Origin: Flavipsychrobacter sp.
GTDB lineage: Bacteria; Bacteroidota; Bacteroidia; Chitinophagales; Chitinophagaceae
NCBI GenBank assembly: GCA_024508935.1
Contig: JANINW010000019.1
Location: 92,823-156,822, forward strand
Direction of reading: 5' to 3'
DNA length: 64,000 nucleotides
Shown: positions 1-64,000 of the stretch, piece by piece
Layout: the number at the start of each line of letters is the position of its first letter
Numbering within the stretch: position 1 is the first letter of the stretch
Notes under the pieces: model-generated
Seen by the model: the letters and a program-made list of their open reading frames with translations, nothing else
The model's database searches: none
Told to the model about the DNA's origin: nothing
Position numbers and translations under genes: made by a program

Positions 1-933
1 CACTTTCGCAGCACGTTCCAGCAAGCGGCTGTGCAGGTAGAACACGTCACCAGGATAAGCTTCGCGGCCCGGCGGACGACGCAGCAGCAGCGATACCTCG
101 CGGTAAGCCACAGCCTGTTTAGACAGATCATCATATACAACCAGTGCAGGACGTCCGGTATCGCGGAAGAACTCACCGATGGCAGCACCTGCGAACGGAG
201 CGTAGAACTGCAGCGGTGCAGGGTCAGCAGCAGGGGCAGCTACGATAGTAGTATAAGCCATAGCACCATTTTCTTCCAGTGTTTTCATTACACCGGCAAT
301 GGTAGATGCTTTTTGGCCGATAGCTACATAGATACAATATACAGGCTTGCCTGCATCATAAAATTCTTTCTGGTTGATGATGGTATCGATGCAGATGGCA
401 GTTTTACCAGTCTGGCGGTCACCGATAACCAGCTCACGCTGTCCGCGGCCTACCGGTATCATCGCATCTATCGCTTTGATACCTGTTTGCAGTGGTTCTT
501 TAACCGGCTCACGGAAGATAACGCCCGGTGCTTTACGTTCCAGCGGCATTTCATACAATTCGCCTGTTATAGGACCTTTACCATCAATTGGTTCACCCAG
601 CGTATTTACCACGCGGCCTACCATGCCTTCGCCTACTTTGATAGAAGCGATCTGGCCGGTACGGCGTACTTGCGCACCTTCTTTAATTTCACCGCTGTCA
701 CCCATCAGTACCACACCTACGTTATCTTCTTCCAGGTTCAGGGCTATCGCCTTTACACCGTTTTCAAATTCTACCAGTTCACCCTGGCGTACGCCGTTAA
801 GGCCGTATACGCGGGCAATACCGTCACCTACTTGCAGTACGGTACCTACTTCTTCAAGATTTGCAGAAGCGTTAAAGTTGGTAAGCTGTTGGCGAAGTAT
901 CGCCGATATTTCATCCGGTTTAATCTCAACCAT
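1..933 (-). CDS. atpA: ATP synthase F1 subunit alpha (partial, C-terminus outside window)
   Basis: This is the N-terminal 311 codons of the alpha subunit of the F1 ATPase, the regulatory nucleotide-binding subunit of the soluble catalytic head. The reverse-strand translation starts [17 protein letters not shown] and carries the P-loop GDRQTGKT at residues 171-178, preceded by the family segment [11 protein letters not shown]; the reading frame is still open at base 1, so the gene continues to the left. The start ATG at 931-933 lies 38 bases after the atpH stop, in the same operon (atpB-E-F-H-A). A usual alpha subunit is about 510-525 residues, so roughly 200 residues are missing. atpG would be expected next, outside the window. 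Confidence 0.97.
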
Positions 934-971
934 GACTTTTTATTTTATAAATAATAAAAACTGTTTCTTTC

Positions 972-1541
972 TTAATTGCTGAATAACGGGCTAATATAGA
1001 TGTTCTTCTGGAACTGATCCTTAACATCTTTCAGATCGCGGCGCACACTTGCATCTACCAGTTTATCGTCCATCTGCAAGATGAAACCGCCAATGATCGA
1101 AGGGTCTACCACTTCGGTAACTTCAATCTGGCCATTGTGCATAGAACCGGTTACATTTTTTACAATAGCCTGTTTCACAACATCGTTAAGCGGCGCAGCA
1201 GTAGTCAGCTTCACCGTTTTGATGTTCTTCATTTCTTTATACTGGCTGATAAAAGCAGCAGCTATTTCAGGCAGGTTTGCCTCGCGGCCTTTGCTTACCA
1301 GCAGTTTTACAAATGCCTGTGTAAGCGGATGCAGTTTGCTGCCTACCACTGCATTGATTATTTCGTGTTTCTTATCTGCTTTGATAATAGGACTACGCAG
1401 CACGTTTGCAAAGTCAGTGCTTTGCTTGCATACGTTGTCCAGCAGTTGCACGTCGCTCAGGGTTGCCTCTACTGTATTTTGTTCTACAGAAAGGTCCAGC
1501 AGCGATTTGGCATAACGTGAAGCGAGACGTGGATTTGGCAT
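972..1541 (-). CDS. atpH: ATP synthase F1 subunit delta
   Basis: The 189-residue product is the delta subunit (OSCP type), which joins the top of the F1 head to the peripheral stalk. The N-terminus MPNPRLASRYAKSLLDLSVEQ and the C-terminal segment with DPSIIGGFILQMDDKLVDAS, followed by RRDLKDVKDQF, are typical of the family, and the length is normal. It lies between atpF and atpA in an ATP synthase operon, with a 19-base gap after the atpF stop, as expected for co-transcribed genes. Nothing unusual is seen. Confidence 0.96.
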   Translation of the reverse strand: MPNPRLASRYAKSLLDLSVEQNTVEATLSDVQLLDNVCKQSTDFANVLRSPIIKADKKHEIINAVVGSKLHPLTQAFVKLLVSKGREANLPEIAAAFISQYKEMKNIKTVKLTTAAPLNDVVKQAIVKNVTGSMHNGQIEVTEVVDPSIIGGFILQMDDKLVDASVRRDLKDVKDQFQKNIYISPLFSN

Positions 1542-1560
1542 ATATATATCTTTACTCCAG

Positions 1561-2055
1561 TTAGTTCATTTTAATTTCTTCAGCCAGCAGCTGCGCGTAG
1601 TCGTTTTGACTATCCGCAGTAGCCAGTTGCTTGCGGATCACTTTCTCAGCCACTTCTACAGCCAGTTTACCGATTTCATTCTTCACTTCGGTAAGTGCAG
1701 CCATTTTTTGCTGCTGAATTTGTTGCTGAGCTTCAGCTATCATCTTGTCAGCTACAGCTTTAGTCTCTTCTTTAGCCTTGTTGATGATAGTTTCTTTCAT
1801 GTCTTTTGCTTCTTTCAGCATTTGTGCACTTTGCGCACGTGCTTCCAGCATGATCTTCTCATTGTCAGACTGCATTTGCGCCATTTCCTTCTTTACGCGT
1901 TCAGCAGCAGCAATAGAATCAGCAATACCTGTTTCACGCTCGTTCAGCGTATTCAGTATTGGTTTCCAGGCAAATTTGCGAAGGATAAAGAATACGGCAA
2001 GGAATGCTATAAGTGTCCAGACAAATAAACCGAGTTCCGGGGTCAGCAAATCCAT
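1561..2055 (-). CDS. atpF: ATP synthase F0 subunit b
   Basis: The 164-residue product is subunit b, which forms the membrane-anchored peripheral stalk. One hydrophobic helix near the N-terminus (about residues 5-27, LGLFVWTLIAFLAVFFILRKF) is followed by a long charged, coiled-coil-like helix rich in Glu, Lys, Ala and Gln that runs to the C-terminus. This is the standard arrangement and length. It follows atpE after a 130-base gap that holds a perfect stem-loop (2132-2168), and is followed closely by atpH. Confidence 0.95.
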   Translation of the reverse strand: MDLLTPELGLFVWTLIAFLAVFFILRKFAWKPILNTLNERETGIADSIAAAERVKKEMAQMQSDNEKIMLEARAQSAQMLKEAKDMKETIINKAKEETKAVADKMIAEAQQQIQQQKMAALTEVKNEIGKLAVEVAEKVIRKQLATADSQNDYAQLLAEEIKMN

Positions 2056-2131
2056 AATTATTTATGATTTATTATTGATGATTGTATGATAATTCTTATT
2101 TCCTGTTTTTGTTTCCCGGTGAAGGGAAGAA

Positions 2132-2168
2132 TAACCGCACTCTCGGCCCTGTGCGTTGAGTGCGGTTA
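2132..2168 (-). promoter_or_regulatory. Intercistronic stem-loop between atpE and atpF
   Basis: A perfect 11-bp inverted repeat: TAACCGCACTC at 2132-2142 and GAGTGCGGTTA at 2158-2168, with a 15-base loop. In the minus-strand transcript it begins 17 bases after the atpE stop and is not followed by a long U tract. It is better read as a 3'-end stabiliser or partial terminator that raises the level of atpE mRNA over atpF than as a full terminator. That role is inference. Confidence 0.6.
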
Positions 2169-2185
2169 AAGTCTTGTGTACCGGA

Positions 2186-2443
<258 letters not shown>

Positions 2444-2459
2444 TTAATTAAAAAACGAA

Positions 2460-3626
2460 TTAAGCAATGATCTCATTTTTAGATACATGGTACCCCTGTC
2501 CGGTCACTTCATTCACCTCTTCACCATGGTGTGCATGTGCATCGTCATGATGATGCGCTTCTTCAATAGCCTGGCCGATGAATACGGCAGTCAGGTTGGT
2601 GAAGATAAACGCCTGGATGGCTGCTACCAGCAATTCCAGCATGAACATGAATATAGAGAACGCCAGTGATACCGGAACAAAGCCCCAACCGGCAACTTTG
2701 CTCAGCGCACCGAAAATGAAAATCATAGAAATAACACTCAGGATAACGATGTGGCCTGCCAGCATATTGGCGAAAAGACGTATCATAAGTGCGATAGGTT
2801 TAATGAACAGCGAGATGATCTCGATAGGCACCAGCAGAAATTTGATACCCAGTGGTACGCCCGGAGGGTTGAACAGGTGACCCCAGAAATGCTTGTTGCC
2901 ATTGAAAACCATTACCAGGAAGGCTACCACGGCCAGGCAGGCTGTTACGGCAATATTGCCTGTAAAGTTAGCGCCACCAGGCAGCAGGCCCAGCAGGTTG
3001 TTTATCCATATAAAGAAGAATATGGTAAGCAGCAGCGGCATGTAGCGCATATATTTATGACCCAGGTTAGGCTTACCCACTTCGTCGCGAATGAAGGTAA
3101 CCACCGGTTCCAGTGCATTCTGGAAACCTGTAGGAGCCACCATTGTGCCGTTCTTCTTGTATTTTTTAGCAACATTCAGCATGATAACCAGCAGCAGTAC
3201 CACTGATACTATCATAGAAAGCACGTTCTTGGTAATAGAGAAATCAATGATCTTTGCTCCATCTTCAGAAACGATCTTCTCCTTCATGCCTTTTTCTATA
3301 TGATAACCGTTATAGCTTTCGTGGCCATGATGGAATTTAGAAGCCGAGAACATTTCCACGCCTTTTTCGGGGTGGTATATAATAACAGGCAGCGAAAGGC
3401 TTACCGGTTCGTTATTTATATCAAATAAATGCCAGTAGTGAGAGTCACTGATGTGGCCGAAAATTACTTCGGATGCATTGAAACCTTTTTTCTCTCCGTG
3501 ACCGGCTTCGGCCTCGTGAGCAGTAGGTTCAGAAGCTGGTGCTTCATGTTGTGCAAAAGAAGGTATTGAAACGCTGAAAAGCGCGACAGTCAATGCTATT
3601 GAAGAAAAGAAACGCATGGAACTCAT
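2460..3626 (-). CDS. atpB: ATP synthase F0 subunit a
   Basis: The 388-residue product is subunit a, the membrane proton channel next to the c-ring. The essential Arg of helix 5 is R283 in KPIALMIRLFANMLAGH. It is longer than the E. coli protein because of an N-terminal signal-peptide-like segment (residues 1-26, ending SFAQ), a His/Glu-rich region and an extracytoplasmic domain before the first channel helix; the C-terminal tail is again His-rich (HHHDDAHAHHGEE). Such extended subunits are common in Bacteroidota. It is the first gene of the operon. An alternative start at residue 4 (MRFFSS) is possible. No atpI or atpZ gene is seen upstream. Confidence 0.95.
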   Translation of the reverse strand: MSSMRFFSSIALTVALFSVSIPSFAQHEAPASEPTAHEAEAGHGEKKGFNASEVIFGHISDSHYWHLFDINNEPVSLSLPVIIYHPEKGVEMFSASKFHHGHESYNGYHIEKGMKEKIVSEDGAKIIDFSITKNVLSMIVSVVLLLVIMLNVAKKYKKNGTMVAPTGFQNALEPVVTFIRDEVGKPNLGHKYMRYMPLLLTIFFFIWINNLLGLLPGGANFTGNIAVTACLAVVAFLVMVFNGNKHFWGHLFNPPGVPLGIKFLLVPIEIISLFIKPIALMIRLFANMLAGHIVILSVISMIFIFGALSKVAGWGFVPVSLAFSIFMFMLELLVAAIQAFIFTNLTAVFIGQAIEEAHHHDDAHAHHGEEVNEVTGQGYHVSKNEIIA

Positions 3627-3648
3627 TACTCAGCCCTGAAATTTTGCG

Positions 3649-3656
3649 CAAAGATA
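3649..3656 (-). promoter_or_regulatory. -7 box of the atp operon promoter
   Basis: The minus strand reads TATCTTTG, an exact match to the Bacteroidota -7 consensus TAnnTTTG, with 22 bases between it and the atpB start. A TTTG occurs upstream but only 13 bases away, shorter than the usual 19-21, so the -33 element is uncertain. Confidence 0.6.
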
Positions 3657-3946
3657 CGGGTTAAAAGTTCAAAAAAAAGAATACTTATGTTTTTTCTAAG
3701 CTATACGCGATTTCATGACAAACAGGCAAAAAAGCCACATATACGACTAAAATAAAATGTATTTAATTCTGTTGTTATATTTAGAAAATATTAAATAGAA
3801 TATTCTCTTAAACGGAAACTATATAATTAATGGAAAGGCATAAGCGTTTTTGTTATTGATTAAGTATATATTAATTCAGGGTGGGCCTGAAGCTACATAG
3901 GTGAAAAATGTGTATAGAAAATCCTCTTAAATAACAGTTTATGTAG
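3657..3946. other. A+T-rich divergent intergenic region, no gene seen
   Basis: About 290 bases between the atp operon promoter and the pckA promoter. The sequence is strongly A+T rich with no open frame of useful length, no tRNA and no clear hairpin with a U tract. It should hold the upstream control sequences of both divergent transcripts, but no operator can be named. Confidence 0.5.
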
Positions 3947-3954
3947 TATTTTTG
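3947..3954 (+). promoter_or_regulatory. -7 box of the pckA promoter
   Basis: TATTTTTG matches TAnnTTTG exactly and lies 30 bases before the ATG at 3985. It contains the possible TTG start at 3952, which shows that the longer reading frame is not the translated one. No good -33 TTTG is seen at the usual distance. Confidence 0.6.
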
Positions 3955-3984
3955 CCGTCTAAATTTTCCAATAAAAAAATTTAT

Positions 3985-5601
3985 ATGCAGGAATTTGGTA
4001 AGAAAAACCCTTCAGCTAATCTTGCTGACCTGGGTCTTAACGTGGCTATTGCACACTGGAATCTATCTCCCGAAGAATTAACTCAAAAAACACTGGAACT
4101 GGGTCAAGGCGAACTGAATGATACCGGCGCACTATGCGTAAGCACAGGCAAATTTACCGGCCGCTCTCCTAAAGACAAATTCACTGTAAAGGATGCTAAA
4201 ACTGAAGACAGCGTAGACTGGGGTGATGTGAACATTCCTTTTGATGCTGCTGCTTTTGATAAACTGTACGATAAGGTATGTGCTTACCTGGGTGGTAAGG
4301 AAGTATGGGTGCGCGATGCTTACGCATGTGCCGACCCTACCTACAGGCTGAACCTGCGCGTAGTGAACGAAACACCGTGGGCAAACCTGTTCTGTAACGA
4401 CTTATTTCTCCGTCCTACAGAAAAAGAAATTGAAACACAAAATCCTGAATGGCTGATACTGCAGGCTCCGGGCTTTCATGCCGATCCTGCTACTGATGGT
4501 ACACGCCAGGCTAACTTCACTATTGTAAACTTTACCCGTAAAGTTATCCTGATAGGTGGTTCAGCTTACACAGGCGAAATGAAGAAAGGTATCTTCGGTG
4601 TACTGAACTTCGTACTGCCGCACGAGCATAAAGTATTGAGCATGCACTGCTCTGCCAACGAAGGTAAAGACGGTGATGTAGCCCTGTTCTTCGGTTTGAG
4701 CGGTACAGGTAAAACTACCCTGTCTGCCGATCCTCATCGTGCGCTGATAGGTGATGACGAACATGGCTGGGCTGATGGTTCTGTATTTAACTTTGAAGGC
4801 GGCTGCTATGCAAAATGTATAGACCTGAGCGCTGAAAAAGAGCCGCAGATATTCAATGCTATAAAACCAGGTGCACTGCTGGAAAACATTAAGTTCCACC
4901 CTGGGACTAAAACGGTAGATTATGCCGATGGTTCTATCACAGAGAATACACGTGCCGCATATCCTATTGATCATATAGAGAACGCAAAAGAACCATCTTA
5001 CGGTGGCGATCCTAAAAATATATTCTTCCTTACTTGTGATGCATTCGGTATCCTGCCTCCTATCAGCAAGCTGACCAAAGGCCAGGCTATGTACCATTTC
5101 ATCAGCGGTTACACTGCAAAAGTAGCAGGTACCGAAGTAGGTGTTACAGAACCCCAAACTACATTCTCTGCCTGCTTTGGCCGTGTATTCCTGCCACTGC
5201 ACCCTACCAAATATGCAGAGTTGTTAGGTAAAAAGCTGGAAGAGCATAAAGATGTGAACGTATGGCTGGTAAACACCGGCTGGAGCGGCGGTGCTTATGG
5301 TACCGGTAACCGTATGAGCCTGAAACATACCCGTTCTATGATCACCGCTGCTATGAATGGTGAATTGAGTAATGTAGAATATATAGCACACCCTGTATTT
5401 GGTGTACTGGTACCGCAGTCTGTGCCTAACGTGCCTGCTGAGATACTGAACCCGCGCGATACATGGGCTGATAAAGAAGCATACGATAAGAAAGCAAACG
5501 AACTGGCACAGCTGTTCGTTAAAAACTTCGATAAATATGCATCTCAGGCAAACGAAGAAATCCGCGCTGCTGCACCTAAAGTAATGGTGGGTGCAGAATA
5601 A
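3985..5601 (+). CDS. pckA: Phosphoenolpyruvate carboxykinase (ATP)
   Basis: The 538-residue enzyme converts oxaloacetate and ATP to phosphoenolpyruvate, CO2 and ADP, the first step of gluconeogenesis. The family signatures are present: GRSPKDKF at 59-66, the P-loop (kinase-1a) GLSGTGKTT at 237-245, and the conserved segment around GDDEHGW. The length is normal for the ATP-dependent type. The ATG at 3985 (MQEFGKKNPS) was chosen over an in-frame TTG at 3952 because that TTG lies in the -7 box. A bidirectional terminator follows. The fbp gene for the later gluconeogenic step lies at 19-20 kb but is not co-transcribed. Confidence 0.97.
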   Translation: MQEFGKKNPSANLADLGLNVAIAHWNLSPEELTQKTLELGQGELNDTGALCVSTGKFTGRSPKDKFTVKDAKTEDSVDWGDVNIPFDAAAFDKLYDKVCAYLGGKEVWVRDAYACADPTYRLNLRVVNETPWANLFCNDLFLRPTEKEIETQNPEWLILQAPGFHADPATDGTRQANFTIVNFTRKVILIGGSAYTGEMKKGIFGVLNFVLPHEHKVLSMHCSANEGKDGDVALFFGLSGTGKTTLSADPHRALIGDDEHGWADGSVFNFEGGCYAKCIDLSAEKEPQIFNAIKPGALLENIKFHPGTKTVDYADGSITENTRAAYPIDHIENAKEPSYGGDPKNIFFLTCDAFGILPPISKLTKGQAMYHFISGYTAKVAGTEVGVTEPQTTFSACFGRVFLPLHPTKYAELLGKKLEEHKDVNVWLVNTGWSGGAYGTGNRMSLKHTRSMITAAMNGELSNVEYIAHPVFGVLVPQSVPNVPAEILNPRDTWADKEAYDKKANELAQLFVKNFDKYASQANEEIRAAAPKVMVGAE

Positions 5602-5620
5602 GCGATAAAATGTATATAAT

Positions 5621-5649
5621 AGAAAGCTCGGCTTCAGCCGGGCTTTTCT
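5621..5649. terminator. Bidirectional terminator between pckA and the DinB-like gene
   Basis: The inverted repeat AGAAAGCTCGGCT / AGCCGGGCTTTTCT closes a G+C-rich stem with A- and T-rich flanks on both sides. It lies 20 bases after the pckA stop and touches the last codon of the convergent gene. Confidence 0.75.
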
Positions 5650-6160
5650 ATTTGAATGACGTAGCAATACTTTTCTCCTGCACTTCCTCTGCACTTAATC
5701 CAAACATAGGTGGAGTTTGTACGCCCAGCAGGTTCAGGTATATGTATAATTCTCCCCGGTGGTGTATCTCATGTTCTGTCATAGCCCTCAGCCATTTCCA
5801 GGTAGTTATAGGTATGCCTGCAGGTGTATAACATTTGCCTTGCAGGTCCTCCGGCGAAAGACTGCGAAATATGTTCAGCGACTGTTCATGCATTTCATTG
5901 AAAAACAGTACTACGGCATCATATCCATCAGCCAGTTCTTTACCGCAACCTTTATAGGTACTTGGCCTGCCTGCAATATTTTCTGCAAACATAAAACGTT
6001 CCATCGCAGCTATATGGCGCAACATATCGGCAATAGTGTATTTGCCGGCCTTATATGCCCAATCCATGTATTGCGGGGGTATTGCGGCAATGAGTTTATT
6101 AGTGCGTTCTCGCAGGCGTGCATAGTAATCAAGAAATGAGGAAACTGAACTTATCTCCAT
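5648..6160 (-). CDS. DinB-family metal-dependent protein
   Basis: The 170-residue product has the four-helix-bundle pattern of the DinB/YfiT superfamily. The likely metal ligands are H49 (DMLRHIA) and the pair H130 and H134 in EHEIHHRGEL, with the usual HxxxH spacing. Members act as thiol-dependent transferases or have no assigned substrate; nothing here narrows the substrate. It is a single gene, convergent with pckA and divergent from the secreted FN3 protein. The start MEISSVSSF gives a normal length. Confidence 0.85.
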   Translation of the reverse strand: MEISSVSSFLDYYARLRERTNKLIAAIPPQYMDWAYKAGKYTIADMLRHIAAMERFMFAENIAGRPSTYKGCGKELADGYDAVVLFFNEMHEQSLNIFRSLSPEDLQGKCYTPAGIPITTWKWLRAMTEHEIHHRGELYIYLNLLGVQTPPMFGLSAEEVQEKSIATSFK

Positions 6161-6200
6161 GTTGGCTTATTATGTAACTTTAGTTAAATAAAATTACGCT

Positions 6201-7073
6201 ATGCACAGTGCTTTTACCAACCTGACCCGTATTTTAACTATTATATGCTTTTGTTTGCCGCTAAAGCACGCTAATGCACAATGTCCTCCTGCCATTCCAT
6301 CGGCCACATTTGTAGCTAATGATAGTGTATACCTGCAGTGGAGTGTGGCGGGTGCAGGTAATTATGAATATGCAGTACTGCCTGCATCGCAGCCGCAACC
6401 TGCCAGCGGTACGCCTATCACAACTACCAGCATAGGGGTAGGCGGTTTGTCAAATACTACTGCATATAAAGTATGGTTGCGTACCGATTGTGGCAGCAGC
6501 ACATTCACTGCCTGGCAAAGTATCAGTTTCACCACCGTATGTGGTGTGCCTGTTTCTATAAATATAGATAGCATTACAAGCACATCAGCTATTGTAAGCT
6601 GGTCTAAAGTGGGTAATAATGTAAGTTATGAATATGCGGTAACTACCGATTCTATTGCGCCACCCGCGTCAGGCACTTCTACCAATAATGTGCAGGTATT
6701 GCTGTCAACACTTGCGCCGGGGCAGAAATTTTGTGTTTATGTAAGAACAAATTGCGGAGGAGGTGAATATTCAGCATGGCGCTCGCTTTGCAGCTATACA
6801 AAATTTCCTACCGGAGTAAATGGTGCAAAAAATATAGACGGCATTCGGGTGTATCCTAACCCCGTAACAGATATACTGCATATTACGCAATCTAAAAGCA
6901 GTACGCAGCCAGCTCAGTTTGTACTGACAGACATACAAGGCAGGGTTGTATACCAGTTGACATCAGCTACAGAAAAAATAGAAATTAATCTCGGTAATTA
7001 TTTACCAGGCTTATATCTTCTGAAAGTAAAAAGTGAATACGGAGTAAAGACCATGCAAATAAATAAACTATAG
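6201..7073 (+). CDS. Secreted FN3-repeat protein with T9SS sorting domain
   Basis: The 290-residue product has a signal peptide (residues 1-27, ending KHANAQ), then two fibronectin type III-like repeats (about 28-112 and 113-205) that share the pattern Y.YAV...APPASGT and a Cys-Gly-Gly turn. It ends in a type A C-terminal sorting domain of the T9SS: VYPNPVTDILHI, then GRVVY, then LPGLYLLKVKS. It should be exported by the Sec pathway and moved across the outer membrane by the T9SS. It has no catalytic domain and may be an adhesin or accessory surface protein. It is followed by a strong terminator. Confidence 0.85.
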   Translation: MHSAFTNLTRILTIICFCLPLKHANAQCPPAIPSATFVANDSVYLQWSVAGAGNYEYAVLPASQPQPASGTPITTTSIGVGGLSNTTAYKVWLRTDCGSSTFTAWQSISFTTVCGVPVSINIDSITSTSAIVSWSKVGNNVSYEYAVTTDSIAPPASGTSTNNVQVLLSTLAPGQKFCVYVRTNCGGGEYSAWRSLCSYTKFPTGVNGAKNIDGIRVYPNPVTDILHITQSKSSTQPAQFVLTDIQGRVVYQLTSATEKIEINLGNYLPGLYLLKVKSEYGVKTMQINKL

Positions 7074-7094
7074 CAGAGATATTTTTATAAGAGT

Positions 7095-7119
7095 AACGGC
7101 CGCAAAATTTGCGGCCGTT
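7095..7119. terminator. Bidirectional terminator
   Basis: Twelve-base arms AACGGCCGCAAA / TTTGCGGCCGTT are separated by one base and followed on the plus strand by a run of T. It lies between the convergent FN3 gene and the antiporter gene and can serve both. Confidence 0.85.
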
Positions 7120-7122
7120 TTT

Positions 7123-9360
7123 TTAATTTTTACTTTCTTCCAGTCGTGTTATCAGCTTTGCATCGCCTACTATCCACACTTTATCGAAGTCTTCAAATAC
7201 AACTGTAGATTCGGGGTTCAACATGCGCCTGCCTCTTCGTTCTATACCTACTACAAGACCATTTGTTTTTTCGCGTATGCCGCTTTCGCGTATGTTTTTA
7301 CCTGCCAGTGCAGAATTGTTGCTGATGGTTATTTTTTTGAGTACCACTTCCTGTTTGCCGTCTTCATCCTGCTGCAGTGTGTCAGCAGCAGGGTCTATAT
7401 GTTTTTTTAATTGCTCGAATTGTTCATCAGTGCCTATTACAAATAAAGTATCGCCAGGATAAATTTTTTCATAACGGTCGGGAGCAGGAATGGTATAGTA
7501 ATCCCCCCGTTTTATCATGGCTATATTCACGCCTGTTTTTTCGCGGAGTGCTATTTGTTCTAAAGCCATGCCTGCTACCGGCGACCCGGGCTGCAATGTG
7601 AATTGTGCAATATGTGCATCCCAGGGAGCCAGCTCATGCCTGTTTTGCCGAGCGGCTTCCATTTCGCGGTGATTGAAATTATAGAAGAACCTGTTCTCCA
7701 GCCGGATATAAAAAGCATGTATTTTCTTTGAAAAAAGTATAGCCAGGCCAGCTAAAATAATAACACCCCCGAAAGCATAACGGAATGGGAAAAAGCTCAG
7801 CATAAAAATGCTTACATAAATAATACCCAGGCCTACCCGCACCATGCGCAGGAAGATCAATGGGCCTCGATAACGCCGGTTACTCCATAAATTACTGAAA
7901 GCCTCGGGTTGCAGTTTGCGCATCATCAAAGCCCATAGAAAAGGCGACAGCACTACAAAGCAGGTAATGGCTGCTATTGCAGAACCGCCAGGCATGCCCG
8001 GCATGAAGGCTATAATATAAGATTGAAAATAATTGGCAAACAAAACGATGATACCAATTATAATAACAGAGAATAAAAGAATGTGCAGGAAGAAGGTACG
8101 TAATACTATTTGCCAGTCGCTGGCAGCAGTAATAGTCTGGGCGCCGTTACTGTAGCGGTAAAGCGCTTTCCTCCATTTGGAAGGCAGGCGTTTTTCTGTG
8201 AATGTATATAATGGCCCTGCCAGTTTTATCATATATGGTGTAGAAAATGTAGTGATGGCAGATACTGCTACGGCAATGGGGTAGAGGAAATTGCTGGTAA
8301 CATTTAGTGTAAGTCCAAGTGTAGCGATGATAAAAGAAAATTCCCCTATCTGACCCATGCTCATGGCTGCATAAATAGATGTCTTTAGTGGTTGCCCGGC
8401 TATAAGCGCACCAATAGTTACATGCAGTGTTTTAGCTATAAGAAATACAATGGTTATAACGCCGATAGGCAGGGCATATTCTGCAAGTATCTGGGGGTCT
8501 ATCAGCATACCTACAGATATAAAGAATACAGCTCCGAATAGGTCTTTCACCGGTTGAATAAGATGTTCAATACGTTCGGCCTGCGTAGTTTCGGCAAGGA
8601 TAGAGCCCATTATAAAAGCACCTAAAGCAGGTGAGAAGCCAGCAAATGACGCGAGCATTACCATCATCAGGCAAAAAGCTAAAGAGACAATAAGCATGGT
8701 CTCATCATTCAGGTGCTTTTGGATACGGCTGAGTAAAGAAGGAATAAAGAAGATGCCTGCCACAAACCACAACATCAGGAAAAATGCCAGCTTCAATACA
8801 GATCCAAGCATCTCCATACCGGCAAACTGGCGGCTTACGGCTATGGTAGATAATAGCACTAACAGCACTACAGCTACAAGGTCTTCTACAATCAATACAC
8901 CGAATACCAGCGTCGCAAAGCGTTTGCTCTTTACACCCAGCTCATCAAAAGAACGCAGGATGATAGTGGTAGAAGATATGCTAATAATACCGCCGAGGAA
9001 AATACAATCCATAAGCGGCCAGCCCAACGCACGCCCCAGTAAAAAACCAATACCCAGCATGGCCGATACTTCTATGAGCGCAGTGATAGATGCGGGGCCG
9101 CCTACTTTTATCAGTTTTTTAAAGCTGAATTCAAGTCCAAGTGTAAACAACAGGAATATAACGCCTATATCGGCCCACACGCGGATATTGTCTATCTCTG
9201 TAACGTTGGGAAACAAGGAGAATTTCGGTCCTACGAGCAAGCCGGCCAGTAGGTAACCTAGTACAACAGGCTGTTTGAGTTTTTTAAATAGTAACGTGGT
9301 GATACCTGCTACAATGAGCAGTAAGGCAAGGTCTTGTATAAGGTGCGGAAGATGATTCAT
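7123..9360 (-). CDS. CPA2-family cation/proton antiporter with two RCK-C domains
   Basis: The 745-residue product has an N-terminal Na/H-exchanger domain of about 12-13 membrane helices (residues 5-390, with GYLLAGLLVGP and FLLFTLGLEFS as in KefB-type proteins). Extra hydrophobic segments follow at about 425-550, then two TrkA-C (RCK-C) ligand-binding domains at about 595-665 and 670-740. It should exchange K+ or Na+ for H+ at the inner membrane. The nucleotide-binding TrkA-N domain of KefB/KefC is absent, so gating is probably by a ligand bound to the RCK-C pair (inference). It is a single gene. No clear -7 box is seen upstream. Confidence 0.88.
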   Translation of the reverse strand: MNHLPHLIQDLALLLIVAGITTLLFKKLKQPVVLGYLLAGLLVGPKFSLFPNVTEIDNIRVWADIGVIFLLFTLGLEFSFKKLIKVGGPASITALIEVSAMLGIGFLLGRALGWPLMDCIFLGGIISISSTTIILRSFDELGVKSKRFATLVFGVLIVEDLVAVVLLVLLSTIAVSRQFAGMEMLGSVLKLAFFLMLWFVAGIFFIPSLLSRIQKHLNDETMLIVSLAFCLMMVMLASFAGFSPALGAFIMGSILAETTQAERIEHLIQPVKDLFGAVFFISVGMLIDPQILAEYALPIGVITIVFLIAKTLHVTIGALIAGQPLKTSIYAAMSMGQIGEFSFIIATLGLTLNVTSNFLYPIAVAVSAITTFSTPYMIKLAGPLYTFTEKRLPSKWRKALYRYSNGAQTITAASDWQIVLRTFFLHILLFSVIIIGIIVLFANYFQSYIIAFMPGMPGGSAIAAITCFVVLSPFLWALMMRKLQPEAFSNLWSNRRYRGPLIFLRMVRVGLGIIYVSIFMLSFFPFRYAFGGVIILAGLAILFSKKIHAFYIRLENRFFYNFNHREMEAARQNRHELAPWDAHIAQFTLQPGSPVAGMALEQIALREKTGVNIAMIKRGDYYTIPAPDRYEKIYPGDTLFVIGTDEQFEQLKKHIDPAADTLQQDEDGKQEVVLKKITISNNSALAGKNIRESGIREKTNGLVVGIERRGRRMLNPESTVVFEDFDKVWIVGDAKLITRLEESKN

Positions 9361-9626
9361 GCTTTATAAAAATAGTACAATGCAGGGACATGGTTTGTCC
9401 ACGGAGCTATTTACACATTTTTAATACTGCTATTGAGATGAGGTATAAATTGAAATACCCTGCCAAGGTCTTTAGCGGAAGCTTCCCCACATCCTTGTTA
9501 AAATCTTGTGAAAAGACAGCGACTACTGTTTTTGAAGAATCATTTGCTGGATATAAAGAATAGCGCTACAAAATATGAGCTGCGCAGCTGAGACAGCCTT
9601 TAATATTAGGTTCACAGCGCCGTTGT

Positions 9627-10244
9627 TTATTTTTCATCTTTATAGCGCCAGAGCATCATACAGGCATAAGTACGGTAAGGACTCCATTTGGCAGATATCT
9701 TTAGCATTTTTTCTTTCAGTGCTTTTTTGTCTGCTGGGTCAAGTTTGTACAAGTGTATCATGCCTTGTTGTATGCCCAGGTCATCAACAGCAAATACGTC
9801 CTCCCGCCCCAGCGCAAACATAAGCTGCATTTCTACCGTCCACCTGCCTACACCTTTTATAGGTAATAGGAAATCCATCACTTCTTCATCGCTCATTTTA
9901 TACAGCTTCTTATCGTCCATGCCATGGTCTATCGCATACTGCGCTACGTTCTGTATATAATTTACCTTGGCATTCGACAGCCCGATACCTCTGAGCTTTT
10001 CAAATGGTGTTGATACGATTTGCTGTGGCGTTGGTTCCTCACCATCATACAATTCAAGGAAGCGCTTGTATATTACTTGTGCCACTTTGGTAGAAAGCTG
10101 CTGGCTCATAATGGAGGCGCAGAGATGCAGGCAAATATTTTTATGGCGTTTCAGTTTCAGGTCAGGGAACAGGCTTACGATCTTCGCCAGTTTTTTATCT
10201 TTCGATAAGTGTTCAAAATAAACAGCATTTTTTGTTGCGGGCAT
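9627..10244 (-). CDS. DNA-3-methyladenine glycosylase II-like (HhH-GPD)
   Basis: The 205-residue enzyme removes alkylated bases from DNA as the first step of base excision repair. The helix-hairpin-helix is at about 127-139 (LPIKGVGRWTVEM), and the catalytic Asp of the HhH-GPD family is D155 in FAVDDLGIQQG, aligned with D238 of E. coli AlkA. It is shorter than AlkA because the N-terminal TATA-like domain is missing, as in many bacterial homologues. The start MPATKN at 10244 is preferred because the longer reading frame begins upstream of the -7 box at 10270-10277. Confidence 0.9.
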   Translation of the reverse strand: MPATKNAVYFEHLSKDKKLAKIVSLFPDLKLKRHKNICLHLCASIMSQQLSTKVAQVIYKRFLELYDGEEPTPQQIVSTPFEKLRGIGLSNAKVNYIQNVAQYAIDHGMDDKKLYKMSDEEVMDFLLPIKGVGRWTVEMQLMFALGREDVFAVDDLGIQQGMIHLYKLDPADKKALKEKMLKISAKWSPYRTYACMMLWRYKDEK

Positions 10245-10269
10245 ATTGTGCGTTTTCAAACTGTATCTG

Positions 10270-10277
10270 CAAAAATA
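10270..10277 (-). promoter_or_regulatory. -7 box of the glycosylase gene
   Basis: The minus strand reads TATTTTTG, an exact TAnnTTTG match, 25 bases before the chosen ATG. It fixes the start of the downstream gene. Confidence 0.6.
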
Positions 10278-10359
10278 GTGTTTGGTTATTTTATGCAATT
10301 CGGCATAAGGCTTGTCTTATACTGAATTTGCTATAATTTCACGTTATAGAATTGTGTCT

Positions 10360-10764
10360 ATGAATGTAAATGAAGTACCGCAGGATCCCAAAGATTTCCG
10401 GGAAGGAGATAAGATAAAAAAAGTGGTGTACGCAGTTGATAAAGAAGGGCATTATACTAATGTAACTTCTGCCGGCTGGGAAGCAGAGAACTTTGCTACC
10501 AAGCAGGCATGGGATGCTATAGATGAAGAGATGGCCGAAACTATAGAGCGGGTGAGGAAGGGAGAGGTGAGCCCCATCCTGTACTTTATGCAGAAAAGCC
10601 TGATGGACATAAGCATATTGGCTAAATATGCAGGGAAATGGCAATGGCAGGTAAAAAGGCATATGAAACCTGCTGTTTTTAAGAAATTATCGCCGGCTAT
10701 GCTGCAAACCTATGCCCGCATATTCAATATTACTGTAGACGAGTTGACCGGCTTTGGCAAATAG
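10360..10764 (+). CDS. Unknown protein with a C-terminal helix-turn-helix-like end
   Basis: The 134-residue product (MNVNEVPQDPKDFREGD) has no recognised catalytic motif. The first half looks like a small beta-rich domain (KKVVYAVDKEGHYTNVTSAGWEAEN). The second half, about 85-134, is helical and ends in LQTYARIFNITVDELTGFG, which resembles the last helices of XRE-type HTH proteins. It stops 23 bases before the BtrH-like gene, so the two are probably co-transcribed, and it may be a regulator or partner of that protein (inference). A longer frame with a TTG start exists but is not favoured. Confidence 0.7.
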   Translation: MNVNEVPQDPKDFREGDKIKKVVYAVDKEGHYTNVTSAGWEAENFATKQAWDAIDEEMAETIERVRKGEVSPILYFMQKSLMDISILAKYAGKWQWQVKRHMKPAVFKKLSPAMLQTYARIFNITVDELTGFGK

Positions 10765-10787
10765 TCGTTTACATTTGCGCATAATCT

Positions 10788-11792
10788 ATGAGTTCAGCAC
10801 AGTTTCTACATTGCCAGCATGCGCACTGCGAAAGCGGGGTGACATCTAACCTTTTGCAGCATGAGGGTATTCATATCAGTGAACCTATGGCTTTTGGTAT
10901 AGGTGCCGGTATCTTTTTTGCCCACCTGCCATTTGTAAAAGTTAGCGGCACTCCCGGTACTACCTTCCGTACATGGCCGGGTGCTATTTTCAAACGGGTA
11001 ACACAACGCCTGCATATTGATATACATACGGAACGTTTCCGTACGCCTGAAAAAGCTATGCATGCTTTAGACAATGTGTTGGCTGCGGGCAAACCTGTAG
11101 GTATGCTCAGCAGTGTGTATTACCTGCCTTACTTGCCGGAAGCATTCCGCTTTCATTTTAATGCCCATAATATTGTGGCCTATGGCAAGGAAGGCAATGA
11201 ATACCTTATCAGCGACCCTGTAATGGAGGATGTGACACGCATAGCGCCCGAAGACCTGGCCAAGGCCCGTTTTGCCAAGGGTACACCGGAGCCGCGCGGC
11301 TTTATGTATTATATAAAGTCTGTTCCCCAAACTGTAAATTTTGAAAGAGCTATACAGGCCGGCATAAAGCAAACCTGCTTTTTTATGCTGTCTCCGCCTT
11401 TGCCCTGGTTTGGTAATAAAGCCATCTTCCTGCTGGCGAAAAAGATAAAACAATACCCGCATAAACTGCCGCCCCGTAAAGCTGCTTTGTATCTGGGCAA
11501 TATCATACGTATGCAGGAAGAAATAGGCACCGGTGGCGGTGGTTTCCGCTTTTTATATGCAGCCTTCTTGCAGGAAGCGGGGGAAATGATGAAACGGGAT
11601 GACTTGCTGGAATATTCAAAAGAACTGACCACAATAGGAGATGCATGGCGGAATTTTGCCTACCATGCTGCCAGGCTGATGAAAGATCGAAAGAGTGACC
11701 TGGTGAACTTTGATGAGTTGAGTGAGTTGCTGCATAAATGCGGCGAAATGGAAAAGGATCTTTTCACCCGTATGAGTAAGATAAAATGGTAA
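10788..11792 (+). CDS. BtrH N-terminal-domain protein (DUF4872-like)
   Basis: The 334-residue product resembles the acyltransferase family of BtrH, which has a cysteine-peptidase-like fold. The segment HCESGVTSNLL with C14 as the likely nucleophile is followed by GIHISEPMAFGIGAG, and the basic partner probably lies in FRFHFNAHNIVAYG with the Asp of YLISDP. A C-terminal helical domain (about 195-334) matches the DUF4872 part. In butirosin biosynthesis BtrH transfers an acyl group from a carrier protein to an amine; no carrier protein or synthase is adjacent here, so the substrate is unknown. It has no signal peptide or membrane helix. Confidence 0.72.
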   Translation: MSSAQFLHCQHAHCESGVTSNLLQHEGIHISEPMAFGIGAGIFFAHLPFVKVSGTPGTTFRTWPGAIFKRVTQRLHIDIHTERFRTPEKAMHALDNVLAAGKPVGMLSSVYYLPYLPEAFRFHFNAHNIVAYGKEGNEYLISDPVMEDVTRIAPEDLAKARFAKGTPEPRGFMYYIKSVPQTVNFERAIQAGIKQTCFFMLSPPLPWFGNKAIFLLAKKIKQYPHKLPPRKAALYLGNIIRMQEEIGTGGGGFRFLYAAFLQEAGEMMKRDDLLEYSKELTTIGDAWRNFAYHAARLMKDRKSDLVNFDELSELLHKCGEMEKDLFTRMSKIKW

Positions 11793-11822
11793 TGCCATTA
11801 CCTTTGGTTGGCTAAATAAACT

Positions 11823-11830
11823 TATTTTTG
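11823..11830 (+). promoter_or_regulatory. -7 box upstream of the GtrA-like gene
   Basis: TATTTTTG matches TAnnTTTG and lies 13 bases before the ATG at 11844. A TTTG at 11803-11806 gives a 16-base spacing, shorter than usual. Confidence 0.5.
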
Positions 11831-11843
11831 CGGCTTCTTTTGG

Positions 11844-12353
11844 ATGCTTTCTACTGTAAGACATATCATATTAGGAATAATTGATTTTTTTCATAAGCCC
11901 TTTGCGCGTTTCATCAGCAAGCAAAACTTTCGTTACCTGGCTTGCGGTGGCGGCAATACGGTGCTGGATATAATCCTTTATGCTGTTTTTTACAATTTTG
12001 TGCTGCATAAGCAACCGGTACATGTGTTTGGCATAACCATAGCAGCCTATATAGCAGCCTTCATCATGTCATTTTGCATCAGTTTCCCCAATGGCTTCCT
12101 GCTATCGAAATATATAGTGTTCCAGGAATCGAACCTGCGGGGCAGGATACAGCTGTTTCGTTATGCGGTGCTGGTAAGTATGTGCATCCTGCTCAACTAT
12201 GTGTTCCTGAAGATATTTATAGAATGGTGCCATATCTATCCTACGCCTTCTAAGGTGCTTACTACTATTATCGTGGCTGTATTCAGCTATATATCCCAGC
12301 GCAATTTTACTTTTAAAGTAAAGCCTGCCCCGGTAGCAGAAGAAATTATATAG
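11844..12353 (+). CDS. GtrA-family membrane protein
   Basis: The 169-residue product has four predicted membrane helices and the family landmarks RYLACGGGNTVLD at the first helix and SYISQRNFTFK at the end. GtrA proteins are thought to move undecaprenyl-phosphate-linked sugars across the inner membrane for cell-surface polysaccharide modification. The substrate cannot be read from the sequence, and no glycosyltransferase is adjacent. The length is normal for the family. Confidence 0.85.
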   Translation: MLSTVRHIILGIIDFFHKPFARFISKQNFRYLACGGGNTVLDIILYAVFYNFVLHKQPVHVFGITIAAYIAAFIMSFCISFPNGFLLSKYIVFQESNLRGRIQLFRYAVLVSMCILLNYVFLKIFIEWCHIYPTPSKVLTTIIVAVFSYISQRNFTFKVKPAPVAEEII

Positions 12354-12392
12354 CTATAGGATATAGCAAATTATAAAAGCTGTCTTATTCAC

Positions 12393-12400
12393 TACCTTTG
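12393..12400 (+). promoter_or_regulatory. -7 box of prfB
   Basis: TACCTTTG matches TAnnTTTG and ends only 8 bases before the prfB ATG, so the transcript would be leaderless or nearly so. No good -33 box is seen. Confidence 0.5.
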
Positions 12401-12408
12401 CCTGCGTT

Positions 12409-13497
12409 ATGACCCAGGAAAACCTGAAGGAAATGCGGGAACGTGTACAGCACCTCCGCCGATTCCTGCGTTTAGAAGACCGTTTAGCTAAAATAGAGAA
12501 TGACAGGCAGCTAACATTATCGCCCGGTTTTTGGGATGATAATGCCCGCGCCACAGGCATTCTTAAAGAAATAAAGATCAATAAATACTGGATAGACCTG
12601 TATGAACAGGTAAATACTGCTGTAGAAGATTTCGCCATACTTTTTGAGTTTTGGAAAGAAGGTGAAGCTGAAGAAGAAGAAGCGCAGGTTGCCTATGACA
12701 AAGCGCTGAAGGAAATAGACATGCTGGAATTTAAGTCGACGCTCAATGAGCCGGAAGACGAAATGCCGGCTGTAATGGTTATCAACTCAGGGGCAGGTGG
12801 TACCGAAAGCCAGGACTGGGCAGAAATGCTGCTGCGTATGTACCGTATGTACGGAGATAAGCAAAAATGGAAAGTATCTGAAATTGATGTTCAATATGGC
12901 GATGGTGCAGGCATAAAACAGGCTACCATAGAATTTGACGGAGAATTTGCATACGGATTGCTGAAAGCGGAAAGCGGCGTGCATCGCCTGGTGCGTATCT
13001 CTCCATTCGATTCAAATGCGCGCAGGCATACTTCTTTTGCTTCGGTATTTGTGTACCCGCTGATAGATGATTCAATAGAGATAGAGGTAAACCCTTCCGA
13101 CCTGGAATGGGAATTTTACCGTGCAGGCGGCAAGGGCGGGCAGAACGTGAACAAAGTAGAAACCGCTGTGAGATTGAAGCACACACCTTCTGGTATTATT
13201 GTAGAATGCCAACAGGCACGTACGCAGGGGGAGAACCGTGAAAAAGCGTTGACCATGCTGAAGAGCCGTTTATACGAAGAGGAGTTGCGCAGGCGCGAAG
13301 AATTGAAAAATGCCGCCAATTCGTCTAAAAAGAAAATAGAATGGGGTTCGCAGATAAGGTCCTATGTATTCCATCCATATAAAATGATAAAGGACCACCG
13401 CACCGATTATGAAGTAGGTAATGTGGGCCCTGTAATGGATGGTGAGATAGATGATTTTATCAAAGCTTACCTGATGAGTGTAAAAGAAGAAAACTGA
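12409..13497 (+). CDS. prfB: Peptide chain release factor 2
   Basis: The 362-residue protein ends translation at UGA and UAA codons. The tripeptide anticodon SPF is at 198-200 and the peptidyl-tRNA hydrolysis motif GGQ at 243-245, with the family spacing seen in E. coli RF2. The reading frame is continuous: the usual programmed +1 frameshift with an in-frame UGA near codon 25 is absent, and the region reads [13 protein letters not shown] without a break. The regulatory autogenous frameshift has therefore been lost or never existed here. The gene stops one base before the next start, so an operon with the ABC exporter is likely. Confidence 0.97.
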
Positions 13498-13498
13498 T

Positions 13499-15268
13499 TT
13501 GGCAAAAGATAATACGATAAAGAAGATATTTGACATGAGCCTGCTCAGGCGCATCTTCTCATTTGCTGCCCCATACAAGGGCAGCTTTTACTTTACAATC
13601 GTATTATCGATAGTGCTTGCAGCACTATCGCCTGTCAGGCCATACCTCATACAGCTCTCGGTAGATAAATACATTCACGGGCGCTTATTGCAGGGACTTA
13701 TTTATGTAAGCGTCATACAACTAGGCGTGCTGCTCATAGAAAGTGGTCTGCGTTTCTGGTTCATGTACCGTATCAACTGGCTGGGGCAAACGGTAGTGAA
13801 TGATATGCGCAAAGCTGTATTCAGGAAGATACTGTTCCAGGATATTGCCTACTATGATAAGACACCGATAGGTGTACTCACTACACGCACCATCAACGAT
13901 ATAGAATCGGTAAATGACGTATTCTCTGAAGGTATCATTTCTATAGTAGCCGATGTGCTTACCATCATTGCTATTATCATTGTAATGCTGGTAACCGATT
14001 GGAAGCTGACACTGGTATGCTTACTTACTTTTCCTTTCCTAATAGTAGCAACTTATTTCTTTAAAGAGAGCGTCAATAAGTCCTTCCAGCGGGTGCGTAA
14101 TGCTGTGGCGCAATTGAACGCCTTTGCACAGGAGCATATTACCGGTATGTACATTGTGCAGGCATTTGCTGCAGAAGAGAGGGAGCTGGGCAAATTCAGG
14201 AAGATAAATAAGGAGCATAGGGATGCCAATATCAAGGCCATCTTTGCTTATTCTGTTTTCTTTCCTGTTGTGGAAATTATCCTTGCCACCTCTATGGGCT
14301 TGCTGGTATGGTATGGGGCATCGCGTTTGCTGCATTACGAGGTAACACAGGGTGTGGTGATAGCTTTTGTAATGTACCTCAACCTGTTGTTCCGCCCGTT
14401 GCGTATGATGGCAGATAAATTCAATGTACTGCAGATGGGTATGATAGCAGGAGAACGTGTGCTGGGTGTGCTGGACAGTGAAGAGTATATGGATGATAAC
14501 GGCAAATTTGATGCAACCGCTATAAAAGGAGATGTAGAGTTTAAGGACGTTCATTTCAGCTATAAGCCCGGTGTACCAGTATTGAAAGGTGTATCCTTTA
14601 AACTGGATGCCGGAAAGACAATGGCGGTAGTAGGGCATACGGGTGCCGGAAAGACATCCATCATCAGTATACTGAACCGGATGTACGATATAGAAGGTGG
14701 TAGTATATTGATTGATGGCAGGGACGTAAATGAATATGATATCCATAGCCTGCGCCGCCATATAGGCATTGTGTTGCAAGATGTATTCCTCTTCTCGGGT
14801 ACTATCTATGATAATATCACTTTGAGGAATTCAGAAATACCTATTGAGAAAGTAGAGGAAGTCTGCAAACTGCTGGGCATCCACAATTTCATCATGCAGC
14901 TGCCGGGCAACTACTATTTTGATGTAATGGAACGCGGCAATACGCTATCGCAAGGCCAGCGACAGCTTATTTCTTTTGCACGTGCACTATTATACAATCC
15001 TTCCATACTGGTGCTTGATGAAGCAACATCTTCTGTTGATAGCGAAAGCGAACAGCTGATACAACATGCTATTGATACCCTTATTAAGGGACGTACTTCT
15101 ATCGTCATTGCACACCGCCTCAGTACCATCCGCAAGGCCGATGAAATAATTGTGATGGATAAAGGCCGCATCATTGAGCGCGGCAATCACAACTCTCTTA
15201 TAGCACAGCAGGGCGAATACTACAATCTATACACAGCTGTAGAGAAGCAAAAAGAAAAAGCGCTCTGA
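13499..15268 (+). CDS. ABC exporter, MsbA-like fused permease/ATPase
   Basis: The 589-residue product has a six-helix export-type membrane domain (about 15-325) and a C-terminal ATPase. The Walker A GHTGAGKT is near residue 378, the signature LSQGQ near 483 and the Walker B ILVLDEATSS near 503. It should work as a homodimer at the inner membrane, exporting a lipid or drug-like substrate that cannot be named. The chosen start is TTG at 13499, one base after prfB, because MAKDNTIKKIFD precedes the first helix as in relatives; an ATG at 13535 (MSLLRR) is the alternative. Confidence 0.87.
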   Translation: MAKDNTIKKIFDMSLLRRIFSFAAPYKGSFYFTIVLSIVLAALSPVRPYLIQLSVDKYIHGRLLQGLIYVSVIQLGVLLIESGLRFWFMYRINWLGQTVVNDMRKAVFRKILFQDIAYYDKTPIGVLTTRTINDIESVNDVFSEGIISIVADVLTIIAIIIVMLVTDWKLTLVCLLTFPFLIVATYFFKESVNKSFQRVRNAVAQLNAFAQEHITGMYIVQAFAAEERELGKFRKINKEHRDANIKAIFAYSVFFPVVEIILATSMGLLVWYGASRLLHYEVTQGVVIAFVMYLNLLFRPLRMMADKFNVLQMGMIAGERVLGVLDSEEYMDDNGKFDATAIKGDVEFKDVHFSYKPGVPVLKGVSFKLDAGKTMAVVGHTGAGKTSIISILNRMYDIEGGSILIDGRDVNEYDIHSLRRHIGIVLQDVFLFSGTIYDNITLRNSEIPIEKVEEVCKLLGIHNFIMQLPGNYYFDVMERGNTLSQGQRQLISFARALLYNPSILVLDEATSSVDSESEQLIQHAIDTLIKGRTSIVIAHRLSTIRKADEIIVMDKGRIIERGNHNSLIAQQGEYYNLYTAVEKQKEKAL

Positions 15269-15326
15269 TCGTTTTCTTTCATTTTCATGTATTTATCTCT
15301 GGAATTTTGTTCCCGTAAAAATAAAT

Positions 15327-15373
15327 TTTGTGTAACCGAATAGTTACGTTTATATTTGTAACCGAACGGTTAC
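15327..15373 (+). promoter_or_regulatory. arsR promoter with two operator-like inverted repeats
   Basis: The promoter is TTTG (15327-15330), 20 bases, then TATATTTG (15351-15358), close to the ideal Bacteroidota arrangement. Two related inverted repeats lie in it: GTAACCGAATAGTTAC at 15332-15347, between the boxes, and GTAACCGAACGGTTAC at 15358-15373, just after the -7 box. The second has perfect 7-bp arms around AA. Their centres are 26 bp apart. This is a plausible double operator for autorepression by the ArsR protein encoded next. Confidence 0.75.
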
Positions 15374-15389
15374 TTAATTGTATGTATTT

Positions 15390-15719
15390 ATGAGAAGAGA
15401 TGTATTCCAAGCTATAGCAGACCCTACCCGGCGCCAGATAATCAACCTGCTGGCGCACGAAACCATGAACCTGAATGCAGTGGCAGATAATTTCGATATC
15501 AGCCGCCCGGCTATATCTAAGCATATAAAAATACTGACAGAATGTGGCCTCATAACTATACAGCAGGAAGGGCGTGAACGGTACTGTAATGCCAACCTAA
15601 AGCAGTTAAAGCAGGTAGCAGACTGGACCGCACAGTACAGTGCTTTCTGGGATAAGAAACTGAGGTCGCTTGCTGATTTTGTGGAGAACGATTATAAGCA
15701 ATCGAGAAAACGTAAATAA
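15390..15719 (+). CDS. ArsR-family transcriptional regulator
   Basis: The product (109 residues from MRRDVFQAIADPTRRQI) is a winged-helix ArsR-type repressor. The recognition-helix segment is FDISRPAISKHIKILTECGLI and the wing is QEGRERYC. The metal-binding Cys motif of true metal sensors (ELCVCDL) is missing, as expected for ArsR proteins paired with SRPBCC proteins. The ATG at 15390 is preferred over a TTG at 15378. It is the first gene of arsR-SRPBCC-VOC, sits directly downstream of two inverted-repeat operators and is probably autoregulated. Confidence 0.92.
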   Translation: MRRDVFQAIADPTRRQIINLLAHETMNLNAVADNFDISRPAISKHIKILTECGLITIQQEGRERYCNANLKQLKQVADWTAQYSAFWDKKLRSLADFVENDYKQSRKRK

Positions 15720-15735
15720 CCTAAATCAATATTGT

Positions 15736-16179
15736 ATGACAACACCACCAATGAATGATGTGCCTGTAATCAAAGAAGTGACTATCAATGCGCCTGCCGC
15801 AAAAGTATGGGAAGCGCTGACAGATAAGCATAAGATGAAAGAATGGTATTTCGATATTGCCGAATTTGAACCAAAGGTAGGATTTGAATTTACCTTCTCC
15901 GGGAAAGACAAAGAAGGGAAGGAGAAGGTACACCTTTGCAGGATCACAGAAGTAATTCCCAATAAGAGGCTACAGCATACCTGGCGCTATAAAGGGTTTG
16001 AAGGAGATTCAGTAATAACCTGGGACCTTACTGAAGAGAACGGCAAAACACATGTGAAGCTGACACACACAGGGCTGGCCAGCTTTGGCGATGTACCTGC
16101 ATTTGCCCGCGAAAACTTCAACATGGGCTGGACACAGATCGTTGAAACATGGATCAAAAATTACGTTGAAAACCACTAA
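15736..16179 (+). CDS. SRPBCC (AHSA1-type) domain protein
   Basis: The 147-residue product has the START-like helix-grip fold of the AHSA1 family, with IKEVTINAPAAKVWEALTD at the N-terminus, EFTFSGKDKEGKEKVH in the sheet and the long C-terminal helix FNMGWTQIVETWIKNYVE. Such proteins bind hydrophobic ligands in a central cavity; the ligand is unknown. The pairing with an upstream ArsR gene (16-base gap) is very common in bacteria. The start at 15736 (MTTPPMNDV) avoids overlap with arsR. Confidence 0.9.
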   Translation: MTTPPMNDVPVIKEVTINAPAAKVWEALTDKHKMKEWYFDIAEFEPKVGFEFTFSGKDKEGKEKVHLCRITEVIPNKRLQHTWRYKGFEGDSVITWDLTEENGKTHVKLTHTGLASFGDVPAFARENFNMGWTQIVETWIKNYVENH

Positions 16180-16190
16180 AACATATCCAG

Positions 16191-16568
16191 ATGAAAATTG
16201 CACTCACAAGTGTTTCTGTAAACGACCCGCTGCACGCATTTAAGTTCTATACCGAAGTGCTGGGTTTCAAAGAGAAGCTCTACATGCCGGAAATGTACCT
16301 GGCAATAGTTGTTGCACCTGACGATGAAAACGGCGCAGCATTATTGCTGGAACCGCGCGGTAATTACGGTTCCAAAGAATATTATGATGGTATTTATAAT
16401 GCCAACCTGCCGGTGATTGTATTAGGTACCAACGATATAGAAAAGGATTACACTACGCTTAAAGACAAAGGCGTTGTGTTCAGAAAGGCACCTACAAAAA
16501 CACAGTGGGGTATAGAAGCCATATTTGAAGATACCTGCGGTAACCTGGTACAAATTATACAGCAGTAG
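16191..16568 (+). CDS. VOC-family protein (glyoxalase/dioxygenase fold)
   Basis: The 125-residue product has the paired beta-alpha-beta-beta-beta units of the vicinal oxygen chelate fold: ALTSVSVNDPLHAFKFYTEVLGF at the start and EAIFEDTCGNLVQIIQQ at the end. In place of the usual first His the first strand has Ser, so a metal site is doubtful. It is the last gene of the arsR operon, 11 bases after the SRPBCC gene, and a very strong terminator starts at its stop codon. Confidence 0.88.
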   Translation: MKIALTSVSVNDPLHAFKFYTEVLGFKEKLYMPEMYLAIVVAPDDENGAALLLEPRGNYGSKEYYDGIYNANLPVIVLGTNDIEKDYTTLKDKGVVFRKAPTKTQWGIEAIFEDTCGNLVQIIQQ

Positions 16569-16606
16569 CAATAAGAAGGCCCCGAATCCGGGGCCTTCTT
16601 ATTGCT
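16567..16606. terminator. Strong bidirectional terminator
   Basis: Perfect 18-bp arms beginning AGCAATAAGAAGGCCCCG, with a four-base loop AATC. It overlaps the stop codon of the VOC gene and touches the stop codon of the convergent hydrolase gene, so it serves both. Confidence 0.9.
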
Positions 16607-18015
16607 CATTTTACATTCTTACCAAGCCAATCGGTTATATACTGCAATGCTTCTGTAGAAAAGGTCTCATCTATATCCCGGTATTCCTCGACCGTACAAG
16701 CCTTGCAATGCTGGAAGAGGTGATTCAGCCCGCTGAACTCTTTTACCGTATATACTTTCGATTTACTTTTCTCCAACGCTTTTTGAATAGCCGGCAGGTT
16801 TTGCGATGATATCACCTGTATGTCTTTGTCTCCGTTTACTGCCAGTACCTTACACGAAAGTTTTTGAAGGTATGGCTGCGGGTCGGCATGAAAGAAATAG
16901 TTATACCATTTATCATTATAGATGGCCATGAAATCTTTAGCGATATCATTTATGCCGGCCTCAGTAGCCACGCCGCTAAATTCAATGCTTTCTTTTGAGG
17001 CTGTAGTTTTCCATTGACTGATGGCTGCAATAACTTCATTCCGTGCTTCGGAGCTGTCTTTAGCTTTAAGAATGTTGGTTGTAACATTGCGGTACAGCAC
17101 GCCGTATTCTTTTACTACTTCATCTTTTACGCCACCGGTTTTCAGTAGTGCTTCTGTTTGAGCAGCCATTAGTTCTGTTGTTTTAACACCAGGGCCAGCC
17201 TGCATTACTATGAAGTCGATGTCTTTTCTTTCTGCGGCAACCATAGGCGCTATCAGTCCGCCTTCGCTATGCCCTATGATGCCTATTTTCTTTTTGTTCA
17301 CTTCTTTGCGTGTCTTCAGGTAATCTATAGCGGCTTCCGCATCTTTGGCAAAATCTGCAGAAGTACTGCCTGCACGTGTGCCTGTAGTTTGCCCTACGCC
17401 ACGGTCGTCTACTCTCAGCACAATGTACCCGTGGTTGGTGAGATAGTCAGCTATTACTGCAAATGGTTTGTGCCCCATTATTTCTTCATCCCTGTTTTGC
17501 GGACCCGAACCTGATATAAGCAATATGGCAGGATAGGTACCGGGCGCTTTCGGTATGGTTATCGTTGCGCCGTACTGTATGCTTTTATCTGCATTGTTAA
17601 ACAATACATCTTCGCTGAGGTAGTTAAAAGGCGGCTTAGGCGTTTGCGAATGTTGTATACCTGCCGGGTGATCAGTTTTCTTCAGGTTTACTTCAAAGTC
17701 CCGGCCACCCTGGTGCCATTTGCCTGCAATGGAATCTTTGCTCACTATGCGACCGGTGTAGCGTATCTCAGCCTTGCCTATCTCAATGCCAACGCTGTCA
17801 TTGGTGAAATATACTGAGGCGCAGGGTATGCCTGATACACCCTGGTCAGGGCTATCCATAGTGGCAGATAGTTTGCCGCCTGCCTCTGCTATGTGGAATA
17901 CCATGCGTAGCGATGTGCCTGCCGTAAGCAAGCCTTGCCAGTTGCCGATAAGTTTGCTTTGTGCATTGGCCATTAAACAACTGCCTGCAAGTATGGTGGT
18001 CAGTAATGCTTTCAT
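16606..18015 (-). CDS. Exported alpha/beta hydrolase
   Basis: The 469-residue product has a signal peptide (residues 1-19, MKALLTTILAGSCLMANAQ), an N-terminal beta-rich domain (about 20-120) of a kind often found before this hydrolase family, and an alpha/beta-hydrolase domain from about 145. The nucleophile elbow is GHSEGG with S250, and ISGSGPQNRDE forms the oxyanion region. It probably cleaves an ester or peptide in the periplasm; the substrate is unknown. It follows the SdpI-like gene after 11 bases. The longer frame to 18150 would overlap that gene and is rejected. Confidence 0.88.
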   Translation of the reverse strand: MKALLTTILAGSCLMANAQSKLIGNWQGLLTAGTSLRMVFHIAEAGGKLSATMDSPDQGVSGIPCASVYFTNDSVGIEIGKAEIRYTGRIVSKDSIAGKWHQGGRDFEVNLKKTDHPAGIQHSQTPKPPFNYLSEDVLFNNADKSIQYGATITIPKAPGTYPAILLISGSGPQNRDEEIMGHKPFAVIADYLTNHGYIVLRVDDRGVGQTTGTRAGSTSADFAKDAEAAIDYLKTRKEVNKKKIGIIGHSEGGLIAPMVAAERKDIDFIVMQAGPGVKTTELMAAQTEALLKTGGVKDEVVKEYGVLYRNVTTNILKAKDSSEARNEVIAAISQWKTTASKESIEFSGVATEAGINDIAKDFMAIYNDKWYNYFFHADPQPYLQKLSCKVLAVNGDKDIQVISSQNLPAIQKALEKSKSKVYTVKEFSGLNHLFQHCKACTVEEYRDIDETFSTEALQYITDWLGKNVK

Positions 18016-18026
18016 ATAAAGAAGGA

Positions 18027-18689
18027 TTATGCTTGTGTTCTTTGATTTTGTTTGAAGATCATATACGAATACCCGAAAGTGATAACCAGGGATGCGATAA
18101 CGAAGAATAACATGACAAACTCTGCAGCAGAAGGCATAAGCAGCCCGCAAATTAGCACGATCAGTCCGCCCCAGAAGAATAAGCGGCCACCCACCTGGTG
18201 CGTCTTTTTCCAGTTGGTTTCATCGGCCAGTGCCCACGGTGTGCGGATGCCCACAAAATAGTTGGGCTTCACACTGTATATGTAATTGCCCAAGAACATG
18301 AAAAGCAAGCCTATGAGCGGGAACAAAGCGATCTCTACCAGGTGCGTGCCGGGGTGAGCAGTAGCAATAACTATCAGCAGGCCTAAAGCCGCGAGGAAAA
18401 ACACCAGGCCCGACGCCAGCTTGGCAAATACTGCCGATTTGCCGGCATCTGCCCGCTTAGGGTCTATGCGCTGGATATTGCTCAGCAGCAGGTAAGTAAA
18501 GATATTGGCTGCGCAAAGTATGAGTACACCGGTAGCCATTTCAGACTTTGAACCCATGCGCGATGGCTTGAAATCGCTGCCGCTATATTGCAGCGGTACT
18601 ATCTCGGGCAGGCTGCTCCAAACATAAGCCAGGTATATAAGCGGCAAAAGGCCTACCAGTACAAACAATAAAGTTCTAAGGTTTTTCAT
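18027..18689 (-). CDS. SdpI-family membrane protein
   Basis: The 220-residue product has about six membrane helices. The DUF1648-like N-terminal part carries P..VPLQYSGSDFKPSRMGSK, and the SdpI part shows the hallmark VGIRTPWALADETNWKKTHQVGG. In Bacillus subtilis SdpI gives immunity to the SdpC toxin and signals to SdpR; in most bacteria the role is unknown. It lies 7 bases downstream of an SdpR-like repressor gene, the same pairing as in Bacillus. No SdpC-like toxin is visible nearby. Confidence 0.88.
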   Translation of the reverse strand: MKNLRTLLFVLVGLLPLIYLAYVWSSLPEIVPLQYSGSDFKPSRMGSKSEMATGVLILCAANIFTYLLLSNIQRIDPKRADAGKSAVFAKLASGLVFFLAALGLLIVIATAHPGTHLVEIALFPLIGLLFMFLGNYIYSVKPNYFVGIRTPWALADETNWKKTHQVGGRLFFWGGLIVLICGLLMPSAAEFVMLFFVIASLVITFGYSYMIFKQNQRTQA

Positions 18690-18696
18690 AGACAGA

Positions 18697-18951
18697 TCAT
18701 TTAGTGAATTTTAGTATCCATTTTAGTATCTCATCCACTACAGTAGTGTTTAGCGAATAATAGATGAACTGGCCTTGTTTGTCTGCTTCAACCAGCCCCG
18801 CCTGTTTCAGTATATCCAGGTGGTGCGATATGCTGGGTTTCGATATATTGAAATGCTCTGCTATCTCACCGGCGGTAAGGTCTTTTTTTTTGAGCAGTTC
18901 CAATATCTCGCGCCTTGTCTGGTCGTTGAGTGCTTTAAAGACGCTGTCCAT
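18697..18951 (-). CDS. SdpR-like ArsR-family autorepressor
   Basis: The 84-residue product is a short winged-helix repressor: MDSVFKALNDQTRREILELL, then HFNISKPSISHHLDILKQAGL as the DNA-reading helices, then a wing GQFIYYSLNTTVV. The length and ending match SdpR rather than metal-sensing ArsR proteins, and no Cys pair is present. It starts an operon sdpR-sdpI-hydrolase. A perfect 10-bp inverted repeat lies immediately upstream of its start. Confidence 0.9.
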   Translation of the reverse strand: MDSVFKALNDQTRREILELLKKKDLTAGEIAEHFNISKPSISHHLDILKQAGLVEADKQGQFIYYSLNTTVVDEILKWILKFTK

Positions 18952-18989
18952 TATTTAGATAATTATATATTTAGACAAATATCTAAATA
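18952..18989 (-). promoter_or_regulatory. Operator-like inverted repeat upstream of the sdpR-like gene
   Basis: TATTTAGATA at 18952-18961 and TATCTAAATA at 18980-18989 form a perfect 10-bp inverted repeat with an 18-base spacer. A third TTTAGA copy lies between them (18970-18975). The minus strand has GATATTTG, one base off the -7 consensus, inside the distal arm. The arrangement fits autorepression by the SdpR-like protein. Confidence 0.65.
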
Positions 18990-19025
18990 CTATTTTAAAC
19001 AACCAAATTAAAATATCAAAAAATG

Positions 19026-19049
19026 AAGCCTCCCAATTACGGGAGGCTT
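19026..19049 (-). terminator. Terminator of fbp
   Basis: AAGCCTCCC / GGGAGGCTT with a six-base loop. On the minus strand it is followed by CATTTTTTGA, a U-rich tail, 27 bases after the fbp stop. Confidence 0.8.
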
Positions 19050-19076
19050 TCATACTATATAAAGTCTATCGTTTTA

Positions 19077-20102
19077 TTAACCCACATTTACCGCGCTGTG
19101 CTTGAATTCCAGTGCTTTTTCTACCAGGTTTTTAGAGCCTATGTAGATAGGTACGCGCTGGTGCAGTTCGGTAGGCACTACGTCCAGTACATTGCCGGTA
19201 CCCGTGCTGGCAAGGCCATTGGCAGCAGCCATCAGGAAGGCCATAGGGTTGCATTCGTATTGCAGGCGTAGTTTACCGTTGGCATTGCTCTTATCGGCAG
19301 GGTACATGAATATGCCACCTTTTATCAGCGTACGGTGCATATCGGCCACCATGCTGCCTATATAGCGGTGAGAATAAGGGCGTCCTTCTTCTTTATTGCT
19401 TTCCATGCAGTAATTGAGGAAGGCTTTCATGCCATCATCATACTTGCAGGTATTGCCCTGGTTAATGCTGTATATCTTTCCTTTTTCAGGACATTTCAGG
19501 TTAGGGTGGCTCAGGCAGAACTCACCAATAGAAGGTTCCAGCGTAAAGCCATTCACACTCAGCTTGGTGGCATACACCATCATGGTGCTGCTGCCATATA
19601 TTACATAGCCGGCAGCCATCAGTTTATTACCCGGCTGCAGGAAGTCTTCCATAGTACAAGGTTGGCCAAGCGGGCTCACCCTGCGGTATATAGAAAATAT
19701 AGTGCCTATCGGGGCATTTACGTCAATATTAGAAGAACCGTCCAGCGGGTCGAACAGTACTACGTACTTACTGTTGGCAGAGTATTCATCGTCAAAACAT
19801 ACGGCATTGTCATTTTCTTCACTGGCTATGCCTGCGCAGTCGGCGCTGTTTTGCAGCACGCTTATCAGGGTCTCGTTGGCAAATATGTCCAGCTTCATTT
19901 GTTCTTCGCCCTGTACATTGGTAGCGCCGTGTTTGCCCAGTATATCTACCAGCCCGGCTTTCAGCACCTGTTTGTTGATGATCTTACAGGCAAGGCCTAT
20001 ATCACGCAGCAGCGCACTCAGTTCGCCCGTAGCATTCGGGAACTGCCTGGTCTCCTGGATGGTGAACTCATCCAGGGTTATTAGTTTACGTTTAGGATTC
20101 AT
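19077..20102 (-). CDS. fbp: Fructose-1,6-bisphosphatase, class I
   Basis: The 341-residue enzyme removes the 1-phosphate of fructose 1,6-bisphosphate in gluconeogenesis. The metal-binding signature FDPLDGSSNIDVNAPIGTIFSIYRR (segment about 125-150), the upstream SEEND acid cluster and the C-terminal AADKSNANGKLRLQYECNPMAFL region identify the class I family. The length is normal. The start MNPKRKLITL at 20102 was chosen because a -7 box lies at 20135-20142, inside the longer frame. It is a single gene with its own terminator. Confidence 0.96.
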   Translation of the reverse strand: MNPKRKLITLDEFTIQETRQFPNATGELSALLRDIGLACKIINKQVLKAGLVDILGKHGATNVQGEEQMKLDIFANETLISVLQNSADCAGIASEENDNAVCFDDEYSANSKYVVLFDPLDGSSNIDVNAPIGTIFSIYRRVSPLGQPCTMEDFLQPGNKLMAAGYVIYGSSTMMVYATKLSVNGFTLEPSIGEFCLSHPNLKCPEKGKIYSINQGNTCKYDDGMKAFLNYCMESNKEEGRPYSHRYIGSMVADMHRTLIKGGIFMYPADKSNANGKLRLQYECNPMAFLMAAANGLASTGTGNVLDVVPTELHQRVPIYIGSKNLVEKALEFKHSAVNVG

Positions 20103-20134
20103 TATAATATGACGATTTTCTATAAAACTTAATG

Positions 20135-20142
20135 CAAAAATA
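20135..20142 (-). promoter_or_regulatory. -7 box of fbp
   Basis: The minus strand reads TATTTTTG, an exact TAnnTTTG match, 32 bases before the fbp ATG. It rules out the upstream in-frame start. Confidence 0.55.
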
Positions 20143-20306
20143 ATCAAACAATCCCAAAGCAGGCTGGTAAACCATATTATACTTGCCGGCAATATTCAAG
20201 GCGCTGCTGAAGCGGATATTTGGATATGTTTTAGATTTTAAAATATTTTTTTCACTTTTAGCCATAATTAAACCTTTTTACCGGTGCAGAGGTTGGCTGT
20301 AAACAC

Positions 20307-20314
20307 TACCTTTG
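20307..20314 (+). promoter_or_regulatory. -7 box of the corA operon
   Basis: TACCTTTG matches TAnnTTTG and lies 26 bases before the corA ATG at 20341. The longer in-frame start at 20284 is upstream of this box. Confidence 0.55.
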
Positions 20315-20340
20315 CACAGCTTTTCAAAAACCGGGGGCCT

Positions 20341-21282
20341 ATGGTACAATATTTCAAAAACATAAACCGGCAAACACTGGAGATCCAACAGCCCGACGGC
20401 GCTAACTGGATAAATGTAACGCCCCCCTTCCAGGAGAACGAGATAGACAATTTATCTACTACCCTCGGCATTCCACGCGACTTTCTTACCGATACCCTCG
20501 ATATTGAAGAACGTGCCCGTTATGAAAGCGAGGATGGTGCCAAGCTGCTTATCCTCAAAACCCCGGTAGAAAATAAATCGCTGAATGAAAGTGACGCGTT
20601 TTATGTCACCATTCCTATATCTATCATCATTACCGAACGCAGCCAGGTGGTTACTGTCAACTCTTTTGAGAACGTAGCTATACGCCGTTTCCTTACCACC
20701 TTTGCCAAGCGCCATCCCGAAAGGCCTATTATGATGGTGCTGAAGATATTGGAGAAAGTGGTGATGGACTTCATGGAAGTGCTAAAGGAGATAAACCACC
20801 GCCGCAATATATTTGAGCAGAAACTGTACGATAGTAACCGTAACGAAGAGCTGCTGTCGCTGATGCGGGTACACAAAAGCCTCGTATATTTTGTAACAGC
20901 CCTGCGCAGCAACGAGCTGCTGCTGATGAAAATGGAGCGTACCAACTTCCTCAACTGCGACGAAGAAGAGCGCGAATTTTTGGCCGACCTGATAGTAGAA
21001 TACAGCCAGGCCCTTGAAATGGCCGATACCTATACAAACATCCTTAGCTCTACTATGGATGCCTTTGCCAGCATCATCAACAATAATATGAACCTGGTGA
21101 TGAAACGCCTCACCAGTATCACGATATTGATATCGCTGCCAACGCTTATTGCCAGCTTCTTTGGCATGAATGTTACCATACCTTTCTCTGAAGGCGCGCA
21201 TAGTTTCTACCTGCCCATACTGCTGTCCATAGTGGTATCGGTGCTGGTAAGTTTCTATTTCAATAAAAAGAAGTGGTTCTAA
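20341..21282 (+). CDS. corA: CorA-family divalent cation transporter
   Basis: The 313-residue product is a CorA-type Mg2+/Co2+ channel. The N-terminal cytoplasmic domain is followed by two C-terminal membrane helices; the ion-selectivity motif GMN sits at the end of the first (SFFGMNVTIPF), and the protein ends in a basic tail FNKKKWF, as usual. It should form a homopentamer in the inner membrane. The symbol is given for the family. It is followed after one base by a Nudix hydrolase gene, so the two are co-transcribed. Confidence 0.92.
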   Translation: MVQYFKNINRQTLEIQQPDGANWINVTPPFQENEIDNLSTTLGIPRDFLTDTLDIEERARYESEDGAKLLILKTPVENKSLNESDAFYVTIPISIIITERSQVVTVNSFENVAIRRFLTTFAKRHPERPIMMVLKILEKVVMDFMEVLKEINHRRNIFEQKLYDSNRNEELLSLMRVHKSLVYFVTALRSNELLLMKMERTNFLNCDEEEREFLADLIVEYSQALEMADTYTNILSSTMDAFASIINNNMNLVMKRLTSITILISLPTLIASFFGMNVTIPFSEGAHSFYLPILLSIVVSVLVSFYFNKKKWF

Positions 21283-21283
21283 A

Positions 21284-21703
21284 ATGCAGCAGGGGCCAAG
21301 CCGTTTCAATATACGGGTGTATGGTATATGGCTGCACAACGGGCATGTGCTGGTAAATGAAGAGCGCATACATGGCCGGCAGGTAACCAAATTTCCCGGT
21401 GGCGGGCTGGAACTGGGCGAAGGCACCCACGATGGCCTGAAGCGTGAATGGCAGGAAGAGCTGGGCATGGACATACAGGTACTGCAGCATTTTTATACCA
21501 CCGATTTTTACCAGCCTTCTGCCTTCGATGATTCACAGGTTATTTCCATCTATTATTTAGTACGCGGCGAAGATCCGCAGGCTGCCATTACCAACCGCTT
21601 AGAGAACGAACGTACTTACTGGTACCCGCTGGCCGACCTTGATATAGATACTTTTACCCTGCCAATAGATAAGCTGGTAGGGGAACTCCTGACGCGCCTG
21701 TAA
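21284..21703 (+). CDS. Nudix hydrolase
   Basis: The 139-residue product has an intact Nudix box (GX5EX7REUXEEXGU) in the segment starting GGLELGEG and running through REWQEELGM, where the Glu residues bind Mg2+. It cleaves a nucleoside diphosphate linked to another group; the substrate cannot be told from the sequence. It starts one base after the corA stop, which suggests translational coupling with a Mg2+ transporter, although a functional link is not shown. Confidence 0.92.
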   Translation: MQQGPSRFNIRVYGIWLHNGHVLVNEERIHGRQVTKFPGGGLELGEGTHDGLKREWQEELGMDIQVLQHFYTTDFYQPSAFDDSQVISIYYLVRGEDPQAAITNRLENERTYWYPLADLDIDTFTLPIDKLVGELLTRL

Positions 21704-21770
21704 GCAGTTATCCAGTCAAAGCATTCATTGCCCTAAAGGCTTTTGTATTCAAGGATAATTTTATTCTTAT

Positions 21771-21778
21771 TATATTTG
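21771..21778 (+). promoter_or_regulatory. -7 box of the first PAS gene
   Basis: TATATTTG matches TAnnTTTG and lies 35 bases before the ATG at 21814. A TTTTG at 21741-21745 is 25 bases upstream, slightly further than the usual 19-21. Confidence 0.55.
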
Positions 21779-21813
21779 CAGCACATATATAGAGATTTGT
21801 TCCTGTAAATAAA

Positions 21814-23184
21814 ATGGAAGACACACCAGAGGATAAAACCACCACCACCGGATTCAACTATCAACAGCTTTTTGAACACAGCCCTATACCATACTGGATA
21901 TACGATATCGAAACCCTGCGTTTCCTCGTAGTAAACAGGGCTGCCATAGAGCTTTACGGCTACGCCGAAGCCGAATTCCTGTCAATGACCATCAGGGATA
22001 TACGCCCGCCTGAAGAGGTGAGCGCCCTGGAAGATGCAGTGTACCGTGACCCGAACAAAAAAATGGACTGGCGCCACCGCCGCAAAGATGGTACCATTTT
22101 TTATGTGCAGATACTGGCTACAGATGTTACCTACCATGGGCGTAATGCACGCGCTATACAGGTAATAGACATCAGCCAGCGTATAGAGGCCGAACAGCAT
22201 AATACCCTTTTATACAACGAGGTACTGCGCCAGAAAGACCAGCTGGAGATGATCAATGCATCGCTCACGGATGTGATATGGGTAGTAGAAATGGGCACGT
22301 TTAAGCGCTTGTATGTAAACGCCGCCTGCGAGAAAATGTACGGGTATACACAGGGACAGGTAATGAGCGGCGAAGTACATTTTTTTGATTTGATACACCC
22401 CAATGATAAACAGAAGTTTTTTGCAGCGGTAGACGAATTAATAAAGAACGGCCATGGGCAGACGGAAGTACGTATCATGCACAAAGACGGTAGTATACGC
22501 ACATTATTGTCGCAGGCGCATATCAGCAAATCGTCCGACGGGCATAGTCCCGATGTTATCAACGGCATAGATATAGACATTACAGAGCTGCGCAATGCAC
22601 AGAATGCCCTGCGCGACAAAGCTGAAGAAATGCAGGCTATGCTCGATGGCATCACCGACGGCTTCTATACCATAGATGATAACCAAAACTTTACCTATGT
22701 CAATCCTACATTGGAGCGACTGTATAATAAGCCACGCGGTTATTACCTGGGCAGGAATCTTTGGGAATGCTTTCCGATGCTGAAGGAAAGCGTATTTGGC
22801 AAGGCTATACTGGAAACTATAGCCTGGCGCATCACTACACATGCCGAGGGTTTTGCACCTATAGCCGGGCGTACATTTTCTGTCAGCTTTTACCCGCTGA
22901 AGAATGGCATGGCTACTTATATGGTAGATGTAACAGAATACAGGAAGAAGGAAGAAGTAGTAAGGCACCAGAATAAGACCCTGCGCGAAATAGCGCAAAT
23001 GCAATCGCACCAATTGCGCGGACCGGTGGCTACTATCCTGGGGCTGGCACAGTTGTTCAATTTAGATGATCATGCCGACCCTGCCAATAAAGAGATCATT
23101 GCCGCTACAGTAGAAGCGACCGAATCGCTGGATGATGTTATCAAACAGATAAATGCAAAGACCAGCGAAGCCAGCGAATTGTAA
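21814..23184 (+). CDS. Triple-PAS protein ending in a HisKA-like helix pair (no ATPase)
   Basis: The 456-residue cytoplasmic product has three PAS domains (about 14-130, 135-255 and 270-378) and then a dimerisation-type segment, REIAQMQSHQLRGPVATILGLAQL (split here only for naming), resembling the H-box of sensor histidine kinases. The protein stops after the two helices; there is no HATPase domain. The residue after the H-box His is Gln, where active kinases carry Glu or Asp. It may be a signalling adaptor or a phospho-acceptor for another kinase (inference). It has no membrane helix. The adjacent gene is a full-length paralogue. Confidence 0.85.
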   Translation: MEDTPEDKTTTTGFNYQQLFEHSPIPYWIYDIETLRFLVVNRAAIELYGYAEAEFLSMTIRDIRPPEEVSALEDAVYRDPNKKMDWRHRRKDGTIFYVQILATDVTYHGRNARAIQVIDISQRIEAEQHNTLLYNEVLRQKDQLEMINASLTDVIWVVEMGTFKRLYVNAACEKMYGYTQGQVMSGEVHFFDLIHPNDKQKFFAAVDELIKNGHGQTEVRIMHKDGSIRTLLSQAHISKSSDGHSPDVINGIDIDITELRNAQNALRDKAEEMQAMLDGITDGFYTIDDNQNFTYVNPTLERLYNKPRGYYLGRNLWECFPMLKESVFGKAILETIAWRITTHAEGFAPIAGRTFSVSFYPLKNGMATYMVDVTEYRKKEEVVRHQNKTLREIAQMQSHQLRGPVATILGLAQLFNLDDHADPANKEIIAATVEATESLDDVIKQINAKTSEASEL

Positions 23185-23330
23185 ATCGTCCCGGTGACAT
23201 TTCTGTGACATAACCCCTGGCGTATATCATTCGGCAGCAGCAACAGCTGTTTCAGCAATATTAGTTTGCATTTTATAAAGCTGTTTTCTATTTTGATAGA
23301 TTTTAGAGGAATACATCATTTTCAGGCTAA

Positions 23331-24695
23331 ATGGCAGACATTACAGGGGATAAAAACACACCGTTCGATTATAAGCAGATCTTTGACCACAGCCCTATAC
23401 CGTATTGGATATATGATACGGAAACACTGCGTTTTGTAGCGGTAAACAAGGCTGCTATAGATAAATATGGTTATACAGAGGAAGAATTTCTTTCGATGAC
23501 CATAAGAGACATACGCCCGGCAGAGGACATACCCTTGCTGGAAGATGCCATTCACAGGACAGATACGCGCCATAAAGACTGGAGGCACCGTAATAAGGCC
23601 GGTGATATTTTCTTTGTACAGATACTCTCTACCAACGTTAACTGGCAGGGGCATGAAGCCCGCGCGGTAAAGGTGATAGACATTACCAAGCGGGTAGAGG
23701 CCGAACGCCGCAATACCCTGCTGTATAACGAAGTGCTGCGCCAGAAAGACCAGCTCGAAATGATCAATGCCTCGCTTACCGATGTGGTATGGTCGGCAGA
23801 AATGGGCACCTTCAGGCCGCTGTACATAAATGCCGCCTGCGAAAAAATGTTTGGCTACACGGTGGAAGAAATGATGCAGGACCCCAACCCCTTATTTGGC
23901 ATCATATACCACGACGATAAAGAAAAATTCAAAGAAGGTATACAGCGTATGCTGGCTACCGGCAGCGATGAGAGCGAGATACGCATACTGCATAAAGACG
24001 GTACTATAAAAACCTTTTTGGTGCAGGGCCACGTGCGCAAGAACGCCCTGGAAGGTATGCCCGATATACTCACCGGCATTATCATAGACATTACCGGCCT
24101 GCGCAAGGCGCAGAACGACCTGCAGGAAAAAGCAGAAGAGATGCAGGCCATACTCGATGGCATTACCGACGGCTTTTACACCCTCGATAACGAATGGCGT
24201 TTTACTTATGTAAACCCTGCCCTCGCACAATCTTTTGCTGTACCGCGCGAAGCTGTGATAGGCAAAAAATTGCTGGAAGCCACCCCGCAGCTGGAGCACA
24301 GTATCTTTTACCCGGCTATGGCCGAGGCCTACGAAAAGCAGCATACCACTTATGCCGAAGGCGTAGCGCCCAGCAATGGCCGTATATACTTCTGCACTTT
24401 CTATCCTATAAAGAACGGCCTGGCTGTATACTCGGTAGACGTTACCGAATACAAGGAAAAAGAAACACTGGTAGAGCGGCAGAACCAGTTGCTGCGCGAA
24501 ATAGCCCATATGCAATCGCACCAGTTGCGCGGCCCTGTGGCATCTATTTTAGGCCTGGCACAATTGGTAAACGCAGACAACTTTACCGACCCCGCCAATA
24601 AAGAGCTCATTCAATCAATCATAGAAGCCACCCGCGCCCTCGACGATGTTATCAAACACATCAACGAAAAAACCAGCGAAGCAGCGGAGGGGTAA
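23331..24695 (+). CDS. Triple-PAS protein ending in a HisKA-like helix pair (paralogue)
   Basis: The 454-residue product is a tandem paralogue of the gene at 21814-23184, colinear over its whole length. It has the same three PAS domains, the same linker LRQKDQLEMINASLTDV and the same ending QSHQLRGPVASILGLAQLV, with no ATPase domain and Gln after the H-box His. The most divergent parts are the third PAS domain and the loops that line the PAS pockets, which suggests that the two copies sense different signals. The 146-base gap between them holds no gene. The convergent gene begins 10 bases downstream without a terminator. Confidence 0.85.
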   Translation: MADITGDKNTPFDYKQIFDHSPIPYWIYDTETLRFVAVNKAAIDKYGYTEEEFLSMTIRDIRPAEDIPLLEDAIHRTDTRHKDWRHRNKAGDIFFVQILSTNVNWQGHEARAVKVIDITKRVEAERRNTLLYNEVLRQKDQLEMINASLTDVVWSAEMGTFRPLYINAACEKMFGYTVEEMMQDPNPLFGIIYHDDKEKFKEGIQRMLATGSDESEIRILHKDGTIKTFLVQGHVRKNALEGMPDILTGIIIDITGLRKAQNDLQEKAEEMQAILDGITDGFYTLDNEWRFTYVNPALAQSFAVPREAVIGKKLLEATPQLEHSIFYPAMAEAYEKQHTTYAEGVAPSNGRIYFCTFYPIKNGLAVYSVDVTEYKEKETLVERQNQLLREIAHMQSHQLRGPVASILGLAQLVNADNFTDPANKELIQSIIEATRALDDVIKHINEKTSEAAEG

Positions 24696-24704
24696 GATTT
24701 AAGT

Positions 24705-25526
24705 TTAGAGTCTAATTTCAAATGTTCGTGAAAATTCTGTGGGTTTACCAAAGTCATCTGACGCCGGGCCCCAAACAGGCATGTCATAAATAAGCTTCTC
24801 CACTATTGCATCCATTCCCGGGTGGAGTCTCTTTTTAAATTCTATGTAATCTACTTTACCTTTTTTGTTGAAAAAGCAGCGAACTATCATTTTCCCTTTG
24901 GGTAATTTCATATCAGTTTTAGGGTCTTTATAATTCTTTCTTATATACTCGTAAAACGAGTAATATCCTACAGGATGTTCGGGACAGCAATTGTCCTCGA
25001 AGGGTTTTGATTTTTCGCCGGTTTCGGTATAGTATTTATAATGTCTGCACACATTATTTTTGCATTTGGCAGTATACTTTATTTTCCCATTTGGATAATA
25101 ACGTATCGCATCTCCATGATGCAAGCCATTTTTAAAATAAGAAAATTTCATCAAGCTTCCATCTTCTCTGTAATCATTCCAACGTCCATCCGGCTCACCA
25201 TTTACCTCATTTCCTTCACACTCAATTTTTCCATTTTCAAAATATGAAATATAATGCCCATGCCCTGTATCGCCTTGTTCGTCTTTATATGTTTGTTCTG
25301 ACGCCAATTGGTTATTGCTTACAAAATAGTCTTTTATCAGGTAAAGCCCACTTGCCAATTTTTCAACTTTAAATTTGTAGTATAACGCGCTATCACGTGA
25401 TACTTTCTGGTTATTCCTGTCTAAGAAAACAGTGTCTGAGCCAGTGGCTTTTGCAAATGAGGAGGTTGCAGTAATAGCTACAACGGCAAACAGGAAATAT
25501 AACTTGATGGGTAAAGTGTTTTTCAT
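24705..25526 (-). CDS. Exported MORN-type repeat protein with TonB-C-like end
   Basis: The 273-residue product has a signal peptide (about residues 1-25, ending SSFAKA), then MORN-like repeats of the type found in YwqK proteins: HYISYFENGKIECEGNEVNG, then GRWNDYREDGSLMKFSYFKNG and HGDAIRYYPNGKIKYT. The last 90 residues (YYSFYEYIRKNYKDPKTD ... GKMIVRCFFNKKGKVDYIEF) resemble the TonB C-terminal domain seen in many Bacteroidota envelope proteins. The function is unknown. The gene is visibly richer in A+T than the PAS genes beside it. Confidence 0.7.
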   Translation of the reverse strand: MKNTLPIKLYFLFAVVAITATSSFAKATGSDTVFLDRNNQKVSRDSALYYKFKVEKLASGLYLIKDYFVSNNQLASEQTYKDEQGDTGHGHYISYFENGKIECEGNEVNGEPDGRWNDYREDGSLMKFSYFKNGLHHGDAIRYYPNGKIKYTAKCKNNVCRHYKYYTETGEKSKPFEDNCCPEHPVGYYSFYEYIRKNYKDPKTDMKLPKGKMIVRCFFNKKGKVDYIEFKKRLHPGMDAIVEKLIYDMPVWGPASDDFGKPTEFSRTFEIRL

Positions 25527-25582
25527 TGGTAAAAATTAATAAATAGTCTTTTATAATGCAAGTTGAAGCCTTACTAATAGCC

Positions 25583-25609
25583 GTCATATCGAGCGCAGCG
25601 AGATATCTG
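25583..25609. repeat. Short palindromic REP-like element
   Basis: The imperfect palindrome ATATCGAGCGCAGCGAGATAT, with CGTC before it and CT after it, resembles the TCATTTCGAGC...GCGAGAAATCT elements scattered between genes in many Bacteroidota. The resemblance is from memory; only one copy was noticed in this window. Confidence 0.5.
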
Positions 25610-25659
25610 CCGGGACGCTTCGGTACTGTCGTTTCCGCTAATTCCCTAACTTGTATAAC

Positions 25660-25920
25660 ATGACCAATGCTATCCGTTTCACATTCTGGACTTACTGGTT
25701 GTTGGGTATCCCTTTTCTTTTCCTGCCGCCGTTTTTAGATATAGCCGCCGGCATTGCTGCATTAGTTTTGCTCGTAGCAAATACATTGCTGATAACCCGG
25801 CAATTGATAAGAACAGGAACAGAACGAGAATTAATAGCCTGTCTTGTAGCCGATGTTATAGCATGGGCCATTGTTGCGTTTTTTTTACACCTCACTTGGG
25901 CTTTACGAAACGGTTGCTGA
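25660..25920 (+). CDS. Small integral membrane protein, unknown
   Basis: The 86-residue product (MTNAIRFTFWTYWLLGIPFL) is almost entirely hydrophobic with three predicted membrane helices, interrupted by a short polar loop RQLIRTGTEREL. No family is recognised. The ATG at 25660 is preferred over TTG at 25651. No -7 box is apparent, but the reading frame, hydrophobic pattern and codon use look like a real gene. Confidence 0.55.
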   Translation: MTNAIRFTFWTYWLLGIPFLFLPPFLDIAAGIAALVLLVANTLLITRQLIRTGTERELIACLVADVIAWAIVAFFLHLTWALRNGC

Positions 25921-26119
25921 ATCTCTCAATACACAAAGTAACGCGAGCCTGAAACTTAGCGTGTATTTTACTCGCACGATGAGAAATGTTCTTAGAAAAG
26001 AAATGATAAAAAAATTAGCCTGTATAATGTTTCGATAGAATTTTAATTTAAGTACCTAAATAGGAATAACAATCTTACTTTGAGAAGTAAATCGAATGCT
26101 TATCACAAGAATATCTCCA

Positions 26120-26737
26120 CTATTTTTGTATTCTAGTAGTTCGGCTGTAAAAACCATTTTTCAAATCAAGAATATAAGTTCGATCAATGTTTGATAAATC
26201 CCCAACAAAAATTACCTCTGGCTTTGTGTTTAACAACATTTTTGTTATTAAGAATGGTTGGCTTGAAGTTATGGTGAAATTAACTTCAATAATATAGGTG
26301 TAATATTTTTTGTTGTTATATGTTATTGTGCTACGTCTTTTACCTTCAGATCTAAAGCCTCGGTCATTATAAGAATAGTAACGTGGAAATTCAACCCAAT
26401 ATATGTCCGCGCTGTCGGTTCCTACATTAATATGGTGTGCTGAAATTTCCATTGCGCTATCGTATAAATTTTTGCTACAACTAAAACAAAAAAATACCCC
26501 ATTCCATTGGCCTTTAATTGGAGATACAAATAGCCCTAAATTCTGATCGGTTACAAAACTTATATTGTCATCATCTGGTATTTCATTCACATTTACCAGA
26601 ACAGTATCTGCATGTTCGATTCTTGTATTGTAGATGGTTCTTGATTTCTGTTGTTTGAAATTGTATTGACAATTTGCCACAGATGGAATAGTGATTAGGA
26701 GAATGTAGAAGCCTGTTTTTATTGGAATTATTTTCAT
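26120..26737 (-). CDS. Exported protein of unknown function
   Basis: The 205-residue product has a signal peptide (residues 1-23, ending SVANCQ) and no recognised domain. Two Cys lie close together in FFCFSCSKNLYD. The start codon abuts the stop codon of the gene upstream with no gap, so the two are translated from one transcript. The base composition is clearly richer in A+T than the flanking ABC transporter gene, which suggests a recently acquired or fast-evolving gene pair. Confidence 0.6.
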   Translation of the reverse strand: MKIIPIKTGFYILLITIPSVANCQYNFKQQKSRTIYNTRIEHADTVLVNVNEIPDDDNISFVTDQNLGLFVSPIKGQWNGVFFCFSCSKNLYDSAMEISAHHINVGTDSADIYWVEFPRYYSYNDRGFRSEGKRRSTITYNNKKYYTYIIEVNFTITSSQPFLITKMLLNTKPEVIFVGDLSNIDRTYILDLKNGFYSRTTRIQK

Positions 26738-27058
26738 TTATGAACCAATTTGTACTTTTTCTGCGTTATCTATATGGGTATCGTATTTGCTAACGGGTGT
26801 TTTATGATTTGTGTCTATATAGATAATTGAATCCTTATAGATAACTTTTTCCACAATTTTTTGTACGGTATCTGGCACTTGAATCCAAAAGAAATGCACT
26901 GGTTTATATTGATACATTCGGACAGTTGCAATTGCAAATTGAATCATAAATAGAACAATAATGATACTTGCGCAACAAATTGTAGTCATTTTAAATGGTG
27001 CAGCCTTCCAAAGGGAAGACCAAATCTCTTTTAGAGGTAAATTAGGCTGTGTGTTCAT
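26738..27058 (-). CDS. Single-span membrane protein of unknown function
   Basis: The 106-residue product has one membrane helix at about residues 26-47 (TTICCASIIIVLFMIQFAIAT), a short cytoplasmic N-terminus with a Pro-rich start, and an exported tail of about 55 residues (PDTVQKIVEKVIYKDSIIYID). No family is recognised. It is directly followed by the exported protein gene, with stop and start codons adjacent. The pair may act together at the inner membrane (inference from gene order). Confidence 0.6.
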   Translation of the reverse strand: MNTQPNLPLKEIWSSLWKAAPFKMTTICCASIIIVLFMIQFAIATVRMYQYKPVHFFWIQVPDTVQKIVEKVIYKDSIIYIDTNHKTPVSKYDTHIDNAEKVQIGS

Positions 27059-27207
27059 AGTTTCCGTATCTAAACAAAAAATTGTGAAGATATCTAAGAT
27101 AGCGAATTACGAATCTTTATAAGCTACCTGACCTAGTCGAAGATGAATAAATCCTCCCCTATAGAAATCCCTTACCGCCCTATATATAACCTAATTGCAT
27201 AAGCTAT

Positions 27208-27215
27208 TAACTTTG
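27208..27215 (+). promoter_or_regulatory. -7 box of the ABC exporter gene
   Basis: TAACTTTG matches TAnnTTTG and ends 7 bases before the ATG at 27223, giving a very short leader. Confidence 0.5.
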
Positions 27216-27222
27216 CCAGCTT

Positions 27223-28998
27223 ATGAAATTACTTTTACAATACCTCTCCCGCCATAAATGGCTGATAGTGCTGGCATTGGCGCTGGCGGCCATCAACCAG
27301 GTCTTCTCCCTGCTCGATCCGTATATTTTCGGTAAGTACCTGATAGACCCTTATGCCAAACGCCCCCACGACTGGACACAGGCACAGTTCATCAATGGCA
27401 TACTGCTGGGCCTGGGCTTGCTGATAGGTACGGCCATGATAAGCCGTATAGCCAAGGCCTTCCAGGACTATGCGGTAAATGTCATCATCCAGAAATTCGG
27501 CGCCCGCCTCTATACCGATGGCCTGCGCCATGCCTTGCGCCTGCCTTACCAGGAATTTGAAGACCAGCGCAGCGGTGAGACCCTGAGCGTACTGCAAAAA
27601 GTGCGTGCCGATTGCGAGAAATTTATCAATGCTTTTGTGAACATACTGTTCACCACCATAGTAGGTATCGTGTTCGTGGTGGTCTATGCCTTTACCCTGA
27701 AGGCCGGTCCCTGGATAGTGCTGATATACCTGGGCGGCGCACTGCTGCTGGGCTGGCTTACCAGTATGCTGAGCCGCAAGATAAAGCTGATACAGAAGAA
27801 CATAGTAAGCGAGACCACCGCGCTGGCGGGCAGCACTACCGAAAGCCTGCGCAATATAGAGCTGGTAAAAAGCCTGGGCCTTACCAACCAGGAAATACGC
27901 CGCCTGAATGCCACTACCATAAAGATACTGGGCCTGGAACTGAAGAAGGTGCGCAGCATACGCAGTATATCCTTCGTGCAGGGTACGTTCGTCAACTTCC
28001 TGCGCCAGTGCATCATGTTCACCCTGCTATACTTCATTTTTAAAGACAAGCTGACCCTGGGCCAGATGGTGACCATGCAGTTCTATACCTTCTTCATCTT
28101 CGGTCCGCTGCAGGAGCTGGGCAATATCATACTTACCTGGCGTGAAGCCGAGGCTTCGCTCAACAACCTGAAGACCCTGATGAGCAAAGAAGTGGAACGC
28201 AAGCCCGAGCTGCCGAAGCCGCTGCACAATATAGAGCGCCTGCGTTTTGAGGATGTAAGCTTCCAGCACAATACGGCCATGCGTCCTGCACTGGAGCGTA
28301 TCAGCTTCGAGGTGAAGCTGGGCGAAACAGTAGCCTTCGTAGGGCCATCGGGCAGCGGTAAGACCACCCTGGTAAAACTGCTGGTGGGCCTGTACCATCC
28401 CAACAAGGGCAAGATATTCTATAACGATATAGCCGACGATGAGATAGATTTTGACGAACTGCGCCACCAGCTGGGCTTTGTAACACAGGATACCCAACTG
28501 TTTAGCGGTACTATAAAAGAGAACCTGCTGTTCGTAAACCCCGGTGCTACAGACGAGGAGGTGAAGGATGTGCTGCACAAAGCGGCCTGCGAGAACCTGC
28601 TGGCACGTGCCGAAAATGGCATAGATACCATGATAGGCGAGGGCGGCCTGAAACTAAGCGGCGGCGAAAGGCAAAGGCTGAGCATAGCCCGTGCGCTGCT
28701 GCGCCAGCCAAGGCTGATGATATTTGACGAAGCCACCAGCGCGCTCGACTCGCTGACGGAAGACGAAATAAGCCAGACCATACGCGATATAACCGACCAG
28801 CGCCAGCATATAACCATAATGATAGCCCACAGGCTGAGCACCATTATGCATGCAGACCGTATTTTTGTACTGGAAAAAGGCAATATCATAGAAACAGGCA
28901 GCCATAACAAGCTGCTGGAAGAAAAGGGCCTGTATTACGCCATGTGGCGCCAGCAGATAGGCGAAAGAAAAGAGCCGAGGCTAATGGCAGCAAGGTAA
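27223..28998 (+). CDS. ABC exporter, fused permease/ATPase
   Basis: The 591-residue product has a six-helix exporter membrane domain (about 10-320) and a C-terminal ATPase with Walker A GPSGSGKTT near residue 373, Q-loop in FVTQDTQLFSG, signature LSGGE near 480 and Walker B LMIFDEATSALD near 500. It should act as a homodimer in the inner membrane; the substrate is unknown. Codon use is strikingly G+C rich and strongly biased to CTG, unlike the A+T-rich genes just upstream. It is not closely similar to the exporter at 13.5 kb beyond family level. Confidence 0.9.
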   Translation: MKLLLQYLSRHKWLIVLALALAAINQVFSLLDPYIFGKYLIDPYAKRPHDWTQAQFINGILLGLGLLIGTAMISRIAKAFQDYAVNVIIQKFGARLYTDGLRHALRLPYQEFEDQRSGETLSVLQKVRADCEKFINAFVNILFTTIVGIVFVVVYAFTLKAGPWIVLIYLGGALLLGWLTSMLSRKIKLIQKNIVSETTALAGSTTESLRNIELVKSLGLTNQEIRRLNATTIKILGLELKKVRSIRSISFVQGTFVNFLRQCIMFTLLYFIFKDKLTLGQMVTMQFYTFFIFGPLQELGNIILTWREAEASLNNLKTLMSKEVERKPELPKPLHNIERLRFEDVSFQHNTAMRPALERISFEVKLGETVAFVGPSGSGKTTLVKLLVGLYHPNKGKIFYNDIADDEIDFDELRHQLGFVTQDTQLFSGTIKENLLFVNPGATDEEVKDVLHKAACENLLARAENGIDTMIGEGGLKLSGGERQRLSIARALLRQPRLMIFDEATSALDSLTEDEISQTIRDITDQRQHITIMIAHRLSTIMHADRIFVLEKGNIIETGSHNKLLEEKGLYYAMWRQQIGERKEPRLMAAR

Positions 28999-29072
28999 GT
29001 GTACATAGGAGGAAAACGAGGGATGGCATAATTATTGCCAAATAAAAGCAGTAACCATCTAAATCGTTCTAT

Positions 29073-29450
29073 ATGCGTTATTTAAAAACAATGATACTGG
29101 CCGGTGCTGCGGTAGCAACCCTGGCCTCCTGCGATCCTACAGGCACCGAGAATTATTACGTGAACAACAATACCGATACACGCCTGCTGGTGCAAACGGT
29201 AGGCGGCACCACCTTTGACCTGGAGCCCCATGCCGAAATAAATGTGGGTTACCGCTCAGGTGTAGGCGTGGGCGATAATAAAAGCAGTACCGACTATACT
29301 GCTACCGACCTGAAAATGATAACCCGTGCTACAGACAGTGCTGTGTGTATAAAAGACTTCGGTACCTATGCCGCCTGGAAATCGGACAAGGTAGGTAAGC
29401 ACGCCCGCACTTATATTTTTTACGTGAACGCCGGCGATTTTAATAAATAG
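29073..29450 (+). CDS. Small lipoprotein, paralogue of the next gene
   Basis: The 125-residue product has a lipoprotein signal peptide with lipobox LASC (Cys20), so it should be anchored in the outer membrane or periplasm. The rest shares a pattern with the next gene: YYVNNNTDTRLLVQT, a stretch on Asp/His-containing turns, then a Cys followed by KDFGTYAAWKSDK and a C-terminal RTYIFYVNAGDF. No known domain is recognised. A terminator separates it from the paralogue. Confidence 0.75.
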   Translation: MRYLKTMILAGAAVATLASCDPTGTENYYVNNNTDTRLLVQTVGGTTFDLEPHAEINVGYRSGVGVGDNKSSTDYTATDLKMITRATDSAVCIKDFGTYAAWKSDKVGKHARTYIFYVNAGDFNK

Positions 29451-29471
29451 CCCGGCTGCAAATAATAAATG

Positions 29472-29501
29472 TCCCCTCCCCGTACAGGAGGGGATTTTTT
29501 T
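29472..29501 (+). terminator. Rho-independent terminator
   Basis: TCCCCTCC / GGAGGGGA with a seven-base loop, followed directly by seven T. It lies 21 bases after the lipoprotein stop. Confidence 0.85.
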
Positions 29502-29534
29502 GTGTTGTAACTTGTGGCATCTTCAGGTATTACT

Positions 29535-29915
29535 ATGGGTAAACAGAAACAGTTATGGATAGCCGCCGCGGCATGTATGCTGCTGGCATCGTGCTATAAA
29601 TACGACGGCACAGAATCGTACATGATAAAGAACAATACCGATAAGCTGGTAACACTTACACTGGATTCGGGTACCAGCTATACCATGACACGTTCTATAG
29701 ACCCGCATAGCATGTACCAGCTCGATGATAAGACAGGCCCCGGTGCCGGTGAGCCTAAAGAGGGCGGTGCGCTTACTTCAACACCTATCCGCGAGATAAA
29801 GCAGGATACGCTGCTATGTAAAAAAGACTTCCACTATTTTTCTGCCTGGCAGGTCACCAAGACCACCAAATACATCCGGCATTATACCCTCAATTTAGAA
29901 CAGGGGGATTTTTAG
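29535..29915 (+). CDS. Small lipoprotein, paralogue of the preceding gene
   Basis: The 126-residue product (from MGKQKQLWIAAAACMLLASC) has a lipobox LASC. It is colinear with the preceding lipoprotein: YDGTESYMIKNNTDKLVTLT aligns with GTENYYVNNNTDTRLLVQT, and LLCKKDFHYFSAWQVTKTTK with AVCIKDFGTYAAWKSDKVGK. The shared single Cys before KDF is notable. It has no recognised function. The ATG at 29535 is preferred to an upstream non-ATG start because it begins the signal peptide. The stop codon touches a C-rich repeat element. Confidence 0.75.
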   Translation: MGKQKQLWIAAAACMLLASCYKYDGTESYMIKNNTDKLVTLTLDSGTSYTMTRSIDPHSMYQLDDKTGPGAGEPKEGGALTSTPIREIKQDTLLCKKDFHYFSAWQVTKTTKYIRHYTLNLEQGDF

Positions 29916-30033
29916 CCCCTCCAACCTCCCCCAAGGCAAAGAGACCCCTCCCAAACCCTCCCCCAAGGGGAGGGCTTAATATTTTATGTTACTTACGAAT
30001 AGAAGCCTCCCCTTGGGGGAGGTTGGAGGGGCT
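29914..30033. repeat. C-rich dispersed repeat with 23-bp terminal inverted arms
   Basis: The 23-base arm at 29914-29936 (AGCCCCTCCAACCTCCCCCA and three more bases) is perfectly complementary to 30011-30033. Between them lies a further related stem, CCCTCCCCCAAGGGGAGGG at 29957-29974 and neighbours. The element fills the whole gap between a lipoprotein gene and the convergent nadB gene. Its sequence resembles the CCTCCCCCAAGGGGGAGG repeats known from memory to be scattered through Bacteroidota genomes. It can also act as a bidirectional terminator. Confidence 0.7.
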
Positions 30034-31631
30034 TACAACACTATATTCTGCAGCAGTTTGCTCTTATTGGGATAATCGGTATTGTAATGCAGGCCACGGC
30101 TTTCTTTGCGGAACTGGGCACTCTTTACAATAAGATAGCCGGTGGTGATCAGGTTGCGTACTTCGCATAACTGCGGGGACACCGTTGTGCTTTTATACAA
30201 CTCTTCCATTTCGGCATGCAGCAGGTCCAGGCGGCTCATGGCGCGTTGCAGGCGCACATCATTGCGCACTATACCTACATAGTCACTCATCACCAGTTGC
30301 AGTTCTTTGGCACTTTGTGTTATCAATATCATTTCGCGCGGCTGCGTGGTGCCCGATGCGTTCCAGTCGGGTATCTCTTCGTGCAGCCCAATGCTGCCGA
30401 TACGCTGTGCGGCATCTTCGGCGCAGCGGTGGGCAAATACCAACGCTTCCAGCAATGAGTTGGAAGCAAGGCGGTTGGCGCCGTGCAGTCCGGTGCTGGC
30501 ACATTCGCCGCAGGCATACAGGTTGGTAATGGAAGTACGGCCGTATTCATCGGTCTTTATGCCGCCGCAGCAATAGTGTGCCGCCGGCGCCACAGGTATC
30601 ATTTTTTCTGCTACGTCTATGCCAATACTTTTACATTTTGCATAAATATTGGGAAAGTGTGTTTTGAACTTTTCCATGTCCATATGGCGGCAGTCCAGGT
30701 ACACATGCTCGGTACCGGTGCGTTTCATTTCGCTGTCTATGGCACGCGCTACCACATCGCGCGGTGCCAGGTCGGCGCGCTGGTCGTAACCGGGCATAAA
30801 TGCTTCGCCGTCTTTATTGCGCAGTATGGCACCATCGCCGCGTACCGCTTCTGTAATGAGGAATGAAGGACTTACACCAGCTTCGTACAATGCCGTAGGA
30901 TGGAATTGTATGAACTCCATATTTTCTATACGACCCTTGGCACGGTAGGTCATAGCTATGCCATCACCCGTGGCTATCTTAGGGTTGGTGGTAGTGCGGT
31001 AGGTCTGTCCCGCGCCACCCGATGCCATCAGCGTAATGCCCGCCAGTATTTTTTCTATCTGGTTGGTTTGCAGGTTCAGCGCATACACGCCGTAACATTC
31101 TATATCGGGTGTAGATTTGGTTACCAGCATGCCCAGGTGGTGCTGGGTAATGATGTCTATTACAAACCAGTGGTTGTGTATCTGTATATTAGGGTAGCGT
31201 TTTACTTCTTCTACCAGTGCACGTTCTATTTCAAAGCCGGTTATGTCTTTATGATGCAGTATGCGGAATTCCGAGTGGCCGCCTTCCTTACCACGCATAT
31301 AATCGCCGCCGGCATCTTTATCAAAATTGGCGCCCCATGCTATGATCTCGTTTACACGGGCAGGACCTTCCGTCACCACTATCTCTACTATTTCTTTATT
31401 GCAGAGGCCATCACCGGCTATAAGGGTATCGTCTATATGCTTTTCAAAACTATCCCTTACAGCATCATTCACTACAGCTATACCACCTTGTGCATATTTA
31501 GTATTGGTCTCGTCGGTATTGGCTTTAGTAAGTATGGTTATGGTCTTATCCGGGAAACGCTTGGCGGTCTTTACGGCGAATGTCAGTCCGGCAATACCAG
31601 AGCCTATGATCAGGAAATCAGTCTTCAGCAT
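30033..31631 (-). CDS. nadB: L-aspartate oxidase
   Basis: The 532-residue flavoprotein oxidises L-aspartate to iminoaspartate, the first step of NAD synthesis. The FAD-binding dinucleotide fold is at the N-terminus (DFLIIGSGIAGLTFAVKTA), followed by TKYAQGGIA, and the active-site region HPTALY with downstream CCGGIKTDEYGRTSI and GLHGANRLASNSLLEALVFA is characteristic. The start MLKTDFLIIG at 31631 was chosen because it begins the FAD fold; the longer frame runs into the upstream terminator. nadA and nadC are not adjacent. Confidence 0.95.
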   Translation of the reverse strand: MLKTDFLIIGSGIAGLTFAVKTAKRFPDKTITILTKANTDETNTKYAQGGIAVVNDAVRDSFEKHIDDTLIAGDGLCNKEIVEIVVTEGPARVNEIIAWGANFDKDAGGDYMRGKEGGHSEFRILHHKDITGFEIERALVEEVKRYPNIQIHNHWFVIDIITQHHLGMLVTKSTPDIECYGVYALNLQTNQIEKILAGITLMASGGAGQTYRTTTNPKIATGDGIAMTYRAKGRIENMEFIQFHPTALYEAGVSPSFLITEAVRGDGAILRNKDGEAFMPGYDQRADLAPRDVVARAIDSEMKRTGTEHVYLDCRHMDMEKFKTHFPNIYAKCKSIGIDVAEKMIPVAPAAHYCCGGIKTDEYGRTSITNLYACGECASTGLHGANRLASNSLLEALVFAHRCAEDAAQRIGSIGLHEEIPDWNASGTTQPREMILITQSAKELQLVMSDYVGIVRNDVRLQRAMSRLDLLHAEMEELYKSTTVSPQLCEVRNLITTGYLIVKSAQFRKESRGLHYNTDYPNKSKLLQNIVL

Positions 31632-31655
31632 CTCTTGTAGTTTGTAGAAAAGCAA

Positions 31656-31681
31656 CGGCGGTTCCTTATGGGGAACCGCCG
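31656..31681 (-). terminator. Terminator between the beta-barrel gene and nadB
   Basis: CGGCGGTTCC / GGAACCGCCG with a six-base loop; on the minus strand it is followed by TTGCTTTTC. It ends the transcript of the beta-barrel gene just before the nadB start, so nadB needs its own promoter, which was not identified. Confidence 0.7.
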
Positions 31682-31707
31682 GCAAATTACAGTATTTTAA
31701 AATAGTT

Positions 31708-33285
31708 TTAGAAGCTGGACGTAACACCCAGGCGTATACCGCTAAAGGCAGGTTCGTAACGGCATACACCACCGGTACAGTTGATACCTTCCACTTGTTT
31801 TACATAAGAGGCAGTAAAGCGGTGCGGGCCTTTGGTATAGGCTGCAAATATATTGTAGTAGTGGTGGCTGCCGGTAAGGGCTGCCGGGCCGGGTTGTGTA
31901 TTATACATGTCTGATACTGCGAAGGACAGCTTAGGTGCTACGGTAAGCTCTATCAAACCAAATATCCATGAACCATAGTCTTGCTGCGTAAACTGGTATT
32001 CCCATTCTGTACGCAGCGATACTTTTGAACTGAAACGGCGTGTGATCTCGAAGAAAGGTATAGCTGATTGTACGATAGGCACCAAAGGTTTTACCTGGTA
32101 CAATTCCTGGTTGTAGCGCATCCACTGGAAGCCCGCCAGCAATATCCATTTATCAAAGCCGCGGTATTCGACCTCTGCGTATGCTTCGCGGTATAGCTCT
32201 ACATCTGCCAGTGTGTTGATATGTGTATAGTTCAGGGTAATGCTGATATTGTCATTCGGCGCAATGAGTACATCACCACCCATTGCCAGTTCAGACACAT
32301 CCTGCGATGCAGGGGTATAACGTGCCATCAAACGTTGGGGGCGCAGGCGTGCCACAATAGGCTGCCAGTTCATAAGGCCGCGTATCAGTACTTCGTTCGG
32401 AGAAGTGCGCATTACATAGTTTTCTGTGCGTTTACCGGTAAGGTTTACGGCAAAGCCTTTGCGTGCATAGCCCAATGTGGTATATACCACATTACCCGGC
32501 AGGTCTTGCAGCTTATTATTTTTTACAATGGATTCATGTGTTTTGTACGAGCCTTCTACATACCATGAGAAGTCGCCCACCGTCAAGGTATTGTATGCAG
32601 TGAACGCGTACATATTGTAGCGGGGTACGAAGCGGTTTGCTGTATCCTGCCCGTTGATGGTACCTACGATCGCGTCCATAGAGGCCTGGTCCAGTGTGCG
32701 GTTCAGCGCACCAACACCCGGTACTATATGCACCTTATCGCCCAGCTGAAAATCACCTTCTGCATTGAAGCCTTTAATGATAGGCTTATAAGTGCTGAAC
32801 AGGAATTTCTGCTGCCCGGTAAAAGCTTTCAGGTAAATATTGTCGGTGAGCTTGTATTTAAGGTGCACACCCACCAGTGCGTTGTCTATCAGCAAGCCAC
32901 GGTCTTCGTATGCACGAAACATTAAGCCGCTGCCTATCTGGTCGTAGATATAGCCTGCTGTAATGGTCAGGCCCTGTATCTCTTTACTCAGGCTCCATGC
33001 ACCGAGGCCAAAACCATTCAACGCCTGTGTAGGATTGTACAGGTTGGAATTATGAAATGCATCGGCGCGTACCGTAGCGGTAAATCCTTTGTAATTATAA
33101 CGGAGGCTCAGCCATGCTTCACCACCACTCAGGTACTGGTCGTACAGTGGGTTGTTCGCCGCGTTGATAGCAGAGTCCCTTTGGAAGAAGTTGGCGTTCA
33201 TCATAAGGTCTCCTGACAGCGTACCTTGTGCGAACAGCTTTGCGGTAGAAAGGGCAAAGAAGATAAACAGTGCGGCTTTTTTCAT
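31708..33285 (-). CDS. Outer-membrane beta-barrel protein (DUF6029-like)
   Basis: The 525-residue product has a signal peptide (residues 1-19, ending KLFAQ) and a long series of amphipathic strands with aromatic girdles ending in LGVTSSF, the typical C-terminal Phe of an outer-membrane barrel. The pattern LSGDLMMNANFFQRDSAI at the N-terminus resembles the DUF6029 family, which in Bacteroidota often lies beside a TlpA-like thioredoxin gene, as it does here (divergent, 93 bases apart). The function is unknown. Confidence 0.72.
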   Translation of the reverse strand: MKKAALFIFFALSTAKLFAQGTLSGDLMMNANFFQRDSAINAANNPLYDQYLSGGEAWLSLRYNYKGFTATVRADAFHNSNLYNPTQALNGFGLGAWSLSKEIQGLTITAGYIYDQIGSGLMFRAYEDRGLLIDNALVGVHLKYKLTDNIYLKAFTGQQKFLFSTYKPIIKGFNAEGDFQLGDKVHIVPGVGALNRTLDQASMDAIVGTINGQDTANRFVPRYNMYAFTAYNTLTVGDFSWYVEGSYKTHESIVKNNKLQDLPGNVVYTTLGYARKGFAVNLTGKRTENYVMRTSPNEVLIRGLMNWQPIVARLRPQRLMARYTPASQDVSELAMGGDVLIAPNDNISITLNYTHINTLADVELYREAYAEVEYRGFDKWILLAGFQWMRYNQELYQVKPLVPIVQSAIPFFEITRRFSSKVSLRTEWEYQFTQQDYGSWIFGLIELTVAPKLSFAVSDMYNTQPGPAALTGSHHYYNIFAAYTKGPHRFTASYVKQVEGINCTGGVCRYEPAFSGIRLGVTSSF

Positions 33286-33378
33286 TAATCAGTTATTAAT
33301 TGCTAAATTTTGCCGAAATTAGAACCTTTAAGAAAATTTGGCAAGGTTTTAGATTATTTATTTAAAAAACAAGCATTT

Positions 33379-33876
33379 ATGAGAAAAATGTTCGCAACAA
33401 TGGCTGCAATAGCTTTTTCGGCCACGTTGTATGCGCAAACCGCCGAATTGCCAGACACACAGATAAAGGACGTGAATTCAGGCAAGAAGGTGGCTTTTAA
33501 CCAGGCAGTGGAGAAAGGTAAGGTTACATTGGTTAGCTTCTGGGCTACCTGGTGCGTACCCTGCAAAAAAGAAATAAAGAACGTGAGGGAAAAGATGCCG
33601 CAATGGAAAACAGAGGCAGATTTTAACTACGTAACCATTTCGATAGACGAATCGCGTGCTGAGGGCCTTGTGCGCAGCTATGCCAAATCGCAGGGTTGGG
33701 ATTTCCCTTACTATATCGATGCTAATTCTGACCTGAAACGCTCACTGAACTTCCAGACAGTGCCATTTACCGCTATTATAGATAAGAACGGTAAAGTAGC
33801 CTACATGCATTCCGGCTATGAAGAAGGTGGTGAAAACGAAGTTTTTGCAAAGATCAAAGAGCTGAGCAAGATGTAA
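33379..33876 (+). CDS. Exported TlpA-like thioredoxin
   Basis: The product (165 residues from MRKMFATMAAIAF) has a signal peptide ending LYAQ and a thioredoxin fold with active site WCVPC in FWATWCVPCKKEI and the cis-Pro in TVPFTAIID. Such proteins reduce disulfides in the periplasm, for example in cytochrome maturation. Divergent orientation to the DUF6029-like barrel suggests a shared role at the envelope. The ATG at 33379 begins the signal peptide, so the longer frame from 33310 is rejected. A strong terminator follows. Confidence 0.9.
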   Translation: MRKMFATMAAIAFSATLYAQTAELPDTQIKDVNSGKKVAFNQAVEKGKVTLVSFWATWCVPCKKEIKNVREKMPQWKTEADFNYVTISIDESRAEGLVRSYAKSQGWDFPYYIDANSDLKRSLNFQTVPFTAIIDKNGKVAYMHSGYEEGGENEVFAKIKELSKM

Positions 33877-33895
33877 TTTCATGACAAACAATAAT

Positions 33896-33924
33896 AAAGC
33901 CCTGCGGATACCCGCGGGGCTTTT
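33896..33924 (+). terminator. Terminator of the TlpA-like gene
   Basis: AAAGCCCTGCGG / CCGCGGGGCTTTT with a short loop and T-rich tail, 19 bases after the stop codon. Confidence 0.85.
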
Positions 33925-34008
33925 ATTTTATACCTAATGAGAATGCAGTTAGGTTAGTAATCAGCGGGATTGTCATAGTAACATAAGACAGTTTAAGAGG
34001 CACTAAAA

Positions 34009-34034
34009 AAAGCACCGTCGGCTGACGGTGCTTT
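34009..34034 (-). terminator. Terminator of the PQQ-propeller gene
   Basis: AGCACCGTC (34011-34019) / GACGGTGCT (34024-34032). On the minus strand the stem is followed by a run of T, 27 bases after the stop codon of the beta-propeller lipoprotein. Confidence 0.85.
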
Positions 34035-34059
34035 AAGAATATTATTAAGACCTTATAGT

Positions 34060-35187
34060 TTAACGAACAGACATACCGCTGATAGTAGGATAATAGCCTT
34101 TTTCAAGGTCATATATCACCGGCGATGTTTCTATGATACCATCAATGCTTTTTTGCCATTTCAGGGCACCTGTGGTATCAAAAGCATACAGTTGCTTATC
34201 GAAACCACCAACGTATACCATACCGTCTTTCACCAATGGCGAGCTTTTAACCAGCGCACCTGTTTTAAAGCGCCATTTCAGGCTGCCGTCTATTACGTTC
34301 ACAGCATAGAAATAATAGTCGTAGCTGCCAAAATAAACTACTTGGTCGCTACCGTACGGCGATGAAATAACGCGATCGGCAGTTTTATATATCCAGCGTT
34401 CTTTTTTGGCTACGCTGTCTACGCAGTACACATTGTAGTCATTACTACCGAAGATGATATTACCACCATATACCATTGGAGAGCTTTGTATAGGTGCACC
34501 GGTAGCGTATGTCCATTTCGATGTACCGGTTGTAATATCCAGGGCGTATAATTTCCCGTCATTGGCACCTACGTATACATAAGGGGCAGCAACAGCAGGA
34601 GATGAGAAGTCTACAGGCAATGCGGTGGTCCAGGTAGCTACACCATTGATGGCTGCTACTGAATGTACCTTGCCTGCACCGCTGAATATTAGCTGGCCAT
34701 CGTAAATAGTGATGGAAGAAGTAATATTTCCACCGGCATTATATGTCCACAGCAGTTTATCGTCTTTAGTGTCTATCGCATACACGGTACCTGTAGTGGT
34801 AGCAGCATATATTACACTACCCTGGAAGGCAGGGGAACTGATAAATGATGTAAGATGTGTTGCGGGAGGGAAAAATTCATAAGCTTTTAAAACGGCGCCG
34901 CGTTTGGCATCCATTTTAAAAAGGGTATCTTCTGTAGGCACTATCAGGTATTCGCCCACAACTACAGGAGTGGCCTGCAGGTTGGCGTGCATATTGAATT
35001 CCCACTTCTTAACGCCGGTACCGGGTTCGAAAGCATAGAGATACCTGTTTTGACTACCGATGTAAAGTGACGGGGTAAATGTTTCAGGCAGCGGCTCGTC
35101 TTTACTATAATCATTCTTCTGGCAAGCTGTAAGCAGCACAGCGGATACAGTAACAGCAGCCAGGGTCTTCAACCAACGTTGCGGCAT
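34060..35187 (-). CDS. PQQ-like beta-propeller lipoprotein
   Basis: The 375-residue product (from MPQRWLKTLAAVTVSA) has a lipobox LLTAC and a series of about seven repeats of the PQQ-binding-like propeller type, each with the pattern V.YVGG.DG.LYA.D..TG..KW.., as in VYVGANDGKLYALDITTGTSKW. It is similar in form to BamB, but no BAM partner is near and the length suits many uncharacterised Bacteroidota lipoproteins. It may bind another protein at the outer membrane. An upstream in-frame start at 35220 would not begin a signal peptide and is rejected. Confidence 0.85.
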   Translation of the reverse strand: MPQRWLKTLAAVTVSAVLLTACQKNDYSKDEPLPETFTPSLYIGSQNRYLYAFEPGTGVKKWEFNMHANLQATPVVVGEYLIVPTEDTLFKMDAKRGAVLKAYEFFPPATHLTSFISSPAFQGSVIYAATTTGTVYAIDTKDDKLLWTYNAGGNITSSITIYDGQLIFSGAGKVHSVAAINGVATWTTALPVDFSSPAVAAPYVYVGANDGKLYALDITTGTSKWTYATGAPIQSSPMVYGGNIIFGSNDYNVYCVDSVAKKERWIYKTADRVISSPYGSDQVVYFGSYDYYFYAVNVIDGSLKWRFKTGALVKSSPLVKDGMVYVGGFDKQLYAFDTTGALKWQKSIDGIIETSPVIYDLEKGYYPTISGMSVR

Positions 35188-35260
35188 GATTCTTAAAATT
35201 ATTAGTATAAAGTAATGCAAAATAGGCGTTTTAGTCTTTTATTGCAAGATGATATAAAAA

Positions 35261-35298
35261 ATAAATCCGGCCTTTTCCTAAAAAAAGACCGGATTTAT
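35261..35298. terminator. Terminator after hpf
   Basis: ATAAATCCGG / CCGGATTTAT arms with an 18-base loop that can extend the stem (CTTTT with AAAAG). It lies 17 bases after the hpf stop on the minus strand. Confidence 0.7.
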
Positions 35299-35315
35299 CA
35301 TTGTATGGTTGGCTG

Positions 35316-35618
35316 CTATACGGCAAGCGTCCTTTCCTTCTGGCGCTTCACCCTGTTTACCATAGAGCTGAAGGCAAGGTCAAAAGACTCTTCAAATGTT
35401 TTGCTTTGGTGCTTTACGAAAAATGAATGTTTGGGGACATAAACTTTGATCTCTGCTACCTTATCTTTTATCTGGTGGGCTACATTGTCCAGTACCAGGT
35501 ATACCTCCACTCCTATTATCCTGTCGTGAAAAGTGCGAAGCTTTTCTAGTTTCCTGTTCACATGTTCGAGGAGCTTGGTGTCTGCATCGAAGTGCACACT
35601 TTGGATTTGCACATTCAT
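35316..35618 (-). CDS. hpf: Ribosome hibernation-promoting factor / RaiA family
   Basis: The 100-residue product is a short HPF/RaiA protein: MNVQIQSVHFDADTKLLEHVNRKLEKL begins the beta-alpha-beta-beta-beta-alpha fold, and the final helix FEESFDLAFSSMVNRVKRQKER carries basic residues that contact 16S rRNA. It inactivates ribosomes in stationary phase. It follows xerC and rpsU in the order common in Bacteroidota; in many species a tuf-secE-nusG cluster comes next, but here a propeller gene does. Confidence 0.92.
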   Translation of the reverse strand: MNVQIQSVHFDADTKLLEHVNRKLEKLRTFHDRIIGVEVYLVLDNVAHQIKDKVAEIKVYVPKHSFFVKHQSKTFEESFDLAFSSMVNRVKRQKERTLAV

Positions 35619-35649
35619 AATCTAACGTTTTAAGGTTAATAAAAAATAA

Positions 35650-36540
35650 TTACCCTCGCGGATGGTTCAGTTTATGAACCTCTTTGAGCTTTTCAATATT
35701 GTTATGTGTATACACCTGCGTGGCAGCAAGGCTGCTATGGCCCAGCAGGTCTTTAATAGCTTGTATATTGGCACCATTGTTCAGCAAATGCGTGGCAAAG
35801 GTGTGCCGCAGCACGTGCGGGCTTTTTTTAGACAGGGTAGTAGTAGCGGTAAGATATTTTTTTACCGTACGGTATATATAGCCTGCATATAGCGGGTTGC
35901 CGTCTTCCAGCACCAGCAAATGGGCGTCGGCATTTATGCCCAGGTTCTTTTTTTCGTTTATATAATCTTTTATGGTTTCCAGCAATAGCTTGCTTACAGG
36001 CAGCAGGCGTTCTTTGTTGCCTTTACCCAATACTCTTACCTGGTCCAGGCTCCATTCTATATCGGTTTCTTTTAGCTGCAGCAATTCGCTGCGGCGCATA
36101 CCGGTCTGGTACAGCAGTTCGCAGATAATGCGGTCTGTAAATCCTTTAAAGCCCTCGTCAAATTGGAGTTCTTCCAGCAGGAACTCGGCTTCCTGCTCTT
36201 TCAGGTATACCGGCAGGCGCTTGGGCAGGCGCAGGGCGTGCAATTGCTTTACGGGGTTTTTATCCGCAAGCTGCAGGCGCATTAAATATTTGTAGAAAGA
36301 ATTGAGGCTGGATAATTTCCGGTTGATGCTGCGTTCGGCCTGTTCTTCATCCTTCAGGCTGGCCAGCCAGCTGCGCACATGGAAATGCGCAATGCTTTTA
36401 GCATCGTCTATATTGAATTCCCCGGCTATAAAAGTGAAAAACTGGTTGAGGTCTTTGCTGTAAGCAGTTAATGTATACTGTGAATAGCGTTTCTCGAAAC
36501 GTAGGTACTGAAGAAAATCCGTGAGCTTTTGTTCAAGCAT
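35650..36540 (-). CDS. xerC: Tyrosine recombinase, XerC type
   Basis: The 296-residue product is a site-specific recombinase of the XerC/XerD group. The catalytic set is complete: R149 (QTGMRRSEL), K173 (GKGNKER), H242 and R245 (HVLRHTFATHLL), H268 (LLGHSS) and the nucleophile Y277 (TQVYTH). An N-terminal SAM-like core-binding domain occupies about residues 1-95. It should resolve chromosome dimers at dif. It lies between rpsU and hpf, a conserved Bacteroidota position, so it is a housekeeping gene and not part of a mobile element. Its start codon directly follows a strong hairpin. Confidence 0.93.
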   Translation of the reverse strand: MLEQKLTDFLQYLRFEKRYSQYTLTAYSKDLNQFFTFIAGEFNIDDAKSIAHFHVRSWLASLKDEEQAERSINRKLSSLNSFYKYLMRLQLADKNPVKQLHALRLPKRLPVYLKEQEAEFLLEELQFDEGFKGFTDRIICELLYQTGMRRSELLQLKETDIEWSLDQVRVLGKGNKERLLPVSKLLLETIKDYINEKKNLGINADAHLLVLEDGNPLYAGYIYRTVKKYLTATTTLSKKSPHVLRHTFATHLLNNGANIQAIKDLLGHSSLAATQVYTHNNIEKLKEVHKLNHPRG

Positions 36541-36546
36541 AGAAAA

Positions 36547-36584
36547 ACCTGGTACTGTAAATATACATCATTACAGTACCAGGT
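36547..36584 (-). terminator. Perfect hairpin directly before xerC
   Basis: Perfect 14-bp arms ACCTGGTACTGTAA / TTACAGTACCAGGT with a 10-base loop. On the minus strand the stem ends in GGTTTTTCT and the next triplet is the xerC ATG, so a U tract abuts the start codon. It ends the rpsU transcript or attenuates xerC. Confidence 0.8.
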
Positions 36585-36632
36585 GCAATAGTATTGTCAG
36601 ACAACTTTGTTAAAAAGTTGTATTAAACATTT

Positions 36633-36827
36633 TTAGTCCAGGTTGCCGGCCAGCAGTTGTTGGCGGTAAACAGCTTTCAGAACTTCCTTACGGCGCCTGA
36701 TAGATGGCTTTGTAAAAGACTGGCGGTCACGTAATTGGTTGAGAATGCGTGCTTTTTCGTACTTCTTCTTGTACTTTTTCAGCGCCTTGTCGATGTTTTC
36801 GCAGTCTTTCGAATCAATTATTAACAT
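36633..36827 (-). CDS. rpsU: 30S ribosomal protein S21
   Basis: The 64-residue basic product matches bS21: MLIIDSKDCENIDKALKKYKKKYEKARIL, then RQSFTKPSIRRRKEVLKAVYRQQ (the common name segment). S21 sits near the anti-Shine-Dalgarno region of 16S rRNA. The ATG at 36827 was chosen because a full promoter lies at 36860-36890, inside the longer frame that starts at 36902. Confidence 0.95.
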   Translation of the reverse strand: MLIIDSKDCENIDKALKKYKKKYEKARILNQLRDRQSFTKPSIRRRKEVLKAVYRQQLLAGNLD

Positions 36828-36859
36828 ATTAAATACCCCCTTTTTGGTAATTGGGATGG

Positions 36860-36890
36860 CAAAGGTAGCATTTTTTGACATTTGACCAAA
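36860..36890 (-). promoter_or_regulatory. Consensus promoter of rpsU
   Basis: On the minus strand: TTTG (36887-36890), 19 bases, TACCTTTG (36860-36867). Both boxes and the spacing match the Bacteroidota consensus. It lies 32 bases before the ATG. Confidence 0.8.
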
Positions 36891-36918
36891 CTTTTTAGGC
36901 ATTCGCCTTAAAACTCAA

Positions 36919-36926
36919 TAATTTTG
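36919..36926 (+). promoter_or_regulatory. -7 box of the lipoprotein-ribE transcript
   Basis: TAATTTTG matches TAnnTTTG and lies 48 bases before the ATG at 36975. It contains the TTG start of the longer frame, which is therefore rejected. It is divergent from the rpsU promoter. Confidence 0.55.
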
Positions 36927-36974
36927 GAACGATTAGTGCGTTTATTTATAAGCGTTTATATTGTAGCTGATTTT

Positions 36975-37520
36975 ATGACAAGGGTATTATATCTATGCAT
37001 TGCGGTGGCAGCTTTACTGGCCGGCTGTAAGAAAGAAGAACCGGCAACCGGGAATCCTAACCAGATTACCGGCGTGTATTGTAATGATCCTAAAGCAGTT
37101 AACTATAATAAAGGATTCCCCGGCACCCCAGATAACAGCATCTGCATTTATCCTACCGATGTATTCAGAGGTACTTATGTATTCATAGATTCCATTTTCG
37201 ATATCAATTTCAGGTACGACACGGTATATTCCCATATCATCACCCTGGAAGCTGTAGACCTGAATAAAATGCTGCTGAAGGGCCTGTGCAGTGATTCTGC
37301 CCTGCCTGTAACGGCCGACCGCTTCTATAAAGCCACCATCGATTCTTCTTACAGTGATTATGGTTTGCTAATGCCGGGCCACTGGCTTTGCAGCAAGGCC
37401 GATACCATCAGTGGTTTCCTGGTACGCAGCCAAACCGACAGCACCATCCTCAAGATCAACCTAACCGTATTGAGCGATACAGGACTCAACTACCATATAG
37501 GTTCAGCAAAAAAACAATAA
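36975..37520 (+). CDS. Lipoprotein of unknown function
   Basis: The 181-residue product (from MTRVLYLCIAVAALLAGCKKEEP) has lipobox LLAGC. A short motif near the N-terminus, VYCNDPKAVNYNKGFPGTPD with SICIYP after it, is of the Cys-rich C.D..A.NYN type common in Bacteroidota surface proteins. The rest shows no recognised domain. It ends 14 bases before ribE and is probably co-transcribed, although a link to riboflavin is not evident. Confidence 0.75.
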   Translation: MTRVLYLCIAVAALLAGCKKEEPATGNPNQITGVYCNDPKAVNYNKGFPGTPDNSICIYPTDVFRGTYVFIDSIFDINFRYDTVYSHIITLEAVDLNKMLLKGLCSDSALPVTADRFYKATIDSSYSDYGLLMPGHWLCSKADTISGFLVRSQTDSTILKINLTVLSDTGLNYHIGSAKKQ

Positions 37521-37534
37521 TACAGCAATACAAC

Positions 37535-38125
37535 ATGTTCACGGGCATTATTGAAACAATGGGAACGGTTGCTTCCGTATCGCGTTCGGGTACGAATGCA
37601 GATATATGGATGGAATCCTCCATTACCCCCGAATTAAAAATAGACCAGTCGGTTTCTCATAACGGCATCTGCCTTACCGTGGTAGAGATACATTTGCCGA
37701 AATACAGGGTCACAGCCGTAGAAGAAACGCTGGCAAAAACCAACCTGGGAAACTGGAAGCAAGGAGACAGGATAAACATAGAACGTGCTATGAAAATAGG
37801 CGACCGGCTCGACGGGCATTTTGTACAGGGGCATGTAGATGCTGTGGCCACCTGCGTATCGAAGCAGACGCTGCAGGGCAGCTGGTTATTCCGCTTCCGT
37901 TTTCCCGAAGCATTTGCTGCATTGGTAATTGAGAAAGGATCTGTCTGCCTCAACGGGGTAAGCCTTACCGCTTTCAATGTAGCAAATAATGAACTGTCTG
38001 TTACTATTATCCCTTATACTTACGATCATACCAATTTCTCTGCTATAGAAGCAGGTACTACTGTGAACGTGGAATTTGATGTGCTGGGCAAATACCTGCT
38101 GCGGCAACAGGAACTGAAGGCATAA
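37535..38125 (+). CDS. ribE: Riboflavin synthase alpha chain
   Basis: The 196-residue enzyme dismutates two 6,7-dimethyl-8-ribityllumazines to riboflavin. Two lumazine-binding domains are visible: MFTGIIETMGTVASV ... SHNGICLTVVEI and DGHFVQGHVDAVA ... SVCLNGVSLTAFNV. The length is normal. The start at 37535 (MFTGI) is fixed by family alignment; the longer frame is the shadow of the lipoprotein gene. No FMN riboswitch is seen before it. Confidence 0.95.
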   Translation: MFTGIIETMGTVASVSRSGTNADIWMESSITPELKIDQSVSHNGICLTVVEIHLPKYRVTAVEETLAKTNLGNWKQGDRINIERAMKIGDRLDGHFVQGHVDAVATCVSKQTLQGSWLFRFRFPEAFAALVIEKGSVCLNGVSLTAFNVANNELSVTIIPYTYDHTNFSAIEAGTTVNVEFDVLGKYLLRQQELKA

Positions 38126-38182
38126 TATTTATCTTTACGCAACTGCGGCAGTTAAGGCTGAACGCCACGATTTTACCCCAAT

Positions 38183-39889
38183 ATGCAAAGGCCAGAAATA
38201 AAGCCGTATTATGATATAGTAGTGATAGGCGCCGGTGTAGGCGGGCTTACTGCTGCTGCTTTGCTCAGCAAGGCAGGCTTTTCAGTATGTGTGCTGGAAA
38301 AAGAACCGCATGCGGGTGGCTATCTCGCAGGGTTCCGGCGGAAGGACTTCCGTTTTGATACGGCCATACACTGGCTGAATCAATGTATGCCCGGCGGCAT
38401 GGCTGCCATGATATTTGATATACTGGGCAGCGACCACCCGGTACCGGTGCCGCAAAAAAGAATAAGAAGGTATAAAGGAGAAACATTCGACTACCTGCTC
38501 ACCAATAACCCTGATGAGTTGCGGGATCAGTGGATAAAAGAGTTTCCGCATGAGAAAGAAGGCATCACCCGTTTTTTCAAAACAGCAAAAAGGTTAGGTA
38601 AGTCCTTTGCCAATTTCGGGCATGTATTTCGGTCTGAAGAAACGATGAATTTTTTTGAGCGTATGGCCAATAAGCGCAACCTGCTGAAGTTTGCCATGCC
38701 GTTCATACCGCTCATAAGATATACAGGGCCCGAAGGACTGAAGAAAGGTTTGAACAAATATTTCAAAGAGCCTAAGCTGCACGAGATATTTGCTGCTGAT
38801 ACAGAATTGCTATCCTGCCTGGTGCCGATAGGCTGGGCCTACTATGGCGATTTTCAAAGTCCGCCGGTTGGGGGCGGGCAGGTGATACCTGAATGGCTGG
38901 AGCATATTGTAAAGTATTATGGCAACGACCTCTTTTATAAGAGTAAGGTGAACCGCATCATTACAGAAGCAGGCACAGCAAAAGGTGTGGAGTTTGAGCA
39001 CCGTGGCAATACGTATACGGTAAACAGCAAGTATGTAATAGCTGCCTGCGATGTGGAAGCGTTGTATGAGAAGATGTTGCCGCCGGATGCGGTGCCTGAT
39101 AAAATGAAGAACAAGCTACGCGGTGCAGACCTGTACAGTTCTTCTGTTACCGTATCTATAGCGCTGGATTGCTCACCGGCAGAACTGGGCTTTAATGAGG
39201 AACTGGTACATATACCGGGGGATAGTACAGGTGTAGACCCAGAGACGGCAGAGGTAAGCATATTGGCCCCATCCTTCCGCGACCCATCGCTGGCACCGGA
39301 AGGGTTTGGTACCCTCACTTTGTATATGCCTGCTTTTATGCAGTATAAAGACAACTGGCATACAGATACTGACGATGACAAAAATTATATAAGGAACGAA
39401 AAATACAAACAGCTAAAAACAGGTATTGCAGAAGTCATCATCCGCCGTGTAGAAGAACGTGTTGCGCCTAACCTGCGACAGCATATATTGTTCTATGATG
39501 TGGCCACGCCTATTACACACTGGCGGTATACCGGTAATCGTAATGGTACGATGATGGGTGCTAAACCTGGTCGTGCCAATATGCAGGGTAAAGTAGCCCA
39601 CTACCAGACACCGGTGAAAAACCTGCTGCTGGGCGGCCATTGGGCCGAATTGGGCGGCGGCGTGCCTATAGCTGTGAAAGCGGGTACCAATGCCAGCCTA
39701 CTGGTATTGCAGAAAGAAAAACCCGCAGCCTTCCAGGTGCTGGCCGATTATATGGATGGTAAAATAAGTGCTGGCCGTTTACTGAAATGTCCTTATTTCA
39801 AACCGTACGATAATAGCTGGAAACAGGCACCTACGCCCGCACAAAAAGCAGCAAAGCGCAAAGCAGGTGAGGATGGCAGCGTAGCTTAG
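38183..39889 (+). CDS. CrtI-like FAD-dependent oxidoreductase
   Basis: The 568-residue product belongs to the phytoene desaturase / carotenoid isomerase / retinol saturase group. The FAD fold is at the N-terminus (YDIVVIGAGVGGLTAAALLSKAG, then VCVLEKEPHAGGYLAGF), and the C-terminal FAD motif is NLLLGGHWAELGGGVPIAVKAGTNA. No other carotenoid gene is adjacent, so the substrate is open. It follows ribE after 57 bases. It overlaps the convergent MscS gene by 4 bases. Confidence 0.85.
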   Translation: MQRPEIKPYYDIVVIGAGVGGLTAAALLSKAGFSVCVLEKEPHAGGYLAGFRRKDFRFDTAIHWLNQCMPGGMAAMIFDILGSDHPVPVPQKRIRRYKGETFDYLLTNNPDELRDQWIKEFPHEKEGITRFFKTAKRLGKSFANFGHVFRSEETMNFFERMANKRNLLKFAMPFIPLIRYTGPEGLKKGLNKYFKEPKLHEIFAADTELLSCLVPIGWAYYGDFQSPPVGGGQVIPEWLEHIVKYYGNDLFYKSKVNRIITEAGTAKGVEFEHRGNTYTVNSKYVIAACDVEALYEKMLPPDAVPDKMKNKLRGADLYSSSVTVSIALDCSPAELGFNEELVHIPGDSTGVDPETAEVSILAPSFRDPSLAPEGFGTLTLYMPAFMQYKDNWHTDTDDDKNYIRNEKYKQLKTGIAEVIIRRVEERVAPNLRQHILFYDVATPITHWRYTGNRNGTMMGAKPGRANMQGKVAHYQTPVKNLLLGGHWAELGGGVPIAVKAGTNASLLVLQKEKPAAFQVLADYMDGKISAGRLLKCPYFKPYDNSWKQAPTPAQKAAKRKAGEDGSVA

Positions 39890-41079
39890 ATAATCGGGTC
39901 TTCTTCTTTTTCACTTGCCTGGTCCTCTATGTTTTTTTCATTGTACGCAGTATCGGGCGTTATAGATGTGATATTGCCTTTGCCGCTGTAGCGCTCAATG
40001 GTTTCGTATATCAGCATATTGATACTATGCTTCAGCGTACTGAGTTTCATCTCATCATCCAAAGGCTGCTGCACATAGTAGCTTACCAGTAGCTGGAACA
40101 CATTTTCGCCAAAGCCTTCAATTACAATTTCTACCGGCGGCAATATGTATAGCGTATGCTCAATTTTATGCTCAAGTTCACGGATGATTCCCTGCAGTGC
40201 ATCATGTGTTATGTATTTCACATTCACTACCAGCTTCACCTTGCGCGAAAAACGCGCTGAAAGATTTTCAAGGTTCTCACCTACCAGTTTTTTATTGGGC
40301 ACAATAAAGGCCGAACCTTCGTTGCCGCGTATGCGCGTGCTGCGCAATCCTATACGTTCTACTGTACCTTCTATGGAGCCCAGTTTTATTTTATCGCCGG
40401 TCTCAAAAGGTTTGTCGCTGAGTATGGTGAAAGCCGCAAACAGGTTTTCAACGCTTTCCTTAGCGGCAAGTGCTATGGCCACACCACCTATGCCCAGGCC
40501 GGTCATAAGCGCCGGTATGTTTACATGAAAGACTGAGCCCAATACCCAGAAGATACCGATAGTCCAAAGGATGACCTTGGCTACCTCTTTGGTAAGCGGT
40601 AATAATTGCTGCCTGCCTTTATTATGCTCCTGGTGGGCTTTTTCCATGTGCACGTAGTACACAAAGTCCAGTATGCGCACCAGCACCAGTGTGCTGAACA
40701 GGATAATAAAGAACAGGAAAATATGATCGGCAATATCGCCCAGCCGTATCGCTAATACCTCACGTTTGCCTTGGTAGCGGTGCATAACAAACCGGCCCAG
40801 CAGTATGCTGAGCTGGCTTGCAGCAACATAAAATAATATGGTTTGAAGCAATGATTCCAGCGGCGGACGTACCAGGCTCTCAAAGGTCTTACCATGTTTC
40901 TTGTCGGTATACCGGTTAGATATAGAGGCACTTAACCGGGCCAGGCCACGGGCTAATGGTTTTTTTAATAGCAGGGTGGCTATAATGATGATGATACACC
41001 ACAGCAGGCTGGATATTTTCTCTCCGCCAATACTTGTTTCAAAATCCGGCCAGTTTATCTGCAGTAAAAATCCTCTCAT
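39886..41079 (-). CDS. MscS-family mechanosensitive channel
   Basis: The 397-residue product has several N-terminal membrane helices (first about 20-42) and the MscS pore helix: LMTGLGIGGVAIALAAKESVENLF, followed by the beta domain DKPFETGDKIKLGSIEGTVERIGLRSTRIR and GSAFIVPNKKLVGENLENLS. It should open on membrane tension and release solutes at the inner membrane. It is longer than E. coli MscS by about two helices. dapD is upstream, 28 bases away. Confidence 0.92.
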   Translation of the reverse strand: MRGFLLQINWPDFETSIGGEKISSLLWCIIIIIATLLLKKPLARGLARLSASISNRYTDKKHGKTFESLVRPPLESLLQTILFYVAASQLSILLGRFVMHRYQGKREVLAIRLGDIADHIFLFFIILFSTLVLVRILDFVYYVHMEKAHQEHNKGRQQLLPLTKEVAKVILWTIGIFWVLGSVFHVNIPALMTGLGIGGVAIALAAKESVENLFAAFTILSDKPFETGDKIKLGSIEGTVERIGLRSTRIRGNEGSAFIVPNKKLVGENLENLSARFSRKVKLVVNVKYITHDALQGIIRELEHKIEHTLYILPPVEIVIEGFGENVFQLLVSYYVQQPLDDEMKLSTLKHSINMLIYETIERYSGKGNITSITPDTAYNEKNIEDQASEKEEDPII

Positions 41080-41107
41080 AGTTAGCCGCCAAAAATCGCA
41101 AATAGAA

Positions 41108-41929
41108 TTATACAGAAACGTTAAACTCTCTTAACGCATCATTCAGGCTCGTTTTCAGGTCGGTAGAAGGTTTGCGCTGGCCAATGATAAGTGCACAGCT
41201 CACCTGGTATTCACCTGCAGGGAATTTTTTGGTATAGCTGCCTGGTATCACCACGCTGCGTGCCGGCACACGTCCTTTATACTCCACTGGTTCTGCACCG
41301 CTTACATCTATAATTTTCGTCGACTGTGTCAATACTACGTTAGCACCCAGTACAGCTTCTTTTTCTACTACCACACCTTCTACTACTATACAACGTGAGC
41401 CTATAAATGCGCCGTCTTCGATAATAACAGGGCCGGCCTGTAAAGGTTCGAGCACACCGCCAATGCCTACGCCACCGCTCAGGTGCACGCCTTTACCTAT
41501 TTGTGCGCAACTGCCTACGGTAGCCCAGGTATCTACCATGGTGCCTTCGTCAACAAATGCACCTATGTTTACGTACGATGGCATCAGTACTACATTACGG
41601 GCTATATAGCCACCATAGCGCGCTACTGCATGCGGCACGGCACGCACACCCAGTTCGGCATAGCCTTTTTTCAGCAGCATCTTATCATAGAATTCGAAAG
41701 GCTCCATGGTCCATGTTTGCATAGGCTGTATGCCAAAATACAGGAGTATGGCCTGCTTTACCCATTGCTGTACTTCCCAGCCATTATTGCCGGGTACAGC
41801 CACGCGCAGGCGGCCTTTGTCTACTTCTTCTATCACTGCACGAACGGCATCTTTATATTTTTCGTCTTTCAGTAATTCGCGGTTGGCATAGGCAGCTTCT
41901 ATAAGCTGCTGCAATTCCTGTGGCATCAT
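41108..41929 (-). CDS. dapD: 2,3,4,5-tetrahydropyridine-2,6-dicarboxylate N-succinyltransferase
   Basis: The 273-residue enzyme transfers succinyl from succinyl-CoA in the lysine/diaminopimelate pathway. The C-terminal half is a left-handed beta-helix of hexapeptide repeats (YIARNVVLMPSYVNIGAFVDEGTMVDTWATVGSCAQIGKGVHLS, in pieces), with the conserved SCALIIGQRK near the end. The length is normal. It probably forms an operon with mscS. Confidence 0.95.
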   Translation of the reverse strand: MMPQELQQLIEAAYANRELLKDEKYKDAVRAVIEEVDKGRLRVAVPGNNGWEVQQWVKQAILLYFGIQPMQTWTMEPFEFYDKMLLKKGYAELGVRAVPHAVARYGGYIARNVVLMPSYVNIGAFVDEGTMVDTWATVGSCAQIGKGVHLSGGVGIGGVLEPLQAGPVIIEDGAFIGSRCIVVEGVVVEKEAVLGANVVLTQSTKIIDVSGAEPVEYKGRVPARSVVIPGSYTKKFPAGEYQVSCALIIGQRKPSTDLKTSLNDALREFNVSV

Positions 41930-42025
41930 ATGCTAAATTGATTTGTGCCGCGAAAATAAGAAGATGACAGACAGAGATGAAATATATTTCTTATATTTAT
42001 ATTGTATTGCTACCTGTACACGCCT

Positions 42026-42919
42026 ATGAAAAGACCCTTACTTTTTCTACTCTTATTGTTTATACCTGTCAATGTCTTCAGCCAGAAGATACATTTTTGC
42101 GACAATGACAATGTTTGGAAGATATATCACCAATCATTTCCTCCCGGACCTCTGAGCATCTGGACTATTACCAATTATTTTAATGGACAGGTAATTATAA
42201 AAGGTGTTGCATATAAGCATCTAAGCAATTCGTTGAATTTTTATGTGCGTGAAGATACGGCTGATGCCAAGGTTTATTATTGCTGCAGGCAAGTTGACTC
42301 TGCAGAAGAAGTGCTTTATGATTATAATTGGAAAGTAGGGGATACCGTGCATTATAGTTCTGATACGGCGTGCATGTCTAAAGCATATTATACAGTTGCG
42401 TCAGTCGATTCTGTTTTAATAAATGGAAACTGGTATCATGTGTGGAACATGGCGCAACTAATAAATCCAAGTGCCTGCAATGTTTTTACTTTTAAAGTTA
42501 TTGAAGGATTAGGTAGCACGATAGGTCCACTGCAATGCTTGGATGCAATGGCCTTCGAAACGCAAAACGATCTCATCTGCTTCACTTCAGACGGAAACAT
42601 TTATCCATTAAGTAAAAAAGTAGGCGAGATAGATAATACCAATAGCTGCACGCTCTCCATTCCTGATGTATTAGTATCACAAGCCGCATCCGCCTATCCC
42701 AATCCAGTCACACCACTCAGCCGCATAAGATTGCCTTACGTGATGACAAGCGGCATTGTGCAAATAGTAAATGTGGTAGGACAAGTTATTTGGAAAAGAG
42801 CTGTTACAAACGAAAAGGAAATATGGATAGGCGATAAGATAGAGGTTCCAGGTGTGTATTATTATAAGATAACAGACAACGATGGTAAACTATTACTAGG
42901 AAAACTAAATAAAGAATAA
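42026..42919 (+). CDS. T9SS cargo protein, tandem family member 1
   Basis: The 297-residue product has a signal peptide (MKRPLLFLLLLFIPVNVFSQ), a middle region (about 20-205) with the pattern EVLYDYNWKVGDTVHYSSD and VIEGLGSTIGPL shared by the next two genes, and a T9SS sorting domain with AYPNPVTPLSRIRLPYV, then VQIVNVVGQVIW and PGVYYYKIT. The region resembles the many T9SS surface proteins of unknown function in Bacteroidota. The ATG at 42026 starts the signal peptide and replaces a longer frame. It is followed after two bases by member 2. Confidence 0.82.
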   Translation: MKRPLLFLLLLFIPVNVFSQKIHFCDNDNVWKIYHQSFPPGPLSIWTITNYFNGQVIIKGVAYKHLSNSLNFYVREDTADAKVYYCCRQVDSAEEVLYDYNWKVGDTVHYSSDTACMSKAYYTVASVDSVLINGNWYHVWNMAQLINPSACNVFTFKVIEGLGSTIGPLQCLDAMAFETQNDLICFTSDGNIYPLSKKVGEIDNTNSCTLSIPDVLVSQAASAYPNPVTPLSRIRLPYVMTSGIVQIVNVVGQVIWKRAVTNEKEIWIGDKIEVPGVYYYKITDNDGKLLLGKLNKE

Positions 42920-44656
42920 CTATGAAAAGACCCTTACTTTTTCTACTCTTAGTGCTTATATCTGTCAACGTCTTCGGCCAGAAGATACATTTTTGCGACA
43001 GCACGAATGTATGGGGGACGATCTGGTCAAGCTGGAACGAACCATTTGTACACAATGCATATAGCCATTTTAGTTCGGGAAAAGAAACAGTAAAAGGTAT
43101 TGAGTACTTAGTGCTGACCAGAGGGTCGCTGATGGTCAATCAGCAGGTTTTAGTTAGAGAAGACACATTAAATGGGCTAGTTTATTATTTGACTGAGGAT
43201 AGTACCGATGAGGTACTATACAACTATAATTGGAATATAGGTGATACAGTACACTATAGCTACAATTCCAAGTACCATTCATATTTCTACATGGTAAAAA
43301 GTATTGACTCTGTTAAAACCAATACTGTGTTTCATAAAGTTTGGAAACTGCAATTTTTGCCGGTGACTAATGAGGGGGCCTATCAAACATATTTCATTAT
43401 AGAGGGAATTGGAAGTACAATTGGTCCTGCCGGTGGACTATATCCGAGCGCATTCGAAACGGATGAGAAATTGTCATGTTTTACGAATCGTAGCAATACT
43501 CCTATCATATTGCCGTCAGTTGACTATTTTGACAACAACACCAGTTGCACACTCTCCATTCAAGATGTTTCAGCATCTCAACCAGCATCCGTCCATCCCA
43601 ATCCAGTCACACCATTCAGCCGCATAAGATTGCCTTATGAGATGAGAAGTGGAGTAGTGAAAATAATAAATGCAGTGGGTCAGGTAATTTGGCAAAGAAC
43701 CATTACAAATGAAAAGGAAATATGGATAGGCGATAAGATAGATGTTCCAGGTGTGTATTATTATAAGATAACAGACAACGATGGCAAACTATTACAAGGA
43801 AAACTAAATAAAGAATAACCTATGAAAAGACCCTTACTTTTTCTTTTTCTATTGCTGTTTTCATGCAATGTCTTCGGCCAGCGTATACGGTTTTGTGATA
43901 CCAGCAACGTGTGGAGGATAAAATCCACTTACTACGGTGGACCTATCAGTTCGTCTATCGGTAATTTTTCATTGAAGGGTGGATTTGATACGGTCTATCA
44001 TAATGTTCACTACCTGGCGGTACTTTATGGCGTTGGTTATTACCTGCTTAGAGAAGATACTGTGCAGGGGAAGGTATATTTTGTTGCATTGCCAAATTAT
44101 GGGGGCTCACAAATTGATACCAATGAAGCCATTCTTTATGACTATGCCTGGAAAGTAGGTGATACAGTGGTACGAAAATTTGATAATGAACACTACATGC
44201 ATTTAGTTGCAGGCGTTGACTCTGTTACAATACGTTCCGAGTCGTATAAAGTATGGCATTTCAAAGATATTGATACCGGCATTGGTCTGCCATCCGGCAA
44301 TTTCGATGTCATTGAAGGTATTGGAAGCCTGGATCATCCATTCTTTCCTGCGCGACCTATGAGATTTGAGCTTGGTTCACAGTTGCTTTGTTTCAGCAAT
44401 AATGGCACTACACCTGTTGTTTCTCCCAGTGTTTCCTATTTTGATAATGCCATCAGTTGCACACTGGCAATAGATGAGCTACAAAAAAATCAGCCAGCTT
44501 CCGTTTATCCCAATCCAATCACGCCATCCAGCCGCATAAGATTGCCTTACGTGATGAAAAGCGGCATTGTGCAAATAGTAAATGCGGTAGGACAGGTTAT
44601 TTGGCAAAGAGCTGTTACAAACGAAAAGGAAATATGGATAGGCGATAAGATAAACT
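42690..44656 (+). repeat. Near-identical 3' DNA blocks in three tandem genes
   Basis: Blocks at about 42690-42916, 43588-43815 and 44497-44656 encode the T9SS sorting domains and are very similar in DNA, for example GGAAATATGGATAGGCGATA is identical in all three. The 5' ends also repeat (ATGAAAAGACCCTTACTTTT at 42026, 42922 and 43822). The middles diverge. This pattern points to gene conversion or recent duplication acting on the ends. Confidence 0.75.
42922..43818 (+). CDS. T9SS cargo protein, tandem family member 2
   Basis: The 298-residue product shares the signal peptide MKRPLLFLLLVLISVNVFGQ and the sorting domain of member 1 at near-identity, but the middle differs strongly: DTLNGLVYYLTEDSTDEVLY, then VKSIDSVKTNTVFHKVWKLQ and YFIIEGIGSTIGPAGG. 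The start is 2 bases after the stop of member 1. The DNA of the first 30 bases and of the last 230 bases is close to that of member 1. Confidence 0.82.
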   Translation: MKRPLLFLLLVLISVNVFGQKIHFCDSTNVWGTIWSSWNEPFVHNAYSHFSSGKETVKGIEYLVLTRGSLMVNQQVLVREDTLNGLVYYLTEDSTDEVLYNYNWNIGDTVHYSYNSKYHSYFYMVKSIDSVKTNTVFHKVWKLQFLPVTNEGAYQTYFIIEGIGSTIGPAGGLYPSAFETDEKLSCFTNRSNTPIILPSVDYFDNNTSCTLSIQDVSASQPASVHPNPVTPFSRIRLPYEMRSGVVKIINAVGQVIWQRTITNEKEIWIGDKIDVPGVYYYKITDNDGKLLQGKLNKE

Positions 44657-44733
44657 CTTGCGGATTGTATTATTATAGAATAACAGAGGGTAATACAGCA
44701 TCCGTATTCAGCGGTAAAATTGTCTATCCTTAA
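43822..44733 (+). CDS. T9SS cargo protein, tandem family member 3
   Basis: The 303-residue product again starts MKRPLLFLFLLLFSCNVFGQ and has the related middle (AILYDYAWKVGDTVVRKFDN, FDVIEGIGSLDHPFF). Its sorting domain matches members 1 and 2 up to EIWIGDKI and then switches to a different ending (NSCGLYYYRITEGNTASVFSG), so the last 30 residues have another origin. It begins 3 bases after member 2. Confidence 0.82.
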   Translation: MKRPLLFLFLLLFSCNVFGQRIRFCDTSNVWRIKSTYYGGPISSSIGNFSLKGGFDTVYHNVHYLAVLYGVGYYLLREDTVQGKVYFVALPNYGGSQIDTNEAILYDYAWKVGDTVVRKFDNEHYMHLVAGVDSVTIRSESYKVWHFKDIDTGIGLPSGNFDVIEGIGSLDHPFFPARPMRFELGSQLLCFSNNGTTPVVSPSVSYFDNAISCTLAIDELQKNQPASVYPNPITPSSRIRLPYVMKSGIVQIVNAVGQVIWQRAVTNEKEIWIGDKINSCGLYYYRITEGNTASVFSGKIVYP

Positions 44734-44742
44734 AACTATTAC

Positions 44743-46251
44743 ATGAAAAAATTATTAGTGATTATCCTTTCACTATTTATTAATATATCATCCGCACAGA
44801 TAAAGCAGGTACCGTTCGCAGGACAGGTAACAAATATCGCTTACAGCACTCCGTACAAGCATAAGATATATTTTATAGGCAACGATCAAAAGAATTCATT
44901 TCAACTATTTGCTGCAGATACGAACGGGATATCAATGGTAAACACCGTGGTGCCATCGTCAACAGGCTGGGGTATTATTTATGGTGTTGGCCTGGATTAT
45001 AATTTTAAAATGGCCGATCTTGATGGTGAATTGTATTTTGGTGCAAACCTCGATTCTGCTATCGGTGCTGAGGTGTGGAAATACACCGGTTCGGGGGCAC
45101 CACTGTTGGTTTATGATATAATGCCTGGTAAAACAAGCTCTGGTGCACACAATTTTATGGCACTGAATCACAAACTCTATTTTATATCATTACTATCCGC
45201 CGGCAGCGGATTGCTTGAATTCGAACCGGCAACTTATAGCCTTCGTAATATTGTTTATAATTGCCTGGAGGCTGTAATTTTTGATAATATAATATACCTG
45301 TGCTGCGACGATAAAAGCATAGGAAAAGGCTGGGAGTTGTATTGTTATGATCCTGTCAAGTATACATTGACTTTGGCTGCCGATATTGAGCCCGGCTATG
45401 CCTCAGGTATGCCACGCGACCTTACGGTGTATAATAACCATCTTTATTTCTCAGCTACTACACCCGCTTATGGCAAAGAACTGTATGAATATACGCCCGG
45501 TATTGGTGCCAAACGGATTTCCGATGTGAATCCGGGGCCGGGCAATGGTTTCATTAATCTGAACAATAAAAGCTTGCTGACAGCTAACCTGACCACCTGC
45601 ATTGGCGGATACCAGGGAAACATATACTTCAGTGGTATAGATTCGGATACCATTTGCCATATGTATAAATACGATAGGTCTTCAGGCCAGGTATCTAATT
45701 TTTATTTTGACCCTAAGGCGAGCGTATATGCAGGTGGGTTTTATGAATTTAATGGCAAGTTCTATTTTTCCGCAAACGATACAAATAGTTGCGGTATAGA
45801 ATTATGGGCGTATAGCGGTACAGGAAATCCTGAGATGGTAGCGGATATATATACAGGTACTGTAAATAGTAACCCTTATATGTTTGCCGTGTGCGACAGC
45901 ATACTATATTTCGCTGCCAGGAATGCACAGGGCGGCCATATGTATTGGTTGAAAGATGTACCTCTGGCTTCCGTACAGGATCTTACTTTTAAAGGAAAGG
46001 TAGTTGTTTATCCCAATCCTGCTACCGATGTGGCCACATTGTTGATACACCTGGAAGAGCCACAGAAGCTTTATATATTCATAACCGATGGTGCTGGCAG
46101 GGTTGTACAGAAAAAAGACTTGCAACAACTGTATGCCGGGGATAACAAAATCAATATCTCATTGCACGGATTTACACAGGGAGTATATTATTATAACCTG
46201 TGTGATAATGATGGCAATACCTGCGCCGGTGGTAAATTGCTAAAAGAATAA
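44743..46251 (+). CDS. T9SS cargo protein with a beta-propeller-like repeat region
   Basis: The 502-residue product has a signal peptide (MKKLLVIILSLFINISSAQ), then repeats of the type LFAADTNG / EVWKYTGSGAPLLVYDIMPG / ELYEYTPGIGAKRISDVNPG / ELWAYSGTGNPEMVADIYTG, spaced about 55-70 residues, resembling the ELWxxDGT repeats that form beta-propellers in secreted Bacteroidota proteins. It ends in a T9SS sorting domain (VYPNPATDVATLLI ... QGVYYYNLCDNDG). It starts 9 bases after member 3 of the tandem family and is probably in the same transcript. Confidence 0.82.
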   Translation: MKKLLVIILSLFINISSAQIKQVPFAGQVTNIAYSTPYKHKIYFIGNDQKNSFQLFAADTNGISMVNTVVPSSTGWGIIYGVGLDYNFKMADLDGELYFGANLDSAIGAEVWKYTGSGAPLLVYDIMPGKTSSGAHNFMALNHKLYFISLLSAGSGLLEFEPATYSLRNIVYNCLEAVIFDNIIYLCCDDKSIGKGWELYCYDPVKYTLTLAADIEPGYASGMPRDLTVYNNHLYFSATTPAYGKELYEYTPGIGAKRISDVNPGPGNGFINLNNKSLLTANLTTCIGGYQGNIYFSGIDSDTICHMYKYDRSSGQVSNFYFDPKASVYAGGFYEFNGKFYFSANDTNSCGIELWAYSGTGNPEMVADIYTGTVNSNPYMFAVCDSILYFAARNAQGGHMYWLKDVPLASVQDLTFKGKVVVYPNPATDVATLLIHLEEPQKLYIFITDGAGRVVQKKDLQQLYAGDNKINISLHGFTQGVYYYNLCDNDGNTCAGGKLLKE

Positions 46252-46315
46252 AAATTGCCTGTGCGGGGTAAGACCCTCATTTGTACGTATACTCCAATGA
46301 TTGTATAAAATAAAT

Positions 46316-46343
46316 AAAGCCCTTGCCATAGCAAGGGCTTTTC
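46316..46343. terminator. Bidirectional terminator
   Basis: AAAGCCCTTGC / GCAAGGGCTTT with loop CATA and T tail on the plus strand, A run on the other side. It lies between the T9SS cargo genes and the convergent phosphodiesterase gene. Confidence 0.85.
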
Positions 46344-46359
46344 ACTATCAAATGGTAAC

Positions 46360-48273
46360 CTATTCTATAACAATTTTCCTCAGCTGCCTGTTTCCAAGTT
46401 TATCTGTTAGCAGCAATGTGTAGGTGCCTGTTGCGGTATGAGTAACAGGTATTTCTATTTTATTGTTGCCAGCAGGTAAAGAGAAGGGATGTGATTGCAA
46501 CATACGTCCCTGCATATCCAGCAGGCTTACGGTTATATCTTTTGCTTCGTTCAGTGTAAGGCCAATATAAATATATTCGTGCGCAGGATTCGGATAGATG
46601 CCGCTTACGAGTAATGTAGAGAATGTAGCAACTCCTGTAGGATTATACGCCGAAAAATGTGCCGGGCCATCAGGGGCAGCCAGTGGTGCATTTGTTTTCA
46701 CCGTAGCCGGGGTGGTGGCTACCTGCAGGTAACCGTCATTCACATTGGTAAACATGCCTAAAGCAAAGCTGTCTTTTGCAGAACGGAATTTAGTATCTAC
46801 AAAAAAGAAGTCTGCTTGCACTTTTAAAGGTGTTACATCCATTACGAAATAACCGTGGTTATCCATATCCGTATAGCGCAGGTGGGGGTTAGCGAGCAAT
46901 GCTGCCTGCTGTGCCGCCACAGGTGATGTGCCGGGACTGCTCTCATCGCGGTTGGGCGAGGCCACGCTGGGCGTGCATAATTCTACCCCAAAAGTGCCCA
47001 TGCCTGTAAGCGGCCTGTAGTATGTGGTATCGTAAGGTTGCCTGGTGAGGTCGAATGCCCATGAACGGTGCGAATCGCCGGTAAGTATGATATTGTTTTT
47101 GGTTGGCAACTGCAGCAGGCCTTTTATTACAAGTTCGCGCTCTCCGGGATACCCTGTCCATGCATCTACAGATGGTTTAGGCCCCTCCTGCGAAAACATG
47201 ATCTGGTTGCCCAGTATTTTCCAGGTGGCTTTTGATTGTGTAAGGTTTGCAAACAGCCAGTTGCGCTGTGTATCGCCCAGCAGACGGCGTGTGCTGTCCA
47301 GCAATACAGGTGAACTGGCCCCTGTAGCCTGCTTGTCGCGGTCTTCAACACGCGTATCCAGCATTTCGAGGTCTGCAAGATTTCCATAAGTAAACTGGCG
47401 GTAAATTTTAGCGTCATGTACATAGGCAGGATGGCGTATCGGCATCCATTGCAGGTAGGCACGGATAGCATTTTGTTTGCGTGTTTCAAAATCACCTTCG
47501 GTAGTGCTGTCGTGGTTGGCAGCACCATGCTCCCAGGTATTATTGGCTATTTCATGGTCGTCCCATATACAAATGAATGGATGTTGCTGATGTGCAGCAC
47601 GCAGGTCCGGGTCCAGTTTATAAAAAGAATGACGTATCTGGTAGTCGTCCAGTGTGATCACTTCGTTATCGGGCTGGTGCTTGCGTCCTACAGCCGCGGT
47701 ATAACCATATTCGTAAGTGGCATATTCATACAGGTAATCGCCCAGGTGTAATACGGCATCCAGGTCATTTCGTTCTGCAATGCGTTTGTATGCATTGAAA
47801 TACCCCATCTGGTAATTGACGCAGGATACTACAGCAAAGCGCAGGTGTTGTACGGTGCTCACAGGCAGCGTATGTGTACGGCCAATGATACTGTTGTGTC
47901 CGAGCGCTGAGAAATAGTAATAGTAAGTAACACCGGGTTGCAAACCGGTTACATCTGTTTTTACAGTGTAATCCTGGGTATAATCTGTAGTGAGCGTACC
48001 CTGGCTAACTATGTTTTTGAACCCGGTATCTGTGGCCATTTTCCATTGCACAGGTATGATCGTGTCCTGTTGCGGTGTAACCCGTGTCCAGATGATAACG
48101 CGGTCATCAAGCGGATCGCCGGATGCGACACCGTGATAAAACGGTGCAAGGCTGCTGTCAAAATATTGCGCTTCTATGCCATGACCGGGGCCGTGGTTGA
48201 AAGTCTTTTGAGCGCCTGCACTATATGATAACAGCAAAGCCGCTGCAGGTAGTATTATATGCTTTAGCTTCAT
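46360..48273 (-). CDS. PhoD-like alkaline phosphatase/phosphodiesterase with T9SS domain
   Basis: The 637-residue product has a signal peptide (ending YSAGAQ), a PhoD N-terminal beta-domain (VASGDPLDDRVIIWTRVTP) and the metallophosphoesterase core: LHLGDYLYEYATYEYG, IWDDHEIANNTWEHGA and ILTGDSHRSWAFDLT carry the metal ligands. It ends in a T9SS sorting domain (ISGIYPNPAHEYIYIGL). It should release phosphate from phosphodiesters at the cell surface. It follows the gene at 48282-50858 after 8 bases, so the two are co-transcribed. Confidence 0.9.
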   Translation of the reverse strand: MKLKHIILPAAALLLSYSAGAQKTFNHGPGHGIEAQYFDSSLAPFYHGVASGDPLDDRVIIWTRVTPQQDTIIPVQWKMATDTGFKNIVSQGTLTTDYTQDYTVKTDVTGLQPGVTYYYYFSALGHNSIIGRTHTLPVSTVQHLRFAVVSCVNYQMGYFNAYKRIAERNDLDAVLHLGDYLYEYATYEYGYTAAVGRKHQPDNEVITLDDYQIRHSFYKLDPDLRAAHQQHPFICIWDDHEIANNTWEHGAANHDSTTEGDFETRKQNAIRAYLQWMPIRHPAYVHDAKIYRQFTYGNLADLEMLDTRVEDRDKQATGASSPVLLDSTRRLLGDTQRNWLFANLTQSKATWKILGNQIMFSQEGPKPSVDAWTGYPGERELVIKGLLQLPTKNNIILTGDSHRSWAFDLTRQPYDTTYYRPLTGMGTFGVELCTPSVASPNRDESSPGTSPVAAQQAALLANPHLRYTDMDNHGYFVMDVTPLKVQADFFFVDTKFRSAKDSFALGMFTNVNDGYLQVATTPATVKTNAPLAAPDGPAHFSAYNPTGVATFSTLLVSGIYPNPAHEYIYIGLTLNEAKDITVSLLDMQGRMLQSHPFSLPAGNNKIEIPVTHTATGTYTLLLTDKLGNRQLRKIVIE

Positions 48274-48281
48274 AAATGTGC

Positions 48282-50858
48282 TTACAGTTTAATTATAAGG
48301 TATGTTTTCTTTTCGCTGCCATTGCTTTGCTGCAACAGGTAGCTGCCGGGCTTCCACCCGGTAGTTTGGATAGTTATCGTACTTTGTACTGAACGTTCTG
48401 CCCAAACACCTTGTCCGCTGATATTGTAGATAGATATATCACCAATGTTACCATTACCGCGGATGTTCAGTTCGTTGCCTGTAGGGTTAGGGAAAATTGT
48501 CAGCGCAGCAAAGGTTTGACTTGCGTTCTTCACAGAAGAAGGTACAATCATGTCTTTGTTTACAGCCATTACCCTGTAGCCATTATTGTAAGGCGCATTG
48601 GTGCTCTTGTTGAATTGAGAACCGATACCTGCCAGGTTGAAGTATCCTGTTGGCGCAGTTGTGCCGGCCAGGTTGGTGTTAGCGCTTACATATATCTCAA
48701 TAGTATCCAGTGTATGAGCTTGTACTGCATATACCAATGCGTTGTTTGGCCATGTACTGATGCCGGGGTACAATTTCAATGAATCGATACTGATATAAGC
48801 AGATTCTTCATTTTCTGTAACTACTGTTACCGGCTTAGGTGTTTCCAGTGTATTGTTATTGCTTACCAATTGGATAGAATCAGGCATTTCTATGCGTGTC
48901 AACCCGCGGAACTGGCCTACGGTACCCCAAACTTTCACTTTATCACCAGCTGTTGGCGTATAAGTTTGTCCGGCAGGCTGGTATACATTAATACCTGCGC
49001 CATTTTGCAACACGTAAAAATCAAGCCCGCCTGTTGCACTATAATTAACACCGTGTACAATGCCTTCAATTACAAAATTGCGGGAAATACTGTCAGGGGC
49101 ACCTTGCGCATCGTCACCTGTCAATGAAGCTATAGGTACTTGCGGATATTGGTAGTTGATGATGTGAACCGTGTCGTAAATGATTTGTCCCAGCGCTCCG
49201 TTAACAGGAGATTTGATGCCCAGTACAAAATATTCATTGCCTTCAAAAGGCTGTGTTTTGTTTACACCAAATTTGAAGTAAGCTATTGTATCCGGTTTAG
49301 TAGCGGGAAATGATACCACAGAAGAAGCAATGGTAATATCCGTATTCAAGTCAACAGTGCCGGTATCGGCAATAAACACATTTACCTGGCTCAGGAAAGC
49401 TGATTTGTGATGTATAACGATTGGTATGCTGATAATGCCATCTGCTTCCAGTACTGCAGTGTCGGGTTTCCTGAATTCCATATTCAATAAAGAAGAAGGC
49501 AATACGGGTGCGATAGATATACTATCCAGTGCCAGTCCATCGTCATAGCTGTCTGAATCGAAATCTGTCCACCGTAGCCACAGGGTATCACCTTGTTTCA
49601 GATTGAGGTTAGAAATGATACCGCTTATTTTTGTTTTGTTGGCTGCAAGGTTACCGTTCATCGGCGTATTGAGTACGCCATTTGTAACAGGCGAATAAAA
49701 ACTTAGCGGCGGAAAGCTCTGGTAATTCCCTGAATCGATGCCTACAGCCTTTACTGCGTAGCTGAAATGCAGTGTATCAGGCCCGGTAGCACGTCCTGGC
49801 CTTCCCTGGCGCCACATTTCGCCGGTATAGTTTATTTCCACATCATTTACTGTCTGGCCTATGGTATTGATAAAAGCAACGCCGAAATGTGTCTTATCGT
49901 TAGTACCGCTGCCTATAGAGCCCAGTGCACGTTCTGTACTTAGACTGTCGCCAAAACTATACAGGTTGCCACCTGCAAATTCTCCGTAGGAGGCTTTGTA
50001 AGTATTGTCCCCGTTAGAGCCAGTTTCTTTTGCAAACCATCCCAGCGGCAGTGTTGAGAAATTAAGGCTACCGGTATAAGCATAGCCCAGGTTATCGAAG
50101 TTTTGATAATAATAGGTGTTGAATGCGGTAAATGTTGGCAGTCCGGCTGCAGGTGTGCCCGGTAAAAAGGTAATGCTCACATCGTCTATAGCCATGCCAT
50201 CATCAAAACTGTTAGAATTCTCATCTCTCCAGCGCAGCCATAGGGTATCGCCGTTAGCAAGATTCAGGTTAGTAAGTGTATCCAGGTAGTTGGTAACCTG
50301 TGCCGGAGCATTCCCATTCAGGTCTGTATTACTGGCACCGGTAGATGGTGCAGGGCTGATATAATTGAGTTTGGCAGCAGCCGTCCATGTATTGCTATGC
50401 AGGTTGCCATTATTTTTACCCCAGGCAAAGAATAAGGAATCGGGGCCGGTTGTGCGTGCCGGGTTGCCTACGCGCCATAGCTCACCCCTGTAGCCGATCT
50501 TTACTCTTTGTACAGTAGCACCGGTATTGTTTACCAGTGCTACGCCAAAGTATACGGGCGCAACCGTGCCGCTGCCTATAGAGCCTAATGCTCTTTCGGT
50601 AGAAAGACTATCGCCGAAGCTGTAGAGGTCGCCGCCGGCAAGCTCGCCGTGAGCTGCTCGGTATTGCGTGTTGGCCCCGCTGCCATATTCTTCTGCTTTC
50701 CAGCCGGAAGGAAGCGTGCTGTATGGATTGGTCAGTGTTGTGTCGGAAAGTGTATTGAAGTTCTGCGTGTAAGGAACAGATAAACTGGTGATCGCCACCT
50801 GGGCCTTCGCTGCAAAGCCCAGGATAAATGCAAAGCCCGCAAGTCTAAATTTCATCAT
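48282..50858 (-). CDS. Large T9SS cargo protein with an internal duplication and OB-like domain
   Basis: The 858-residue product has a signal peptide (ending AAKAQ), two N-terminal copies of a roughly 210-residue unit (about 20-235 and 240-450) that share LYSFGDSLSTERALGSIGSG and LWLRWRD.NS.S.DDG, then a Calx-beta-like region (about 465-575), an OB-fold-like domain (VIEGIVHGVNYSATGGLDFY to WGTVGQFRG) and a T9SS sorting domain (LTIFPNPTGNELNIRGN). No catalytic site is seen. Co-transcription with the PhoD-like gene suggests a substrate-binding or scaffold role at the surface (inference). Confidence 0.8.
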   Translation of the reverse strand: MMKFRLAGFAFILGFAAKAQVAITSLSVPYTQNFNTLSDTTLTNPYSTLPSGWKAEEYGSGANTQYRAAHGELAGGDLYSFGDSLSTERALGSIGSGTVAPVYFGVALVNNTGATVQRVKIGYRGELWRVGNPARTTGPDSLFFAWGKNNGNLHSNTWTAAAKLNYISPAPSTGASNTDLNGNAPAQVTNYLDTLTNLNLANGDTLWLRWRDENSNSFDDGMAIDDVSITFLPGTPAAGLPTFTAFNTYYYQNFDNLGYAYTGSLNFSTLPLGWFAKETGSNGDNTYKASYGEFAGGNLYSFGDSLSTERALGSIGSGTNDKTHFGVAFINTIGQTVNDVEINYTGEMWRQGRPGRATGPDTLHFSYAVKAVGIDSGNYQSFPPLSFYSPVTNGVLNTPMNGNLAANKTKISGIISNLNLKQGDTLWLRWTDFDSDSYDDGLALDSISIAPVLPSSLLNMEFRKPDTAVLEADGIISIPIVIHHKSAFLSQVNVFIADTGTVDLNTDITIASSVVSFPATKPDTIAYFKFGVNKTQPFEGNEYFVLGIKSPVNGALGQIIYDTVHIINYQYPQVPIASLTGDDAQGAPDSISRNFVIEGIVHGVNYSATGGLDFYVLQNGAGINVYQPAGQTYTPTAGDKVKVWGTVGQFRGLTRIEMPDSIQLVSNNNTLETPKPVTVVTENEESAYISIDSLKLYPGISTWPNNALVYAVQAHTLDTIEIYVSANTNLAGTTAPTGYFNLAGIGSQFNKSTNAPYNNGYRVMAVNKDMIVPSSVKNASQTFAALTIFPNPTGNELNIRGNGNIGDISIYNISGQGVWAERSVQSTITIQTTGWKPGSYLLQQSNGSEKKTYLIIKL

Positions 50859-51063
50859 TGTTAAGAAGTTTGGCTAAAATGAGCGCGAAGCTACTGGCAG
50901 CGCAATGGGTGAACAATTATGCTGCGTTATGAAATAATTAGCGAATTGTTGCCCCAGTATGAATTGATAATGCCTGCATGTTTACTGCATTGATAGCATG
51001 TGGCTGATGAATTCAAATGAACTTTTTAATGAATAACACATACGACTGGTAACCCATGTAAAA

Positions 51064-51099
51064 AATAAAGCCCCGCATCTGCTGGGGCTTTATTTTTTA
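51064..51099. terminator. Terminator downstream of the multicopper oxidase
   Basis: AATAAAGCCCC / GGGGCTTTATT with a nine-base loop and T runs on both strands. It lies 13 bases after the oxidase stop on the minus strand. Confidence 0.85.
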
Positions 51100-51107
51100 A
51101 GTTATTC

Positions 51108-52427
51108 TTAATGACAATGATGCTCGCTGAGCGAAGGAACATAAGGCTTGCTGCCGTCTATCACTTCGAAATTGGCCATCATGCCTGCCTCATGATGTTC
51201 CAGTATATGACAATGGTACATCCATTTGCCGGGCCGGTTATCGGGCAACCAGGCTATTTTTATAGTGGTGCGTGGTTTCAAATTGTACGTGTCTTTCCAT
51301 GCGCGATAAGCAAGCGCCTTGCCGTTTTCCTCAAGTACCTGGAAGAAAAAACCATGCAGGTGAAAAGGATGGTCCATAAGGCTGACATTAGATACTTCCC
51401 ATACCTGCAATTCGCCTATCACCACAGGTCCGTCGTTGGCGTGTAGCGTATTGTTCACCTTGAAATCCAAACCGTGCTTTATGCTGGGCCCTACCGATAG
51501 CTTTATTTTCCTGTTCACTGCTGCATCTTGTGTAGTCAGTGGTTCAATAGTTCTCAATTGTACAGGCAGGTGAGCTACAGATGGTTTCGATTCCAGTACT
51601 TTAACAGTAGCATATGTTTTGCGTTTCGATTTTAAGAAGGTCATACGGTTATAGGGTAACGTTTCCAATGCAAAAGTTTCAGCTGCTTCAAATCCACCCA
51701 TAGCAATATCCAGTCTTTCTCCCGGTGTTATCAATGCTTCTGTAACGGTTTGTGCCGTTTCCAGCAAACCACCGTCGGTACCTATGATGCTGAATGGCTT
51801 ACCGCCCATGTACAACAGGAAATACCGCGCACTGGCTGCGTTTATAAAACGCCATCTTTCCGTCTGCCCTGCGTGTATTTCTAATGCCGGTGCTTCTTTG
51901 CCATTTATAAGTGCAATATTTCCTTCCTTACCATCATGGCGCTCTTTGAAGTGATTGAGTTTTTTAGATTCCACGAAACGGTTGTCTGGTGTAAGTTTCA
52001 TATCATCTATCATGAATACGCGGTCATTATCGAAAACGGGATCGTTATCATCTTCTATAATTAAAGAACCATACATGCCGCGTTCCATTTGTACCGTTTC
52101 GTTGGCGTGAGAGTGGTACCAGAATGTACCCGCATCGGGTGCGGTGAAGCGGTATTCAAAAGTTTCGCCGGGCATAATGGGTCTTTGTACTTCGCCGGTA
52201 CCATCCATAGATGCGGGCAACCTAAGACCATGCCAGTGTATAATAGTAGCTTCGTCCAGGTTGTTGGTCACTTCTATTGCTAAGGTGTCGCCTTTTTTGG
52301 CACGCAGTTCAGGGCCGGGTAGCTGGCCGTTAAATCCCCATGCTTCAATTGTTTTTCCCTGGGCAAGCTCCCATTGAAATTTACCGGCTTCAAGCTTGTA
52401 GTGTACTGTCTTAGGTTGGTGTTGCAT
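51108..52427 (-). CDS. Multicopper oxidase without a signal peptide
   Basis: The 439-residue product has three cupredoxin domains and all four copper signatures: HWHG (IIHWHGLRLP), WYHSHA, HPFHLHGF and the T1/T3 site HCHILEHHEAGMM with an axial Met. It belongs to the CotA/CueO/laccase group and should oxidise a substrate with reduction of O2 to water; Cu(I) is one possible substrate. The N-terminus MQHQPKTVHYKLEAGKFQWE has no signal peptide or Tat motif, and the longer frame (to 52487) starts upstream of the -7 box and has none either. Divergent from a metal-binding AraC-type regulator gene. Confidence 0.9.
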   Translation of the reverse strand: MQHQPKTVHYKLEAGKFQWELAQGKTIEAWGFNGQLPGPELRAKKGDTLAIEVTNNLDEATIIHWHGLRLPASMDGTGEVQRPIMPGETFEYRFTAPDAGTFWYHSHANETVQMERGMYGSLIIEDDNDPVFDNDRVFMIDDMKLTPDNRFVESKKLNHFKERHDGKEGNIALINGKEAPALEIHAGQTERWRFINAASARYFLLYMGGKPFSIIGTDGGLLETAQTVTEALITPGERLDIAMGGFEAAETFALETLPYNRMTFLKSKRKTYATVKVLESKPSVAHLPVQLRTIEPLTTQDAAVNRKIKLSVGPSIKHGLDFKVNNTLHANDGPVVIGELQVWEVSNVSLMDHPFHLHGFFFQVLEENGKALAYRAWKDTYNLKPRTTIKIAWLPDNRPGKWMYHCHILEHHEAGMMANFEVIDGSKPYVPSLSEHHCH

Positions 52428-52449
52428 TGTACTGTGTTTTAATTGAGTG

Positions 52450-52457
52450 CAAAAGTA
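52450..52457 (-). promoter_or_regulatory. -7 box of the multicopper oxidase
   Basis: The minus strand reads TACTTTTG, an exact TAnnTTTG match, with 22 bases between it and the ATG. The same octamer stands before the cysteine-rich peptide gene, and each lies exactly 16 bp from a copy of the 42-bp element. Confidence 0.7.
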
Positions 52458-52473
52458 TATCGCAGGGTAAGGG

Positions 52474-52515
52474 CAGCTGTTATACAACCTTTGGTTAGCT
52501 TTATATAATTTTGGG
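52474..52515 (-). promoter_or_regulatory. 42-bp regulatory element, copy A
   Basis: Read on the minus strand it begins CCCAAAATTATATAA and ends TATAACAGCTG. It matches copy B (53120-53161) at 33 of 42 positions without gaps. It ends 16 bp before the oxidase -7 box. On the plus strand it contains TAATTTTG at 52506-52513, the probable -7 box of the regulator gene, so binding here could control both divergent genes. Confidence 0.75.
52506..52513 (+). promoter_or_regulatory. -7 box of the regulator gene
   Basis: TAATTTTG matches TAnnTTTG and lies 29 bases before the ATG at 52543, inside regulatory element A. A regulator bound to A would compete with RNA polymerase at this box, which predicts autoregulation. 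Confidence 0.55.
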
Positions 52516-52542
52516 CGTGTTGTTTACCACAACCATTTATTT

Positions 52543-53118
52543 ATGGACGTACATGTTTTAATGATAAAGAATATGGTTTGCAACCGCTGCGTGATGACGG
52601 TGGAAGATATACTGAACCGCGCAGGTATTGCATATAATAAAGTGCAGCTGGGTGAAGTATATACAGCAAGCCCGCTCACAGAAGCGCAAAAAGCATTGCT
52701 GTCTGAAAAGCTGGAAGCGGTTGGCTTTAAGCTGATAGATGACCGTGTAAGCAGTATAATAGAGCGGCTGAAGCAATTAGTGATAAAGCGTGCCCGTAAT
52801 GAAGTAAATGAAGAAGAGGCACGCCTTAAATTATCCAATTACCTTACCACGCACCTGCACAATGAATATACTTACCTCTCCAACCTGTTCTCATCAGTAG
52901 AGGGCCGGACGATAGAGAACTATTTTATAGAGCAGCGTATAGAATATGTAAAAGAGCTGCTGATATATGATGAGATGAGCCTTTCGGAAATAGCGCTGGA
53001 GCTGAATTACAGCAGCACCGCGCATTTATCGGCACAGTTTAAAAAGGTAACAGGCCTTACACCTTCTTATTATAAAGAAGTAGGTGCAGAGCGCAGAAAA
53101 GGACTGGATGCAGTGTGA
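52543..53118 (+). CDS. AraC-family regulator fused to an HMA-like metal-binding segment
   Basis: The 191-residue product starts with an HMA-like half (residues 1-75): MIKNMVCNRCVMTVEDILNRAG holds the metal-binding pair C13 and C16 in the MxCxxC form of copper chaperones. The rest (about 95-187) is an AraC/XylS DNA-binding domain with two helix-turn-helix units: HLHNEYTYLSNLFSSVEG, then EMSLSEIALELNYSSTAHLS and FKKVTGLTPSYYKE. It probably senses Cu(I) or a related ion and activates the flanking genes. Inverted copies of a 42-bp element flank the gene on both sides. Confidence 0.87.
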   Translation: MDVHVLMIKNMVCNRCVMTVEDILNRAGIAYNKVQLGEVYTASPLTEAQKALLSEKLEAVGFKLIDDRVSSIIERLKQLVIKRARNEVNEEEARLKLSNYLTTHLHNEYTYLSNLFSSVEGRTIENYFIEQRIEYVKELLIYDEMSLSEIALELNYSSTAHLSAQFKKVTGLTPSYYKEVGAERRKGLDAV

Positions 53119-53119
53119 A

Positions 53120-53161
53120 CCCAAAATTATGTAACACGAAGCCAAAGTAGTGTAACAGCTG
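53120..53161 (+). promoter_or_regulatory. 42-bp regulatory element, copy B
   Basis: It begins CCCAAAATTATGTAACA and ends GTGTAACAGCTG. Two direct TGTAACA repeats, at 53130-53136 and 53151-53157, are 21 bp apart, two helical turns, as in AraC-type operators. It ends exactly 16 bp before the TACTTTTG box of the cysteine-rich gene. It starts two bases after the regulator stop codon and is inverted relative to copy A. Confidence 0.78.
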
Positions 53162-53177
53162 AGGCACTGCCGCGTTC

Positions 53178-53185
53178 TACTTTTG
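53178..53185 (+). promoter_or_regulatory. -7 box of the cysteine-rich peptide gene
   Basis: TACTTTTG matches TAnnTTTG and lies 25 bases before the ATG at 53211. No TTTG -33 box is seen at the usual distance, which fits an activator-dependent promoter. Confidence 0.7.
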
Positions 53186-53210
53186 TGTCATAATCAAAAA
53201 CAAATTTTTT

Positions 53211-53336
53211 ATGAAACAAGAAACAGTAAATGCTAAGAATTGCGGAACAGGTAACGATGTAAAATGTGGCAATGCAAATTGCAGTTGTGAAAATTGTACT
53301 TGCGGAAGTAATTGCACTTGTGCTAACTGTGCCTAA
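53211..53336 (+). CDS. 41-residue cysteine-rich metallothionein-like protein
   Basis: The product has nine Cys among 41 residues (11, 19, 24, 26, 29, 31, 35, 37, 40), arranged as C-x-C and C-x-x-C motifs with Asn, Ser, Gly and Thr spacers: CGNANCSCENCTCGSNC and then TCANCA. It has no His and few hydrophobic residues. This is the composition of a metallothionein, which binds Cu(I), Zn or Cd through clustered thiolates in the cytoplasm. It has a clear promoter, a strong terminator and its own regulatory element next to the metal-binding AraC regulator gene. The coding potential rests on the Cys pattern and context, as it is too short for statistics. Confidence 0.82.
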   Translation: MKQETVNAKNCGTGNDVKCGNANCSCENCTCGSNCTCANCA

Positions 53337-53355
53337 GCTTTAAGGTATTAGAAGC

Positions 53356-53387
53356 AAAAAGGCCCCGGATATTTCCGGGGCCTTTTT
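53356..53387 (+). terminator. Terminator of the cysteine-rich gene
   Basis: Perfect 13-bp arms AAAAAGGCCCCGG / CCGGGGCCTTTTT with loop ATATTT, ending in a run of T, 19 bases after the stop codon. Confidence 0.9.
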
Positions 53388-53419
53388 TATGTACTGTTAT
53401 AATCCTTACATTAGCATAC

Positions 53420-53989
53420 ATGATACCACCAGAGTCTCCATACCTGTTTACCTCTGCACGTCTTGGTTTTCGCAACTGGCAGGAATCTGACATAGCACCC
53501 ATGGCCGCCATCAATGCCGACCCTTTGGTGATGGAGTTTTTCCCGGCGGTAAAGACCTATGAAGAGACGGCAGATTTTGTAAAGCGTATGCAGCAGCAGT
53601 TTGCCGAAAGAGGCTATTGCTATTTTGCAGTAGACAGGATCGATAATAATACATTCATAGGTTTTATCGGCCTTTCATGGCAAACATTCGAGACAGATTT
53701 TACACCTTGTGCAGATATAGGCTGGCGGCTTGCCCATGCTGCATGGGGCAATGGCTATGCTACCGAAGGCGCGAAGCGCTGCGTGGAATATGCTTTCAAT
53801 GAGCTGCAGCTAAACACTGTAATGTCAATGGCGCCAAAGCTCAATGCGCGTTCAGAAGAAGTAATGAAAAAAATAGGGATGCAGAAAGTAAAAGATTTCA
53901 CGCACCCTTTGCTGTTGCAGGATAAGCGGTTGAAAGCATGTGTGCTGTATAAAATAGAGCACCCTACTGCCGCCGGGCGCGTTCATTAA
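53420..53989 (+). CDS. GNAT-family N-acetyltransferase, RimJ/RimL type
   Basis: The 189-residue product has the GNAT fold of the ribosomal-protein acetyltransferase type: LFTSARLGFRNWQESDIAPMAAINADP at the start, a central FIGFIGLSWQTFETDFTPCADIGWRLAHAAWGNGYATEGAKRCVEYAF (split in reading: acetyl-CoA site GNGYATEG) and a C-terminal LNARSEEVMKKIGMQKV. The substrate is unknown; the group acetylates N-termini or small amines. Its last 26 bases overlap the convergent glycosyltransferase gene. Confidence 0.88.
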   Translation: MIPPESPYLFTSARLGFRNWQESDIAPMAAINADPLVMEFFPAVKTYEETADFVKRMQQQFAERGYCYFAVDRIDNNTFIGFIGLSWQTFETDFTPCADIGWRLAHAAWGNGYATEGAKRCVEYAFNELQLNTVMSMAPKLNARSEEVMKKIGMQKVKDFTHPLLLQDKRLKACVLYKIEHPTAAGRVH

Positions 53990-55493
53990 ATTTGTAGATG
54001 AAAAAAGTTTCCTGCCCGTATAAAGCCATCTGAGGCGATACATATACCAGGTCCAGGTATTCGGGTATTTTCGTTACCTGGAAATTGCATATTAGCAGGA
54101 CATCTTCCCGGCCTTTGTGGTAGAATTCTTCCCAGGCCGTTTGCACAGCCCCTTGCGGGTCAGGCTTTTTCTGGTTGATGAAGCAATCGTCGTACACATA
54201 ATGCCGGTACCAGCGCTTGCAGCCCGCATCATAAAACCGCACATCATCGGGCAGGTAAGGGATGACAGAGATAGCCGCATAGGGCATGCAGCCCACTATC
54301 ACATTATGCTCCAGCTTATTGTCTATAAGGTATTCTGCTACATCTTTTGAGCAGGAATACATCTGGTCTTTATCGTAACCATAACATTGAAAGGACACAT
54401 GCAGCTGGCAGATGAGCATAATGACACATAGCATGTACCCGTATCTGGTCAGGTCTGTTTTGCCGCGCAGCAGGATATTGAATGTATCATTCCTGTAAAA
54501 ACCTGCGAACAAAAAAGTACCCACTATGATCAGTACCATCACACCATAGTGCCTGGGCTGTATCAGGTTGTAGCGAAAGCCAACGATGTATATATAGCCC
54601 GCCATGCCACCCAGCAGCAGGAAGAGTACTTTTGGCCGGGTAACCAGCGACAAGACAATAGCCGCTGCAAAAAGGGCGCCTATAGCGGCCGATTCATTGA
54701 AGGGTATCAGGCCGTATTCCAGCAGCAGGCTGATGTTCTTCCAGTGGTCTACGGTGGCTTTTTCCGAGTATTCTACCACAGGGCTGGAACTGATGTATGG
54801 TACCAGGTACAGCCCGCCTATCATCATCACAATAAATGCAGCTAATACTTTTTTATTCAGTTGCTTCAGTTGTATTGCATCTATTAGATAAAGGCATGCA
54901 AGACAAAATGCGAAGCTGAAATAATGCATATGCGTATTGAACATGCCTATCATGCACAAGGCAAAGAGCCATGGCTTTTCAAATCTTTTGGGATACAAAA
55001 CAACTGCGCAGGCGGTGAAGAGTGCAATAAGCGGGTAGCTCCTGCCAAACAAAGCATACTGGTAGAAATAGTATACGCTGAAGGGTATGGCAAGCTTCAG
55101 CAGTATATGCACTTTTGTTTTGAAAAGCAGCAAGTAAATAGACGTGCACATAATAGATGCTGCTATCCATTTTACAATAACGTAAGGGAAACCCAGCTTT
55201 GCAAACGGGAATAGTATCAGGTACCACAATGGCGGGTGTCCTTCAGACGGCAGTACTTTGAAAAGTTCGGCAATGCTCAGGTCTTTAACCAGCAGCCACG
55301 ATTGTGCTTCATCGGCCCACGATTCGTGCCGGATGACACCGACAATTATAGCCAGTACATAGATGATAAATAGAGCAGGCAGTGCTTTTTGCGCCAGCGC
55401 ATAAAAGCTTTCTAAAGAGTTTGTTTTTGGCTGGGCTGCCTGTATAGGTTTTGCCTGCTGCACGGTTGCAGCACGGTTTTTCTGTTTGGCCAT
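53964..55493 (-). CDS. GT-C-fold membrane glycosyltransferase
   Basis: The 509-residue product (from MAKQKNRAATVQQAKP) has about eleven membrane helices, and the first exported loop carries the acidic signature of the GT-C group in WADEAQSWLLV, followed by PSEGHPPLWYL. A C-terminal soluble part (about 395-509) follows. It should transfer a sugar from a polyprenyl-linked donor on the outside of the inner membrane. The substrate is unknown. The ATG at 55493 is the more likely start; one at 55541 is possible. Confidence 0.8.
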   Translation of the reverse strand: MAKQKNRAATVQQAKPIQAAQPKTNSLESFYALAQKALPALFIIYVLAIIVGVIRHESWADEAQSWLLVKDLSIAELFKVLPSEGHPPLWYLILFPFAKLGFPYVIVKWIAASIMCTSIYLLLFKTKVHILLKLAIPFSVYYFYQYALFGRSYPLIALFTACAVVLYPKRFEKPWLFALCMIGMFNTHMHYFSFAFCLACLYLIDAIQLKQLNKKVLAAFIVMMIGGLYLVPYISSSPVVEYSEKATVDHWKNISLLLEYGLIPFNESAAIGALFAAAIVLSLVTRPKVLFLLLGGMAGYIYIVGFRYNLIQPRHYGVMVLIIVGTFLFAGFYRNDTFNILLRGKTDLTRYGYMLCVIMLICQLHVSFQCYGYDKDQMYSCSKDVAEYLIDNKLEHNVIVGCMPYAAISVIPYLPDDVRFYDAGCKRWYRHYVYDDCFINQKKPDPQGAVQTAWEEFYHKGREDVLLICNFQVTKIPEYLDLVYVSPQMALYGQETFFIYKFNERARRQ

Positions 55494-55628
55494 AGGTAGT
55501 GTATAGCCCGGTAAATTAATAAGTGCATTTTTCCCCAGCAAATCTGGAACCCCGAGTAAAACCTCAACCTTTCTTTAATAACTTTTGGTTACAAACTAAA
55601 CTGTGCCCGGGATGATAGATTGTAGTTT

Positions 55629-56735
55629 TTAATGCACTTCGAAAAACCGGCTCGTTTCAACTGTATCTTTTAGTCTTTCGTTTATATCAGTGATCTCAAA
55701 TGGCCGGTTAATATGATTGGAAGCAAAATCAGAAACAATACTTTCAAACAAAATTTTGTAGCGGCCTCTTCCCCAACGTTGAGCCGGTACTATTGATATC
55801 TCCTGGTCATTTTTTTGCTGACTTATGGTACAGGACACAAGCTGGTTATTGCTGTCTAATATTTTTATTCCTTCAGTGGTTGTAGCATGATCCATACCTT
55901 TTGAAAATAGTATAGACAGGGGATTAAAGCTCTGTGCAGGTAATACAGGAGTAAACGATTCTATTTTAGGTAAAGAGCGGTCTTCCTGTTGTACAATATA
56001 TTGTTTAGAGGCAGTTTCTTTTATGGTATTCCCATGAATGTCTTTTATGGTTCTGTCGATACTGATCGTATATTTTTTACCCGGTATAAATACGGGTCCT
56101 GTATAGTGTATGCCTGTTTTTACCCTGCCCGGGTGTATCATTAACACCATCAGCCGTCCGCTGTCGAGCCAGAAGGTACGTTGCCTCCATGGGCGTTCTA
56201 TAAGTTTCCCGGCCGCATCGGTAATGGTCACATGTGTATATCCGGCAATATCGTTGGCCATAGGTAAACTAAAACGGACATGAAAGAATAAAATATTAGC
56301 AGGTATTGTATCTGCAATGGGGTATACCTGTATCACACTTGCAATACCTGTATGCTGTTTCTCCGGCTGCGTACATAAGCGTTTTGTAATGATTTTGCTG
56401 CCTGTATTATATCTTATTTCGTAGCAGAGATCATTGCCTAGAGGATATAGCGGGGAAAAACTTAAACGATTTCCGGATAACGCATACTTGCCGTATACAG
56501 GAATTGGCGAAGCGATACCATCTGTTACAATATGAAGAGATAGTATGGCTGATGCAATTTCGGGCGAAAGGTCATTTAAAGTTTTTTCCTGGCCTTTACC
56601 GATACTTACGCTAATGGTTGGCTGTAGTTTGTTTCCTGTAATAGTGAAAAATCCACCTGCAAAACTTTGCAGGTGGAGAAATAAAACCAAACCAATAACT
56701 GTAATAGAAAAATATCTCATAACGTAATGCGACAT
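55629..56735 (-). CDS. Exported protein with bacterial Ig-like regions
   Basis: The 368-residue product has a signal peptide (ending QSFAGG), and two regions with the form of SbsA-type Ig-like domains: IPANILFFHVRFSLPMANDIAGYTHVTITD and LPAQSFNPLSILFSKGMDHATTTEGIKILD, each with F..PM at a turn. The start overlaps the stop of the upstream gene in TAATG, so the two are translationally coupled. A second ATG five codons in (MRYFSIT) is possible. It is probably a surface structural protein. Confidence 0.7.
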   Translation of the reverse strand: MSHYVMRYFSITVIGLVLFLHLQSFAGGFFTITGNKLQPTISVSIGKGQEKTLNDLSPEIASAILSLHIVTDGIASPIPVYGKYALSGNRLSFSPLYPLGNDLCYEIRYNTGSKIITKRLCTQPEKQHTGIASVIQVYPIADTIPANILFFHVRFSLPMANDIAGYTHVTITDAAGKLIERPWRQRTFWLDSGRLMVLMIHPGRVKTGIHYTGPVFIPGKKYTISIDRTIKDIHGNTIKETASKQYIVQQEDRSLPKIESFTPVLPAQSFNPLSILFSKGMDHATTTEGIKILDSNNQLVSCTISQQKNDQEISIVPAQRWGRGRYKILFESIVSDFASNHINRPFEITDINERLKDTVETSRFFEVH

Positions 56736-58099
56736 TATTTTTCTACAGAGAACTTATCGGTCACGCTCGTGCCGGAAGCGCTGGTAGCATTGATAAGATA
56801 ATTTCCGCTGGGCAATGCGCTGATATCTATTGTAGGTTGTGCTGTGGTTAAAGAAACAGATAAAACAAGTTTTCCTTCGTTGTTATAAATATGAGCAGTC
56901 CCCTTATTCATTCCATCTGGCAAATGCATACGGATGCTATTTTCTGCAGGGTTGGGGTATACCTCCAGCTTGCCACCTGTAGCGGTAGTCACGTTGTTTA
57001 TAGAAAGTGCTGGCGCGCTAACAGCTGTTTGAAAAAGCTTGAGTGCACCCGTACTTCCGGTCTCCAATAATAGCAAACGGTAATCATCCCAGAAAGCCAT
57101 CATCTTATAGTCACCGGTGTATGCTTTGATCTCTGCATCGGTAAGGCCGGCAGCAGGTTGCTGGTTCATATCTCTCAGCAATTCAGCATTGTTATTGTAT
57201 TTCAGGGCGGTTACCTGGCTGCCGTCAAGATATTTCTGCCCTATACGGTAAAGACGGCTGTCATGCAGGTCGAATAGCCAGTTCTTATTATCATGCCTTT
57301 GAAACACCACTTTTTCAGATACGCCTGTATTGATATTAAAATCCTCGGTGACCTGCAGCAAACCGCTACCTGTAAGTTTGGCTGCATCAATAGAGAAGCC
57401 GGGTGCGCAGGTGGTTACGCCCATAAGACGGTGCTGGTTGTTCACAAGGCCGTAAGCTAAAGTTTCCAGTGGCGCATCTGTAAGATAGGTGCCTCCCCAG
57501 TTTGATTTGAACATGGAAGTAGCACGTGTGGTAATAGCCTTGCTGTGTTCGAATGGTGCTGCGGTCCAGCCTATAGCACCATTTAATGAAAAGCTGCCGG
57601 ATGTGATGTATAGCGTGTTGTTACCCCATGCCATGTCATTTACGCTCAGTGCGCCACCCCAGTTCATTTTGCTGTGTTTGATGTTTGTCAGGTCAAGCAA
57701 CGTTACACTGGTACCATGATTTTTTACCTTGAAGATATAACTGTTAGTGCCGGATGTGGCTAAGATGTATACCGATTTAGAGATCGGGTTTACAACCATA
57801 TCCGTTACTGTAACTGAATTACCTGCTACAGGATTCAGCTGGCTGCTGACAAATGATGGTACACTTGTAATGGTATTGGCAGTTTCGTCTGATGGGTTGT
57901 TGTCTGCAATATCAATAGCGTATACAGATGCATTGTCTGCGGCCAGTAATACTACATCCGTGCCATTTGCAGCAATGCAGATATCATCAAGTTTCGAATT
58001 GCCTAATGGCCCGGTTACAGGGTTTTTCAGCATGGAATTACCATGCGCTGTGCCTATACATGCAGAGACCATTAATAGCTGAAGTAATAGTTGTTTCAT
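56735..58099 (-). CDS. T9SS cargo protein, beta-propeller-like
   Basis: The 454-residue product has a signal peptide (ending IGTAHGN), a region of WD/Kelch-like repeats (LLAADNASVYAIDIAD, VVNPISKSVYILATSG, MAWGNNTLYITSG), and a C-terminal T9SS sorting domain (LEVYPNPAENSIRMHLPDG, then SLTTAQPTIDISALPSGNYL). It is coupled to the gene at 55629-56735 by a TAATG overlap. Its function is unknown; it may carry a surface-bound partner, encoded by that gene (inference). Confidence 0.8.
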   Translation of the reverse strand: MKQLLLQLLMVSACIGTAHGNSMLKNPVTGPLGNSKLDDICIAANGTDVVLLAADNASVYAIDIADNNPSDETANTITSVPSFVSSQLNPVAGNSVTVTDMVVNPISKSVYILATSGTNSYIFKVKNHGTSVTLLDLTNIKHSKMNWGGALSVNDMAWGNNTLYITSGSFSLNGAIGWTAAPFEHSKAITTRATSMFKSNWGGTYLTDAPLETLAYGLVNNQHRLMGVTTCAPGFSIDAAKLTGSGLLQVTEDFNINTGVSEKVVFQRHDNKNWLFDLHDSRLYRIGQKYLDGSQVTALKYNNNAELLRDMNQQPAAGLTDAEIKAYTGDYKMMAFWDDYRLLLLETGSTGALKLFQTAVSAPALSINNVTTATGGKLEVYPNPAENSIRMHLPDGMNKGTAHIYNNEGKLVLSVSLTTAQPTIDISALPSGNYLINATSASGTSVTDKFSVEK

Positions 58100-58499
58100 A
58101 TACTTTTTTTAAAGGTGAATGTTATAAATGATAGATTGAGATAACTAACATCACCGGATGACACTTGCTTGTTGCCGGCAAACGAGCATGAAATGCTAAG
58201 AGGAAGTTCTGAAAACATCCTGCTGATAAACAAGCTCCATAAGGCGGTGTTGGTTACCGATAAAGACGCTGTTATTCGTCTATAGGTTGGAAGGTTTTAT
58301 CTGAAAGAAATTGAATTGTGACGAAAGGCGTTTGACCTTATTTATCAGGTATTAATAAGTCTTGGGCAATGTTTAGTTGCAAGTGATAATACGGCCTTCA
58401 ATTTTTTTTTGTTTTTTTTAGAATGCTGTGTGTCTCAGCTTTATTTCAAAAAAAATGCTGCTGAACATTGCGAAGGAATAAAGGGAATAGCCAAAACTA
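58100..58499. other. Intergenic region without a recognised gene
   Basis: About 400 bases between a secreted-protein gene and the tRNA-Val terminator. It holds poly-T stretches (58400-58420) and no reading frame, tRNA or strong hairpin that could be supported. It must contain the promoter of the minus-strand operon that starts at 58099, but no exact -7 box was found. Confidence 0.4.
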
Positions 58500-58528
58500 A
58501 AAAAGCCCCGCAATCTGCGAGGCTTTTT
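58500..58528 (-). terminator. Terminator of tRNA-Val
   Basis: AAAAGCCCCGCA / TGCGAGGCTTTTT (one mismatch) with loop ATC; on the minus strand the stem ends in a run of T, directly after the tRNA. Confidence 0.75.
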
Positions 58529-58534
58529 ATTCTG

Positions 58535-58609
58535 TGGAAGCACACGGATTCGAACCGCGGACCCTCTGCTTGTAAGGCAGATGCTCTGAACCAGCTGAGC
58601 TATGCTTCC
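58535..58609 (-). tRNA. tRNA-Val (anticodon UAC)
   Basis: The 75-nt minus-strand transcript begins GGAAGCATAGCTCAGCTGGT, pairs its acceptor stem GGAAGCA with TGCTTCC, and has an anticodon loop CTTACAA (UAC) flanked by the stem TCTGC/GCAGA and a T loop GGTTCGAATCC. Discriminator base A is present. CCA is not encoded, so it is added after transcription. Confidence 0.97.
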
Positions 58610-58630
58610 GTTCCTTTGTTTAAAGGACTG

Positions 58631-58661
58631 CAAAGATAGGCAGCTTTCTGTTTTCTCCAAA
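58631..58661 (-). promoter_or_regulatory. Consensus promoter of tRNA-Val
   Basis: On the minus strand TTTG (58658-58661), 19 bases, TATCTTTG (58631-58638). Boxes and spacing match the consensus, as for rpsU. The -7 box ends 21 bases before the tRNA. Confidence 0.8.
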
Positions 58662-58704
58662 TCCTTGCACAAAAATTTTTCTTTTTCATGTGAAGCTCAC
58701 CGCC

Positions 58705-59475
58705 TTACATCATCTTTTTCACGTTTTTCAGGTCTTTCACTTTAGGAGTACGGTTATAATGTATGTCCATGCCCAGGCACAGCATCAGCAATTGTACATC
58801 GTAGTTGCGGTACGGGCGGTAGCTAAGCGGTATGCCGTTAAGATTGTAAGTGCTGGTATAGCTGGTGTTCATGAAATTGCCGGGATAATACTGCACTTTG
58901 AAGGTAAGGCCGGGGTTGATGGAAAACCCTGCAAATACATAAGGCAGCAGCAGGTTGGTACGGTCGCTGAACCATTCGTTGAATTTGGTCTTGTCGCCAC
59001 GCTTCACAAATCCCTTTTCGCGGTAGTTGAAAGGTACATCCAGTCCGCCGCCTATGAAGCCGAAATTGCGTTTGGTTAGATTGCCGAATTTAATACCCAG
59101 CGGCACGCCAATAGTGTATACCCTGCGTTTGATGGTGCTGTCGCCAAACGTGGTCTTTTCAATAAACCCGATATTTTTTATACCTATACCCGATAGCAGG
59201 CCAAAGTGTTTGCCCGGGTCGTAGTTGAAAGTGAAGCCGAAATTGAACCAGTAGCTGAAACGCAGGGTAGAGAGGCTGGCGTTGCTCACGGGGCTGGTAA
59301 GCAGGCTGGTAGAGAATATGGCCGCATCCAGGCTGTTGCCTACGTAAAACTTTTTCGGTGGCAGGGGGGCGGTCACATCTGTATCGGTGGTGTCGTCATC
59401 GTTTTCCTGGGCCATCACCGGAGATTGGAACAGGGCTGTAATGGATAAAGCGGCTAAGAAATAGCGTAATTTCAT
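58705..59475 (-). CDS. Outer-membrane beta-barrel protein, unknown
   Basis: The 256-residue product (from MKLRYFLAALSITALF) has a signal peptide ending MAQ, an acidic linker ENDDDTTDTD, and about eight amphipathic strands with alternating aromatic residues. It is of the porin-like family that in Bacteroidota is annotated as outer membrane beta-barrel protein (PorT-like, not specific). The C-terminus lacks a terminal Phe. It is a single gene. Confidence 0.75.
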   Translation of the reverse strand: MKLRYFLAALSITALFQSPVMAQENDDDTTDTDVTAPLPPKKFYVGNSLDAAIFSTSLLTSPVSNASLSTLRFSYWFNFGFTFNYDPGKHFGLLSGIGIKNIGFIEKTTFGDSTIKRRVYTIGVPLGIKFGNLTKRNFGFIGGGLDVPFNYREKGFVKRGDKTKFNEWFSDRTNLLLPYVFAGFSINPGLTFKVQYYPGNFMNTSYTSTYNLNGIPLSYRPYRNYDVQLLMLCLGMDIHYNRTPKVKDLKNVKKMM

Positions 59476-59609
59476 ATATAGGTAATAATTTGGTTGTAAA
59501 GATATAAAAGATAATGCCTGCAAAAATTACAGTCATTTTGCCTTTGGCACAGCTATTGACTATTATATTTACCGATTAATTCAACATTTACAGCAGAAAT
59601 ATTGTCATA

Positions 59610-62033
59610 ATGACGGAAATGAAGACGATGTTAGATATGTTTTTAGGCCAAACCGAGCAGGAAGTGGAGTTTATGCCCATTGTACCGCTGGGAGAAGATG
59701 AAATGGACGACCAGGAGAAAGGCAGCATTCCTACAGAGATACCGATAATAGCACTTCGAAATACTGTTTTGTTTCCCAATGTGGTACTGCCAATAACGGT
59801 AGCACGGGAAAAATCTGTTAAAGCCATTACTGAGGCGCAAAAGCAAGGGAAATGGATAGGCGTAGTGGCCCAAAAAGACGGGAATAATGATGACCCCGGC
59901 CAAAAGGACATGTACCAGGTAGGTACGCTGGCCAAAATAGTGAAGCAGATAAAAATGCCCGATGGCAATACTACCATCTTCATTATGGGCCGTATGCGAT
60001 TCCGTATAGAGAAGTTCACGCAGGACGATCCGTATTACACGGCCAAAGTAAAGTTTCTGGATGATGATTTCCCGAAAGGTGACGCGGAATTTGATGCACT
60101 GGTATCGTCCATAAAAGATCATTCTGAGCGCATTGCCCAGCAATCGCCCAACCTGCCAAACGAAACCAGCATTGTACTGCGCAATATAGAGCACCAGTCT
60201 TTCCTTATACATTTTATAGCATCCAATATAGCAGCCAAGCTTACCGATAAACAGGCTTTGCTGGAGGAGAACGATGTAAAGACAAGAGCAGAAAAACTAT
60301 TGCAGTTGCTGCAGTCTGAACTACAGCTGGTAGAACTGAAGAACGAGATAACCAACAAGACCCGTGCAGATATAGACCGCCAGCAGCGCGAATACTTCCT
60401 GCAGCAGCAGATGAAGTCTATACGCGAAGAGCTGGGTGGCGACCCTAATGAGCGCGAGATACGCGACCTGCAAAAGCGTGCTGAAGGCGTTAAGTTTTCA
60501 GAAGCGGCAAAAGAACTTTTCCATAAGAACATAGAGAAGCTAGAGCGTATGCACCCCAGCACGCCTGATTATTCGGTGATATACAATCACCTGGACCTGA
60601 TGCTGGACCTGCCCTGGGGTACTTATACAGAGGACAGCTATAACCTGAAGAAAGCGCAGAAAGTGCTGGACGATGATCACTACGGTATGGACAAGATAAA
60701 AGACCGTATACTGGAATACCTGGCCGTGCTGAAGCTGAAAGGTGATATGAAATCGCCTATCTTATGTTTCGTAGGCCCTCCGGGTATTGGTAAAACATCG
60801 CTGGGGCGTAGTATTGCCAATGCCATCAACCGTAAATATGTGCGCCTGAGCCTGGGTGGCCTGCACGATGAAAGCGAACTGCGCGGCCACCGTAAAACTT
60901 ATATAGGTGCTATGCCGGGCAGGGTGATACAATCACTGCGCAAGATAAAGTCTGCAAACCCTGTATTTATACTGGATGAAATAGATAAGATAGGCAAGGA
61001 TTTCCGCGGTGATCCAAGCTCGGCCCTGCTGGAGATACTGGATCCTGAGCAGAACAATTCTTTCTACGATAATTACCTGGAACTGGAATTTGACCTTTCC
61101 AAGGTGCTGTTCATAGCCACGGCCAATAGCCTGAGCGATATACAGCCCGCCCTGCGCGACAGGCTGGAGATCATACAGCTTACCGGCTACTCTATGGAAG
61201 AGAAAACCGAGATAGCGAAGCGCCACCTGATACCTAAGCAGAAAGAGCTGCACGGCCTTGGTAAAGTACCGCTCAAGTTTAGCGATAAAGTGCTGAACAA
61301 GATCATACAGGAATATACCCGTGAATCGGGCGTCCGCGAACTGGACAGGCTGATGGCAGCCATCATGCGTTCTGTAGCCAAAACAGTGGCTATGGAAGAG
61401 AAAGTGCCTGCGCAGGTTACAGAAGAGCAGGTAGAAAAAGTGCTGGGCAAACCGCGTTTTAATAATGACATCTATACCAAAGGCCATCCGCCGGGTGTAG
61501 CTGTGGGCCTTGCCTGGACTTATGTAGGCGGCGATATATTGTTTATAGAAACGGGGCTGGCCAAAGGTAAAGGCGGCCTTACACTTACAGGCAACCTGGG
61601 CAATGTGATGAAGGAAAGTGCTTCTACTGCTTTGTCTTACCTGAAAGCCCATGCTGCAGAGTATAAGATACCCGCTGAGAAATTTGAAGAGAATAACATC
61701 CATATACACGTACCCGAGGGTGCAGTGCCTAAAGACGGGCCCAGTGCAGGTATTACCATGCTTACGGCCTTAGCTTCAGCTTTTACCGGCAGGCATATAA
61801 AGCCTTACCTGGCAATGACCGGTGAGATAACACTGCGTGGACAGGTATTGCCGGTAGGGGGAATTAAGGAAAAAATACTGGCTGCAAAACGTGCGGGTAT
61901 CAAAGATGTGATATTGTGCAGGCAAAACCAGAAAGACGTAGAAGAGATCAACAAGGCTTATATAAAAGGCATGCGGTTCCATTATGTAACAGAAATGGAT
62001 GAAGTGCTGAAGCTGGCTTTGATGAAGAAATAA
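59610..62033 (+). CDS. lon: ATP-dependent protease Lon
   Basis: The 807-residue protease degrades misfolded and regulatory proteins in the cytoplasm. It has an N-terminal LON substrate-binding domain (about 45-245, [19 protein letters not shown]), an AAA+ domain with Walker [10 protein letters not shown] at 389-397 and Walker [11 protein letters not shown] at 451-460, and a serine protease domain with catalytic S712 (DGPSAG) and K755 (GGIKEK), 43 residues apart as in E. coli (S679 and K722). The length is normal. A terminator follows. Confidence 0.98.
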
Positions 62034-62056
62034 ACCGGATTTAAAACAACGATTGG

Positions 62057-62083
62057 AAAGCTGCCTGCAGGCAGCTTTTTTTA
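62057..62083 (+). terminator. Terminator of lon
   Basis: AAAGCTGCC / GGCAGCTTT with a short loop and a long T tail, 24 bases after the stop codon. Confidence 0.85.
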
Positions 62084-62106
62084 TTTAACAATTCAAAAAT
62101 TTGCTT

Positions 62107-62146
62107 TTTACGTTTTGTAACGTATTTTTAAGTTATGAAACGTAAA
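62107..62146 (+). promoter_or_regulatory. Operator-like repeats at the blaI-like gene
   Basis: ACGTTTTGTAACGT at 62110-62123 is an inverted repeat with 5-bp arms (ACGTT/AACGT). A wider repeat, TTTACGTTT at 62107-62115 and AAACGTAAA at 62138-62146, spans the start codon at 62135. Both fit a BlaI-type dimer site for autorepression. TATTTTTA just after the first repeat is one base off the -7 consensus. Confidence 0.55.
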
Positions 62147-62515
62147 TTATCTCTCCCGACACTTACAAAGGCAGAAGAAGAAGTAATGCATATCATATGG
62201 CAGCTGGAGCGGTGCCTGGTGCGCGATATCATAGATAACCTCGGCGACCCGGATATACCGCACAGTACTATATCATCTGTAGTGCGCATACTGGAGAAGA
62301 AGGGATTTGTAGACCATAAAGCGTATGGCAAGACCTATGAATATTTTCCGCTGGTGGCAAAAGAAGATTATGCAGAGCACGGTGTAAAAAGCCTGATGGA
62401 AAAATACTTTGGCGGCTCACCCAAAAAGCTAGTTAGCTTCCTGGTACAGAATGAAGATATGAACCTGAAAGAGCTGGGCGAGCTGATGAAGAAACTGGAT
62501 CAGAAAAAGAAATAA
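62135..62515 (+). CDS. BlaI/MecI/CopY-family repressor
   Basis: The 126-residue product is a winged-helix repressor of the BlaI family: TKAEEEVMHIIWQLERCLVRDII (first helices), DIPHSTISSVVRILEKKGFVDHKAYGKTYEYF (recognition helix and wing, in parts) and a C-terminal dimerisation helix. In the BlaI-BlaR1 system the sensor protease inactivates it. A BlaR1-like gene lies two genes downstream. It is probably autoregulated through the repeats at its start. Confidence 0.93.
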   Translation: MKRKLSLPTLTKAEEEVMHIIWQLERCLVRDIIDNLGDPDIPHSTISSVVRILEKKGFVDHKAYGKTYEYFPLVAKEDYAEHGVKSLMEKYFGGSPKKLVSFLVQNEDMNLKELGELMKKLDQKKK

Positions 62516-62548
62516 ATCGCATCATTTACCTTTTTAAAACCAACCCGT

Positions 62549-63532
62549 ATGAAAAAGAAACTATGGTTCTCGCTATGCGCCGCACTGGTATTGTATATGC
62601 CTGCGCATGCACAGAATGAAGATTATGCAAAGCATATAGAGCAGGCAGAGAAATATTACGATAGTAAAGACTTCTTAAAATCGGGGCAGGAGTACACGAA
62701 GGCTTTTGATGCATTTGGGGGCAAGGGCATGATAAACGACCGCTATAATGCTGCATGTTCCTGGTCTATGGCGGGCAATAAAGATTCTGCTTTTTCACAG
62801 TTGATGCGTATTGCAACAAAGGCCAACTATACGAACCTCAATCACCTGAGTGTAGATACAGACCTGGAATTGCTGCATGACGATAAACGCTGGAACGAAC
62901 TGGTGGCTATTGTAAAACAGAACAAGGATAAAGCAGAAGCGAACCTGAATAAGCCATTGGTAGCCATACTGGACACTGTAATGCGTGAAGACCAGGCCGG
63001 GCGTATGCAACTGGATGAAGTAGAAAAGAAATACGGACGGGATTCTAAAGAGATAAAGGCGCTATGGAAAAGTATAAGTGAAAAAGATTCTATCAATACG
63101 CTGAAAGTGACTAAGATACTGGATGAGTATGGATGGGTGGGGCCTGATGTAGTAGGTGGCGAAGGCAGCCAGGCCATCTTCCTGGTGATACAACATGCCG
63201 ATATAGATATACAGCAAAAATACCTGCCTAAGATGCGCGAGGCAGTAAAGAACAGGAAGGCATCGCCGGGTGCGCTGGCCTTGCTGGAAGACCGCGTTGC
63301 CCTGCGTACCGGCAAGAAGCAGATATATGGCAGCCAGATAGGCCGCTTCCCCGATGGTAAATATTATGTATCCCCATTGGAAGACCCGGATAATGTAGAT
63401 AAGCGCAGGGCAGAAGTGGGCCTTTCGCCGTTGGCCGACTATGTGCGCAACTGGCAGCTAAGCTGGGATGTAGCGGCTTACAAAAAAGACCTGCCTAAAA
63501 TAGAAGCACAGGAAAAGAAATATAACCAGTAA
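62549..63532 (+). CDS. Exported protein with TPR-like part and DUF6624
   Basis: The 327-residue product has a signal peptide (ending MPAHAQ), a TPR-like helical part (about 22-125, KHIEQAEKYYDSKDFLKSGQEYTKAFDAFG and following) and the DUF6624 pattern from about 175: NTLKVTKILDEYGWVGPDVVGG, IFLVIQHADIDIQQKYLP, ALLEDRVALRTGKKQIYGSQIG. The function of DUF6624 is unknown. It lies between the BlaI-like and the BlaR1-like genes (gaps 33 and 17 bases), and is probably part of the same response. Confidence 0.85.
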   Translation: MKKKLWFSLCAALVLYMPAHAQNEDYAKHIEQAEKYYDSKDFLKSGQEYTKAFDAFGGKGMINDRYNAACSWSMAGNKDSAFSQLMRIATKANYTNLNHLSVDTDLELLHDDKRWNELVAIVKQNKDKAEANLNKPLVAILDTVMREDQAGRMQLDEVEKKYGRDSKEIKALWKSISEKDSINTLKVTKILDEYGWVGPDVVGGEGSQAIFLVIQHADIDIQQKYLPKMREAVKNRKASPGALALLEDRVALRTGKKQIYGSQIGRFPDGKYYVSPLEDPDNVDKRRAEVGLSPLADYVRNWQLSWDVAAYKKDLPKIEAQEKKYNQ

Positions 63533-63549
63533 CAATTAAACCATAGTTT

Positions 63550-64000
63550 ATGCTGCAGTACGTTTTGAATGCGAGCGCCATATGGTTGCTCAGTCTCGTC
63601 GTCTTCGATATTTTCCTGCGCAGGGATACTTATCATGGTTTCAACAGGGCTTACTTATTGCTTACACTGCTTGCCGGGTTAATCATTCCTGCTCTTAGTT
63701 TGCATGCATCTGATGTAGCTATATCCAAACCCTTTGCACCGGTGTCGCAGCGCGTTGCCGGTATCGGGCAGTCTATGGATGCAACAGTGGCGGCCAGCGA
63801 TAGCGCTGTACATATCAACTGGTTCCTGCTGGTATATGGTAGTGGTGCTCTGATAGCATTTTTTCTATTGCTAAAAGAGCTGATGGATATTAGCAGGTTA
63901 TACAAGCATGGTACAAGATCGCAGGACGGCGTGTGGGTTATCATAGAAACAGGAAAAGAGCATGGCCCATTCTCTGCGTTCCGCTATGTATTCATCAGCA
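63550..64000 (+). CDS. BlaR1-type M56 metallopeptidase (partial, C-terminus outside window)
   Basis: The first 150 residues are visible (MLQYVLNASAIWLLSLVVFD), with membrane helices at about 5-22, 35-52 and 93-112 and the segment GPFSAFRYVFIS that precedes the zinc-binding HExxH in BlaR1-type proteins. The HExxH site itself lies beyond the right edge. In Bacteroidota, BlaR1-like proteins often also carry a TonB-C domain; this cannot be checked. It should sense an envelope signal and control the BlaI-like repressor. Confidence 0.85.
   Translation, partial: MLQYVLNASAIWLLSLVVFDIFLRRDTYHGFNRAYLLLTLLAGLIIPALSLHASDVAISKPFAPVSQRVAGIGQSMDATVAASDSAVHINWFLLVYGSGALIAFFLLLKELMDISRLYKHGTRSQDGVWVIIETGKEHGPFSAFRYVFIS

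Follow-up and report, generated by a model that had tools for sequence, protein, structure and literature searches.

Does a multicopper oxidase gene, a divergent AraC-type regulator gene and a short gene for a Cys-rich peptide, lying side by side in the 64,000-nt stretch of Flavipsychrobacter sp. DNA analysed here (the window), make up a metal-response unit, and through which DNA site might such a unit be controlled? The oxidase on the minus strand, the regulator with its MxCxxC segment (M-V-C-N-R-C) and the 41-residue peptide with nine Cys are all present as a preliminary description of the window had claimed (Table 1). What that description observed in the sequence is confirmed as a whole, and its functional interpretation, a self-contained cassette of sensor, detoxifier and buffer for Cu(I), is partly supported. 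It appears that a probable copper-sensing switch acts at a paired DNA site to induce a copper enzyme and a peptide that binds metal; judged by sequence, regulator and operator also stand before putative copper pumps in many related bacteria.

Table 1. Features of the locus (positions in the window) and tandem operator sites of the same genome
Feature	Position	Strand	Basis
Multicopper oxidase, 439 aa	51108..52427	-	Pfam Cu-oxidase domains, ORF
HMA-AraC regulator, 191 aa, MVCNRC at residues 11-16	52543..53118	+	HTH_18, HTH_AraC, profile, predicted fold
Metallothionein-like peptide, 41 aa, 9 Cys	53211..53336	+	ORF; Cys-rich peptides at comparable loci in 6 other genomes
Operator copy A; half-sites distal ~52499-52515, proximal ~52478-52494	52474..52515	-	Inverted repeat, pattern scans
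Operator copy B; half-sites 53120-53136 and 53141-53157, period 21 bp	53120..53161	+	Inverted repeat, pattern scans
Oxidase promoter, -7 box TACTTTTG	52450..52457	-	Sequence; consensus TAnnTTTG (passages of PMC6847099)
Peptide promoter, -7 box TACTTTTG	53178..53185	+	Sequence
Candidate -7 box for the regulator gene, TAATTTTG, within the distal half-site of copy A	52506..52513	+	Sequence; role inferred
Perfect inverted repeat, terminator-like, 3' of the peptide gene	53356..53387		Repeat search
Perfect inverted repeat, terminator-like, 3' of the oxidase gene	51059..51099		Repeat search
Tandem site 1; precedes multicopper oxidase			
Tandem site 2; precedes Cys-rich peptide			
Tandem site on C11; precedes HMA-MauE membrane protein, then His/Met-rich protein			
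Tandem site on C17; precedes esterase, then protein without family match and of outer-membrane look			
Tandem site on C36; precedes HYC_CC_PP protein, HMA-like protein and TonB receptor			

The two inverted 42-bp elements on either side of the regulator gene are 79% complementary (33 of 42 positions), as described. Each is itself a tandem pair of direct half-sites of ~17 bp with a period of 21 bp; in sequence, the half-sites of the element are CCCAAAATTATGTAACA and GCCAAAGTAGTGTAACA. At both copies TACTTTTG lies 16 bp from its element, and the two spacers differ in sequence. This box is an ordinary one and nothing special, and at the oxidase and peptide promoters alike it fits TAnnTTTG, given in passages of two papers as the general -7 box of Bacteroidota (PMC6847099, PMC9723704). 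If the -7 box is numbered -12 to -5, the TGTAACA in the proximal half-site of copy B falls at about -39 to -33. Taken by itself, the window makes the repeat no more than modestly improbable (a 42-nt inverted repeat with 33 matches was reached in one of 150 dinucleotide shuffles of 52440-53345), and it is the comparison with the sequences of relatives that settles its reality.

A search of related genomes for the element and its spacing, which the preliminary description had proposed, found the operator recurring beside the regulator at the same distance. In a survey of 59 genomes that includes the window's own, the regulator is present in 40 and the operator pattern, with up to three mismatches, in 30; the pattern gave 57 matches and its reversal 14. 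Within 20 kb of a regulator lie 31 of the 57 (six weak partial rows of the 74 regulator rows being excluded from the distance count), and 12 of the 18 with at most two mismatches; the remaining 26 of the 57 are farther away or on other contigs. A weight matrix built from 16 seeds located 51 sites, 15 of them seeds, in 32 of 40 fetched regions, and its reversal none in the 525 kb of these regions. Applied to the named loci, which comprise the best 80 among 590 confirmed ones and were retrieved by the regulator alone, the matrix located 59 sites in 50 loci, none of them a seed, and the reversed matrix none in 922 kb. The first gene behind the site encodes a CPC-type P-ATPase in 34 of the 59 cases and in 13 others a protein of HMA or CopZ-like type; at one further locus (L152) it encodes a Cys-rich peptide. 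No matrix site above threshold was found in 30 of these 80 loci, an observation that speaks against the reading preferred below. More widely, the regulator family occurs in 180 of 395 sampled genomes of the phylum (E <= 1e-25), and the 15 plasmid-borne relatives listed, of 29 records, are named as AraC family (10), helix-turn-helix (3) and response regulator (1) or left unnamed (1).

The weight matrix contained the -7 columns, and the spacing was therefore tested separately with the half-sites only, in a scan that left out loci L106-L144 and L232-L234. It gave 121 tandem sites outside the 16 seeds, with five for the reversed control. TTTG occurs at the same offset in 86 of the 121, and the whole of TAnnTTTG in 29, and conservation of the spacer is below 0.2 bit per position (107 sites). 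This bears out the view that the fixed distance is real and no by-product of recent duplication.

The regulator had been described as an HMA-type sensor fused to an AraC domain, and family profile, fold model and the MVCNRC motif all agree with that architecture. Its DNA-binding part scores 61.6 bits with Pfam HTH_18 (cut-off 33.6) and 37.3 with HTH_AraC (cut-off 26.6), and Pfam and fold together place in it the two-HTH DNA-binding domain of AraC/XylS regulators. For the N-terminal part, Pfam gave no HMA match with the window protein alone, and the CopZ model of NCBIfam reached E 0.0035, below its cut-off. A profile of 48 regulators, searched against PDB sequences, detects Cu-ATPase HMA chains at whole-chain E-values of 1.7e-6 and 2.1e-6, with no single stretch below 0.01; its positions 1-60 match CopZ 6ff2 in one stretch at E 0.0042, and positions 72-175 match AraC-type HTH chains. 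The alignment-based structure prediction (pLDDT 89.7, superseding a single-sequence prediction at 60.3) begins with beta-alpha-beta-beta-alpha-beta, the element order of HMA domains, and continues with helices. Foldseek matched this model to AraC-type domains at E <= 0.001 and to CopZ chains with probabilities of 0.92-1.00, but at E 0.12-0.22 (0.98-1.00 and 0.12-0.20 for 2l3m, 6ff2 and 2qif); with the family profile and MVCNRC, this indicates an HMA/CopZ-like fold carrying MxCxxC. M-V-C-x-R-C is nearly invariant in alignment A1 (31 rows, chosen without the motif) and invariant in A2 (the window regulator and 47 of the 80 named ones), which was chosen partly by that motif. None of the CueR, CsoR and CopY families is among the regulator's matches listed (all 7 from Pfam, the best 25 of 31 from NCBIfam).

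The fetched loci contain 153 regulators that differ from one another, 123 with MxCxRC, 16 with MxSxRC and 14 with neither. Since the named loci were scanned for NMVCxRC or SxQFKxxTG they over-represent MxCxRC, and the comparison of sensors is therefore given for the unnamed loci only, some of which were retrieved owing to a site or a peptide. There, 31 of 45 MxCxRC regulators have copper-type genes, as assigned by regular expressions, at a distance of up to 5 kb (17 of 45 when the count is limited to P-ATPase and CopZ genes), and none of the 16 with MxSxRC does; a simple Cys-count rule for peptides, which also matched chance reading frames, was excluded from these counts. Adding the named loci gives 98 of 123 and 0 of 16, and nine of the 14 regulators with neither motif have copper-type genes nearby. 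The MxSxRC proteins are partly of common ancestry (two are sisters in a tree of 78 regulators, G461 not included), so that 0 of 16 does not stand for 16 independent events and the count is weakened. An operator lies within 5 kb of 5 of 16 MxSxRC regulators, versus 80 of 123 with MxCxRC. Neighbours of the MxSxRC genes, read by eye from printed loci, include sensor-kinase, response-regulator and Dps-like genes, and also cupin-like genes, of which the one tested scored 25.9 bits with Cupin_2 (cut-off 27.2). That cytosolic Cu(I) is sensed in Bacteroidota mainly by HMA-AraC proteins, with a rigid and widespread operator, and that their first-Cys-to-Ser paralogues keep the operator and answer a non-copper stress, seems to us an evenly balanced proposition.

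The picture of a self-contained cassette does not hold for the window's own genome. A pattern that contained the -7 box gave four sites there, and a tandem-only pattern (up to three mismatches) gave five, spread over four contigs (Table 1), with none for either reversed control. On C36 the -7 box, TAAATTTG, is 32 nt from the half-site instead of 22, farther away by one helical turn. The HMA domain encoded on C11 is matched by mercury and Zn/Cd models as well as by CopZ. The C17 esterase operon was detected via its site alone; in another genome, G461, relatives of the esterase (54% identity) and of the second protein of the operon (49%) are encoded next to the regulator in divergent orientation, which ties this distant operon to the regulon. 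Four P-ATPases were found in the own genome, one with CPC like CopA, one with CPC and of CcoI look, one with CPH and one without, and none has an operator site in the 544-700 nt upstream. This too speaks against the reading preferred below, P-ATPases being the main target elsewhere.

The 41-residue peptide, with its CxC motifs and the Cys pattern NCxCxNCxC, matched no family in Pfam and NCBIfam at E-values up to 1, nor in those collections any known metallothionein family such as SmtA/BmtA. A degenerate DNA pattern for it matched 41 places in 36 of 396 genomes of the order; among 30 places examined, seven are Cys-rich open reading frames with ATG, and in five of these an operator ends 25-39 nt before the ATG, the other two being without one. 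L152 and G461 add two cases of peptide with operator. Cys-rich peptide, operator and regulator are thus found together in seven genomes, the own included, in the order regulator-site-peptide in six and with the peptide first in L152. Six of the peptide-linked regulators (G461 apart) fall within one seven-row set with SH-aLRT 99; for L153, the seventh row, no such peptide was found in its short contig.

The oxidase scores above cut-off with Pfam Cu-oxidase_3, Cu-oxidase_2 and Cu-oxidase, and its translation contains the copper-ligand motifs HWHG, HSH, HPFHLHG and HCHILEHHEAGM; in the CueO equivalog test it reached 221 bits with a cut-off of 525. By eye, no signal peptide is visible in its N-terminus, MQHQPKTVHYKLE, or in the oxidase of G461. 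Because both lack one on inspection a cytosolic role is likely, and the reading as a standard periplasmic detoxifier finds no support. Nor can the oxidase be kept as a core member of the unit: homologues occur in five of the 59 genomes at E <= 1e-40 (the own included, the other four being 32-33% identical) and in three of the 395 phylum genomes at E <= 1e-70 (the own, G461 with 63% identity and G615 with 37%), so that the 63% homologue is found in one of 394 other genomes, and the relatives in 66 plasmid records are more distant (<60% identity). On these counts the oxidase was rejected as a conserved part; as an addition it is rare and apparently cytosolic. Regulator, site, peptide and oxidase follow one another in G461. 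The oxidase and esterase promoters of that genome share a different motif instead of the operator, one that is absent from the own genome; like the pattern matches remote from any regulator, this is an observation against the reading that follows.

We put at roughly 0.78 the probability that this protein is a one-component activator of AraC type which responds to Cu(I) and acts from two half-sites 21 bp apart in class II geometry. Its N-terminal HMA/CopZ-like domain with MxCxRC would sense cytosolic copper, and its C-terminal AraC domain would bind the two direct half-sites. At about -33, where the proximal half-site ends, bound regulator may cover or replace a weak -33 element and so assist the sigma-A holoenzyme of Bacteroidota at its TAnnTTTG sequence. 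Half-sites adjoining -33 are the geometry expected of class II activation by AraC-type proteins, and the predicted arrangement fits such an activator over the -33 region. The sequences themselves show how the regulator is built, how the operator is composed and spaced, and that it recurs next to copper-type genes; we infer direct binding, activation and the roles of peptide and oxidase. The regulator would thereby switch on the Cys-rich peptide, as a buffer, the cytosolic multicopper oxidase and the three distant operons on C11, C17 and C36. Autoregulation via copy A is likely, given that this copy overlaps the candidate -7 box facing the regulator gene. Copper, the signal favoured in the preliminary description, is the metal that the target genes and the HMA domain point to, and the same operator precedes CPC-type P-ATPase and CopZ-like genes in relatives.

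Several other readings of the locus can be set against copper-responsive activation. MxCxxC HMA domains bind Zn, Cd and Hg too, and with the model scores of the C11 domain this lends some credit to a regulator that responds to a different soft metal (Ag, Zn, Cd or Hg) or to thiol stress, the operator mechanism being unchanged. We think that unlikely, with 34 of the 59 sites at the named loci (best 80 of 590) preceding P-ATPases that bear CPC, which according to passages of PMC11213822 marks pumps for Cu(I)/Ag(I), with further sites preceding CopZ-like genes, and with an oxidase from a family of copper enzymes. A repressor freed by metal, instead of an activator, is likewise improbable: operators across -33 may equally block polymerase, and copy A overlaps the regulator gene's candidate -7 box, but direct tandem half-sites that end at -33, at a fixed distance to -7, fit class II activation.

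That another transcription factor recognises the elements, the regulator being a mere neighbour, would explain why 26 of the 57 pattern matches lie more than 20 kb from any regulator or on other contigs. Yet the 19 genomes that lack the regulator gave five matches, every one at three mismatches, against six for the reversed pattern, and sites were present in 50 of the 80 loci (best 80 of 590) retrieved by the regulator alone; we consider this explanation very improbable. A recent duplication without function, which the 33 of 42 identities between the copies and their single recurrence in 150 shuffles might suggest, is ruled out as the cause of the repeat by the conservation of operator and spacing, though not of spacers, in many related genomes.

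Copper-responsive activation from this operator has partial counterparts among known systems. The regulator shares its AraC HTH domain with one-component activators of the AraC/XylS family (AraC, MarA/SoxS), and at araI tandem direct half-sites likewise lie 21 bp apart beside the promoter; it differs from that family in its sensor, an N-terminal HMA domain where the others have a cupin or a different ligand domain, and its promoters are of the Bacteroidota -33/-7 type. Like the cytosolic Cu(I) sensors CueR, CsoR and CopY, it likely controls genes for copper P-ATPases, chaperones, metal-binding peptides and multicopper oxidases, but it belongs to another protein family, its sensor domain resembles CopZ, and the DNA sites of those sensors differ from the operator described here. 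The bacterial metallothioneins SmtA/BmtA and MymT are short and Cys-rich with CxC motifs, as is the present peptide, whose promoter is probably metal-regulated; the peptide differs from them in its own Cys pattern and in matching no Pfam or NCBIfam family. With CueO and CopA-type multicopper oxidases the oxidase shares three Cu-oxidase domains and the ligand motifs, and is set apart by scoring far under the CueO cut-off and having no export signal on inspection. Copper P-ATPases and HMA proteins of Bacteroidota also figure in passages of a genome study of Bizionia argentinensis, which report that relatives of MerR and CopY there lack the known Cu sites and name two ArsR candidates as well as a possible two-component system; the term AraC is absent from its text (PMC11213822). 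No title on an HMA-AraC copper regulator was among the literature matches listed, in a search with most subscription journals outside its scope. We regard the protein as a probable metal-responsive regulator with a pairing of sensor and DNA-binding domain, and an operator, that we did not find described.

Cytosolic copper sensing in Bacteroidota seems poorly known. If HMA-AraC regulators are indeed its main cytosolic Cu(I) sensors there, the evenly balanced proposition above, they would form a class of their own, distinct from CueR, CsoR and CopY. The split between MxCxRC and MxSxRC lends itself to a natural comparison of signal specificity. As the operator is recognisable by sequence, the putative regulons can be catalogued for each genome and put to the test.

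In the present sample, none of the 16 paralogues in which Ser replaces the first sensor Cys (MxSxRC) has a copper-type gene within 5 kb, and the operator is still nearby in 5. Some of these paralogues adjoin cupin-like, sensor kinase, response regulator or Dps-like genes.

Features and loci
Feature	Location	Remark
Loci including MxSxRC regulators	L070, L080, L086, L104, L244-L252, L256
GNAT acetyltransferase gene	window 53420-53989	3' of terminator
Locus L235	G461:C14	5' of the oxidase and esterase genes
Tandem operator, L148	G000:C36:73213-73247
P-ATPase loci	L267, G000:C37; L268, G000:C27; L270, G000:C30

An operator-like site (score 29.7) at L090 (G014:C10) precedes a 43-residue Cys-rich peptide unlike that of the window, with an HMA-AraC match near by. 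The GNAT acetyltransferase gene appears unrelated to the regulator system.

In G461, another genome of the same phylum, the oxidase and esterase promoters have in common a motif distinct from the operator, CCTTTTRTGACGCCTTGTTGACC, located 23 nt upstream of CACCTTTG at both; three copies of this type occur in G461, and a search of the Flavipsychrobacter genome returned none.

The L148 operator lies 10 bp further from its -7 box than at other sites, upstream of an operon encoding HYC_CC_PP, HMA-like and TonB receptor proteins. No operator was found in the 544-700 nt scanned upstream of the CPC and CPH P-ATPases of the Flavipsychrobacter genome; in many relatives, by contrast, the operator is present upstream of P-ATPases.
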